Shown: piece after piece, positions 1 through 40,276 of the stretch
How positions within the stretch are numbered: position 1 is the first letter of the stretch
Layout of the letters: every line of letters begins with the position of its first letter
Assembly (NCBI GenBank): GCA_003602485.1
Contig: QQSD01000006.1
Coordinates: 1,873-42,148 of the forward strand
Source of the DNA: Candidatus Poseidoniales archaeon
GTDB lineage: Archaea; Thermoplasmatota; Poseidoniia; Poseidoniales; Poseidoniaceae
Reading direction: 5' to 3'
DNA length: 40,276 nt
Made by a program: the position numbers and the translations under genes
The notes under the pieces: model-generated
What the model was told of the DNA's origin: nothing
Databases searched by the model: none
Seen by the model: only the letters and a program-made list of their open reading frames with translations

Positions 1-1157
1 TCTCCAATGAAGGCAATCACGCCAATTTCCTGGAGAGAGTGCACGAGTACAAAGAGTCCAGCAAAGAAGAGAAGTGTTGTCCATTCAACATGGTGGAGTG
101 GCTCTTCAATATCGTGGCGATCAGTTGCGAGGAGCATGACTACTGCACCAACCAGAGCAATCCAGGACACAGCGATGTGAGTAACAGGATGGGCAAAGAA
201 ATTGATGATCACAAGGGCGAGGATCACGCCAGCAACTCGAAGCATAGCAGGGTCCTTGATTCCGTATTTCGCTTCAAGTTCGGCGATATCACGGATTCGT
301 GTCCCTGAGAATTCGTCGGCGTAAAACCACTTCAAGAACATGAATGAGGGCACAATACACATGAGAATTCCTGGCGCCATCTCGATGATGAAATCATTGA
401 ATGTCACACCGTATTGGGCCAAATCAATACCAGCTCCATTGTTGTAGGTAGGGTCGACGTACTTGCCTCCCTCTGCCTCAGCAATCTTGCTTGCAGAGAG
501 CCCAGACCCAATCATGATATTTGGAGGGTCCCCAATCATGGTTGCCGCACCGCCGATGTTTGAAAACAAAACTTCCGAAATCAACAGGGGTATCGGTTTG
601 ATATCCAGAACCTTCGCAAGTTGGATGGTTACAGGCGTCAACAGAAGCATCGTGGTAACATTGTCTAAGAATGCGGAAAGTACTGCGGTGACTGAACAGA
701 GGATGACGACCAGCGTCCAAATAGATCCACCACTTTTCTTGTAAGAAAGTACTGCAAAATACTCAAAGACACCAGTATTCGAAAGAATACCTACCATCAC
801 CATCATTCCCAGTAAAAGTCCGATGGTTTCCCAATCGATCATTGTCGTGATTTCTGCTAGCGTAAAGGTGTCCTCAACAGCATAATAATTCAATGCAAGA
901 ACTGCAAGAAGGCCGCCCACTGCTGCGGCAAGAGTACGATGTACCCATTCAAAGATAATCAGCGTGTAAACTCCGAAGAGAATGGCAAGACCAACCCAAA
1001 TGGCTTGTGATTCCAAGCCGTCTTTGATGTGGACCTCAATACCGACGCCTCCTCCACCGCCTGCCTGAGTATATCCTGAAAGGAGCATGAAACCTACAAA
1101 AATCAGTAGGAGGAATGAAACCTGTCGACTTCGATTGGTAAAAAGATGAGAGTTCAT
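1..1157 (-). CDS. ArsB/NhaD-superfamily (P-protein/OCA2-like) ion permease, 3' end outside window
   Basis: This is a polytopic membrane transporter whose C-terminus lies beyond the left edge; about 385 residues are visible. It starts at the ATG at 1157. A hydrophobic stretch near residues 13-26 looks like a signal peptide or first helix, followed by a Gly-rich patch and many hydrophobic segments. The helix around residue 165 contains LDNVTTMLLLTPV. Near residues 200-215 is NIGGAATMIGDPPN, the hallmark of the ArsB/NhaD/OCA2 branch of the ion transporter superfamily. Members export arsenite or exchange Na+ for H+, and substrate cannot be read from sequence; no ars genes are nearby. It lies 62 bases downstream of yhbY on the same strand, so it may be last in the adk-rnp4-yhbY run or have its own promoter. 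The family call is firm and the substrate is open. Confidence 0.85.
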   Translation of the reverse strand, partial: MNSHLFTNRSRQVSFLLLIFVGFMLLSGYTQAGGGGGVGIEVHIKDGLESQAIWVGLAILFGVYTLIIFEWVHRTLAAAVGGLLAVLALNYYAVEDTFTLAEITTMIDWETIGLLLGMMVMVGILSNTGVFEYFAVLSYKKSGGSIWTLVVILCSVTAVLSAFLDNVTTMLLLTPVTIQLAKVLDIKPIPLLISEVLFSNIGGAATMIGDPPNIMIGSGLSASKIAEAEGGKYVDPTYNNGAGIDLAQYGVTFNDFIIEMAPGILMCIVPSFMFLKWFYADEFSGTRIRDIAELEAKYGIKDPAMLRVAGVILALVIINFFAHPVTHIAVSWIALVGAVVMLLATDRHDIEEPLHHVEWTTLLFFAGLFVLVHSLQEIGVIAFIG

Positions 1158-1219
1158 AGGGAGACCTCAGTATTTTGTTCCACCCGTGGTCACTCTTTGA
1201 CACTTTGCTTCCAGAAGAA

Positions 1220-1486
1220 TCAACTTCGCCATAATACGCCAATGTTTCCCCGCTGCAAGACCAGTGTGGAATTGGTTTGCTCTGCGATTTGAGCCCAAAC
1301 TGCTGATCGTTGTTCACGTTCAAAGAGACCCTTGTTGACTTTGATCTTTACCAGAGAACGCGAACCTAGTTGTTGACGTATTTCATCAAAGACCGTGTCA
1401 CTCAAGCCCGATTTACCAATGCGTACGCTGGGTCGGAAATCACGAGATTTCGCATCCCTCATAATGTGTGATGGAATTTTTGCCAT
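1220..1486 (-). CDS. YhbY-like CRM-domain RNA-binding protein
   Basis: This 88-residue protein is a single CRM (CRS1-YhbY) domain. The family binds RNA and is linked to ribosome assembly in bacteria and to intron splicing in plant organelles. Visible signatures are an N-terminal helical segment, a central VRIGKSGLS match to the family's GxxG loop, then LVKIKVNKG and a C-terminal LVLQRGNIGVLWR strand. Its length matches stand-alone archaeal and bacterial members. The ATG directly follows the TGA of the RNase P gene (TGAATG at 1484-1489), with a GGGGTGA-like ribosome-binding site overlapping that stop, so translation is probably coupled. Pairing with an RNase P subunit fits a role in RNA maturation. 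The exact target is unknown. Confidence 0.88.
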   Translation of the reverse strand: MAKIPSHIMRDAKSRDFRPSVRIGKSGLSDTVFDEIRQQLGSRSLVKIKVNKGLFEREQRSAVWAQIAEQTNSTLVLQRGNIGVLWRS

Positions 1487-1843
1487 TCATTCACCCCGTC
1501 CGTTGATTCGGGCAACACGATGCGCTTTTGGACCAGCACCGTACCGACGAATATACCCACAATGCAGGCATGTGTGGAGACGTTGACCGGCCTTAATACG
1601 AACCCGAAATTGCGATGTGAAACTATGAGAGCCCCAGCACTTGCGGCAAACACGTGAGCGTACCTCGGTGGGGACTGAGAGACGATGGCGTTGTGAAACC
1701 TTCGAGAGGTGGACTGCTGCAGATTCAACAACATCCCGGGGATGGTTAAGAGGATTCATGAGAATTGACGTGAGGTGGGATTGAGCATGTTGTGCTTTTT
1801 GTTCACGTTGTTGGCGTGAACGTCGTTGTTTGCGGCGACCCAT
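1487..1843 (-). CDS. rnp4: Ribonuclease P protein component 4 (Rpp21/Rpr2/SNM1 family)
   Basis: This 118-residue protein is the zinc-ribbon subunit of archaeal RNase P, which supports the catalytic RNA in removing 5' leaders from pre-tRNA. The N-terminus is a basic Arg/Lys/Gln-rich helix. Two cysteine pairs, C66/C69 (CRKC) and C92/C95 (CLHC), form the zinc site characteristic of Rpp21. The C-terminal part is basic. A GTGAGGG element overlapping the adk stop codon lies a few bases before the ATG at 1843, so this gene is probably translated with adk. The downstream neighbour is the RNA-binding yhbY. Family and role are well supported by the two CxxC pairs and their spacing. Confidence 0.9.
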   Translation of the reverse strand: MGRRKQRRSRQQREQKAQHAQSHLTSILMNPLNHPRDVVESAAVHLSKVSQRHRLSVPTEVRSRVCRKCWGSHSFTSQFRVRIKAGQRLHTCLHCGYIRRYGAGPKAHRVARINGRGE

Positions 1844-1852
1844 CTGAAACCC

Positions 1853-2479
1853 TCACTGAAGTACATTGAGAAGATCATTCGTGATTTCATCAATAGCACG
1901 GTCACCGTCAACTCTGTAGAACAGACCTCGTTCCTCGTACCATGACGCCAGAGGAGATGTTTGCTCATGATATGCGCCGAGGCGTGTCTTGACAGTTGAT
2001 TCCGTGTCATCTGCACGTCGTTTCTCCACGTAGTGACCGCAACTGCACCCTTCATCAGGCACCGGGTTGAATGTGTCGTGGTAGACGGCTCCACAGGTCC
2101 CACAGGTTGAACGCCCACAGATACGTTCAACGATTCGGTCATCTGGCACATCAATTGCTAATACATGAGTAATTTCGGTTAATTCACTGAGCGCTTCAGC
2201 TTGCGGAATGGTTCGTGGGAATCCATCAAACATCACACCATTCTTGGCGTCATCTTCCCTAATTCGCTCTTTGATGAGACCGAGAATCACATCGTCAGGA
2301 ACAAGAGCGCCTCGCTCCATGTAGGACTTCGCTTCAAGGCCGATGGTTGTACCTGCTTTGACCGCAGCACGCAGCATATCTCCGGTTGAGACCTGAGGCA
2401 GGCTGGTATATTCAGTAATTCGTTGTGCCTGAGTACCTTTGCCGGCCCCCGGGGGACCAAAGAGAACGATACTGCCCAT
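1853..2479 (-). CDS. adk: Adenylate kinase, bacterial-type with cysteine-rich LID
   Basis: This 208-residue kinase interconverts ATP + AMP and 2 ADP. The P-loop GPPGAGKGT spans residues 8-16. STGDMLR near 31-37 and DGFPRT near 85-90 are the AMP-binding and core motifs of the Adk family. The LID region holds C126/C129 (CGTC) and C145/C147 (CSC), a zinc-ribbon-like set slightly shorter than the usual CxxC pair. The sequence is of the bacterial/eukaryotic Adk type, not the distinct archaeal AdkA type, consistent with old lateral acquisition (inference). It begins a tight run with rnp4 and yhbY, and a 42-base gap separates it from the protease upstream. Confidence 0.95.
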   Translation of the reverse strand: MGSIVLFGPPGAGKGTQAQRITEYTSLPQVSTGDMLRAAVKAGTTIGLEAKSYMERGALVPDDVILGLIKERIREDDAKNGVMFDGFPRTIPQAEALSELTEITHVLAIDVPDDRIVERICGRSTCGTCGAVYHDTFNPVPDEGCSCGHYVEKRRADDTESTVKTRLGAYHEQTSPLASWYEERGLFYRVDGDRAIDEITNDLLNVLQ

Positions 2480-2521
2480 GGATTAGGGTGTACACTCCAC
2501 CCTTTCAACGTTGACACGGTT

Positions 2522-5500
2522 TCAGCCTTGTCGCTTGAGCCATTCATGACCGTAATGTTGCCATTGTTCAGCCGTCCAACCTGAAGGTAACCCACCGGGT
2601 GGAAGAGGAGGTCCAGCCTGCACTATCGGCTGACTCGGGAGAGGTTGTGGCAGAGCAGGTAGAGGTTTTGCAACAGGAGGCATGCCTGCTGGTGGGAGAC
2701 CCATTGGAAGTGGAGCGGAAGTGCCCCCACGCGGAGGCATACCTGCTGGAGGTAAGCCTGCTGGGACTTGATTCGGCAATGCTGGAAGATCCATTGATTG
2801 CATGATAGCTTGCGCGATTTCATCGTCGCTTACTTCTCCGCTGGTCAAATCGTCAACTGCGTCACCCAAATCAAGGGCACTGTTACGACGTTCATTGAGA
2901 AGGTCGGGACTCACATGTGTATTTGGGGCTACCAATTCCAACCCGTCGTCACCCACTTCACCCGACTTTTTCATTCGTCGACCGATCACAATCAGTCCGA
3001 TGAGAATCACAGCGATAAGGCCACCACTCACTGCTGGGGGAAGGATGCTAAACAGGCCTCCATCACCGGTAGCAGTTTCTACACTTACATCAAGGATTTG
3101 GGATGCGACAAGAGTCTCCCCGACCGTGATATTGAGGTGCAATTGTGCAGTTGTCCGACTGACAGACTCAGAGGGCATCAGCGTGACAATAACATCTACT
3201 GACTCACCGACTGCCAAATCGGTAATGCTAGCAGTGCTTAGGTCAACACTCCAATCATCTCGAATCATGTCATCTTTGTCCAACGCAACACCAGTGAGGG
3301 CTGCATTCAACGGAATATTACCGTCGTTTCGGACAACGAAGGTGAGGGAACGACCGTCTTGACGGGAAATGCCGCGCAGAGGTTGTTCACTCTCTGTTTG
3401 AACGGTGATGTTGGCGTAGGATGATTCTACAACTGCGATGGTGATCATTTGGCTTGATTCTACAAGTCTTCCAGCATTTGACCCTGTTACAGCGATGAGG
3501 ATTTCAAATGCATTTTCGGATTCTTGCTCTTGCGCAGGTGGAATCAGGCCAAAGCGGACAAGTTTTTCTTCACGAGGTTCGAGGTAGAGCGTCGGGTTGG
3601 CAAAACCCACTTGCCATCCATCAAGTGCCAATCCATGAGTCCAATTGAGGGCTAGGTCGGTATTTCCAGTATTCTTTACAACGAATTCACCGTAAGAATA
3701 AACGTCACCGATTGATACTTCAATGATTGATTCTGAAGGCGGTGTGAGGTTAATTCCCAATTCATCACGAACAATCAACGTGGTGATGTTTTGGATGAAG
3801 TTTTGATTGGAACGCTCCGTTCGTATGGTATAGGTATTCGAATCGCCTTCTTCAGCCGTGATTGGAACTGCCAAGACCAATTCAACCGTTGTGGTCATAC
3901 CGGGATTGAGAGAAATCATGACCTTACGTGAGTCTTTTTGGGTGTCATAACGAACCTCCATGGCCCATTGAGGATTATCGGGTAGAACCGATACTTCCAA
4001 TTCTACTGCGATGTTTCCAGTATTTTCCACTGATACATTGAGATGGACTTGTTGCCCACTGTCAACAGAGAGATCGTCTGCGAGTTGTGAAGGGCCAAGT
4101 GGGCCGTCATCATCAAGGAGGTCAACGTTGAAAGATTCCTGGGGCAAGACCTCAATGCTCACTGTTTCTGTGAAATTCATCGTGGGATCGGTAAATGAGG
4201 TGACGTAACACGTGACCTGGTCCGTATCACCCGCAGCAGGTACGCCATTTGCAACAAGAGGCACAATAATGCGGATGGACATCGGCAAAAACTCAAGGAT
4301 ATTGAGCGGCTCAAAGTCAAGTTGGGAGGAATTTGAACCACCGAGCATCAATTGCCATCGCTGTTCAGAAGTACATTCAATACTGTATTGTGCCGGTGCA
4401 TTCCCAGTATTTCGTACCGAGATTGAAAAGAAGCTCGAACCACCGGGTTGTGCCGACAATCCATTGCTTCCAGCCGTGACCACCTGGACTTGGTCTATTT
4501 GCTCAACGATGATTGTGACACGCTGAGTATGTGAGACTGTGGGTTGGAATTCATAGCGTGCTGTGAGTTCAACGACATAGGTGCCTGCACGGACAAAGCG
4601 AGGGTTTTCAGGATTTGAAGTGAGGTCTGCATCCAAATCTTCAAGCCGCAAATTGATCGTTTTGTTGGCATCGTCTGTACCCTGTGCTGTTAGAATAAAA
4701 TTCGGCGTCTCATCGAAATTTCTTGACCAAAGGTCGTCGCTAGGCAAAAAGAAATCATCACGGCCTGGTGCCGGGATTTGAACGGTGGTTGAAGATAGCA
4801 ACACTGACTGATTCCCGGTACCTTCGTGCAGAACGACAAGGGGAAGGTCAATGCCCGAATCATTACGGACATCCAAATTCACGACCGCATTGTTGGAACG
4901 CTCTTCCGCAGTCTCAGGAACTGTTCCATCACTGTTCGCAATAACCACTCGAACACCGAGGGCGGTAACTTCCACATCTTGCTCCCAAATATTGTTGTCC
5001 GTCCCACTTGTTGCGTCGTTCATTTCGGGGACTTGATTCCCAGTATCGATAGCCAAGCGAAGCGAATGAATGCCAGTTGAAGTGAATTGATGGAAGATGG
5101 TATAGGAATCAATCATACCAGGCTCGAGAGCTGACCGAGTCGATGTTGCCAATGTTTGTTGTGTCGTCGTGTCTTCCAAAATGATGTCGAAATCGCCCGA
5201 TATACTCGTTCCTTGGTTCACCCAAGCAAGGCGAATCGAGATGAGGTCGTTCTTGAGAGGATTGAACGAAGAAGTGAGGATACTGCCGTCAAACACAGCC
5301 AAATCCGCTTGCGGTGTTGGGGTGGCGACTGCTGCCATTACAAGTCCAAAGTTTTGCGTGGTTCCGCCACGATGGAGGACTTGCACAATCCATTGTCCTT
5401 GAGAAGATGTGAGGGTCCCTGGTGCGATTCGGATTCGTTCAACATTGTTGGTGTCATCAGCCGAACCGCCTGTTACCGAGAAGCCTTGCGAGAATTGGTT

Positions 5501-7486
5501 GCCTAACCACTCCGTGCCCGACGGGTCAATTAGAATCAAATCAAGGTCATTGACCAATCGCTTTTGGTTATTCGGGGCATTCGCACTCCCTGCTTCATCC
5601 GTCCATGCAAGCGTGATATCAATCCCGTGAGACGGGTCGAGTGAAAAGGAATAGAGCAATCCAAATCCTGATTCAAGCGGTTTATTATCGTCAAAGAAGG
5701 TGTCCAAAGACGTCGTGCCGTCCATTGGCATGACGGTCCTCTCAAGGTCAACTTGACCCCAACCTTCGAGATTGTTAGGGATATCTGGTGTGCCCAAGTC
5801 GGTTGCCCCGTTGATCATGGCTGCTTTGACCAAGGCACTGGATGGCGAACTCACACCTGCCTGCTCACGAATAAATTCACGAGTAAGCGCAGCCACACCG
5901 GAAGCGACTGCTGTTGCTTGCGATGTTCCTGACAAGGACATGTAGTAGGCGTTACCTCCTGCGTGCGCCCCCGAGAGGCAATCGGGGCCTGCTGGGTTTT
6001 GAGCTTCTTCAGCCAATCCCGAACATATTCCAACTCCGGGCGCGACGAGGTCCGGTTTAATCCGGCCATCAAGGCTCGGTCCTTGGGATGAAAAATTTGC
6101 CACAGCTCCCGCCAGTGCAGAACCAGAGGACCCAGTCGTTGATGCCCCAATCGCTATGACATTCTTCGCTGTTCCCGGAGAAGTGACTTGAGAGGCACCA
6201 AATGCCCCACGGTCACCGACTGAAAAGAGCGGAGTCAAATCCTGACGGTCATTGACGAACACATCAACCGAACGTGCGTCTGCAGTGTACTGACCGTAAT
6301 TTCCATTCAGGCCCCACGCATTGACAGCGATACGTGCCGTCATTTGTTCAGCATCTCTGAGGAGGTCGTAGATTGACCCAACTCGTCCGAAGACACCAGT
6401 TGGGTCGTGCTCGAGAGAGTACATGACAAGATTTGCACTGGGCGCTATTCCACGAGCAGATGTGTCGCCTGAACCATCTCCGAGAACGGTCACTGCGATG
6501 TGAGTGCCGTGCCCCGCATTGCTATCGGCAGGTGATGAATCCAGCCCGAACTGAGTGTATGTCGCTGCAACACGCCCTGTTAAATCCGGGTGATTTTGGT
6601 CCAAACCCGTATCAGCAATCGCAATCATCTCACCTGAACCATCGAGAGTGAATGCTGCATTGTCTTGAACTCCTTGAACCCCTGAAAGCGACCAGGCTAC
6701 TGCGTTGTGCACTCGCAATTCCATTGCTGGCTCGCTCCAGATAATGCGGCCATCATGAGCGATGTTACGAATGAATTCGACATGAGATTGGGATGTAATC
6801 AACGACTGGCAACTCCAAGAATCGCACCATGCTTCCAAGGCACCGTAACGAACGAGGTCGGTCGCTAAATCTCCATAGCCTCCAAGTCCCAAATCATCTG
6901 AAGGAATCATTGAGACATACTGCTGTTCACCTGAGAAGGTTAAGAGTTCGGGGGCGAGACGCCATCCGGGCTCTTGATGGCCAGCCCAGCGAACCCGACT
7001 GTCTTCGTTGAGCGATTGAACCATCGATGTAGGCGAGACTGGAAGACGGACGAGCCAACCTTCGTCATGGAGTGTATCGAGTACTCGCAGGTCGTATTCG
7101 GTAACGAGGTCTGAAAGGACCTGTCCGTTTGGGTTGTGAAGTTGAACGATGGCTAATCCAGTATATGCTGCGTCATTTGAACGATGCAAACTCGGAGCAA
7201 CATCGGGCCCGTTTGTGAGCGTAGGGTCAAAACTACCCGCAGCCAAATGAAGAATTCCAGATGCATCTTTCAAATCGACTGATATCATACTTGCTTGTGG
7301 CATTTCACCCCAATGCTCTGCGGCCAATTTCAATTGCTCTTCGTCTGAAAGAGACGGTACGTCCATCACATCGCTTTGCTGTGGTGACTCGAGATGAACG
7401 GTAGATGCCGTGGAATTAATGGCCTGAGAGAGCGGCGTCAAAACGAAGAGAAGGAGTACGAACAGAAGGGTAACCCGTGAACGCAT
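2522..7486 (-). CDS. Membrane-anchored subtilisin-like (S8) protease with CARDB-type repeats and Trp-rich cytoplasmic tail
   Basis: About 1654 residues from the ATG at 7486. That start has a GGAGGT site (7496-7501) nine bases upstream and gives a clean signal peptide; the longer open frame would run into the GAPDH gene. After a prodomain-like region, the S8 domain (about 285-600) carries Asp292 (AIADTGLD), His326 (GHGTH) and Ser522 (SGTSQAT). The position expected to hold the oxyanion Asn is Asp425 (FSVGDRG). A CARDB-like domain with further CARDB/NEW3-like beta domains follows. A transmembrane helix near 1480-1503 precedes a cytoplasmic tail rich in Pro that ends in GLPSGWTAEQWQHYG. The predicted topology is an extracellular protease with a small cytoplasmic tail. 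The role is probably extracellular protein degradation; substrates are unknown. Confidence 0.9.
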   Translation of the reverse strand: MRSRVTLLFVLLLFVLTPLSQAINSTASTVHLESPQQSDVMDVPSLSDEEQLKLAAEHWGEMPQASMISVDLKDASGILHLAAGSFDPTLTNGPDVAPSLHRSNDAAYTGLAIVQLHNPNGQVLSDLVTEYDLRVLDTLHDEGWLVRLPVSPTSMVQSLNEDSRVRWAGHQEPGWRLAPELLTFSGEQQYVSMIPSDDLGLGGYGDLATDLVRYGALEAWCDSWSCQSLITSQSHVEFIRNIAHDGRIIWSEPAMELRVHNAVAWSLSGVQGVQDNAAFTLDGSGEMIAIADTGLDQNHPDLTGRVAATYTQFGLDSSPADSNAGHGTHIAVTVLGDGSGDTSARGIAPSANLVMYSLEHDPTGVFGRVGSIYDLLRDAEQMTARIAVNAWGLNGNYGQYTADARSVDVFVNDRQDLTPLFSVGDRGAFGASQVTSPGTAKNVIAIGASTTGSSGSALAGAVANFSSQGPSLDGRIKPDLVAPGVGICSGLAEEAQNPAGPDCLSGAHAGGNAYYMSLSGTSQATAVASGVAALTREFIREQAGVSSPSSALVKAAMINGATDLGTPDIPNNLEGWGQVDLERTVMPMDGTTSLDTFFDDNKPLESGFGLLYSFSLDPSHGIDITLAWTDEAGSANAPNNQKRLVNDLDLILIDPSGTEWLGNQFSQGFSVTGGSADDTNNVERIRIAPGTLTSSQGQWIVQVLHRGGTTQNFGLVMAAVATPTPQADLAVFDGSILTSSFNPLKNDLISIRLAWVNQGTSISGDFDIILEDTTTQQTLATSTRSALEPGMIDSYTIFHQFTSTGIHSLRLAIDTGNQVPEMNDATSGTDNNIWEQDVEVTALGVRVVIANSDGTVPETAEERSNNAVVNLDVRNDSGIDLPLVVLHEGTGNQSVLLSSTTVQIPAPGRDDFFLPSDDLWSRNFDETPNFILTAQGTDDANKTINLRLEDLDADLTSNPENPRFVRAGTYVVELTARYEFQPTVSHTQRVTIIVEQIDQVQVVTAGSNGLSAQPGGSSFFSISVRNTGNAPAQYSIECTSEQRWQLMLGGSNSSQLDFEPLNILEFLPMSIRIIVPLVANGVPAAGDTDQVTCYVTSFTDPTMNFTETVSIEVLPQESFNVDLLDDDGPLGPSQLADDLSVDSGQQVHLNVSVENTGNIAVELEVSVLPDNPQWAMEVRYDTQKDSRKVMISLNPGMTTTVELVLAVPITAEEGDSNTYTIRTERSNQNFIQNITTLIVRDELGINLTPPSESIIEVSIGDVYSYGEFVVKNTGNTDLALNWTHGLALDGWQVGFANPTLYLEPREEKLVRFGLIPPAQEQESENAFEILIAVTGSNAGRLVESSQMITIAVVESSYANITVQTESEQPLRGISRQDGRSLTFVVRNDGNIPLNAALTGVALDKDDMIRDDWSVDLSTASITDLAVGESVDVIVTLMPSESVSRTTAQLHLNITVGETLVASQILDVSVETATGDGGLFSILPPAVSGGLIAVILIGLIVIGRRMKKSGEVGDDGLELVAPNTHVSPDLLNERRNSALDLGDAVDDLTSGEVSDDEIAQAIMQSMDLPALPNQVPAGLPPAGMPPRGGTSAPLPMGLPPAGMPPVAKPLPALPQPLPSQPIVQAGPPLPPGGLPSGWTAEQWQHYGHEWLKRQG

Positions 7487-7495
7487 ATCACTGGG

Positions 7496-7501
7496 ACCTC
7501 C
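7496..7501 (-). promoter_or_regulatory. Ribosome-binding site deciding the protease start
   Basis: On the minus strand this reads GGAGGT, nine bases before the ATG at 7486. It supports that ATG over upstream in-frame codons, which would add about 35 residues without signal-peptide character and overlap the end of the GAPDH gene. Confidence 0.6.
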
Positions 7502-7533
7502 ACCCCGCTTTTGAATACACCTCATCGGTGTGC

Positions 7534-8571
7534 TTACAATCCGTTGTAGGCGAAAATTGCTGCATCGGTTTTTTCCACCGAAACTCTCCAATCAGACTCG
7601 GTTCCGGTCAACGCCCTGATAGCGTCAACATTTTCGGGAATGACATCTGATTCTTGATGGATCGCTTGGAAGTAATAGAGCGTATTTCCGTCAAGTTTTA
7701 CACCATCCTCCCATACAAAAATCTCGTGGAGGTCGCCCCATTTCCGACCGATGTCACGAGCATATTCCATGACTTCTGCAGTCGTGGTGATGTTCGTTTC
7801 TTTTCCGTTCATGATGATGATGCGAGGTTGCTTGGACCAAAGGTCAAGAACGCTTTGGGTGTTCAATCCATGCCCTTCAGGCAGTGTCGCCACGATGGAG
7901 TGGCAGTGCATGAGAGTGGTGGGTACAGCGACCGCCATTGAATTGATGTCAATCTCTGGTTTTACCGTCATCACGTCTGGGCCGTGGTGCGAAGGTACCT
8001 TGAGGACTGGCTTGATTGCATTGATTGGACCCTTGGCTGAATCACCCGGGTCTGCAGCACGTCGAATCATGGTACATTCAACCTTGAGGGACCCACAGTG
8101 TTCATAGAGTGGAACAAGTGTTCGTGAAAGGCCCGTTGTATTGCATGACACGACGCGAGTCCCTGCTGCATTCATGTTTTCTTCATGATTGGCTGAAGAC
8201 GTATATGACATGCCAGCCATTGCATGCTTTTCACCGCCTTGGAAGATGTACTTCACTCCAGCGTTGACGTAAGTTTCTTTGTTGGCAGCACCCACTTTGC
8301 CTGGAGAACAATCTACGACAATATCGGCTATGGCAAGTAGGTCACTCAAGCCACCGTGACACGTATACCCTGCATCAGCAAAAGCGGCGATTCGGTCCGC
8401 GTCGTCAAAGGTGCAATACAACGGAAATCCCTTGCGGACGGCCAAGTCGCAGCCGAATGACGGACGCGTTTTAGTCACACCGATGATTTCCATGTCGTCC
8501 TGAGCATCGACCGCGTCGGCCACTCTCTTTCCGATTGTTCCATATCCGTTGATGGCGACTTTGATGCTCAT
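7534..8571 (-). CDS. gap: Type II (archaeal) glyceraldehyde-3-phosphate dehydrogenase
   Basis: This 345-residue enzyme oxidises glyceraldehyde-3-phosphate to 1,3-bisphosphoglycerate with NAD(P)+, or runs in reverse for gluconeogenesis. The Rossmann motif INGYGTIGKRVADA is at residues 7-20. The nucleophile Cys143 lies in VSCNTTGLSR, typical of the archaeal type II family, and the length is typical too. The ATG at 8571 was chosen because MSIKVAINGYG is the usual N-terminus and a purine-rich GGAGAGGG precedes it. An ATG at 8583 would add four residues. The gene diverges from the GltB-like fusion and is followed 47 bases later by the protease. Confidence 0.95.
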   Translation of the reverse strand: MSIKVAINGYGTIGKRVADAVDAQDDMEIIGVTKTRPSFGCDLAVRKGFPLYCTFDDADRIAAFADAGYTCHGGLSDLLAIADIVVDCSPGKVGAANKETYVNAGVKYIFQGGEKHAMAGMSYTSSANHEENMNAAGTRVVSCNTTGLSRTLVPLYEHCGSLKVECTMIRRAADPGDSAKGPINAIKPVLKVPSHHGPDVMTVKPEIDINSMAVAVPTTLMHCHSIVATLPEGHGLNTQSVLDLWSKQPRIIIMNGKETNITTTAEVMEYARDIGRKWGDLHEIFVWEDGVKLDGNTLYYFQAIHQESDVIPENVDAIRALTGTESDWRVSVEKTDAAIFAYNGL

Positions 8572-8603
8572 GACCCTCTCCATGCTGTGCTCTGTGAGAA
8601 CCT

Positions 8604-8620
8604 CAATAAACACTTCTTTT
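8604..8620 (-). promoter_or_regulatory. Candidate archaeal promoter of gap (BRE + TATA-like)
   Basis: Read on the minus strand, AAAAGAAGT followed by GTTTATTG resembles a purine-rich BRE and an AT-rich TATA box. It would place transcription start about 10 bases before the gap ATG at 8571. It lies in the 145-base divergent region, the longest non-coding stretch here. Judged by eye only. Confidence 0.35.
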
Positions 8621-8685
8621 CTTGAAGACGCCGAAGATTAGCGTCCACCACTGAAAATACCTCTCACCGACGATTACCATAGCAG

Positions 8686-8693
8686 CATATTTG
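8686..8693 (+). promoter_or_regulatory. Candidate TATA box for the GltB-like fusion gene
   Basis: CATATTTG is centred about 27 bases before the ATG at 8717, the spacing expected between a TATA box and a transcription start. If it is real, the transcript would be leaderless or nearly so. Judged by eye only. Confidence 0.3.
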
Positions 8694-8716
8694 TGCATGC
8701 GGTGCAAGGAAGTGCT

Positions 8717-10294
8717 ATGGCGGATGTGTCTGAGGTCGTTGCTCGTTCGATGAGCATCAACGAAAAATTGGGTCCACGCTTGCAAGCAGCAGCCGATCAA
8801 AACGCAATTTTGCGCATTGGTTGGACCAATGCCGGAGACCCCGTGCCCAAAAACGGAGAGCTCGGTTTATGCCCTGCACTCCCCGATGGCGCACGTATTC
8901 GAGCGCTCGGAGTTCTTGGTTCATGGGTCGCTGCTTTCGGCAAGGGTGGGTCCTTCACCCTCCAAGGTGATGCTGGAAGTTATCTCGGCGCTGCCAACCA
9001 GGGCACAACCATCGTTTGCGAACGAATGGCCGGAAATTTCACAGGCTACATGATGAACTCAGGAACCATCACCGTCTTGGACGGGAGTGGAAGCGATTCT
9101 GGAGCGATGATGGCTGGAGGCGTCCTCATCATACGAGGTGCTTCAGGGGCACGTATTGGTGGAGGAATGAGCGACGGGCTCATCGTGATTCACGGAGATG
9201 TTGGGCCTGACCCGGGTGCGGGTATGACCGGAGGTCGTATCATCATCAACGGACGATGTCCTACTCCACCCCCTGGCGTAGTATTGCGTCCTCTGAAGAA
9301 AAAAGAAGTGACTGAAATCAACGCTCTTCTCGACGATGAAAGCCTGCATGTACCGAGTGATGCTGTTTGCCTCACGCCACAGGAAGAGATGCTGATTGAA
9401 AGTGTCGGATTCGCTGTATCATCAGGCGACCTGAGTCAAATTGGCTTGCTCAATGACCAAGAGGAACGCTTACCACCCTATGCAACCGTCGACACAGTTG
9501 CCCTCGTCGGCATCAAAGAAACCGTTCAATCACTGGCTCTCCCCTTGCCCCTCCTGCCGATGCTCGAACACGGCACAACCATGTTGGCAGGTAAAAACGA
9601 GAGCGATGAATTGGGTACGGTACTCAATCGTCATCCCGCCTTGGTTGAAGAAAAACCGAGGGCGGTTGACCTGCTGATGATCCAAGCGACAAACCTGTTG
9701 ACAGTCGCAGATGATTTGCCAAAGGCCGGAGGTTTTGCAATGGACATTGGACGCCTACCCCCAATGAACGCTGAACAAATCGACGGATTGTTGGTTGCTC
9801 TTCGGGCACTCATCAAAGCCGACGCCCCCGTGATGTTCATTGATGGCATCAGTCGGATTCAATCACTTCACGAAAAAGCAGCCTATCACAGCGTCGATGT
9901 TGCCATGGCCCGTATTGAGGACGGGTCTGGACTTTCCGAGGCAGCATCCCTTCCCATGATGGGGCGCTCTGCGAAAGCACACCTTTCAGGCCAGGAAATT
10001 CAAACAGGACTCATGCTTGGTTTCGCCGCTAATGCCCACGACCTTGCCGTATTGGTTGCGTCTGGAGTTGACATTGTATCGTGTGAAACTCCCATGGCAG
10101 AAACTCAAGACATCGGCTATTGGCTACAGGGCACACAAGGCGACTTATCGAATGAGTTACGACGCATTGGCTTGAACAGCATTGATATGCTTGACCGCAA
10201 GCACCTCAGAGCATTGGACCATGAAACTGCATCTGTAAGCGGCCTTCGCCTTGCAGGATACGGCCGGCCGCTCCCGCATTGGTTTGCACGATAG
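8717..10294 (+). CDS. GXGXG beta-helix fused to a degenerate glutamate-synthase-like barrel domain
   Basis: A 525-residue protein of unknown function. Residues about 25-200 form a GXGXG right-handed beta-helix like the C-terminal domain of glutamate synthase large subunit and FwdC. Evidence is the recurring Gly-rich turns (GDAGSYLGAANQG, GGVLIIRGASG, GGGMSDGLIVIHG, GAGMTGGRIIING). The C-terminal half resembles the FMN-binding (alpha/beta)8 domain of glutamate synthase: LPMMGRSAKAHL, then TGLMLGFAANAHDLAVLVASG, and a closing LRRIGLNSIDMLDRKHL like the GltB barrel end. I see no Fe-S cysteine cluster or glutaminase domain. Domain order is reversed relative to GltB. It precedes pheT by ten bases. 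The GXGXG call is firm, the barrel assignment moderate, and the activity unknown. Confidence 0.75.
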   Translation: MADVSEVVARSMSINEKLGPRLQAAADQNAILRIGWTNAGDPVPKNGELGLCPALPDGARIRALGVLGSWVAAFGKGGSFTLQGDAGSYLGAANQGTTIVCERMAGNFTGYMMNSGTITVLDGSGSDSGAMMAGGVLIIRGASGARIGGGMSDGLIVIHGDVGPDPGAGMTGGRIIINGRCPTPPPGVVLRPLKKKEVTEINALLDDESLHVPSDAVCLTPQEEMLIESVGFAVSSGDLSQIGLLNDQEERLPPYATVDTVALVGIKETVQSLALPLPLLPMLEHGTTMLAGKNESDELGTVLNRHPALVEEKPRAVDLLMIQATNLLTVADDLPKAGGFAMDIGRLPPMNAEQIDGLLVALRALIKADAPVMFIDGISRIQSLHEKAAYHSVDVAMARIEDGSGLSEAASLPMMGRSAKAHLSGQEIQTGLMLGFAANAHDLAVLVASGVDIVSCETPMAETQDIGYWLQGTQGDLSNELRRIGLNSIDMLDRKHLRALDHETASVSGLRLAGYGRPLPHWFAR

Positions 10295-10304
10295 GTGAAC
10301 AAAC

Positions 10305-12053
10305 ATGCCAACCATATCAGTTCAACAAGACCTTTTGCGTCATCTTCTGAGCCAGCATGGCCTCAAGCATGATGTCGAGGTCATGGGTGACCAGTTGCCA
10401 TTGATGGGAACTGACATTGACCGTTGCGATAATGAGACGTTAGATATTGAGATTTTTCCGGACCGACCAGACTTGCTGAGTGGTGAAACACTTGCACATG
10501 CCATTCGGCCCTTCCTTCACGGAAGGACAGCAACTCCAGATATGGAAGTTACAGAAAGCGGCATCACCGTCGAGGTTGATGCACGTTTATCTGAGATTCG
10601 CCCTGTAATCCTTGGAGCAATTGTCAAGGGTGTCAACATCCACGGCGGTGAAGGTGAGATGGAGGCGTTCATCAAATCCTTGATGGATCACCAGGAAAAA
10701 CTTCACTTTGCTCTTGGACGAGGACGCAAGCGCGCATCAATTGGTGTCCATGACATGTCTTCTCTTCAAGCCCCATTCCGCGTTGTTGCCGCTCCCGGAA
10801 CAACAGAGTTCATTCCGCTTGGTGAAAGCTCGCCCATGACGATTGATACCATCCTAGAACAACATCCGAAGGGTGTAGATTATGCTCACCTACTCAAAGA
10901 CATGGAGAGCTATCCGTTAATTCTTGATGCAAGGGACGCAGTCCTCTCATTCCCTCCAATTATCAACGGGCAGCACACCACTGTCAACCACGGCACAAAG
11001 GAGTTCTTCATCGATGTCACGGGCTGGGATGAGCGAGCTTGTGAAGCAGCACTCATGTTGGTCTGCCTGCAATTGCAAGAACGTGGAGGAAGTGTATATT
11101 CCGTTGAAATTACAACATGTCACGGAGACACCATCCGAAGTCCCGTTGGAGAAGGCGTCATACACCACGTACCCGAAGAATTGGTTGTGAATCTGTTGGG
11201 ACGGTCCTTCACCGATGAAGAGTTACAACTCGCCATCAATCGAATGGGTGGCAGGTTCAACGGTAAAAACCTGGCTCCTTCCGATGCTCCCCCCAAGGCT
11301 GAAAAGATGTCACAGGCATCCTCTGGCAAGGCTCTTCTTGAATTCACAATGCCACGTTGGAGATTTGACCTCCTTCATCCCGTTGACATGGTTGAAGAAA
11401 TCGCCATTGGCCACGGATATGAGGACCTTGGAGAAGACAGTCCAAAGGCACAGTTGACCGCACAACCACGTAGCGACCACAACATGCGTCGCAGATTGAG
11501 GGAATCAATGCAGGGACTGGGATTGATGCAAATCCAATCACTTACACTCTCAAATAAACACGACCAGTTTCACAAAATGCGCTGGAACATCACACATCAA
11601 ATTACCACCATTACCAATCCAATTACCATCGATCACACGATGCTCCGACAGCACCTCCTCCCTGGTTTGCTACGATTGTTGGCGACCAACCGACATCATG
11701 ATTTGCCGCAAGGCGTCTATGAATTGGGAAGTGTCGTGCGTGACCATCACAATACGGATCGTTTGGCCTTCATCATGGCTGAACGCTCGGGTGGCTTTGC
11801 GGCGGTTCGAGGTCGAATCCAAGCATTGTGTACTGATTTAGGCATCACGTCCTGGCATGCGGAAGCACTGGAAGCGAACGACGGCCCTTGGTTAGCCGGT
11901 CGTGGAGCCAAATTAATCATCAACGATGAATGGGTCGGATGTTTTGGTGAAATTGACCCCGCAGTAGCCTCGTTGTTTGAATTGCGCGTGCCCCTTAACG
12001 GAGCCGAGATTGATGTTGCAGCATTGATGAAGTTGGTGACAGATCCAGTCTGA
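10305..12053 (+). CDS. pheT: Phenylalanyl-tRNA synthetase beta subunit
   Basis: The 582-residue beta subunit of the (alpha-beta)2 PheRS, of archaeal/eukaryotic length and type, lacking the EMAP-type N-terminal domain of bacterial PheT. The N-terminus (residues 1-65) contains LDIEIFPDRPDLLSGETLA, the archaeal B1-type motif. A B3/4 editing-like region follows, with GTKEFFIDVTGWDERAC near residue 230. A B5 domain leads into MPRWRFDLLHPVDMVEEIAIGHGY near 350-373, typical of the family. The C-terminus is the catalytic-like core. An AGGTGA site lies six bases before the ATG at 10305. No pheS is present in the window, so the alpha subunit must lie elsewhere. It abuts the SRAP gene downstream. Confidence 0.95.
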   Translation: MPTISVQQDLLRHLLSQHGLKHDVEVMGDQLPLMGTDIDRCDNETLDIEIFPDRPDLLSGETLAHAIRPFLHGRTATPDMEVTESGITVEVDARLSEIRPVILGAIVKGVNIHGGEGEMEAFIKSLMDHQEKLHFALGRGRKRASIGVHDMSSLQAPFRVVAAPGTTEFIPLGESSPMTIDTILEQHPKGVDYAHLLKDMESYPLILDARDAVLSFPPIINGQHTTVNHGTKEFFIDVTGWDERACEAALMLVCLQLQERGGSVYSVEITTCHGDTIRSPVGEGVIHHVPEELVVNLLGRSFTDEELQLAINRMGGRFNGKNLAPSDAPPKAEKMSQASSGKALLEFTMPRWRFDLLHPVDMVEEIAIGHGYEDLGEDSPKAQLTAQPRSDHNMRRRLRESMQGLGLMQIQSLTLSNKHDQFHKMRWNITHQITTITNPITIDHTMLRQHLLPGLLRLLATNRHHDLPQGVYELGSVVRDHHNTDRLAFIMAERSGGFAAVRGRIQALCTDLGITSWHAEALEANDGPWLAGRGAKLIINDEWVGCFGEIDPAVASLFELRVPLNGAEIDVAALMKLVTDPV

Positions 12054-12062
12054 GTGAAGGAC

Positions 12063-12749
12063 ATGTGTGGCCGATTTGCACTTGCTCGGCCCCTCAAAGA
12101 GGTGGCTGACACCCTGAACTGTGAACCTCTTTCGGACCTCACTCCATTCAAACCTTCATGGAACATTGCACCTCAAGCGTGGGTCCCCATTGTTACGCAG
12201 ACTGACGTTGAGCGAAACCAACCAGCACCGCGTCACATCCGACTCATGCGATGGGGATTTCGTCCGTCATGGGCACAGCCCTCGAATCGCGAACCGATTA
12301 ACGCTCGAAGTGAAACCGCGCATGAAAAGCCGATGTTTCGGTCAGCCCGACTCCATCGGAGAGGATTGCTTCCTGCTGATGGTTGGTTTGAATGGATGAC
12401 GACACCACAAGGAAAAACGCCGTGGTATCACTACAACATGAAGGGTTCACTTAGCTATATGGCCGTCATTTTTGACCGTTGGAGCGATGGTGAAAACATG
12501 ATTGAATCCTACGCCATCCTCACTCGAGATTCAAATGAAGATTGCCAACCTGTTCACCACCGAATGCCAGTATTGATTCAACCCGACCAAAGTGATGCAT
12601 GGCTTGGAAATGGAATACTTCCCCCTGAGACAGAGGTTGGCATTGTTGATCGACATGCTGTAGCCAGAGATGTCAATCATGCTCAACATGACCATCCCGG
12701 TCTCATCGAACCTATTGCGACACTGTTTGATCAGGAATATGGAGTATAG
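12063..12749 (+). CDS. SRAP-domain protein (YedK/HMCES), abasic-site DNA-protein crosslinker
   Basis: This 228-residue protein belongs to the SRAP family, which covalently caps abasic sites in single-stranded DNA. The start at 12063 is chosen because the catalytic Cys must be residue 2 (MCGRF) after Met removal; a GTG nine bases earlier would bury it. The conserved set is complete: Cys2, Asn80 in INARSET, Glu110 in DGWFEW and His165 in HHRMPV. The gene begins nine bases after the pheT stop, so co-transcription is likely. Its 3' end overlaps the convergent gene at 12731 by 19 bases. I infer an active enzyme from the intact residues. Confidence 0.93.
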   Translation: MCGRFALARPLKEVADTLNCEPLSDLTPFKPSWNIAPQAWVPIVTQTDVERNQPAPRHIRLMRWGFRPSWAQPSNREPINARSETAHEKPMFRSARLHRRGLLPADGWFEWMTTPQGKTPWYHYNMKGSLSYMAVIFDRWSDGENMIESYAILTRDSNEDCQPVHHRMPVLIQPDQSDAWLGNGILPPETEVGIVDRHAVARDVNHAQHDHPGLIEPIATLFDQEYGV

Positions 12750-13123
12750 GTTCCATCACCTGATTTGGTGTGGGGAGTTGGCTCAAATTCTCCGTTTTCT
12801 TTGCGCTTGTAATGATAGCCGTCGGTGTGATGGACCCAGGAAAATTGAGGTGCGTCTTCAACCAATTTAGGCTCGGGTGTTGAATGGTCTGACTGACTCG
12901 AAGTAGCACCGTCATATCGAACAGATTGGTCTGTAGCCGCTTCAACCGTTGAAGAGCCATCTCCAAACAAAGCTAGAGCGTCTTTGTAGGCACTCGAATC
13001 AACCTCAGTTTGTGGTGGACGAGCATTTGGGTCCTCACCTTTCTTGTATACGATTGCAGCAGGAGGGGCTTCGTCAACCTGTGCTATTGGTTCCTTTTTC
13101 TTGAAAGGCCAAATTGGTGCCAT
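12731..13123 (-). CDS. Small conserved-looking protein of unknown function
   Basis: A 130-residue protein that I do not recognise. The preferred ATG at 13123 gives MAPIWPFKKKEP, a short Trp/Lys segment that could touch a membrane or partner. The middle (about 30-90) is low-complexity, rich in Ser, Thr, Asp, Glu and Pro, and probably disordered. The C-terminus is the most structured part, with FSWVHHTDGYHYKRKENGEF, a compact aromatic and charged block of a kind often conserved. It diverges from the surface protein at 13218 and converges with the SRAP gene, overlapping it by 19 bases. Reality is supported by filling the gap between two well-defined genes and by this non-random C-terminus. Confidence 0.6.
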   Translation of the reverse strand: MAPIWPFKKKEPIAQVDEAPPAAIVYKKGEDPNARPPQTEVDSSAYKDALALFGDGSSTVEAATDQSVRYDGATSSQSDHSTPEPKLVEDAPQFSWVHHTDGYHYKRKENGEFEPTPHTKSGDGTYTPYS

Positions 13124-13217
13124 GGCAGTGCCACGGTGCATCTCTTCAAGAAACCTACGAATCGGGAACATGCAAAAGGGAGTTCACTTCAAATCCAAGT
13201 CCTTGCACCCTATTCTC

Positions 13218-15608
13218 ATGCGAAGCATTGGACTCATCCTCTTGATGGTCCTGCCATTGCTTTGTCCGCCTTCAATTGCAGAAATGGCAAGCCAGGGAAG
13301 AGACCAAGAAACAATGGGAGTTACTGCGCAAGAGAACGTCATTGTCCACCAGAATGAAACTGTAAGTGCGTACATCACCCTGCATAACAAAGCATCAATA
13401 AATCAGGAATTTACCATCTCGCCTCTTTCGTTTCCAGCCATGCTTTCCCCAGTGAATTTACCACTCACTGAAACGCTTGTTCCGAACCACCTCAACCAAT
13501 TTGTATTTGGCATCAAATCAACGACAACTGCGAGTTTTGCAACCTATCAAATCCAACTTTCCATCACCTCTGACTTCGACGCTGAAATAAACCATACCGT
13601 CACCATGAATGTCACTGTAGTGCCGTACTCGGACCTCAATTTTGGAGTTGATGGAGTCACGGCGTTAACAGTTGATGAAAACGTCCGCACCTCTGTCGCA
13701 GTCAATTTATCCAATAATGGCACCTATCCCGACAACGTCACGTACTCATTGTACACGCAGTCGAACTGGAACTGGGGCTGGATTATGGAGAACCAACAGG
13801 GAGGTAATGCATACACTGTTTTGTCCCCCGGCACCCTCGTCTATGTCTATCTCTGGGTTGATATCCCTGCAGTTGAGAACGGGATGCCCTTGTTACAAAC
13901 TGGGCCGAGATTTACGCTGACGGCAACGTCAAGTTTGGACGGTGCGACGACATCCTGGAGTTTTGATTTGTTAATGAACGAAAAGAAAAATGCAACCATC
14001 GATGATGTGGAGGGGGACATCACGTTAGCTCCCGATGAAGATGGACGCATTGATGTCGTTGTTCGCAATGTTGGAAACTCACCTAATACACTCAATATTT
14101 CACTTCAAGGCGTGGATGCGGCAGGTAATCCCTTGCCGGACCTTCAGCCAGCTGATCGGTTCAATGTGAGTGGCTGGACGGTGGCTCTCTTTGGAGGCCT
14201 CGAAGATGTTGAACTCCTCCCTAACGAATCGAGAACGATTCAAATCGGCATTCAGTCCCCAAATACATTCTCAGGTGACATCTCTGTTCAGGTCCTTGTC
14301 TTTGCAGATGGAGCCATGCTCAACACACGAAGCGCTCAGGTAAATGCAACCATCCAACGAATATCAGCAGGCAATCTCACCTACAGCCAGACTGGTTGTG
14401 ATGCAATTCTGCCAAATCAGTCTTGTGACGCCTCAGTAGAAGTGAGCAACACGGGCAATTCATACAACTCCTACGCTCTTCGAACAGGGGCGGTTACCGA
14501 TGGATTCACAGTTGTATTACCCTCTGATGTATTGCTTGTTCAACCTTCACAAACCAAGACGTACCCGCGCTTGCAAATCTTTGCGGAAGAGCAAGCAACC
14601 GCATTCCTCCTTGGTTCAGCAACCATCGAATTACTCGACGATAGCGGAATGGTTGTGAACTCAGTAGAAATTCCCCTCAAAGTAGCCCCCGAGATCAAAT
14701 GGACCTTCCGAAATGTCGAAGAACAAGTTAACGCAAAAGGTCGCTTATCGATTGCAATGGAGGTTCGTAACGACGGCAACGCAGTTGACGGCTTGCTCGT
14801 TCAACTTCAATCAAGTCATTCAACTCCTATGGGATTCATCCCTCCCGATTCCGCAATTTATGAGGACGGTGTTGAATTTCCACGTTCCTTTGAAATCAAT
14901 GATATACCACTGGGAGCGAACTTTACCATTCGGGCTTGGGTAGAGCTACCTCAAGACCAAAACACCAACGGAACCGTCTTCATCAACACATCAATTCGTT
15001 CCCGCTTTGCCCCGGAACTTCCATTTGTTCATACTTCAGAAGGGGAATACCTCGGCATGACATGGCAGCCTTCTGAAGAAGTTGATGAAGGATTCAATTG
15101 GTCTTCAGCCTTTGAGACTACACTCGCTTATGTCAAGGCATGGGCCTTTGTCGTGATGTCTGTCATGGTTGCGGGAGTCATCATCTACAAGGCCGTCATT
15201 GACCGTGAGCGCCGCATGAACGAAGAGGCAATTCTCCCCTACCAACAAATAAGTGGAGACGCTCATGATTGGATTGAGAAATTTCGAGGGAATGATTCTA
15301 ACTCCGCCCAACCTACGTCATCGGCAACATCTGTACTCACAGGCAATACGTATGAAAATGTAGAGCAAATGCAAGTTCAAAACGCTCCAAGTCCTCGCGC
15401 CCCGCCGATTGAACCTCGCCTCGTCGAAGCAGCCTCACTCATTCTCGGAAGAGGCATTGAGGAGCAACGTGAAGAACTCAAGCCATCCCAAAACACCAAC
15501 CAAGCTCAAGCCAGCGTACCCCTTCCTTTGCCGCAACCTAAGCAGGAGGTTGTCCAATCAACAGAAGCCTCTTCGCAACAAGGCCAACCTGACGACCTTG
15601 AATTTTGA
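13218..15608 (+). CDS. Single-pass surface protein with NEW3/CARDB-like beta domains
   Basis: About 796 residues from the ATG at 13218, which begins directly with a signal peptide (MRSIGLILLMVLPLLCPPS); an ATG at 13170 would add 16 residues. The mature part is a series of beta-sandwich segments with repeated phrases such as NNGTYPDN, NVGNSPNT, NTGNSYNSY and NDGNAVDG, the signature of NEW3/CARDB-type adhesive or spacer domains. Asn-x-Ser/Thr sequons are frequent. One transmembrane helix lies near 638-657. The cytoplasmic tail of about 135 residues is polar and rich in Pro, Gln and Ser. It lacks the Trp-rich motif found in the other large proteins here. It overlaps the RNase HII region at its end. 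Function is unknown; a cell-envelope role is inferred. Confidence 0.8.
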   Translation: MRSIGLILLMVLPLLCPPSIAEMASQGRDQETMGVTAQENVIVHQNETVSAYITLHNKASINQEFTISPLSFPAMLSPVNLPLTETLVPNHLNQFVFGIKSTTTASFATYQIQLSITSDFDAEINHTVTMNVTVVPYSDLNFGVDGVTALTVDENVRTSVAVNLSNNGTYPDNVTYSLYTQSNWNWGWIMENQQGGNAYTVLSPGTLVYVYLWVDIPAVENGMPLLQTGPRFTLTATSSLDGATTSWSFDLLMNEKKNATIDDVEGDITLAPDEDGRIDVVVRNVGNSPNTLNISLQGVDAAGNPLPDLQPADRFNVSGWTVALFGGLEDVELLPNESRTIQIGIQSPNTFSGDISVQVLVFADGAMLNTRSAQVNATIQRISAGNLTYSQTGCDAILPNQSCDASVEVSNTGNSYNSYALRTGAVTDGFTVVLPSDVLLVQPSQTKTYPRLQIFAEEQATAFLLGSATIELLDDSGMVVNSVEIPLKVAPEIKWTFRNVEEQVNAKGRLSIAMEVRNDGNAVDGLLVQLQSSHSTPMGFIPPDSAIYEDGVEFPRSFEINDIPLGANFTIRAWVELPQDQNTNGTVFINTSIRSRFAPELPFVHTSEGEYLGMTWQPSEEVDEGFNWSSAFETTLAYVKAWAFVVMSVMVAGVIIYKAVIDRERRMNEEAILPYQQISGDAHDWIEKFRGNDSNSAQPTSSATSVLTGNTYENVEQMQVQNAPSPRAPPIEPRLVEAASLILGRGIEEQREELKPSQNTNQAQASVPLPLPQPKQEVVQSTEASSQQGQPDDLEF

Positions 15609-15619
15609 GAGGGCTCTGC

Positions 15620-16354
15620 ATGTTGGTTGGAATCGACGAAGCAGGAAGAGGCCCCGTCCTCGGACCGCTGGTCATTGCGGCATGTGGCTTGCCCGATGAG
15701 GACCACGCCATGCTCATTGAAGCAGGAGTCAAAGATTCCAAGGACCTTTCCTCGAAGCGACGTGATGAACTCGAAGCATGGTTTTTCGAACAAGTCGAAA
15801 GCAGGGGATGGGTATCTTCGGTCATTACCTGCAGGCCCGAACGAATTGACCTAGCGATGCTTGATGACGGTCTTAATTGGCTTGAAGTGCGCGGCTTTAG
15901 TGAGGCCATTAATGGATTAGCATGTCGAGAAAGCGTACAAATTCTGGCTGATGCATGTGATGTGAATCCACAACGGTTCACTGACAGAATCTGTGAGCGA
16001 ATCAACGAATGGCCTTGGAAGAACAGTGCGATGAAAAGTGAACACAAAGCAGACCTTAACCATCCAATCGTAGGCATGGCTAGCATCTTGGCCAAACAGG
16101 AGAGAGACCGACAAATAGAGCAACTTCAACTTGAAACCGGTCTCGAACTCGGGTCGGGCTACCCTGGAGACCCGAAAACAAAAATGGCTCTCCAACACCT
16201 CATCCTCCAATCAGGAATTCACAGTGAAGTTCGCTGGGGTTGGGCAACGGCCAGACGCTTTTGGGAGGCTAACAGAAGTGGTGACCTTCCCGTGAGGGGC
16301 CAACTGAGAACGAAACAACAACGCTTGTTCAAGAATGATGATGCACGCATTTGA
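15620..16354 (+). CDS. rnhB: Ribonuclease HII
   Basis: A 244-residue nuclease that removes ribonucleotides and RNA primers from DNA. The N-terminal GIDEAGRGPVLGPLV carries the first catalytic acids (Asp6, Glu7). SEHKADLNHPIVGMASILAK and the following ERDRQI hold the remaining acids and conserved core. GSGYPGDPKT and the C-terminal HSEVRWGWAT are also typical of the family. The ATG at 15620 is preferred because GAGAGGG (15607-15613) lies six bases upstream, whereas a TTG start would overlap the previous gene. The stop overlaps the likely start of gltX (TGATG at 16352-16356), indicating translational coupling. Confidence 0.95.
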   Translation: MLVGIDEAGRGPVLGPLVIAACGLPDEDHAMLIEAGVKDSKDLSSKRRDELEAWFFEQVESRGWVSSVITCRPERIDLAMLDDGLNWLEVRGFSEAINGLACRESVQILADACDVNPQRFTDRICERINEWPWKNSAMKSEHKADLNHPIVGMASILAKQERDRQIEQLQLETGLELGSGYPGDPKTKMALQHLILQSGIHSEVRWGWATARRFWEANRSGDLPVRGQLRTKQQRLFKNDDARI

Positions 16355-18120
16355 TGAAGGGACGCTGCCTGCCTAAAATGATGGGCGATACTTGGGAACC
16401 TGATGCGAACACGCGAGATTTTTTCCGCCATCTCGCATATCAAAACGCCATTGAATACGAAGGCAAAGGTGCCGTCGGCTCGGTCATAGGCCGAATCATG
16501 GGTGCTCGTGCAGAACTACGCCAACATGGCAAAGCCGTAACTGCATTGGTGGCATCCGAAGTGGCCAAAGCCAATGAAATGGCTGCAAAGAATGGTGTTG
16601 AATCACTCCGAGATATTCTCGCAGTGGAAGCACCCGAACTCCTCCAGAAGCGCGAAGTGAAGGCCCGACGTGAGGGGCTGCCAGATCTCGCTCATGCTGA
16701 ACATGGCTCAGTTGTGTTGCGATTCGCACCCAATCCAAACGGGCCGCTTTCCTTTGGACACGCAAGAGGGTTGGTCATCAACAGTACCTATCGCGAAAAA
16801 TACAACGGGACATTTATCTTGAGATTTGATGATACCGATACGAAAGTAAAACCGCCCATGCTTGATGCTTACAAAAGCATCGAGGAAGAAACGGAATGGT
16901 TGACTGGACGAAAACCCGACCGCGTGGTCATTGCCTCTGACCGTATTGAGGAGTATTATTTGCATGCAAAACAGATGCTTGAGGGTGGCTTTGGATATGT
17001 TTGCCGCTGCTCGGCAGAAGATTTCAAAGTACACCGTGTCGGTAAAACACCATGCCAGTGTCGAGACCAATCAACGGAAGACAACGTGGTATTGTGGAAT
17101 TCTATGCTCAAAGGAGTATTCAAACCTGGGGATGCCGTTGTCCGTGTAAAGACCGACATGACGTTGAAGAATCCAGCGCTTCGCGATTGGCCCGCACTCC
17201 GTTTACAGGATACGAAAGCTCACCCACACCCTCGTCCTTCAGTTGCATCTAACTACATCGTATGGCCTTTGTTAGATTTCCAAAGTGCTGTGGAGGACCA
17301 TCTTCAAGGTGTGACGCATATCATTCGTGGAAAAGACCTCATGGACTCTACACGTAAACAGAAATTGCTGTACGAGCATTTTGGTTGGACCTATCCTGAA
17401 ACCATGTATTGGGGCCGAGTAAAGGTGCATGAATGGGGTGGATTTTCAACCTCCCAGATGCGTAGGGACGTAGAGGCTGACCTGTACGAAGGATGGAGTG
17501 ACCCTCGTTTACCCACGCTTCAAGCCCTCAAAATGCGAGGCATTGATTCCAAGGCTCTGCGTTCGTTTTGGCTCGAACTGGGCATCACACAAAAAGACAT
17601 TTCAGTTCCTCTTGCCACCCTTTATTCGCACAATACGAAGGTGGTTGACAGCACGGCCCCGCGACTCACCTTTGTTCGACATCCAATTTCATTCTCACTT
17701 GAGGGAAATTCGCCTTCTGAAGTCTCGCTTCCAGTTCATCCCAACGATGCTTCAATGGGTATGAGAACATGGTCACTGCGTTCAAAGAACATCTTCCTCG
17801 AAGGTGAGGATATCGAAATGATGGACCTTCGCCTGAAAGAATTTGCTGATGTCGCTTTGAACGATACTGTGGCGACCATCGGCTCCATTGAGCGAAAGGA
17901 CAAACGCCCCATCGTTCATTGGCTCTCAGCCGACCATTCGAGGGAAACTGTACTGCGCTATACGAAGGACAACGAGATACATCATGTCAATGGCCATGTT
18001 GAAACACATTCCTACACGGCCGGGACCATCGTGCAACTCGAACGCATCGGATACGCTCGAGTTATGGAAGACGATTCACTCCTGCTCTGTCATGAAGACC
18101 ATGGCGATGAAAATGCTTAG
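16354..18120 (+). CDS. gltX: Glutamyl-tRNA synthetase, archaeal type
   Basis: A 588-residue class I synthetase charging tRNA-Glu. An archaeal N-terminal helical domain (about 20-110, including GSVIGRIMGARAELRQHGKAV) precedes the catalytic fold. The HIGH motif appears as FAPNPNGPLSFGHARG (about 124-139). The KMSKS position reads GFSTSQMRR near residue 365, a variant loop followed by the usual YEGWSDPRLPTLQALKMRG. A cysteine-rich insert (CRCSAEDF...CQCR) near 211-231 resembles the zinc site of archaeal GluRS. The C-terminal half is a beta-barrel anticodon domain. The start is either ATG 16354, overlapping the rnhB stop, or ATG 16378/16381. Archaea use GluRS with an amidotransferase to make Gln-tRNA. 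Confidence 0.93.
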   Translation: MKGRCLPKMMGDTWEPDANTRDFFRHLAYQNAIEYEGKGAVGSVIGRIMGARAELRQHGKAVTALVASEVAKANEMAAKNGVESLRDILAVEAPELLQKREVKARREGLPDLAHAEHGSVVLRFAPNPNGPLSFGHARGLVINSTYREKYNGTFILRFDDTDTKVKPPMLDAYKSIEEETEWLTGRKPDRVVIASDRIEEYYLHAKQMLEGGFGYVCRCSAEDFKVHRVGKTPCQCRDQSTEDNVVLWNSMLKGVFKPGDAVVRVKTDMTLKNPALRDWPALRLQDTKAHPHPRPSVASNYIVWPLLDFQSAVEDHLQGVTHIIRGKDLMDSTRKQKLLYEHFGWTYPETMYWGRVKVHEWGGFSTSQMRRDVEADLYEGWSDPRLPTLQALKMRGIDSKALRSFWLELGITQKDISVPLATLYSHNTKVVDSTAPRLTFVRHPISFSLEGNSPSEVSLPVHPNDASMGMRTWSLRSKNIFLEGEDIEMMDLRLKEFADVALNDTVATIGSIERKDKRPIVHWLSADHSRETVLRYTKDNEIHHVNGHVETHSYTAGTIVQLERIGYARVMEDDSLLLCHEDHGDENA

Positions 18121-18155
18121 GAAATTACATAGGTAACGAAAGCAGTCAAGAAAAT

Positions 18156-18566
18156 ATGAGCAAGACCGTTGGCGACCTCAACCTTGATGACGAACACACA
18201 ACCGTTGGTATTGATGACACCTTACAAGAAGCAGCATTGCGTCTTTTGACGACATCTGGTGGAATACTCGTCGTATTGGACGACGACCAGCGTGTCAAAG
18301 GAGTCATCGGCCAACGTCAATTGATCAAAGCCCTCAGTGAAGGAGTCGATGCGACTCAAGATCAGTGCCACGGGCACATGGAAATGGACTTCATGAAGGT
18401 CCACCTCAAAGACAGTCTCAAAGGCGTTCTAAAGGACATCAAAACCCGGACACCACAAGCGGTTGTTGCAGTTGATGAAAACGAAGAGTTTGTTGGTTAC
18501 TTCTCGCCGGGAGACTACCAAGACGCAGTTGACTTGGTTGCTAATCTGAAAGGACTTAACCTCTGA
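18156..18566 (+). CDS. CBS-domain pair protein
   Basis: A 136-residue protein made of two CBS motifs (about 1-65 and 70-130), the fold that binds adenosine nucleotides and acts as an energy or ligand sensor. The first repeat contains GGILVVLDDDQRVKGVIGQRQLIKAL. The second contains TPQAVVAVDENEEFVGYFSPGDY. No catalytic domain is attached, so it probably regulates a partner that cannot be named from sequence. It follows gltX by 35 bases on the same strand and ends one base before the stop of the convergent membrane protein. Confidence 0.85.
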   Translation: MSKTVGDLNLDDEHTTVGIDDTLQEAALRLLTTSGGILVVLDDDQRVKGVIGQRQLIKALSEGVDATQDQCHGHMEMDFMKVHLKDSLKGVLKDIKTRTPQAVVAVDENEEFVGYFSPGDYQDAVDLVANLKGLNL

Positions 18567-18567
18567 A

Positions 18568-20589
18568 TCAGGCCACCAGTTTGATGGTGCGCTGGCATCC
18601 TTGACAAGCAAAGCGATGAGGGCGTTCCGTCGTCGTTACTGGGTTCATAACTTGGCAGGCTGGGCATGGAATCTTTGGATGGACAACCGCTCCACGTGTA
18701 ATTCCGTGGAGTAATTTGGGACTTGCAATGGCAGTAGTCCACCAAATGAATGTCATGACCAAGATACTCCCTCCTATGAATTCCAAGGGGTAGCCGAGAA
18801 CAAGAATCAAACCAATCACTGGGATGAGGACACTTTCGAGATACAGATATTTGCGATTACGATTACGCGTGATCAGAAGTCCTATGAAAAATGAACCGCC
18901 CGTTCCTAGAAGCGTTAGAATGGAGAGTGTGAGCGGTGCAAATATGATGATGGAGGTAGCAGTTGAGGTCAGTGAAAATGGCTCAGATTGGTCGATACCT
19001 TCTCCACTGAGTGTGACTCTGTCACCCCAAGGACTACGGGAAACTGAGAAATCAAAAGCATCGGATTCACGGACAATACTCTCGCTAAAAGAAGTTGTAG
19101 AACTCGATGTTGCCTCAAAGTTAAGCGTGAAACTCTTCCACAAAGGAACGGGTTGGACGACGGTGAATTTGCTTATCAAATCCATCTGAAGGTCCTTTTC
19201 TGCAATCAATTCAGTTGTTAAAAATCGTATCGTAACGGGGTGGTTGATGACTGCATTCTGACCGTTCAAATCAACTTCAATTTTCAACTCGTTAAATGCA
19301 CGGAAATCGCCCACTAATTCTTCAGAAAGCAGTCCAAGACCGTCAGTGAGATACATGGGCCCGAGTGTGACAAGTTGTCGTTCAAACTCGCTCAGTTCTA
19401 CCGGTTCAATGAATCGGCTCACTCGGTCTTCGTCAGTAACTGCTCCTGCACTGAAGGCACGAAGCATCGTCGTTAGAGCGGGATTCTCATCCCCGATGTG
19501 GTCCATCCCCCAGCGCATCCAAAAGGCAATTTCGTCGTCCATGGTGATGGTTGTGATGCGCTCTAACCGCATGTCTCCATTTTCAGATGCGAGTTTGACC
19601 CTGATGTCCACATCCAGAAGACTTCCGCCTCCGTCTGTACGTAGAGGTTCATCTGGAGGATAATAGGTGCCAGTACCACCGCCAGTGTCAAAGGTTTCAA
19701 TTTCAAATGACGCAGATCCTTTCAATGACGGCTGGTCTTGCTGAAGGGTTAACTCGATTTCAACGCCAATCGTTTCAATCCCTCCTGAAGCCTCCGACCA
19801 TGTCCATGTTACTCGGACGGTATCTCCAGATGCCGTTTCGATTGGGTCGCCCGTCACCTCGCGGCCATTGACTCGCAAAGAAATCGATTCTGCGAGTGCC
19901 AACGTCGTGAGGCCCCACGGAGAATCAAGGCGAACTGCGAGGTATACATCAGAGCCTTCAACCTCTGGCTCCAACATAAGGATGTCCAGCAGCGGGATGG
20001 TCGCTTCAAGAGAGGATGCGTCTTCTTCACTGCCCCACAAAAATTCCAACTTTGCATCTGCACCGGGGACACTGAAGATGATAGCCTGGGCATCAAGTTC
20101 AAGTTCAATGTTGGAAGTCCCTGTTGTAGAAAGAGATTCAATGTCAATCTCAAAGGTCAGGAAACCCGACCCCTGGGCTAAGAATGAGGACCCCGGTTCT
20201 GTTTGTGCACTGAAACTCTTCGAACCAATGTTGACGGTTGCTGTTGCATTCACTTGAACCCCAGCTGCATTCGCAACCGTATAAGCAATCGAAAAGGTCC
20301 ATGTCGATGATGGAATTTCACCTTCCCACAGGTCGGGCATCATCCAACGTCCAAGACTTTCTTGTGAGGATACAGAGGTTTCGAGTGTGATGGATTGGGA
20401 TTCTTCCCCAAGTTCTGAGATGAATGGGGTCAGTTTTCGTTGACTGTCACTCCCCAGGAGGTACAATTCAACGGGTGATGCATCGCAACAAACCATGACT
20501 TCGTCAGATGAATCAGCCGAAACTTGAGAAATGACGGGAAGGAGGATTGTTGCCGTAAGCAATACCGACAGAAACAATGCCAGTCTCAT
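18568..20589 (-). CDS. Membrane protein with large ectodomain and C-terminal zinc ribbon
   Basis: About 673 residues from the ATG at 20589, which starts at the signal peptide (MRLALFLSVLLTATILLPVIS). The extracytoplasmic part (about 25-540) is beta-rich, with Gly, Ser and Thr-rich strands. Around residues 543-623 lie three or four hydrophobic helices, including LTLSILTLLGTGGSFFIGLL and a second cluster ending in FIWWTTAIASP. The C-terminal 32 residues carry C642/C645 and C662/C665 in a zinc-ribbon arrangement (CPAC and CQGC) that should face the cytoplasm. I do not recognise a catalytic domain. Its stop is one base from the convergent CBS gene. Function is unknown; a membrane scaffold or sensor is one possibility. 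Confidence 0.8.
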   Translation of the reverse strand: MRLALFLSVLLTATILLPVISQVSADSSDEVMVCCDASPVELYLLGSDSQRKLTPFISELGEESQSITLETSVSSQESLGRWMMPDLWEGEIPSSTWTFSIAYTVANAAGVQVNATATVNIGSKSFSAQTEPGSSFLAQGSGFLTFEIDIESLSTTGTSNIELELDAQAIIFSVPGADAKLEFLWGSEEDASSLEATIPLLDILMLEPEVEGSDVYLAVRLDSPWGLTTLALAESISLRVNGREVTGDPIETASGDTVRVTWTWSEASGGIETIGVEIELTLQQDQPSLKGSASFEIETFDTGGGTGTYYPPDEPLRTDGGGSLLDVDIRVKLASENGDMRLERITTITMDDEIAFWMRWGMDHIGDENPALTTMLRAFSAGAVTDEDRVSRFIEPVELSEFERQLVTLGPMYLTDGLGLLSEELVGDFRAFNELKIEVDLNGQNAVINHPVTIRFLTTELIAEKDLQMDLISKFTVVQPVPLWKSFTLNFEATSSSTTSFSESIVRESDAFDFSVSRSPWGDRVTLSGEGIDQSEPFSLTSTATSIIIFAPLTLSILTLLGTGGSFFIGLLITRNRNRKYLYLESVLIPVIGLILVLGYPLEFIGGSILVMTFIWWTTAIASPKLLHGITRGAVVHPKIPCPACQVMNPVTTTERPHRFACQGCQRTIKLVA

Positions 20590-20653
20590 TTTCCTCGGCC
20601 CTGCTACGGTTGGCGGGTTCATAACATGAACTCACTGAAGTGAAGAAAAAGCA

Positions 20654-21004
20654 TCAAAGTGCTTTCTCAAGCAAGTCGCCGAGTTCTTTCTCAAAGAGCG
20701 TCACGAGAGCCTCTCCAACTTCACCTTGAAGGTCATCGGGCAACAAACGCAAGCCAAGTCGAGTAGCGGCACGGGTGGCTTTGAGTTCGGCGTAAATACT
20801 GCGGGCTTTGGATTGGAAATAGTAGCCTACAGCTTCCTTGATTTCCGCTTTCAATTCGGGATCTTCTTCAACTTTCGAGCGAATGTGACTTTTCAATTCG
20901 TCTTTCACCAAGTCTCTGAAGGCTTCAATAACGAGGTCTTCGGTTGAGAGTAAATCCTGCAGTTGAGTTTGGATACTGCCCGTCAAGAGTCGCTCAATCG
21001 CCAT
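20654..21004 (-). CDS. Small all-helical protein of unknown function
   Basis: About 116 residues from the ATG at 21004; in-frame ATGs at 21046 and 21052 would overlap the upstream gene. The sequence is strongly helical and charged, with segments such as QTQLQDLLSTEDLVIEAFRD, KVEEDPELKAEIKEAVGYYF and ALVTLFEKELGDLL, and no cysteines or membrane helices. It follows the DHH-like gene and rps15 in one orientation, which suggests co-expression with that pair. In several euryarchaea I recall the KEOPS subunit Pcc1 following rps15-recJ, but this sequence does not look like Pcc1. I do not recognise the family. Confidence 0.65.
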   Translation of the reverse strand: MAIERLLTGSIQTQLQDLLSTEDLVIEAFRDLVKDELKSHIRSKVEEDPELKAEIKEAVGYYFQSKARSIYAELKATRAATRLGLRLLPDDLQGEVGEALVTLFEKELGDLLEKAL

Positions 21005-21029
21005 GGTGAAGCCAAGAGGTCGTGGTGTT

Positions 21030-21953
21030 TCAAACCGTCGCTTCATCTTCAAGCATCAAGAAACCTGTTCGCAACCAATGGTCGAGTCGTTTTGCTGCAT
21101 GAAGTCGTGAAGCATCTGCATCTTCAGGCCACCCTTCACGCAGCGCGTCAGCTTGGCTGGCTAAGTCAATTTTTTCCTCGCCAACAAGCATTCGTTTCCA
21201 GACCAGTTCTTCCAGTCGGGGCGTAGAGAGACTTGAATCTGTCAAACACGGTAAAATAAGTTCACTAAGGGCTTGCTTTCGTTCATCGACGTTCATTCCC
21301 GGCCAGGCTTTTTGCAACTTCATGAGACGGCGCTCAGGTAGGTGAGGTATCATCCCCTGACGTGGTTGAATCACTTCAGGTAGCGGTACGATGCGAACAC
21401 TACCTTCTTCCTTCAAATGAAGAAGGGCGGCTGAATGAATTGGATCAAGTGTCGTATCAAGAGCGCCACGAAGCCACAAACCTAGGGAAAGATAAGGTCG
21501 TAATTTTCTGACTCTGCGACCGTTGGGGGCAAGGAGTGCAGCGATGGCAGCACATTGTATCACACAATCAAGTGATCCGTGATGAATACGATGCTGACTC
21601 CCCATTTGCACACTTGTAGCTAAAGGTACGAAGTTGACACCATCAACATCTGCCAGGTCATCTACTTGCCAGGTATCCTCTTCCGAAGCAATCACAACGT
21701 TCACTCCAGATGAAGGTGAAGAGATTTCCAAGAGTTCGTCTCTTGGCCGATGATGTTTTGGCAGGTAAAAACGACGTCTGTACTTGATTCCGGCATCAAG
21801 ACAGGCAGCCTCTAATTGACCGATTGCAAGGAGCCCCTCGAGATTGGCCGGAGCATGGAGATGAATCAATTCACTGGATTTGATGCACTCAAGGTCAGCC
21901 TGAAGCTTGTCGCTCACAGGTTGAACGAAGGGGCTGCTGAGTAAATCTCGCAT
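21030..21953 (-). CDS. Putative degenerate DHH-superfamily (RecJ/Cdc45-like) protein
   Basis: A 307-residue protein without an obvious enzymatic motif. The N-terminal stretch ELIHLHAPANLEGLLAIGQL followed by AACLDAGIKYRRRFYLP matches the shape of DHH motif I (a hydrophobic strand, DxD loop, Gly, helix, then AGI), but the DxD acids are replaced. A following strand, VNVVIASEEDTW, sits where the DHH triad should be and lacks it. The second half has a helix-rich region (PYLSLGLWLRGAL, ERRLMKLQKAWPGM). In many euryarchaea a RecJ-like nuclease (GAN, the Cdc45 relative in the CMG helicase) lies beside rps15, as here. I infer an inactive Cdc45-like paralogue; an unrelated fold remains possible. It overlaps nothing upstream. 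Confidence 0.5.
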   Translation of the reverse strand: MRDLLSSPFVQPVSDKLQADLECIKSSELIHLHAPANLEGLLAIGQLEAACLDAGIKYRRRFYLPKHHRPRDELLEISSPSSGVNVVIASEEDTWQVDDLADVDGVNFVPLATSVQMGSQHRIHHGSLDCVIQCAAIAALLAPNGRRVRKLRPYLSLGLWLRGALDTTLDPIHSAALLHLKEEGSVRIVPLPEVIQPRQGMIPHLPERRLMKLQKAWPGMNVDERKQALSELILPCLTDSSLSTPRLEELVWKRMLVGEEKIDLASQADALREGWPEDADASRLHAAKRLDHWLRTGFLMLEDEATV

Positions 21954-22012
21954 CGACTATCGTTCATACGAAACGACGACACCAAATCAAGGTGTTCATT
22001 TCTGAGGATGAA

Positions 22013-22471
22013 TCACTCAACCATCAAGCGGAGTTCATCACGCTTGTAGCGCCAGTCTGCAGGCAAACGGCTTTCGCCCTTGTAGTAATTAGCAAGTCGG
22101 CGAATCTTAGATTCTGTGATTTCCAAAGCACGCTTGTTGTGCAGGTCCTTGTGGTTGCCCGAGCCCAAGTGGTTGATGATGGCCACTGCTTGACGCATGA
22201 GGTTCATCATATCTTCAGGGTAAGCGCCACCCATTTCATTCTCAGCCAAAACTTGGCCAAGGCGCATGCCGAGGACCAAGCGGACATTGGGGACTGCGTG
22301 TTTGTCTCGGAGAATCATGCCGATTTCAGAGGATGACTTACCGGACTTAGCAAGGTCGAGAATGGTGGCCGTAACGGCAGCTTTGTCAGTATTTGACCAT
22401 TCAGGAGCTTCTGAAACGTGTGGGCGAGTTGAGCCACTTTGGCCTTTACGAGACTTATACATACGTGCCAT
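22013..22471 (-). CDS. rpsO: 30S ribosomal protein S15 (uS15)
   Basis: A 152-residue small-subunit protein binding the central domain of 16S rRNA, of archaeal/eukaryotic length (long N-terminal extension compared with the roughly 90-residue bacterial form). The N-terminus MARMYKSRKGQSGSTRP is the standard archaeal start. LAKSGKSSSEIGMILRDKH and the C-terminal KRALEITESKIRRLANYYK are conserved helices. The ATG at 22471 is firm. The 76-base gap to ArcS probably holds its promoter. It is followed 59 bases later by the DHH-like gene. Confidence 0.96.
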   Translation of the reverse strand: MARMYKSRKGQSGSTRPHVSEAPEWSNTDKAAVTATILDLAKSGKSSSEIGMILRDKHAVPNVRLVLGMRLGQVLAENEMGGAYPEDMMNLMRQAVAIINHLGSGNHKDLHNKRALEITESKIRRLANYYKGESRLPADWRYKRDELRLMVE

Positions 22472-22547
22472 AGAGCATCACCAAGCGACCTTCCGACTTA
22501 TCTCCCCTTCTTAATCACTCCGCACACAACGAAGACACCATGACACC

Positions 22548-24368
22548 TCAACGCATCTTTTTGCGTTGATGTGATTTTGCAAGAGTACCCGGCGTGCCAG
22601 CCCATTCCCAACCCGGTGCAATAGCACGGGCGAGACCGATAACAACTCCGCCCTGGTAGACGAGCAAGTCGTCACCACAGCGGATCATTGGATCGTAGGA
22701 TTGAACCATCTGAGCGAAGACATCACCTTTCCAAACCGTTTCTTCAACGAGATGAATCTTGGGAAGAGCATCGTGCTGGGCCAACAGGTCAACGGAGGCT
22801 CTCGAGAAAGAAAAGCCATTTCGGTCAATCGACCAAACGGCGATTTGTTGACCGTCCAACTCCAATCGCCACCTTGGCAACTTACCTCGAATCACGATAT
22901 TTTCGCACCAGTGGTCGTTTTTCATGGTCTTGCGAGCGATGCTTTTGAAATGCTCCAAAAGTCTATGGCTGTTCTTTTGATTGCGCAACTCATAGGTCTG
23001 AACTGCGTCCTTAACTGCCGCAGTGAGATCTTGAAGAGCATCGTGGTTGGTTGAACCTCGTCCTTGGCGAGTATTGACGACTTCGATTTCAAGAAAGTCC
23101 AATTCCATGTTGGTGTGGTTGATAATTCGTTTGTAGCCTGTTCGCTTGACAAGTGACTTCAGCATCCGTTCTACTCGTGCCAACTCATCCAGTGTCCAAT
23201 CTCCTGTAACAGGCACATCATAATTGGAAGCAGGCCATACATCCTCAAGATCCCGGGGAACCAAACCCAGTGGTGAAGTCATCATCACTTCATGGCACCC
23301 CGTCGACTGGATTGACCGAATAAACCGGCTGTGTGTCTTTGAGAGTCGGTATGGTTTCCGTGCAGAGCACGGAAGGAGAATCATAACCTCTCTAACTGGT
23401 CCTGGTGTTTGGTAGGATGATGTCATGAATTGCTCCCACTGTTCAACGAGCGGATCGTGCAGAGCCGACTCGCTAAAACATGCGAAGAGTTTGTCCGCTT
23501 TGACATGTGAAGAGAGCGCATCGAGTTGCTGGCTAACGAGATGACGATGGTGTCGGAGATGCTCAACAGATTTTGGGCTTGAGAGAGATTGGCGCTCGGC
23601 AAGGGTCGAGAGCGTCCCGTGAACCATCGCCGCACGAACTTCGTCGAGTGCCTTCATCCAATGGTATGCCTGAGCCTCCATCACGAAGGTCTCGTGTTCC
23701 AGTGGGAATCTTGGTCCTTGTTGGGTCAGAAGCGCCTCGCTGGCAGAGGCTTCACGGCTGCGCGCCATGTCAAAGAGATCCACACCCATGAGCGTCAACA
23801 ATGCCACGTTATCGGGACCGCCGATACCCGGTGCCCAGAGGAGTGCTCCGGGAAAGCGTTGCTTGAGTGCGAGAAGTGCTTGAGACAATTTTTGACCTTG
23901 CGCTGCGAGTTGAACTGCGTCGGTCAGCACAACAATATCGGGAGAGAGGGATGCGTCGAGGAGACTCTCATCATGATTCATGCGCTGCCATGATACGGGG
24001 AGCAGTGACGACGTACCTTGCATCTCTCCTGCATTGGCATCCTCGAGGGATGGAGGAAGTACATGGCCAACGCCGACTGAGTATGACGGCCCAATCTCTA
24101 AAAATTCAGGTGCCACAAAAGCACCTCGCGCCTTCATTTCCAGCGTGGCCGGAAGTGTGGACGTAGAACTGGTGCTAAACGGAGCATAAGGCACAGGAAG
24201 AACAACGTCGTCATCCATGAGGACAAGCGATGGAGTGATGCTTGTAGGAGATTTCCGATCTCCCAATCCCCATTGACGAGAATAACGATGACGGTGCATC
24301 ACAGTACGTGCCAAGCCGTCGCCCATGACGCGTCGGAGTCGCCCGTCTTCTTCAAGGGTTTGAACCAA
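22548..24368 (-). CDS. arcS: Archaeosine synthase ArcS (tRNA-guanine transglycosylase family, with PUA domain)
   Basis: Up to 606 residues. ArcS converts the preQ0 base at position 15 of archaeal tRNA towards archaeosine. The N-terminal part (1-220) resembles a TGT barrel that has lost its catalytic residues. The ArcS hallmark PCSARKPYRLSKTH lies at 333-346, followed by the conserved core (TSPLGLVPRDLEDVWPASNY). A C-terminal PUA domain (about 535-600, GDDLLVYQGGVVIGLARAI) should bind tRNA. The start is uncertain: a TTG at 24368 or the ATG at 24326 (592 residues). The latter leaves more room for the divergent promoter. No clear ribosome-binding site precedes either. Confidence 0.92.
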   Translation of the reverse strand: MVQTLEEDGRLRRVMGDGLARTVMHRHRYSRQWGLGDRKSPTSITPSLVLMDDDVVLPVPYAPFSTSSTSTLPATLEMKARGAFVAPEFLEIGPSYSVGVGHVLPPSLEDANAGEMQGTSSLLPVSWQRMNHDESLLDASLSPDIVVLTDAVQLAAQGQKLSQALLALKQRFPGALLWAPGIGGPDNVALLTLMGVDLFDMARSREASASEALLTQQGPRFPLEHETFVMEAQAYHWMKALDEVRAAMVHGTLSTLAERQSLSSPKSVEHLRHHRHLVSQQLDALSSHVKADKLFACFSESALHDPLVEQWEQFMTSSYQTPGPVREVMILLPCSARKPYRLSKTHSRFIRSIQSTGCHEVMMTSPLGLVPRDLEDVWPASNYDVPVTGDWTLDELARVERMLKSLVKRTGYKRIINHTNMELDFLEIEVVNTRQGRGSTNHDALQDLTAAVKDAVQTYELRNQKNSHRLLEHFKSIARKTMKNDHWCENIVIRGKLPRWRLELDGQQIAVWSIDRNGFSFSRASVDLLAQHDALPKIHLVEETVWKGDVFAQMVQSYDPMIRCGDDLLVYQGGVVIGLARAIAPGWEWAGTPGTLAKSHQRKKMR

Positions 24369-24410
24369 AAGAGGGGATTGGTTTGAAAGTCTTCACCGCT
24401 ACGCCAAAGC

Positions 24411-26624
24411 ATGGGAAGGCAGTACCTGAGAGCGTCAGCCTTCCTCCTGCTCGGGCTTTTCTTAATGGCCGCACTCCCCCTCCAAGTTGCAGCAACAGCG
24501 ATTGAATTTGAGGCGGAACAACGGGTTAACACGCTCAACCTCGCTGCAGGTGAAACCTATGCTGCAAGCATTGTCGTAGAGCCCAATACAAGTACGATGG
24601 TAAGCGTTGATTGTGATGCGTGTGAAGTCACGTTAGAACATGAAAATGCTTCAACCAGTGACAACCACCGAGTCGTTCTCTTCACTGAAGATGCAAATGA
24701 GGTGACCTTGATACTCAGTTCTACTGTTGACGAGACCGTACACTTCTCACTCGCGAAGAACATCTCCGATACGAATCCAACACTTCGTCCAAGTCCGGCC
24801 ACGACAGGTACGCCACAACGAGTTGGGAACTGTGGAAATGCAAGTATGTGCATGGACACTGCCCGAGGCACATTAGCAGGCGTTGAGAGCTACGACCTAG
24901 CAAACCTCTACCACTCTGGCATACTTGATTCTGAACATGATGAATACATCGTCATCAATGTATCAAGTGGAGACACTCTTGAATGGAAATGGCTTGAATC
25001 AACGGGAGACCTCAACCTCCAAATGTATTTCCAAGACGATACCACAGAAACCCTGTTGGACAATGTACACCATCTGGGCGATGCCTTCTCAGAGTTATCA
25101 GCGCAAACCCCAGCCTCATCATGGTGGACGGCAGCAGATGATGGAAGATTTGTTGCACGACTGGGTACGAGCGTTGCACCAACATACTGGAGTGCTCACC
25201 TGTTCCTCTTCGAAGAGCAGCCAACCACTCCGCTAATCGGACACGACTTGCTTAATGGACGTGAAGTTCTCGGCCACAATTCCACAGTAGTACCGCTTGA
25301 CTGGCAGGATACCCACCACATGGACCTCGACTCCCAATTGGGGGATGTCCACCTGCAAGTTGACCAGTTGTTGAACGGTAACTGGGTTGAGGGGGAAGAG
25401 CACCATTTGCTTGCGGGGGAATCGCTTCGTACCTATCCCTATCCTGGTGTGGACGCTGGCAGAGTCATCATTTCAAAAACCCCGGTTTTTGCCGTAGAGT
25501 TCACCATGCATGACTTTAGTGACTTCGAGGGTCTTGAAGCACCCTCTGTCCTGCCCGCATCGCTCAATGAAAGCAATGCTTCATGGCCACTTCTGAACCT
25601 AACAAGCAGTCTCGAAGGGGAATTCACTCTTGGCGTTCACGACACGGTTGATACCTATCGTATGGAGGTTGACGGATGGATGGATTCCATTCATTTCATC
25701 CAATTTACCGTAGAAGGGAATATTTCGGATTTGGAACTTCAGGTTTGGGACATTGACCAAACCACAGGCGAGGTTCTGAACACTGACATTACTCGACCTG
25801 CAGCAGACCAATTGAAACTCGGCCTGCAGGTTGGACGAGGAACACAGTACCTACAATTGCGCTTCCAAAATGCATCTGATGTCACGCCACATCTGTGGGG
25901 TGAGGATGTTCCCGCACACAGCTACAGAATCACCTCCACATACGCACTTGTCGATGAGGGCGAGGAGCCTTGGTTCCCCCCCAGTGAAGACGCTGTATTT
26001 TGGGGAGGATTTGCACGTTGGTTCCTTGGTGCTCTTTTCCTGATTCCAGTTCTTTATCTGGCGATTGATATCAAAAGGGCCAATGATTTTGGGCGTGAAA
26101 TAATCGAGAAAAAGGAACGTCTTGCATGGTATACTGCGCGTTTAGACTCGGGTGAACTCAATGTGAAGTCCTCGCAGAAAGACATCGCACGAGCCCTCCA
26201 TGCAGTTGCACAATTGGAATGGGAGGATGGATTGGATGCGTGGGGTGAACCAACCCTCCATCACCGCACTGAAAATCTAGCACTCGCAGTTTGGCGGGTC
26301 GATCAGCGTCTTGCTAAAGTAGAGGGAAGTTGGCCCTTGGTGATTGGTATCCACGTGATTGAGGGGGATTGGGAGCTTGCAGCCCTCAGATTCGACGCCC
26401 CAGACGGTGCAGCATACGAAGTGGTATCCGTTGAGCCACGCTTTTTACATCAGCGAGAAGAGGTCTTTTTGGACGCACTCAGCGAGGGTCATCGCACTTT
26501 TTTGATGATCGGATTACAGGGAAGTGCTCCATCAGTCGATATTGAACTCAATGGACGAATCAACAATCAACCGTTCGCAGCACGAATACCAGAAACACTG
26601 GCTCGCAGCCTCGAAGAATCATGA
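24411..26624 (+). CDS. Single-pass membrane protein with unknown cytoplasmic domain
   Basis: A 737-residue protein with a signal peptide (LRASAFLLLGLFLMAALPLQ), a beta-rich ectodomain to about 535 with many Asn sequons, and one transmembrane helix near 535-553 (FLGALFLIPVLYLAI). A sizeable cytoplasmic region of about 180 residues follows. It begins with a charged helix (NDFGREIIEKKERLAWY) and a helical pair (SSQKDIARALHAVAQLEWE), then an apparently folded alpha/beta unit (WPLVIGIHVIEGDWELAALR). I do not recognise either domain. It diverges from arcS by 42 bases and its stop overlaps that of dnaJ by six bases. Function is unknown. Confidence 0.8.
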   Translation: MGRQYLRASAFLLLGLFLMAALPLQVAATAIEFEAEQRVNTLNLAAGETYAASIVVEPNTSTMVSVDCDACEVTLEHENASTSDNHRVVLFTEDANEVTLILSSTVDETVHFSLAKNISDTNPTLRPSPATTGTPQRVGNCGNASMCMDTARGTLAGVESYDLANLYHSGILDSEHDEYIVINVSSGDTLEWKWLESTGDLNLQMYFQDDTTETLLDNVHHLGDAFSELSAQTPASSWWTAADDGRFVARLGTSVAPTYWSAHLFLFEEQPTTPLIGHDLLNGREVLGHNSTVVPLDWQDTHHMDLDSQLGDVHLQVDQLLNGNWVEGEEHHLLAGESLRTYPYPGVDAGRVIISKTPVFAVEFTMHDFSDFEGLEAPSVLPASLNESNASWPLLNLTSSLEGEFTLGVHDTVDTYRMEVDGWMDSIHFIQFTVEGNISDLELQVWDIDQTTGEVLNTDITRPAADQLKLGLQVGRGTQYLQLRFQNASDVTPHLWGEDVPAHSYRITSTYALVDEGEEPWFPPSEDAVFWGGFARWFLGALFLIPVLYLAIDIKRANDFGREIIEKKERLAWYTARLDSGELNVKSSQKDIARALHAVAQLEWEDGLDAWGEPTLHHRTENLALAVWRVDQRLAKVEGSWPLVIGIHVIEGDWELAALRFDAPDGAAYEVVSVEPRFLHQREEVFLDALSEGHRTFLMIGLQGSAPSVDIELNGRINNQPFAARIPETLARSLEES

Positions 26625-27740
26625 GTTGCGCCGTTCTTTAGCGTCATCAATGATACTTTGTTGTTGGTCTTTAGGACCTAATTCATCTCGAAGCGTGGCC
26701 ATCGTTTTCTTGGCTGCTTTGGGAACCTTCGAGGGCATGTGGAGTTTCAGTAGGACGATGACGTCACCACGGCCACTGCCTCGCTGCCTCGGCAAACCTC
26801 GCTTTTTAATTTCAATCGTTTCGCCTGAATTTGAGTTGGAAGGAACTTTGACAACCAGTGGTTTTCCATCAAGATGGTCAATGGTAATACTCGTTCCAAG
26901 AAGAAGGTCAGGATAGCCAAGCGGCAAGGACATGATCAAGTCTGAATTACTGCGCTCGAACCAAGGATGTTGTTCAACTTCAAGTTCAATGAAGAGGTCA
27001 CCGCTTTCACCCTGCCCTTGTGGGGCTGGTTCACCTTTGCCACGCATTCGAAGACGGCTGCCGTCTTCAGTGCCGAGTGGAACTGAAAAACGCAGTGTGG
27101 TACTTTCCATTTCGCGTCCTTTACCAGAACACACATCACAAGACTTCTCGCTCACGCTCCCTCTGCCCGAACAAGCATCACACGGCTGAACAGATTCTTG
27201 AATGAAGGGCCCTACCTGTTGGCGAACACGAACTTGACCTTGACCCGAACATCGTGAACAGGTCACCAAGTCACCACCGTCTGCACCAGTTCCGTCACAA
27301 GAGCCGCAGGGCTGAGGTAGGTCCAGAGTGACCTCTTGCTCCGTGCCGTTCAACACATCAACGAGGTCAATGGAGTGCCTGAGAAGGATATCCGAACCTC
27401 GTCGACTTCGTCTCCTTGACGAACCACCAAACATGGATGAGAAGAAATCTCCGCCGAGAATGTCTTCTAAATTGATATTGAAACCGCCCCCACCAAATCC
27501 ACCAAATGGATTGCCTTGAGGGCCGTCATGTCCAAACCGGTCGTAATGAGCACGCTTTTGCGCATCCGAAAGCATTGCATATGCTTCTTGGATTTCTTTG
27601 AAGCGATCTTCTGCATCATCTTCTGTGCTGCGATCGGGATGATACTTCCTGGCAAGCCTTCTGAACGCGTTTTTGAGATCACCTTCGCTGGCCGAGCGTT
27701 CAACACCCAGCACCTCGTAGTAGTCTCGTTTGTCAGCCAG
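26619..27740 (-). CDS. dnaJ: Chaperone DnaJ, apparent CTG start
   Basis: A 373-residue type I J-protein, co-chaperone of DnaK. It has a J domain (HPD at 34-36), a Gly/Phe-rich linker (GGFGGGGFNINL), four CxxCxGxG zinc motifs (CGSCDGTG, CSRCSGQG, CDACSGRG, CDVCSGKG) and the usual C-terminal substrate-binding domain. The conserved N-terminus, ADKRDYYEVLGV, has no ATG, GTG or TTG ahead of it: an in-frame TAA at 27753-27755 comes only 12 bases before the CTG at 27740. A GTG at 27713 would delete helix I of the J domain. CTG is therefore the most plausible start, unless a base is misread. No dnaK or grpE lies in the window. Confidence 0.93.
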   Translation of the reverse strand: MADKRDYYEVLGVERSASEGDLKNAFRRLARKYHPDRSTEDDAEDRFKEIQEAYAMLSDAQKRAHYDRFGHDGPQGNPFGGFGGGGFNINLEDILGGDFFSSMFGGSSRRRSRRGSDILLRHSIDLVDVLNGTEQEVTLDLPQPCGSCDGTGADGGDLVTCSRCSGQGQVRVRQQVGPFIQESVQPCDACSGRGSVSEKSCDVCSGKGREMESTTLRFSVPLGTEDGSRLRMRGKGEPAPQGQGESGDLFIELEVEQHPWFERSNSDLIMSLPLGYPDLLLGTSITIDHLDGKPLVVKVPSNSNSGETIEIKKRGLPRQRGSGRGDVIVLLKLHMPSKVPKAAKKTMATLRDELGPKDQQQSIIDDAKERRNS

Positions 27741-27798
27741 AACAGTGCCCCCTTACCCGCACGAGGAGGGGTCTGCTTTCAATCTCACGGGTCGTTCT

Positions 27799-28725
27799 CT
27801 AAAGATCAAGACCGCAATGTGGGCAAAAGCGTTCATTGGGTGTGACCGGTGATTTACAACCCGAACATACCGGCCCTGATGTTTGAATTCGGTTGCTTGG
27901 ACTTGGTGCCTGACCCATCATAGCCATGCTCTCGAGGGATTCCGAAGGCAATGTTTTTTCCATGCCCATCGAAGAAGCGCCACGCTCTTGGCCTGAAGAA
28001 GAAATGATTGTTTTGACACCACCAGAATCACTCATACTGGTCATGTCAATTTCAGTATCATCGTTGCTTTTTGTGAGCCTCAGAGGCGCAATGGGTCGTT
28101 GAGCAACAACAGGAGCAGATGATGCTGAAGCTTTGAGTCGTGCCTGTCGCTTTTCTTCACGAATGGCGCGAGAATCACGGCCAAAAATACCCGATACCGC
28201 ATCTAAAATCTGGTCCATCAATCCTGTTTTCCGGGTAGCACCAATCGTCCCTGTAATCACTTCATCATCAAAGGAAGCTTCTCCCGATACTCGGGCAGAT
28301 GCCTTACGGACATGTTGAGATTCTGTCAACATGCTGACTTCAACCCGCTCTTCATCCTCAAGTTCCATTTCAGGTGCTTCACTGGAAAAAGCAGCCACGC
28401 TTTGGTTGAGACCAGCTTTCGTTGCAGCATCCATCGTAGAGTTGAGTTCAACATTTGTGTCCCAAACGCCCCGTTGTTCAGCCTCGTATACGTGCTTAAT
28501 TTTCTTCATGGCCTTTGCACGGTTGTATTCGTGATCTTTTACAACACGTGACTTCCGAAAGAGAATGATACCGAGAACGACAGCAGTACCGTACCAGGCA
28601 TACATCAAACGAGGTTCGAGTTCAAACATACCCCGAAGAGGCGGAATTGAAAGATGGGTTGCACCCATGAGAAGGAGAGGCAACACGGTAAGTCCGCGGG
28701 ACGTCTGGCGTCTTGCTTCAACCAT
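27799..28725 (-). CDS. Membrane-associated protein with disordered middle and C-terminal zinc ribbon
   Basis: About 308 residues from the ATG at 28725. Two hydrophobic segments lie near the N-terminus (LTVLPLLLMGATHLSIPP and MYAWYGTAVVLGIILF), giving a hairpin anchor. The rest is cytoplasmic and mostly polar: a charged helix around residues 55-85, acidic stretches and low-complexity Ser/Met-rich sequence. A terminal zinc ribbon has C287/C290 and C301/C304 (CSGC, CPHC). No enzyme domain is seen. It precedes dnaJ by 58 bases on the same strand and follows the glycosyltransferase. It could recruit partners to the membrane, but that is inference. Confidence 0.75.
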   Translation of the reverse strand: MVEARRQTSRGLTVLPLLLMGATHLSIPPLRGMFELEPRLMYAWYGTAVVLGIILFRKSRVVKDHEYNRAKAMKKIKHVYEAEQRGVWDTNVELNSTMDAATKAGLNQSVAAFSSEAPEMELEDEERVEVSMLTESQHVRKASARVSGEASFDDEVITGTIGATRKTGLMDQILDAVSGIFGRDSRAIREEKRQARLKASASSAPVVAQRPIAPLRLTKSNDDTEIDMTSMSDSGGVKTIISSSGQERGASSMGMEKTLPSESLESMAMMGQAPSPSNRIQTSGPVCSGCKSPVTPNERFCPHCGLDL

Positions 28726-28778
28726 AGAATTCAATCCCTGCTCTTATTCATGACTCATGTATGTATGGGCATGTTGTG

Positions 28779-29816
28779 CTAACTACGGTCGCTGGGCATG
28801 CGTCCTTTACGGACCATTCCATCTACCAAGCCGAGAGAAAAACCAGCGTGTAAAATCAACAATGCAAGAGGAGTTCCAACAAGACAAGTGATGTCCCTTC
28901 GAAGGATGCTTTGGCGGAGGGATTCAAGCGACAACACGCCAAGGTAGAGTCCCCCTCCAAACCACCACATTGGAGTTCCGTTGAAGAGGAGTGCCAAGGT
29001 TCCAACGAGGCCAATCAATGGAAGGAATTCTTGCCATTTGGCTCGTTTCGGATGCTTTTTGAGAACTTTTGTCCGCCAAAACCCGTACCGATGGCTCATT
29101 TTCCACCATTTCCCAAGAGTTTCACGCTTCCTCATGACGACTTCGCTGGTGGGTGAACGATAGAGGGAATATCCTGCTTGAAGCAAGCGCATTGAAAGTT
29201 CACTGTCCTGACTCGTGAGGTACGACTCATCCCAGCCCCCAACGGCCTCAATCGCTTCTCTGCGATGCATGACAAAGGCGGGGACTTGAGTTGGGCCGAT
29301 GTTGCTAAATTCACTGAACTGTCCACCACTCTGACCCAATGGCGAAAGGAGGGCTGATTCAATCCATGATTCAACACGTTTCATGGATGTGGTTGGAGAG
29401 CAGACTTTCACTCCGACTCCCCCCAACGGTTTGGTGCTGAGTGATTCACATGCCGTCCAGGCTTGGATGCGCTCCTCTAGGTGAGTTGGTTTCACGCTAG
29501 CATGGCCGATCATTTCAATGAGAAATTTAACCGTTGAAGGCAAGTGATTCATCGCTTCGTTCCGACCGTGTGAAACCGTACGACCTGGATTGTCCAGCAG
29601 CACCAATTGGGGAGATTCTTCGGATGAAAAATCACGCTGTAAATCCCGTACAACATCTTGCGTTCCATCAGTTGAACCACCATCAAGAACCATGATGATA
29701 TGCAAGGAAGGGTCAATGCTTTGTTGCAGGAGTGAACGAAGGCACATTTCGATGTGATTTCGCTCGTTAAGGACAGGAATGACCGTGGCATACACCGGCC
29801 CGTCTACCCCACCCAT
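28779..29816 (-). CDS. Family 2 glycosyltransferase with C-terminal membrane helices
   Basis: A 345-residue GT-A fold enzyme transferring sugar from a nucleotide sugar, at the inner face of the membrane. The N-terminus VIPVLNERNHIEMCLRSLL and VLDGGSTDGTQDVV are the GT2 nucleotide-binding motifs. GGWDESYLTSQDSELSMRL is the acceptor/metal region. A C-terminal block (about 240-345) has three or four hydrophobic helices such as FLPLIGLVGTLALLFN. The acceptor is unknown; glycolipid or glycoprotein decoration is typical for this architecture. ATG at 29816. It diverges from the UPF0201 gene with 90 bases between. Confidence 0.9.
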   Translation of the reverse strand: MGGVDGPVYATVIPVLNERNHIEMCLRSLLQQSIDPSLHIIMVLDGGSTDGTQDVVRDLQRDFSSEESPQLVLLDNPGRTVSHGRNEAMNHLPSTVKFLIEMIGHASVKPTHLEERIQAWTACESLSTKPLGGVGVKVCSPTTSMKRVESWIESALLSPLGQSGGQFSEFSNIGPTQVPAFVMHRREAIEAVGGWDESYLTSQDSELSMRLLQAGYSLYRSPTSEVVMRKRETLGKWWKMSHRYGFWRTKVLKKHPKRAKWQEFLPLIGLVGTLALLFNGTPMWWFGGGLYLGVLSLESLRQSILRRDITCLVGTPLALLILHAGFSLGLVDGMVRKGRMPSDRS

Positions 29817-29906
29817 ACGCTAAAAATACGCAAGGAGATTTTCACCCTTTGCCTCAATGGGAGAGACGGAGGGTATGTTCTTGAAGGGAATGGATGTACC
29901 CGAAGC

Positions 29907-30422
29907 ATGGTTGGAGGTAGACTTCGTCTGAGTGGTAAGGGAGAAGGAATCTCCATCATCATCTCAACGCGAGTTTCAGGAGCTGATTCCTCTGAAAAAG
30001 TACGCCAAGCACTGCACCATCTCTTTCCCGATGCCGCTGATGAAATACCCATGCAAGAGCCAGAATTCGGCAAGGGAACTGATGTTAGCTGGCAATTTCA
30101 AGACCCATCCATGACGACATTCTTGGGAGCCCTCCACGACCAGCGAATTCTCGATACTGCCTTGGACGCCATGTCCAAAAACCTGAACGGCGATTCAACC
30201 GCCTTTGAATTGAGTCGGCAAGCTGCGGCCGCTGGAAAAGTAGCCTTTCCAATTCCCGGAGACTCACCCCTCGGTGGCGTATTCTGCGTCGAACTTGAGG
30301 GCGAAGGGCTCGCCCAGTGGATTGAGGCTGCAACCTGGCACCCAGGACGAGCCCAAGTGCCTCGTACCATCAACGATGAGCGTACGATGGACGACGACGG
30401 TGAAGCCTCTACTTGGCACTAA
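29907..30422 (+). CDS. UPF0201-family protein
   Basis: A 171-residue archaeal protein of the UPF0201 (COG1931) family, whose function is not settled. The family pattern is visible: an N-terminal strand (GISIIISTRVSG), a helix ending in LFPDAADEI, then LHDQRILDTALDAMSK, FELSRQAAAAGKVAFP and the closing SPLGGVFCVELEG plus LAQWIEAATWHPG. The ATG at 29907 starts just before the domain; earlier codons would run into the divergent glycosyltransferase. Its last bases overlap the convergent Pcp-Nudix gene, the two stop codons sharing three bases. The family call rests on residue pattern only. Confidence 0.8.
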   Translation: MVGGRLRLSGKGEGISIIISTRVSGADSSEKVRQALHHLFPDAADEIPMQEPEFGKGTDVSWQFQDPSMTTFLGALHDQRILDTALDAMSKNLNGDSTAFELSRQAAAAGKVAFPIPGDSPLGGVFCVELEGEGLAQWIEAATWHPGRAQVPRTINDERTMDDDGEASTWH

Positions 30423-31438
30423 TCGGAATGCGCAAGGTGCGCATCCATCTCTCCATCTCTGCCCGTCCACTCCAGTTCATCGCCTTCGCCCCCTCGCTTC
30501 CATATACACCGATCATGTACATGGAGCACTGGTGTAGCTGAAGGACTTGTCAACTCACATGCAATGAGATGAATCATGAGTGAGACATCGTTACGATTGT
30601 GTGCCCACGTACCAAGCGGATGAAATGGACGTACTCGAAGGCTTAATTCCTCCTCGAATTCACGAATGAGCGCGTTTCGCCATGACTCATCTGTCTCAAT
30701 TTTACCGCCCGGAAATTCCCATGTCCCATGCTGGTCCTGGCCGGCCGACCGCCTCGCAAGCATGTGTTCCCCTTCGATATTCAAAAGGCAGCCTGCAACA
30801 ACGTCAACCGGTTGAAGAGGCGTAGGGTGGAGCATGAAGGCCACCGTTGTCTCAACGAACTCACGGGCGACAGAAAGGTCAATACTCTCTTCAGATGGTA
30901 AATGTAAAAACAGTGCAGGATTGGGAAGAGCTCTGTTATGATGAGGTGATGAAATCAAGGCTTCAAGGGTTCGATAATAAGTCTCATTGCACAAATACGC
31001 ACCAGCATCAATGGAAATCTCAAAGGGCAATGGGAAGGCTTTACGAGGCCAAATTGAAGGATCAATCCAACACCCTCTATCACCATCTCCGGTCAATACT
31101 TCGTTCACAATCTGTCGCCCTGCATTGTCTGGAATCCTCATTCGAAGAAGGTCCTGTGCTCGCCTCTCAATGCGAGGAAGACTGCACTGTTCACACAATC
31201 CAAGGTGCAGAATTGCATCCCATGATTCTCCGGTTTGGATTCGGTGTGCTGTTCGAACTGAACCTGGACGGTCCACCGACAGAATGTCAAAGGTAAAATT
31301 TACTTCAAAAGGAATTCCATCCCAAGGGTGGTGTAACTCTTGCAAACCCACGAACTGCTCTGCAAGAAGGGAGCTGATGTTGGTGGAGTGACCACCAAAC
31401 GGTTCGAACCCTGTGACGAGAACACGAGGCCTGCTCAT
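30419..31438 (-). CDS. Pyroglutamyl-peptidase I (C15) fused to a Nudix hydrolase
   Basis: A 339-residue two-domain protein. Residues 1-205 are a C15 pyrrolidone-carboxylate peptidase, which removes N-terminal pyroglutamate from peptides. VTGFEPFGG opens the fold, and the triad is Glu91 (RIERRA), Cys150 (AGAYLCNE) and His179 (FLHLP), all present. Residues 210-339 are a Nudix domain with box G245-x5-E251-x7-RE-FE-EE, which deviates only at the late Gly (Ser266), and with the family's typical EFPGGK entry. Nudix enzymes clean up nucleoside diphosphate derivatives. The two activities have no known shared pathway, and I do not know a described fusion. One uninterrupted reading frame, ATG at 31438. 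Confidence 0.9.
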   Translation of the reverse strand: MSRPRVLVTGFEPFGGHSTNISSLLAEQFVGLQELHHPWDGIPFEVNFTFDILSVDRPGSVRTAHRIQTGESWDAILHLGLCEQCSLPRIERRAQDLLRMRIPDNAGRQIVNEVLTGDGDRGCWIDPSIWPRKAFPLPFEISIDAGAYLCNETYYRTLEALISSPHHNRALPNPALFLHLPSEESIDLSVAREFVETTVAFMLHPTPLQPVDVVAGCLLNIEGEHMLARRSAGQDQHGTWEFPGGKIETDESWRNALIREFEEELSLRVRPFHPLGTWAHNRNDVSLMIHLIACELTSPSATPVLHVHDRCIWKRGGEGDELEWTGRDGEMDAHLAHSD

Positions 31439-31500
31439 GCTTGTTGTTAGTAGCCCCAGTTATTCATCAATACGCCTCGTTGAAGGCGTCACCTTCACAA

Positions 31501-31866
31501 ATGAAGGGCTCTAGCATGAAAAGCATGGAGGAAGAGTTGGTCGTCCAGTTCTCTCCTGAAGAATCGCAAGAAAAGAAAGGTTTGTTGCCAGTTCGTGTAG
31601 TCAAAGAGATTTGGAGAGAAATCACCTTTGGAGTAGGGACATGGGGAGCCTTGCGGCCTATTTTTGCAGTGTTGCTCTCCATTATTCCCTTCCTTTATTT
31701 GGGCCAGCACTTCAATCGCCAACACCGCCGGGGTGTTGATTGGTTTTTGCTGCAAATACCTCTTGCCCTCACCATCGTCTTGTGGCTCGGTTTGTATCTG
31801 TGGTCAATCTTTGATGCTTGGCGAGACGCCATTGCTTTCAAGTCCCAAATTCAAGACCAGAGTTGA
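31501..31866 (+). CDS. Small two-helix membrane protein
   Basis: About 121 residues from the ATG at 31501 (a TTG at 31441 and ATGs at 31516 and 31525 are alternatives). A polar N-terminus of about 50 residues precedes two hydrophobic helices: PIFAVLLSIIPFLYLG and FLLQIPLALTIVLWLGLYLWSI. A short basic loop (NRQHRRG) joins them and the tail is short. I do not recognise a family. It diverges from the Pcp-Nudix gene and its end overlaps the metzincin gene by 16 bases. Confidence 0.65.
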   Translation: MKGSSMKSMEEELVVQFSPEESQEKKGLLPVRVVKEIWREITFGVGTWGALRPIFAVLLSIIPFLYLGQHFNRQHRRGVDWFLLQIPLALTIVLWLGLYLWSIFDAWRDAIAFKSQIQDQS

Positions 31867-32639
31867 TCACGTATCGGGATCGAACCGTCGGCAAGACCGG
31901 CCAAATCATTGAGGTCATCGCTGTCAAATTCATTGGGCAGAGTTCCGAAAATAAAGTTGACGAGGTCTGTGGATTCAACAGCCCAATACATGACTGATTC
32001 GTCGTTATTGGAGTGACCCGGGTGCTCACTATCCTCGTGGTCAACCGGAGATTCGTAGACCAGGTTGACCAACCCGAGGAGATGTCCGACTTCATGAACA
32101 GCAACGCTGTTTTCGACATCCTCCACTGACGGTCGGCCGAACGGACCTTCTGCTTCAGCGATGGAATCCCCGAAAAGAGCAACCGTTGACGCATCAACGG
32201 CCACACCCAATACAGAGGCATCGCCGTAGGTGCCTGCCGGGAAAATCAATTGCCAACGTAGGGTTGAATCTTCACGAGGAGAGCCACTTTTTTCATCCCA
32301 AGCCTTGGAGCGGACATCCTCTGCAGTCCAATCACCTTGTTGGCCAAAATTCACTTCCTGAAATTCGACGCTGATGCCGTCTGGTTTGTCGCAAACACCC
32401 GTTAGCCGTTCAATCAACATGTCAGTTGTGCTTGTCAAGGGCTTATACCCTGGCTCATAATCAATTTCGAGAATCAATGATGTGTAGGATGTAGAAGTGA
32501 GACAGGCAAGGGTGAGGCCACCAGGTACGCCTTTACGCTCTGGAAGGATGTCGTCAAGGTCATTACCCAAACAACCGGCAAGGTTGGTAAATGCAACAAG
32601 CACAGCGAGAAGGAGGGTCAGCACTGTCTGCCTGTTCAT
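31851..32639 (-). CDS. Metzincin-like zinc metalloprotease, predicted lipoprotein
   Basis: A 262-residue secreted metalloprotease. The ATG at 32639 has a GGAGGA site six bases upstream and starts a signal peptide ending in a lipobox (LAGC, Cys23), so it is probably lipid-anchored outside the cell. The zinc helix HEVGHLLGLV supplies His182, Glu183 and His186. The usual metzincin third ligand (HExxHxxGxxH/D) is Asn192, and an acidic, His-rich block, DHEDSEHPGHS, follows. A Met-turn-like SVMYW (Met217) follows that. The family is best described as metzincin-like; activity needs the missing ligand to come from elsewhere. It lies 37 bases after the small helical gene. Confidence 0.82.
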   Translation of the reverse strand: MNRQTVLTLLLAVLVAFTNLAGCLGNDLDDILPERKGVPGGLTLACLTSTSYTSLILEIDYEPGYKPLTSTTDMLIERLTGVCDKPDGISVEFQEVNFGQQGDWTAEDVRSKAWDEKSGSPREDSTLRWQLIFPAGTYGDASVLGVAVDASTVALFGDSIAEAEGPFGRPSVEDVENSVAVHEVGHLLGLVNLVYESPVDHEDSEHPGHSNNDESVMYWAVESTDLVNFIFGTLPNEFDSDDLNDLAGLADGSIPIRDQLWS

Positions 32640-32645
32640 AGTCGG

Positions 32646-32651
32646 TCCTCC
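32646..32651 (-). promoter_or_regulatory. Ribosome-binding site of the metzincin-like gene
   Basis: On the minus strand this reads GGAGGA, six bases ahead of the ATG at 32639. It selects that ATG, which begins exactly at the lipoprotein signal peptide, over a start 20 codons upstream. Confidence 0.55.
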
Positions 32652-32676
32652 CATGCCTTCTTTTTCAACCTCATGC

Positions 32677-33120
32677 CTACCAGTCTTCAGGTATGTCAAG
32701 TGGTGAGAAGAGTTGCCCTGGCCCTTTGGCTAATGCTAATTGGGTTCGTACCAGATGTTCCCAGGAACGCAGTGCTAAGAGGCCCTCAATAATGGAAGCG
32801 TCAATTTCGATAAGCGTCACTCGAATCAGTGTTTCGAGGATATCCATTCGCTGTGAATCAACGACCTTCATCACTTTTTCAACGGGGAAATTGGTGCTAG
32901 ATTCAGCCGCTTCCACATCCAAGGGCCACGGTTTCACTACGTTCGCATTAGCGCTTTGCTGAGCAGCATCGAGATGCTCCTGTAGTGTTGTCATCAATGC
33001 AGTAATGTGCTTTTGTAGGACGAGTGCAACCTCAACCAAAGGCATGCTAAGTTGGTTGATGAGATTGACCATCCGCTCTTGCAGTGTCACCAAGCCATCT
33101 ATGGACGAATCATCCGACAA
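32677..33120 (-). CDS. Small helical protein, TTG start, coupled to the large surface protein
   Basis: A 147-residue protein I do not recognise. It is almost entirely helical, with heptad-like segments (LQERMVNLINQLSMPL, VLQKHITALMTTLQEHL, MDILETLIRVTLIEIDASI) suggesting coiled-coil assembly. No signal peptide or membrane helix is seen, so it is probably cytosolic. The start is a TTG at 33120, preceded by GAGGTGA overlapping the stop of the upstream gene, so translation is coupled. Lying between a membrane protein with a cytoplasmic tail and a lipoprotein protease, it is a candidate cytosolic partner of that locus (inference). Confidence 0.7.
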   Translation of the reverse strand: MSDDSSIDGLVTLQERMVNLINQLSMPLVEVALVLQKHITALMTTLQEHLDAAQQSANANVVKPWPLDVEAAESSTNFPVEKVMKVVDSQRMDILETLIRVTLIEIDASIIEGLLALRSWEHLVRTQLALAKGPGQLFSPLDIPEDW

Positions 33121-33124
33121 GGTA

Positions 33125-33131
33125 TCACCTC
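33125..33131 (-). promoter_or_regulatory. Strong ribosome-binding site deciding a TTG start
   Basis: Minus-strand GAGGTGA four bases before TTG at 33120, overlapping the TGA stop of the 1807-residue protein gene. It makes the TTG the most likely start and indicates translational coupling. Confidence 0.55.
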
Positions 33132-36100
33132 ACTTCTTTGAGAGAGCATCTATGTATTGCCAACCATAGGATTTCCATTGGTCCTCTGTCCATCCATCTG
33201 GTAGTCCAGTAGGCGGGAGTGGAGGTGGTGATGAACGGTCCATTGCGGGTGCTGCGGCTGGCGCAGGTGGAGCAACTGGAGCCGCCGGTATCATGTTTGG
33301 TGGCGGGGGCTGTGAAGGCGATGCGATGGTCGGCAGCACCTTTTGATCGGCCATTTCCTGAACGACTTCATCGGTCTGGTCTGCTGCTTCCTCCTCGGTT
33401 TCTGGAGCCAACATCCGACGTCGTAGCACGAGTGCGTACATTCCGAAAGAGAGAGACGTGAGGGCGATAACGAACAAGGTCACACTGAAGATATCATCTG
33501 AAAGCTGCTGTGAGAGGGCTTCTCCATCTCGTATCGTTTCTTCCTTGATCAGGAGTGACTCAACACTTTGTCGGTCCATTTCAACACCGTCTACAAGGAC
33601 AAGTACACGATATTCAATCGCAGTTCCCTGTTGGGCATCGGCTGCCACAGGAAGGAAAGCGCTGAACGTCTGTCCCGATGTGACCTGAACACCTACCAGT
33701 GAACTCGTTGACCAGTAACCACCTTCAACAAGTTCCTGGAGGGCGAACTCAACCATGCCGTTGCCACCAAGGTTGGTAGCAGACACAACCATCGTTGCTG
33801 TTTCACCAGAATAGGGACTTGGATTATCCCACTGAAGTTTCGTGGCCTCATCTTGGAGGTTGACGCTTGGTCCGAGGAGTGCCAACGGCCATGATGCAAA
33901 GGGTTCCATCATCGAATTTGATGCCGTGTCGTACGGATTACCTGCCTCATCGGAACCAGAAACCCATACGTCAACTGTGTAGGAAGGCAACAGTGTCGTA
34001 GCACCCGCATCTGTCAAATCTAATTGACCGCTCCAGATAAATTCTGAACCGAAGGATATGACGTCGGGAAGGAGAATACTACCTCGTGAGATTTCTGCTT
34101 CACCTGCTTTTACACGGTAGTGCAGCACAGAATCTTCATCGAAATTGAATCCATTCTCATCGTTGGTGATGAGGCGGACTTCAAGGAGGTCAGCCTGACC
34201 GATCGAGAGAGGCAAGCCATCTGCTACACCGTTGAGTGCAATTCCACCAATGGTAGGCCGTACACTGTCGACAGCAAGGCGGACACGTGGTGCAAAGGAG
34301 GTTTCGTCCACGGCAAGGCCCGGAAGGTCGTCCATGCTCAACCGCAGGTCAAGACGTCCCGAGCGGACAGAAGGAACGAGAAGGTCGAGACTGAACTCGC
34401 CATCTTCACGGGTTGAAGTGCGCCAGTTGTTTTCAAAATCTCCAAACACAACGTCAAATGCTCCAGGTGGTGCTGGAGTTTCATCTTCTGAGAAGAGCAC
34501 ACGGCCTGAGACACGAAGGGCTTGACCTGCTCCGATGATCGTCTCGAAGTTCTCTGGATTGTAGTGATTCTCACTGTTTCGGAGTTCAATGGCACGTATG
34601 TGGCCCGCCTCTGTATCGAAGCGGAAGTCATTGTCCAAACTCCACAAGTCGTCACCTAAGCCTTCTGTTACCTCGAAACATGGGACCACTTCACCTTCAT
34701 TGCAAGGCATGTCGGTGACACGGATACGTGGGATGAAATGTGATTCACCATCGGTATCAAAGGATTCAGGGAACATCCAGGTCAATTGGAACCGTGCCTG
34801 TATGATGATGACAGTTTCATCATTCTCTTCAACTTCAACTGTTGAATAGAGATTTGAAACAGCGATGTAGTTGGAACCGGTTTCGATGGTAGCCACTGGC
34901 TGACCATCAACGCCTTCTTCAAGCGTGATGAACATGGATGATTCATCATCATCAAGGTCGCCACCAAAGGCAACTTGCACGTACTGAATGTCTTGCCAGC
35001 CATTACGGTCACTCAATTTAATTTGGGCAGTGTATGGGATTCCCGGGTGCATGGGCTCGTAGTCGTCGTGGCCGATGATGGAGGAATTGCCAAGGTCCAC
35101 AAGGGGTTCGAATTCCTGCCGAATGAAGTATGTCACCAAATCAGCGTCCCAATCGGGCAATACTTCACCGGGGCGTGTGCCACAGGTGATGGAACTTTGA
35201 GGACATACGGGTCCTTGGCCCATAGCAATCTGATTATTTTGCTCATCCTCTCCAGTCACGTAGAAAGAAACACGTTGCTTGTGAAGGAGCATTGAGTCGT
35301 CGATAAGGCCTTCAAAAATATTCAAGCCTCCCGTTCGAGTTTCGGGAGAGGAGAGTGTCAGAAGTTCATATTCGTCTTCATTAGGCAGACCGTCGAAATT
35401 GTAATCGTTGCATCCAATGGCTTCACTTGCACGGCAACCGACCCAATAGTGAAGGCTGATTTGTTTGGGTGGGTCAACTGAATCTTGAACCACAATCGAC
35501 ACTGCTTGACCTACACCAGATGCTCCTGCATGGCGTTCTTCACCATCACTTGGTGTTGCACTCAGAACGAGCGGAGAATTACCGTCGAGGATAAGGCGTA
35601 GCGAATTGTAATTGGGGTTGGTATAGGTTGAACCGTTTTTCAAATCCACTGCTTGAACATAGAAGATCATACCACCCGGTTCTGATTCAATAGGTGAAGT
35701 AAAGGTCATGTTGTACTCTCCGAAAGCAGGGTTGACTTCTTGATAGAGCACCATTGGCTCCCCCATTGGGTCCCCGTCATAGGTGACATTTTGGCCAATG
35801 ACACGGAGTGAGAAACTACCTGCTGGAGGCATCAATTGTGAATCTTGGAAGTGTATTTTACCGGTGAAACTGAGATTGAACCCACCGCGTACCCAATCCA
35901 TAGGATACAGTTGCCGACCCGTTTCTTCCCAAACTTGCAGGCCATCGAGTTGGATGTCGTTTTCAACTGCCAAATCCATTGTGGTGGTGTCCCACTGGCT
36001 GACGGCTACACCCAAGTCGTCTTCGACAGAGATAATCGCTTCCGTCGAAGCTTCATCGTTCCAACTCCAATTGACCGATGTGGGCATCCAAATTGAGACT

Positions 36101-38553
36101 ACACCACTCGCGTCGACCGTGGAGGTACAATTAGGGGCATCGAACATCACGATTTCCCCAACATTATTATTGACGCTGCAGGCATCGCCTTGTTCCCATG
36201 TAAAGGTTGGATTTTCGCCGTACGAGTGGTTGATAGCAATAACTGCCTTTGTTACCCTGTCAACATCGTCTCCGGGTGCGACACGGGTGATGAAATTACG
36301 ATAGATACCGTCAGGCGTAGCCAATCCACCCTCAAAGGATGCATCAACAGCGCGGGTTTGCATGGCGTAGGTAATGTCGATATTGGAGATCTTAACACGT
36401 CCAGATGAAGCTGCCTTGACACCAATTGGTATGTCCAGCCATCCTTCGCCGTTCTCTGGGATGAAATCGTTGAAGGCATCAACCAGCGTTGGTGCTTTCT
36501 TCACGATGTCACCAACGACTGAGTCGTCTGATGCAACAACTGAAGATTCGTTGAGGAAGATATCCGATTCCCAATCATAATCACCATCACCGCCGATATC
36601 GAGCATTGGACGGTCAGGATATCCTTCCTCGTATTCGAGGATGAATTCGTCGATGCTTGGTGTGAGAGATGGATCTGTGGTGCTAAAGGAAATTCCGTAC
36701 TTCAGCGTATTACCAGCCGCTTCTGTTGAGAAACTGGTTTCAGCATTATTAGCTGCTTGAATCCAAACCGAGCCGTTATCATTTGAAACGGTGACCTGAA
36801 GCGTTGTGCCCGCAGGAACATCCGCAGTCCACTGAGGGCGTACTTTCCCGACTTTCGTCCCCGTGTTGAAGTGAGGAGATTCCCACTGCCCTGAGGCAGT
36901 GTAGGCAGTAGCATATTCCATGTCAACCCACCACGATACGGCCGTTGAACCGATGAGTTGGGCCTTCCAGACCAATTCCTTACCGGGATAGTCGAAATGA
37001 ATGGTTTGATTTGATTCAACTTCTTCCCAATGTGTGCCGTTATCTGCTGAAACCCAGTAGTCGACGCGGTCACCAATGGAAGCTGCTGACCAATACGTCT
37101 GGACGTTTACAGCCAATACATCGTCTCCGGATTCAACAACATCTCCGTACCACGTGGTCGTGCCGGGAGCGGGTGTGGTCTCATAGAGCCAACTCGTTCC
37201 AAATTCACGATAATAAAGCGTGGTGCTCGACCATGTTGAGTATCCGCTGTCTACGGTTACAAACCGGTCTCCGTCAAACTGAAGGCCGTAACCAAGACGA
37301 GAGACTTGGCGCACTTCAGTCTCGGGGATGAGAGCCGTTGATGAACCCGAGATGGACCAGGCTTCAAGTTGATCTCGGTCGTTGTAATAAGCGTCCTTTT
37401 GACAGCGCATAAAGAAGGTCGTACTGTTCATCTCAAGCCCACGAAGCATCTGCTTCTGGTTGCTGAAGGTGCCTCCACATTCCCACTTGGAACTGGATGA
37501 TGAGGAGTAGGTATAATATTCAGAACTGCGGGTATAGGTTGAGGTCCCATCACCAGAGAAATCGTAACCATAGAGACGATTCATTGCGTTGTGAGCAACC
37601 CAAACCTGACCAGTTTCCCGGTCGTAAGCAATACCGGTATATTCACCAACAGACGGTGAGATATCATAGGAGTCAATACAGGTCCACGTATCGTCCCTTG
37701 AGATATCCATCTCCATCACACGGTGATAATTAACGGGTGCAGATGAGCCATAGGTGTAACGATATCCAGAAAGGATTCCAAAGAGGCGTTCATCATCGGT
37801 GATGGTCCAATCCCTGAATCCGTAATAGCCGTAGTATGACGACGAATGCTTCTGTGGGAGAGTACATTGTGCTTGGTCAAGCGTGATGATTGATTCCCGA
37901 GTCGCATTGTTGGGGTAAAGCCTGTGAACAACGTTGTGGAAGGTTGAGGAGGACCATGTGGATAAGAAGAGCCAATCATGGTGCTTGAGGACCGCTCCTT
38001 GACTTTGCGCATTGAAACTCGCCGATGTTTTTGTCAACTGCTGAGAAAAGAGGCTTTCAGTGGCATTGGAGGTGTGCGGTTGTCGCAATGCATAGGACCC
38101 GTTGTCCAACCATGCATCTGAGTTCGAGTTAACGTAAGCGTCATCACCGTGAGGAAGGAAGTTACGGCTGCGGTTATCCAGCGCCAGCGTGAGATCCCCT
38201 GAACGGTCATCAACATTGGTTTCTTCTCCTCGAATCCAATGTACTCGGTCATCTGCAACGACTTGTGACCACCCAGTAGCAGATGCGCCTGAAAGAGTCA
38301 TGCTCACGTCGGTGACCAGTGCACCTTTCGGAAGAGTAACCTTGGCTCCAAGGTCTGGGTTCGCACCCTGATAGAGGGCTATGTATTCGTTCGAACCGTC
38401 GTGAAATTCGTACACGTGGCGGGTGCCAACGGCGGCTTCTGCATCAGATGTGAACAATTCGGCCATTGGGCTCAAAGGCGTGAAGAGCATCAAGCCAACT
38501 AAGAGCAAGAACACACCGTAGGATGACCGAGAATGCTGACCGCGCCCTTGCAT
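33130..38553 (-). CDS. Giant surface protein (about 1807 residues) with Trp-rich cytoplasmic tail
   Basis: The ATG at 38553 leads into a signal peptide (GVFLLLVGLMLFTPLSP). The ectodomain is a long series of beta domains. The start has a VTLPKGALVTDVSMTLSG strand pattern. Residues about 165-450 look like a beta-propeller-type region (GIAYDRETGQVWVAH). Later parts contain repeated beta-sandwich units with low cysteine content. One transmembrane helix near 1686-1709 is followed by an acidic, then Pro/Ala-rich linker. The tail ends in GLPDGWTEDQWKSYGWQY, matching the tail of the subtilase at 2522-7486. It sits between the partial calcium-repeat gene and the small helical gene. It may bind or present extracellular polymers, which is inference. 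Confidence 0.85.
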   Translation of the reverse strand: MQGRGQHSRSSYGVFLLLVGLMLFTPLSPMAELFTSDAEAAVGTRHVYEFHDGSNEYIALYQGANPDLGAKVTLPKGALVTDVSMTLSGASATGWSQVVADDRVHWIRGEETNVDDRSGDLTLALDNRSRNFLPHGDDAYVNSNSDAWLDNGSYALRQPHTSNATESLFSQQLTKTSASFNAQSQGAVLKHHDWLFLSTWSSSTFHNVVHRLYPNNATRESIITLDQAQCTLPQKHSSSYYGYYGFRDWTITDDERLFGILSGYRYTYGSSAPVNYHRVMEMDISRDDTWTCIDSYDISPSVGEYTGIAYDRETGQVWVAHNAMNRLYGYDFSGDGTSTYTRSSEYYTYSSSSSSKWECGGTFSNQKQMLRGLEMNSTTFFMRCQKDAYYNDRDQLEAWSISGSSTALIPETEVRQVSRLGYGLQFDGDRFVTVDSGYSTWSSTTLYYREFGTSWLYETTPAPGTTTWYGDVVESGDDVLAVNVQTYWSAASIGDRVDYWVSADNGTHWEEVESNQTIHFDYPGKELVWKAQLIGSTAVSWWVDMEYATAYTASGQWESPHFNTGTKVGKVRPQWTADVPAGTTLQVTVSNDNGSVWIQAANNAETSFSTEAAGNTLKYGISFSTTDPSLTPSIDEFILEYEEGYPDRPMLDIGGDGDYDWESDIFLNESSVVASDDSVVGDIVKKAPTLVDAFNDFIPENGEGWLDIPIGVKAASSGRVKISNIDITYAMQTRAVDASFEGGLATPDGIYRNFITRVAPGDDVDRVTKAVIAINHSYGENPTFTWEQGDACSVNNNVGEIVMFDAPNCTSTVDASGVVSIWMPTSVNWSWNDEASTEAIISVEDDLGVAVSQWDTTTMDLAVENDIQLDGLQVWEETGRQLYPMDWVRGGFNLSFTGKIHFQDSQLMPPAGSFSLRVIGQNVTYDGDPMGEPMVLYQEVNPAFGEYNMTFTSPIESEPGGMIFYVQAVDLKNGSTYTNPNYNSLRLILDGNSPLVLSATPSDGEERHAGASGVGQAVSIVVQDSVDPPKQISLHYWVGCRASEAIGCNDYNFDGLPNEDEYELLTLSSPETRTGGLNIFEGLIDDSMLLHKQRVSFYVTGEDEQNNQIAMGQGPVCPQSSITCGTRPGEVLPDWDADLVTYFIRQEFEPLVDLGNSSIIGHDDYEPMHPGIPYTAQIKLSDRNGWQDIQYVQVAFGGDLDDDESSMFITLEEGVDGQPVATIETGSNYIAVSNLYSTVEVEENDETVIIIQARFQLTWMFPESFDTDGESHFIPRIRVTDMPCNEGEVVPCFEVTEGLGDDLWSLDNDFRFDTEAGHIRAIELRNSENHYNPENFETIIGAGQALRVSGRVLFSEDETPAPPGAFDVVFGDFENNWRTSTREDGEFSLDLLVPSVRSGRLDLRLSMDDLPGLAVDETSFAPRVRLAVDSVRPTIGGIALNGVADGLPLSIGQADLLEVRLITNDENGFNFDEDSVLHYRVKAGEAEISRGSILLPDVISFGSEFIWSGQLDLTDAGATTLLPSYTVDVWVSGSDEAGNPYDTASNSMMEPFASWPLALLGPSVNLQDEATKLQWDNPSPYSGETATMVVSATNLGGNGMVEFALQELVEGGYWSTSSLVGVQVTSGQTFSAFLPVAADAQQGTAIEYRVLVLVDGVEMDRQSVESLLIKEETIRDGEALSQQLSDDIFSVTLFVIALTSLSFGMYALVLRRRMLAPETEEEAADQTDEVVQEMADQKVLPTIASPSQPPPPNMIPAAPVAPPAPAAAPAMDRSSPPPLPPTGLPDGWTEDQWKSYGWQYIDALSKK

Positions 38554-38620
38554 AGCATGCACACATCCGACATACACTTTGAACCATGCGGTCAAAGGTC
38601 AGTCGTTCTGACCTCAGAAA

Positions 38621-40276
38621 TCAAGAGGTAGTCCTTGAATCGTAACGAATTGGAGAGGAATCACCACGGACCCCATCTTCCTCATCGTCTCGGACTTCAA
38701 ACCAGTCATTCATCCAATCCCCGTCTGTATCCCAATTGATAGGACTGCTTCCTTCTGCAAGATGGTCATCGTCGAAATCCAAGAGATACCAACCAAATTC
38801 ATGCTCTCCCACATTGCGTACAGGAGGTGTATTTGGTGAACCAGAATAGTAGATTTCCCATGCATCAGTTCGATTGCCTGCCATCAAAACAACGTCATCG
38901 GATGGGTCTACAATCAAGAAATTAGTATCGCCATCATCAACAACAAAACCGTATTGGCGATCCATGCCCGCATATTTGTCAAGTTTGAGGTAGTTGAGGG
39001 TGAGTTCATTGGTTTGGCCAAGACCCAGCAATGCTGCCCTGAATTGCCATCCCTCTGTCACAGGAGCTCCATCATAGGTCAATCCACTCAATCGAACCGC
39101 ATTCGGAGATGAATAATCATTGGCCGTAATAGCATAGAACTCTTGGAAATTCGAATAGGATTCGTAGGTGCATCCGGCTCCCGAACAATCCCAATTCCCA
39201 TCTTGGTCGGGGTCAAAGTTTGCATCGTTGGGGTCTGAAGGGTCCATCGTGAACCAGGTGAATTCAAGGTCGGGGCGGCTGAGCGTACCCCCTGAGCCAT
39301 CCTGAGATAAGGGCAAGCATGAGGTTGTACTCGTGTCACATGGGCCGCCAGTGGCGACGTCAATCCAGACCACTCGAATCTCGAGATATGTGCTGAAATT
39401 GTCATTGTTCTCGTTCCACCCCATTTTGTATTCATACCAGTCGGGTAGCATGTCCCCATCTGTGTCATTATCACTCGGATTAGATCCGTACTTGAAGACT
39501 TCACGTCCATCTGAGTAGTTGTAATCTCGAACATGAGAGGTCACGAGGTCGTTCTCAATGGTGGTCACGAAGGTACGACTGTCTTCATCACTGTCATTGA
39601 GGTCGGGGCGTGTCTCGTTATCGTATTCCATGAAATTGGTGAAAGGAAGATCGCCAAGGCCATTCTGGATGAGTTGGCCAGAAGGAGTGAACACCCTGCC
39701 ATCCCATGTGCCCTGTTCAGCAGGGATGTCAAAGCTGGTTCGGTCGTACCAACCATCATGGTCTCCGTCATAATTGACGTCCCATGGGTTGAGTGGATTG
39801 GAAGCCCAATGATTGATTGTGGTGATATCGTCCATGCCAAATGTTGCATAGCAATATTCCCAGCCGTCGGGAATGCCATCGCCGTCCGAATCTGGATGGG
39901 TCGGGTCAGCAACTCCTCGTAGACTTCGATTGAAATTTTCACTATCGTAAGTGTTGATTTTCGCCATACGATCCTGAGAATCTTGCCCTTTCTCTACGAA
40001 GTCGAGGTAGAGTGCGCTTTGAGCTTGTATCAGTGAATAACCGAGTTCTTCCTGGTAAGCAGCCATGGCATCCTCACCAAAGTCAATGATTCCGGATGGG
40101 ACGGTGTCACGGTTCAGATATTTGCCCCATGTTCTCGATTCCCATTCACGTAAATTGCTGAAGGTTTCGTTGACATCAATCGTGCCGTCCTCGTTGCAGT
40201 CGAAACTATCTCCGTCTGAATCCAAGTTAACGTCGCCGTCAATGAGAGGATTCATTGCCCAACGGTTTTCTTCAAG
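38621..40276 (-). CDS. Secreted protein with calcium-binding thrombospondin-type-3-like repeats, 5' end outside window
   Basis: The C-terminal 551 residues of a longer protein; the reading frame is open through the right edge. Repeated acidic loops of the TSP3/EF-hand-like kind recur: DSDGDGIPDGWEYCY, DNDTDGDMLPDWYEY, DPDQDGNWDC and WDTDGDWMNDWFEVRDDE. Such repeats bind calcium and form rigid spacers in secreted proteins. Cysteine pairs occur (CDTSTTSC, CSGAGC), compatible with disulfides outside the cell. The visible part has no transmembrane helix, so any anchor would be non-helical or N-terminal. It ends 67 bases before the giant protein on the same strand, suggesting a common transcript. 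Confidence 0.85.
   Translation of the reverse strand, partial: LEENRWAMNPLIDGDVNLDSDGDSFDCNEDGTIDVNETFSNLREWESRTWGKYLNRDTVPSGIIDFGEDAMAAYQEELGYSLIQAQSALYLDFVEKGQDSQDRMAKINTYDSENFNRSLRGVADPTHPDSDGDGIPDGWEYCYATFGMDDITTINHWASNPLNPWDVNYDGDHDGWYDRTSFDIPAEQGTWDGRVFTPSGQLIQNGLGDLPFTNFMEYDNETRPDLNDSDEDSRTFVTTIENDLVTSHVRDYNYSDGREVFKYGSNPSDNDTDGDMLPDWYEYKMGWNENNDNFSTYLEIRVVWIDVATGGPCDTSTTSCLPLSQDGSGGTLSRPDLEFTWFTMDPSDPNDANFDPDQDGNWDCSGAGCTYESYSNFQEFYAITANDYSSPNAVRLSGLTYDGAPVTEGWQFRAALLGLGQTNELTLNYLKLDKYAGMDRQYGFVVDDGDTNFLIVDPSDDVVLMAGNRTDAWEIYYSGSPNTPPVRNVGEHEFGWYLLDFDDDHLAEGSSPINWDTDGDWMNDWFEVRDDEEDGVRGDSSPIRYDSRTTS

Follow-up and report, generated by a model that had tools for sequence, protein, structure and literature searches.

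The stretch of DNA analysed here (the window, 40,276 nucleotides from a Candidatus Poseidoniales archaeon) encodes two large surface proteins, both on the minus strand, which hold the same type of tryptophan-rich C-terminus. The first one is a subtilase-type protein (2522..7591, with a likely ATG start at 7486, as read from translation, Pfam and a transmembrane scan), composed of an S8 domain, CARDB/Ig-like repeats, one C-terminal membrane helix and a terminal module referred to here as the GW tail. The assignment of the Peptidase_S8 domain is firm (Pfam, E=9e-42). Hydropathy places a N-terminal signal-type hydrophobic segment at residues 40-58 (7418..7474, minus strand) and the single C-terminal membrane helix at residues 1519-1537 (2981..3037, minus strand), followed on the inner side by the sequence GRRMKK. 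A cytoplasmic linker of ~123 residues, acidic and then Pro-rich (2612..2980, minus strand), leads to the GW tail module PPLPPGGLPSGWTAEQWQHYGHEWLKRQG, which comprises the last 29 residues before the stop (2525..2611, minus strand) and where AlphaFold predicts a helix over residues 30-44 of a 45-mer.

The second surface protein (33130..38595, minus strand) occupies an ORF of 1821 codons and has 1807 residues when counted from an ATG within it; no confident known domain was detected in it by Pfam and NCBIfam scans. Its layout is the same, with a N-terminal signal-type hydrophobic segment (38461..38517), a single C-terminal membrane helix (33427..33483) followed by RRR on the inside, a cytoplasmic linker of ~67 residues, acidic and then Pro/Ala-rich (33226..33426), and the GW tail module PPLPPTGLPDGWTEDQWKSYGWQYIDALSKK as the last 31 residues before the stop (33133..33225), with an AlphaFold helix at residues 28-44 of a 45-mer, all of them on the minus strand. 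The C-terminal consensus common to both proteins is PPLPPxGLPxGWTxxQWxxYGxx[WY][LI]. A preliminary description of the window had claimed one Trp-rich tail on two proteins with a single membrane helix each, and both points are borne out by the minus-strand translations and by hydropathy.

Two further proteins of this contig end differently. At 12990-15608 (plus strand), the window holds an 872-aa ORF with a signal-type segment and a C-terminal membrane helix that ends in QPDDLEF. Ends of this type, and the LLDDLD[FL] ends of a PKD family considered below, are the sole two kinds with such an ending among 917 unique ORF ends scanned, all of them in membrane proteins, and could possibly represent a second C-terminal docking peptide. 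About 11 kb past the right end of the window, a 1483-aa Ig-like surface protein (L024:11611-16062, minus strand) holds another Trp-rich cytoplasmic end, HPGWLWDQTTNQWVPDPNYQPEQ, directly before its stop.

The genome to which the window belongs (1.78 Mb, 80% complete, 97 contigs) encodes eight tails of this type, compared to the two noted previously. A degenerate DNA pattern for the motif matches the same eight places, while its reversed control matches none, and the tail is thus not a chance occurrence. Each of the eight copies belongs to a long ORF and is preceded by a membrane helix and then by a cytoplasmic linker, Pro-rich in most cases, and true matches are clearly separated from noise in the scan of relatives.

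Three further proteins of this genome hold related tails, for which class names have been coined here: class A for the single module, class C for a tandem form and class B for a two-helix form. The tandem form IPEGWSLEQYRTWIEGPCPEGWGEEQWSTYV ends a protein of 1773 residues (L211), and the two-helix forms VPGWTEDMVKQYLLQGWTMDQLAIYYQE and FPQWTQEEIQGYFDQGWNVESLHDWVNNQ are found in proteins of 1629 (L212) and 1994 residues (L254), respectively. A genome assembled as a single contig of 2.06 Mb (G035) encodes 11 class A, one class C and two class B proteins. The three versions resemble one another at the profile level, with hhalign probabilities of 97.4% for A-C, 93.9% for B-C and, weakly, 68.7% for A-B, values that are somewhat inflated by small alignments whose members were found by similarity. 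The three classes would therefore form one superfamily of cytoplasmic GW modules, which we infer to be mutually replaceable. Further variation is seen in the protein at L327:1-747, whose cytoplasmic tail contains two near-identical extended two-helix GW units (VDDWLSSAREQLPDWPxDTLLxYRExGWSxxxLVAYRDE). In proteins of two ectodomain clusters (L017, L090, L094, L098, L102 and L111), an ANSMYGGxxxxF sequence lies between the membrane helix and the GW module and constitutes another shared cytoplasmic element.

The proteins that bear these tails differ widely in their extracellular portions. Comparison of 44 full tail proteins from several genomes yields 10 ectodomain clusters without mutual match, so that the earlier claim of unrelated ectodomains now extends to at least 10 unrelated families. 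They include a subtilase, PKD proteins encoded by a tandem gene pair, CARDB/NEW3 proteins, beta-propeller-like proteins with thrombospondin-type-3-like repeats, NHL/thrombospondin type 3 proteins, arylsulfotransferases with thrombospondin type 3 repeats, and several families without a Pfam domain, together with an additional family of 380-406 residues with a CxxxCH-type motif. Among 98 motif ORFs from 80 independently fetched loci, 94 have a membrane helix at most 220 residues upstream of the motif; one of the remaining four is cut by a contig edge inside the helix, and the motif is internal in the other three. The tail is thus confined to membrane proteins in the whole set examined. A signal-type segment scores above threshold in 75 of 85 closed motif ORFs, and the ten below it include the three internal-motif proteins, two ORFs that start in masked sequence, and several with a weaker but evident hydrophobic N-terminus.

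Most of these proteins are very large (800-2200 residues), and in most of them only 9-20 residues separate the core motif from the C-terminus. Both features would suit a biogenesis or quality-control tag, in which an insertion factor, a chaperone or a membrane protease reads the tail on very large membrane proteins. This explanation is considered unlikely, because the family of 380-406 residues bears the tail too, copies on the N-terminal side of the helix and internal copies exist, and the same genome encodes other single-pass surface proteins devoid of it. The latter, found by a hydropathy scan in the stretches read of the window's genome, indicate that the GW tail marks a subset of the surface proteins. 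In the PKD family, the GW module is followed by 30-70 extra residues, which end in LLDDLD[FL].

The preliminary description had placed the tail in the cytoplasm, and this location holds in the enlarged set, where topology was called throughout from hydropathy and charge: a positive-inside charge distribution is observed in 109 of 115 tail proteins, with an average of 3.28 K/R after the membrane helix vs. 0.30 before it. The module lies 44-157 residues past the membrane helix, on the inner side, usually after a linker of ~67 residues. The three internal copies, the only departure from a C-terminal position among the 98 ORFs, all belong to a protein of 793-903 residues with a N-terminal SAP domain (E=8e-12). 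In this protein, the SAP domain is followed by the GW module PDIPEDGLPEGWTVEQWAHYG, also preceded by a Pro-x-x-Pro element, then by ~80 residues, a single membrane helix and a Cys-containing C-terminal part. Due to the lack of a signal segment and the presence of the SAP domain, this protein is predicted to have a reversed topology, which would leave its GW module on the cytoplasmic side, as expected for a docking motif that occupies this side whatever the terminus. Internal occurrence, which had been proposed as a potential refutation together with an equally frequent presence in cytosolic proteins, is therefore confined to the cytoplasmic side of a membrane protein. Membrane proteins with a cytoplasmic SAP domain and a GW module are encoded at L163, L179, L206 and L298, and in the first three loci a ParA-type ATPase gene directly follows; such a pair might act as a membrane tether for DNA.

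A C-terminal sequence common to many secreted proteins also calls to mind sortase- or archaeosortase-type sorting and processing signals; the preliminary description had read the tail as a docking or sorting signal for one shared receptor. Like the GW tail, the CTERM signals (PGF-CTERM, PEF-CTERM and GlyGly-CTERM) are single C-terminal sequences found on many unrelated secreted proteins within one lineage. However, the CTERM motif lies just before the C-terminal helix, with a short basic end after it, and the protein is cut or anchored outside, whereas the GW module is located after the helix, far inside the cell. NCBIfam contains CTERM models, and none of them matches the tails. This topology already disfavours a sortase-type signal, and the N-side copy in the SAP family, together with the residues that follow the module in the PKD family, argues for a cytoplasmic module rather than for C-terminal processing; such a signal is regarded as highly improbable.

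Of the genomes sampled, only those of Poseidoniales have the GW module. A profile built from the eight tails, run on 293 genomes, detects it in 82 of 82 Poseidoniales and in none of 211 other Thermoplasmatota, which include six genomes of a sister family within the class. Class A copies number 1 to 12 per genome (5-12 for the window's family, 1-7 for the sister family of the order), and class B modules are present in 53 of the 82 Poseidoniales vs. none of the 211 others. The best 80 matches among 84,980 prokaryote species all correspond to Poseidoniales/Marine Group II-type MAGs, a scope that would leave room for rare GW tails elsewhere. Two viral contigs that matched the motif contain a chance internal IPDGWTPEQW in a phage portal-type-looking protein, and a viral origin was discarded. 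Based in part on the two-family split described for Poseidoniales (PMC6461757), the window's family (f1) and the sister family (f2) probably correspond to Poseidoniaceae and Thalassarchaeaceae, respectively.

The module is better conserved than its surroundings, as would be expected for a docking motif on unrelated ectodomains. Among 115 proteins, tails from one ectodomain family are ~75% identical and those from unrelated families 67%, figures inflated by the retrieval of many loci through tail similarity, while within the same families the identity is 35-63% for the ectodomain and 23-46% for the linker. Near-invariance extends to several positions that the search pattern leaves free: Pro at -3 (99%), Tyr at +13 (98%), Gly at +14 (100%) and an aromatic residue at +17 (100%). 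A search that starts from the ectodomain provides an unbiased check of tail retention: with the second window protein as the query, of 29 orthologs whose 3' end is readable, 28 have the tail and the 29th has it in another frame, these orthologs being the best-scoring matches, all from the window's own family. The ortholog at L366 is tail-less at first sight, and, since another reading frame encodes an intact tail, the loss is probably due to a frameshift. Where copies of one genome share a residue whose codon is free to vary synonymously, the codons differ in 67% of cases. This divergence rules out a recent DNA duplication of the tail, and the copies are therefore old and have been kept alike by selection at the protein level.

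Orthologs of the second window protein from the sister family have no class A tail; the corresponding cytoplasmic place is taken by the two-helix module GWTDEMLIAQGWTQWQVDTWRAQQ or close variants of it. The cytoplasmic tails of most of these orthologs (L370-L377) also contain EF-hand-like DxDGNxYL segments, often beside the two-helix module, and such segments suggest, from sequence, a calcium input.

The possibility that the tail is part of a known ordinary domain, raised previously as a potential refutation, finds no match in Pfam, NCBIfam or the PDB. The closest resemblance is to SHOCT (PF09851), another module of ~30 residues often found at protein ends, which shares a Gly-x-Thr-capped helix followed by acidic residues and an aromatic one at equal spacing. 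Nevertheless, no SHOCT domain appears among the tails in a Pfam scan at E<=10, a PF09851 search at E<=0.01 finds no match in the window's genome despite its eight tails, and hhalign comparison with 16 SHOCT sequences gives probabilities of only 0.1-2.4%. The module also starts with LPxGW, like WW domains, and its best PDB match, at E=0.91 and not a sequence relative, corresponds to the first nine residues of an Itch WW domain. This likeness stops at the Trp, however, since the GW tail has no second half; WW domains hold two Trp ~20-22 residues apart in a three-stranded sheet, while AlphaFold predicts a turn and a helix with no strand for the GW tail, and no WW match was obtained in Pfam. A Foldseek search of the PDB with the tail model gave no useful fold match. 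The motif was not found in print in the literature searched, where papers on Marine Group II mention no such tail under C-terminal, surface or adhesion topics. The GW module thus represents a small domain family that neither Pfam nor NCBIfam includes.

AlphaFold models of each window tail with 22-45 relatives are free of strands and contain a helix that starts around the T of GWT and extends almost to the end. The pLDDT is 86-91 for the helix and the GLPxGW turn and lower upstream, and the pTM is only 0.47-0.50. The confident turn-helix and the lower pLDDT upstream suggest a small folded unit on a flexible tether. The helix is only moderately amphipathic, with a mean moment of 0.44 that 8% of shuffles attain. 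A Trp/Tyr-rich amphipathic helix could also fold back onto the inner leaflet and keep the linker at the membrane, an interpretation held to be very unlikely. Acidic lipids are usual in archaea, and 113 of 115 tails have a zero or negative net charge (mean -2.76), the linkers averaging -7.2, so that lipid binding is disfavoured; in addition, the near-invariant Gln and Gly and the GLPxGW turn would be unneeded for this purpose.

The tail is most likely a tethered docking peptide for a putative shared cytoplasmic partner. The signal-type N-terminus and the single membrane helix would leave a large ectodomain outside the cell, and ~20-140 flexible, acidic, Pro-rich residues would serve as a tether. 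At its end, a Pro-Pro-hydrophobic-Pro element and the GLPxGW turn are predicted to precede a N-capped amphipathic helix (T/S-x-E/D-Q-W-x-x-Y-G-x-x-W/Y-L) that would expose a W, Y, W face for binding. The presence of this element on unrelated ectodomains would plug all of them into one common cytoplasmic partner, by which giant adhesion and protease molecules may be clustered, positioned or mechanically anchored. The invariant aromatic face, the adjacent Gly, the long tether, the independence of topology and the tandem copies all fit a docking peptide. The tails of eukaryotic NPxY-type receptors, which carry short linear docking motifs in the cytoplasm, offer a parallel in that unrelated ectodomains are joined through a flexible tether to one short conserved cytoplasmic element. 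They differ in sequence, organism and, presumably, partner, and the GW module seemingly folds as a small unit and can also be found in tandem. On these grounds, a lineage-specific cytoplasmic docking module that connects unrelated ectodomains to one shared partner is favoured, although with a confidence only somewhat above even.

The genetic neighborhoods of the tail genes are conserved inside each family and different between families, with the exception of a ParA-type ATPase (AAA_31), which is encoded in the vicinity of the propeller/thrombospondin tail gene in genomes of the window's family and, in the sister family, on the same strand as the SAP-GW gene and directly downstream of it. In both families, the propeller gene is immediately preceded, on the same strand, by the gene for an 840-residue soluble coiled-coil protein (L020:181-2703, plus strand) with no Pfam domain. 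This protein family is specific to Poseidoniales (74 of 82 genomes vs. 0 of 211 other Thermoplasmatota), and nearly every genome of the window's family encodes its long form, as do some of those in the sister family. The suggestion that one soluble family co-occurs with the tail is thus met in most genomes, but not universally, since several tail-bearing genomes of the sister family lack the long form, which discards it as a universal partner. For this reason, and because very many genes are order-specific, the coiled-coil protein is only a candidate partner, co-occurrence being weak evidence. A search for the archaella-related PF04659 gave no match in any Poseidoniales genome, while controls matched.

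Neighbour-gene and co-occurrence searches have thus found no dedicated receptor, as would also be the case if the tail were its own receptor. The aromatic face could equally self-associate, with helices paired through their W/Y/W faces and surface proteins co-assembled in patches. The face is identical on all clients and tandem copies would raise the valency; however, net-negative tails would repel each other unless the face buries well, and the class B modules found in orthologs differ strongly from class A, while a self-pairing interface would be less tolerant of such changes. Homotypic clustering is consequently regarded as rather doubtful.

Returning to the docking module, a tentative extension, to be taken as a possibility of modest weight, is that Poseidoniales have an inside-out linkage in which a dedicated cytoplasmic scaffold, perhaps the coiled-coil protein, possibly together with the neighbouring ParA-type ATPase, would recognise GW modules and organise or position giant adhesins and proteases. 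Poseidoniales (Marine Group II) rank with the most abundant archaea in surface ocean waters and have no cultured representatives (PMC6461757). The literature searched contains no description of how their surface proteins are organised. In this context, the GW module groups up to ~14 surface proteins per genome as one set, and, as a near-invariant cytoplasmic element present across the lineage, it provides a concrete bait for the internal partner.
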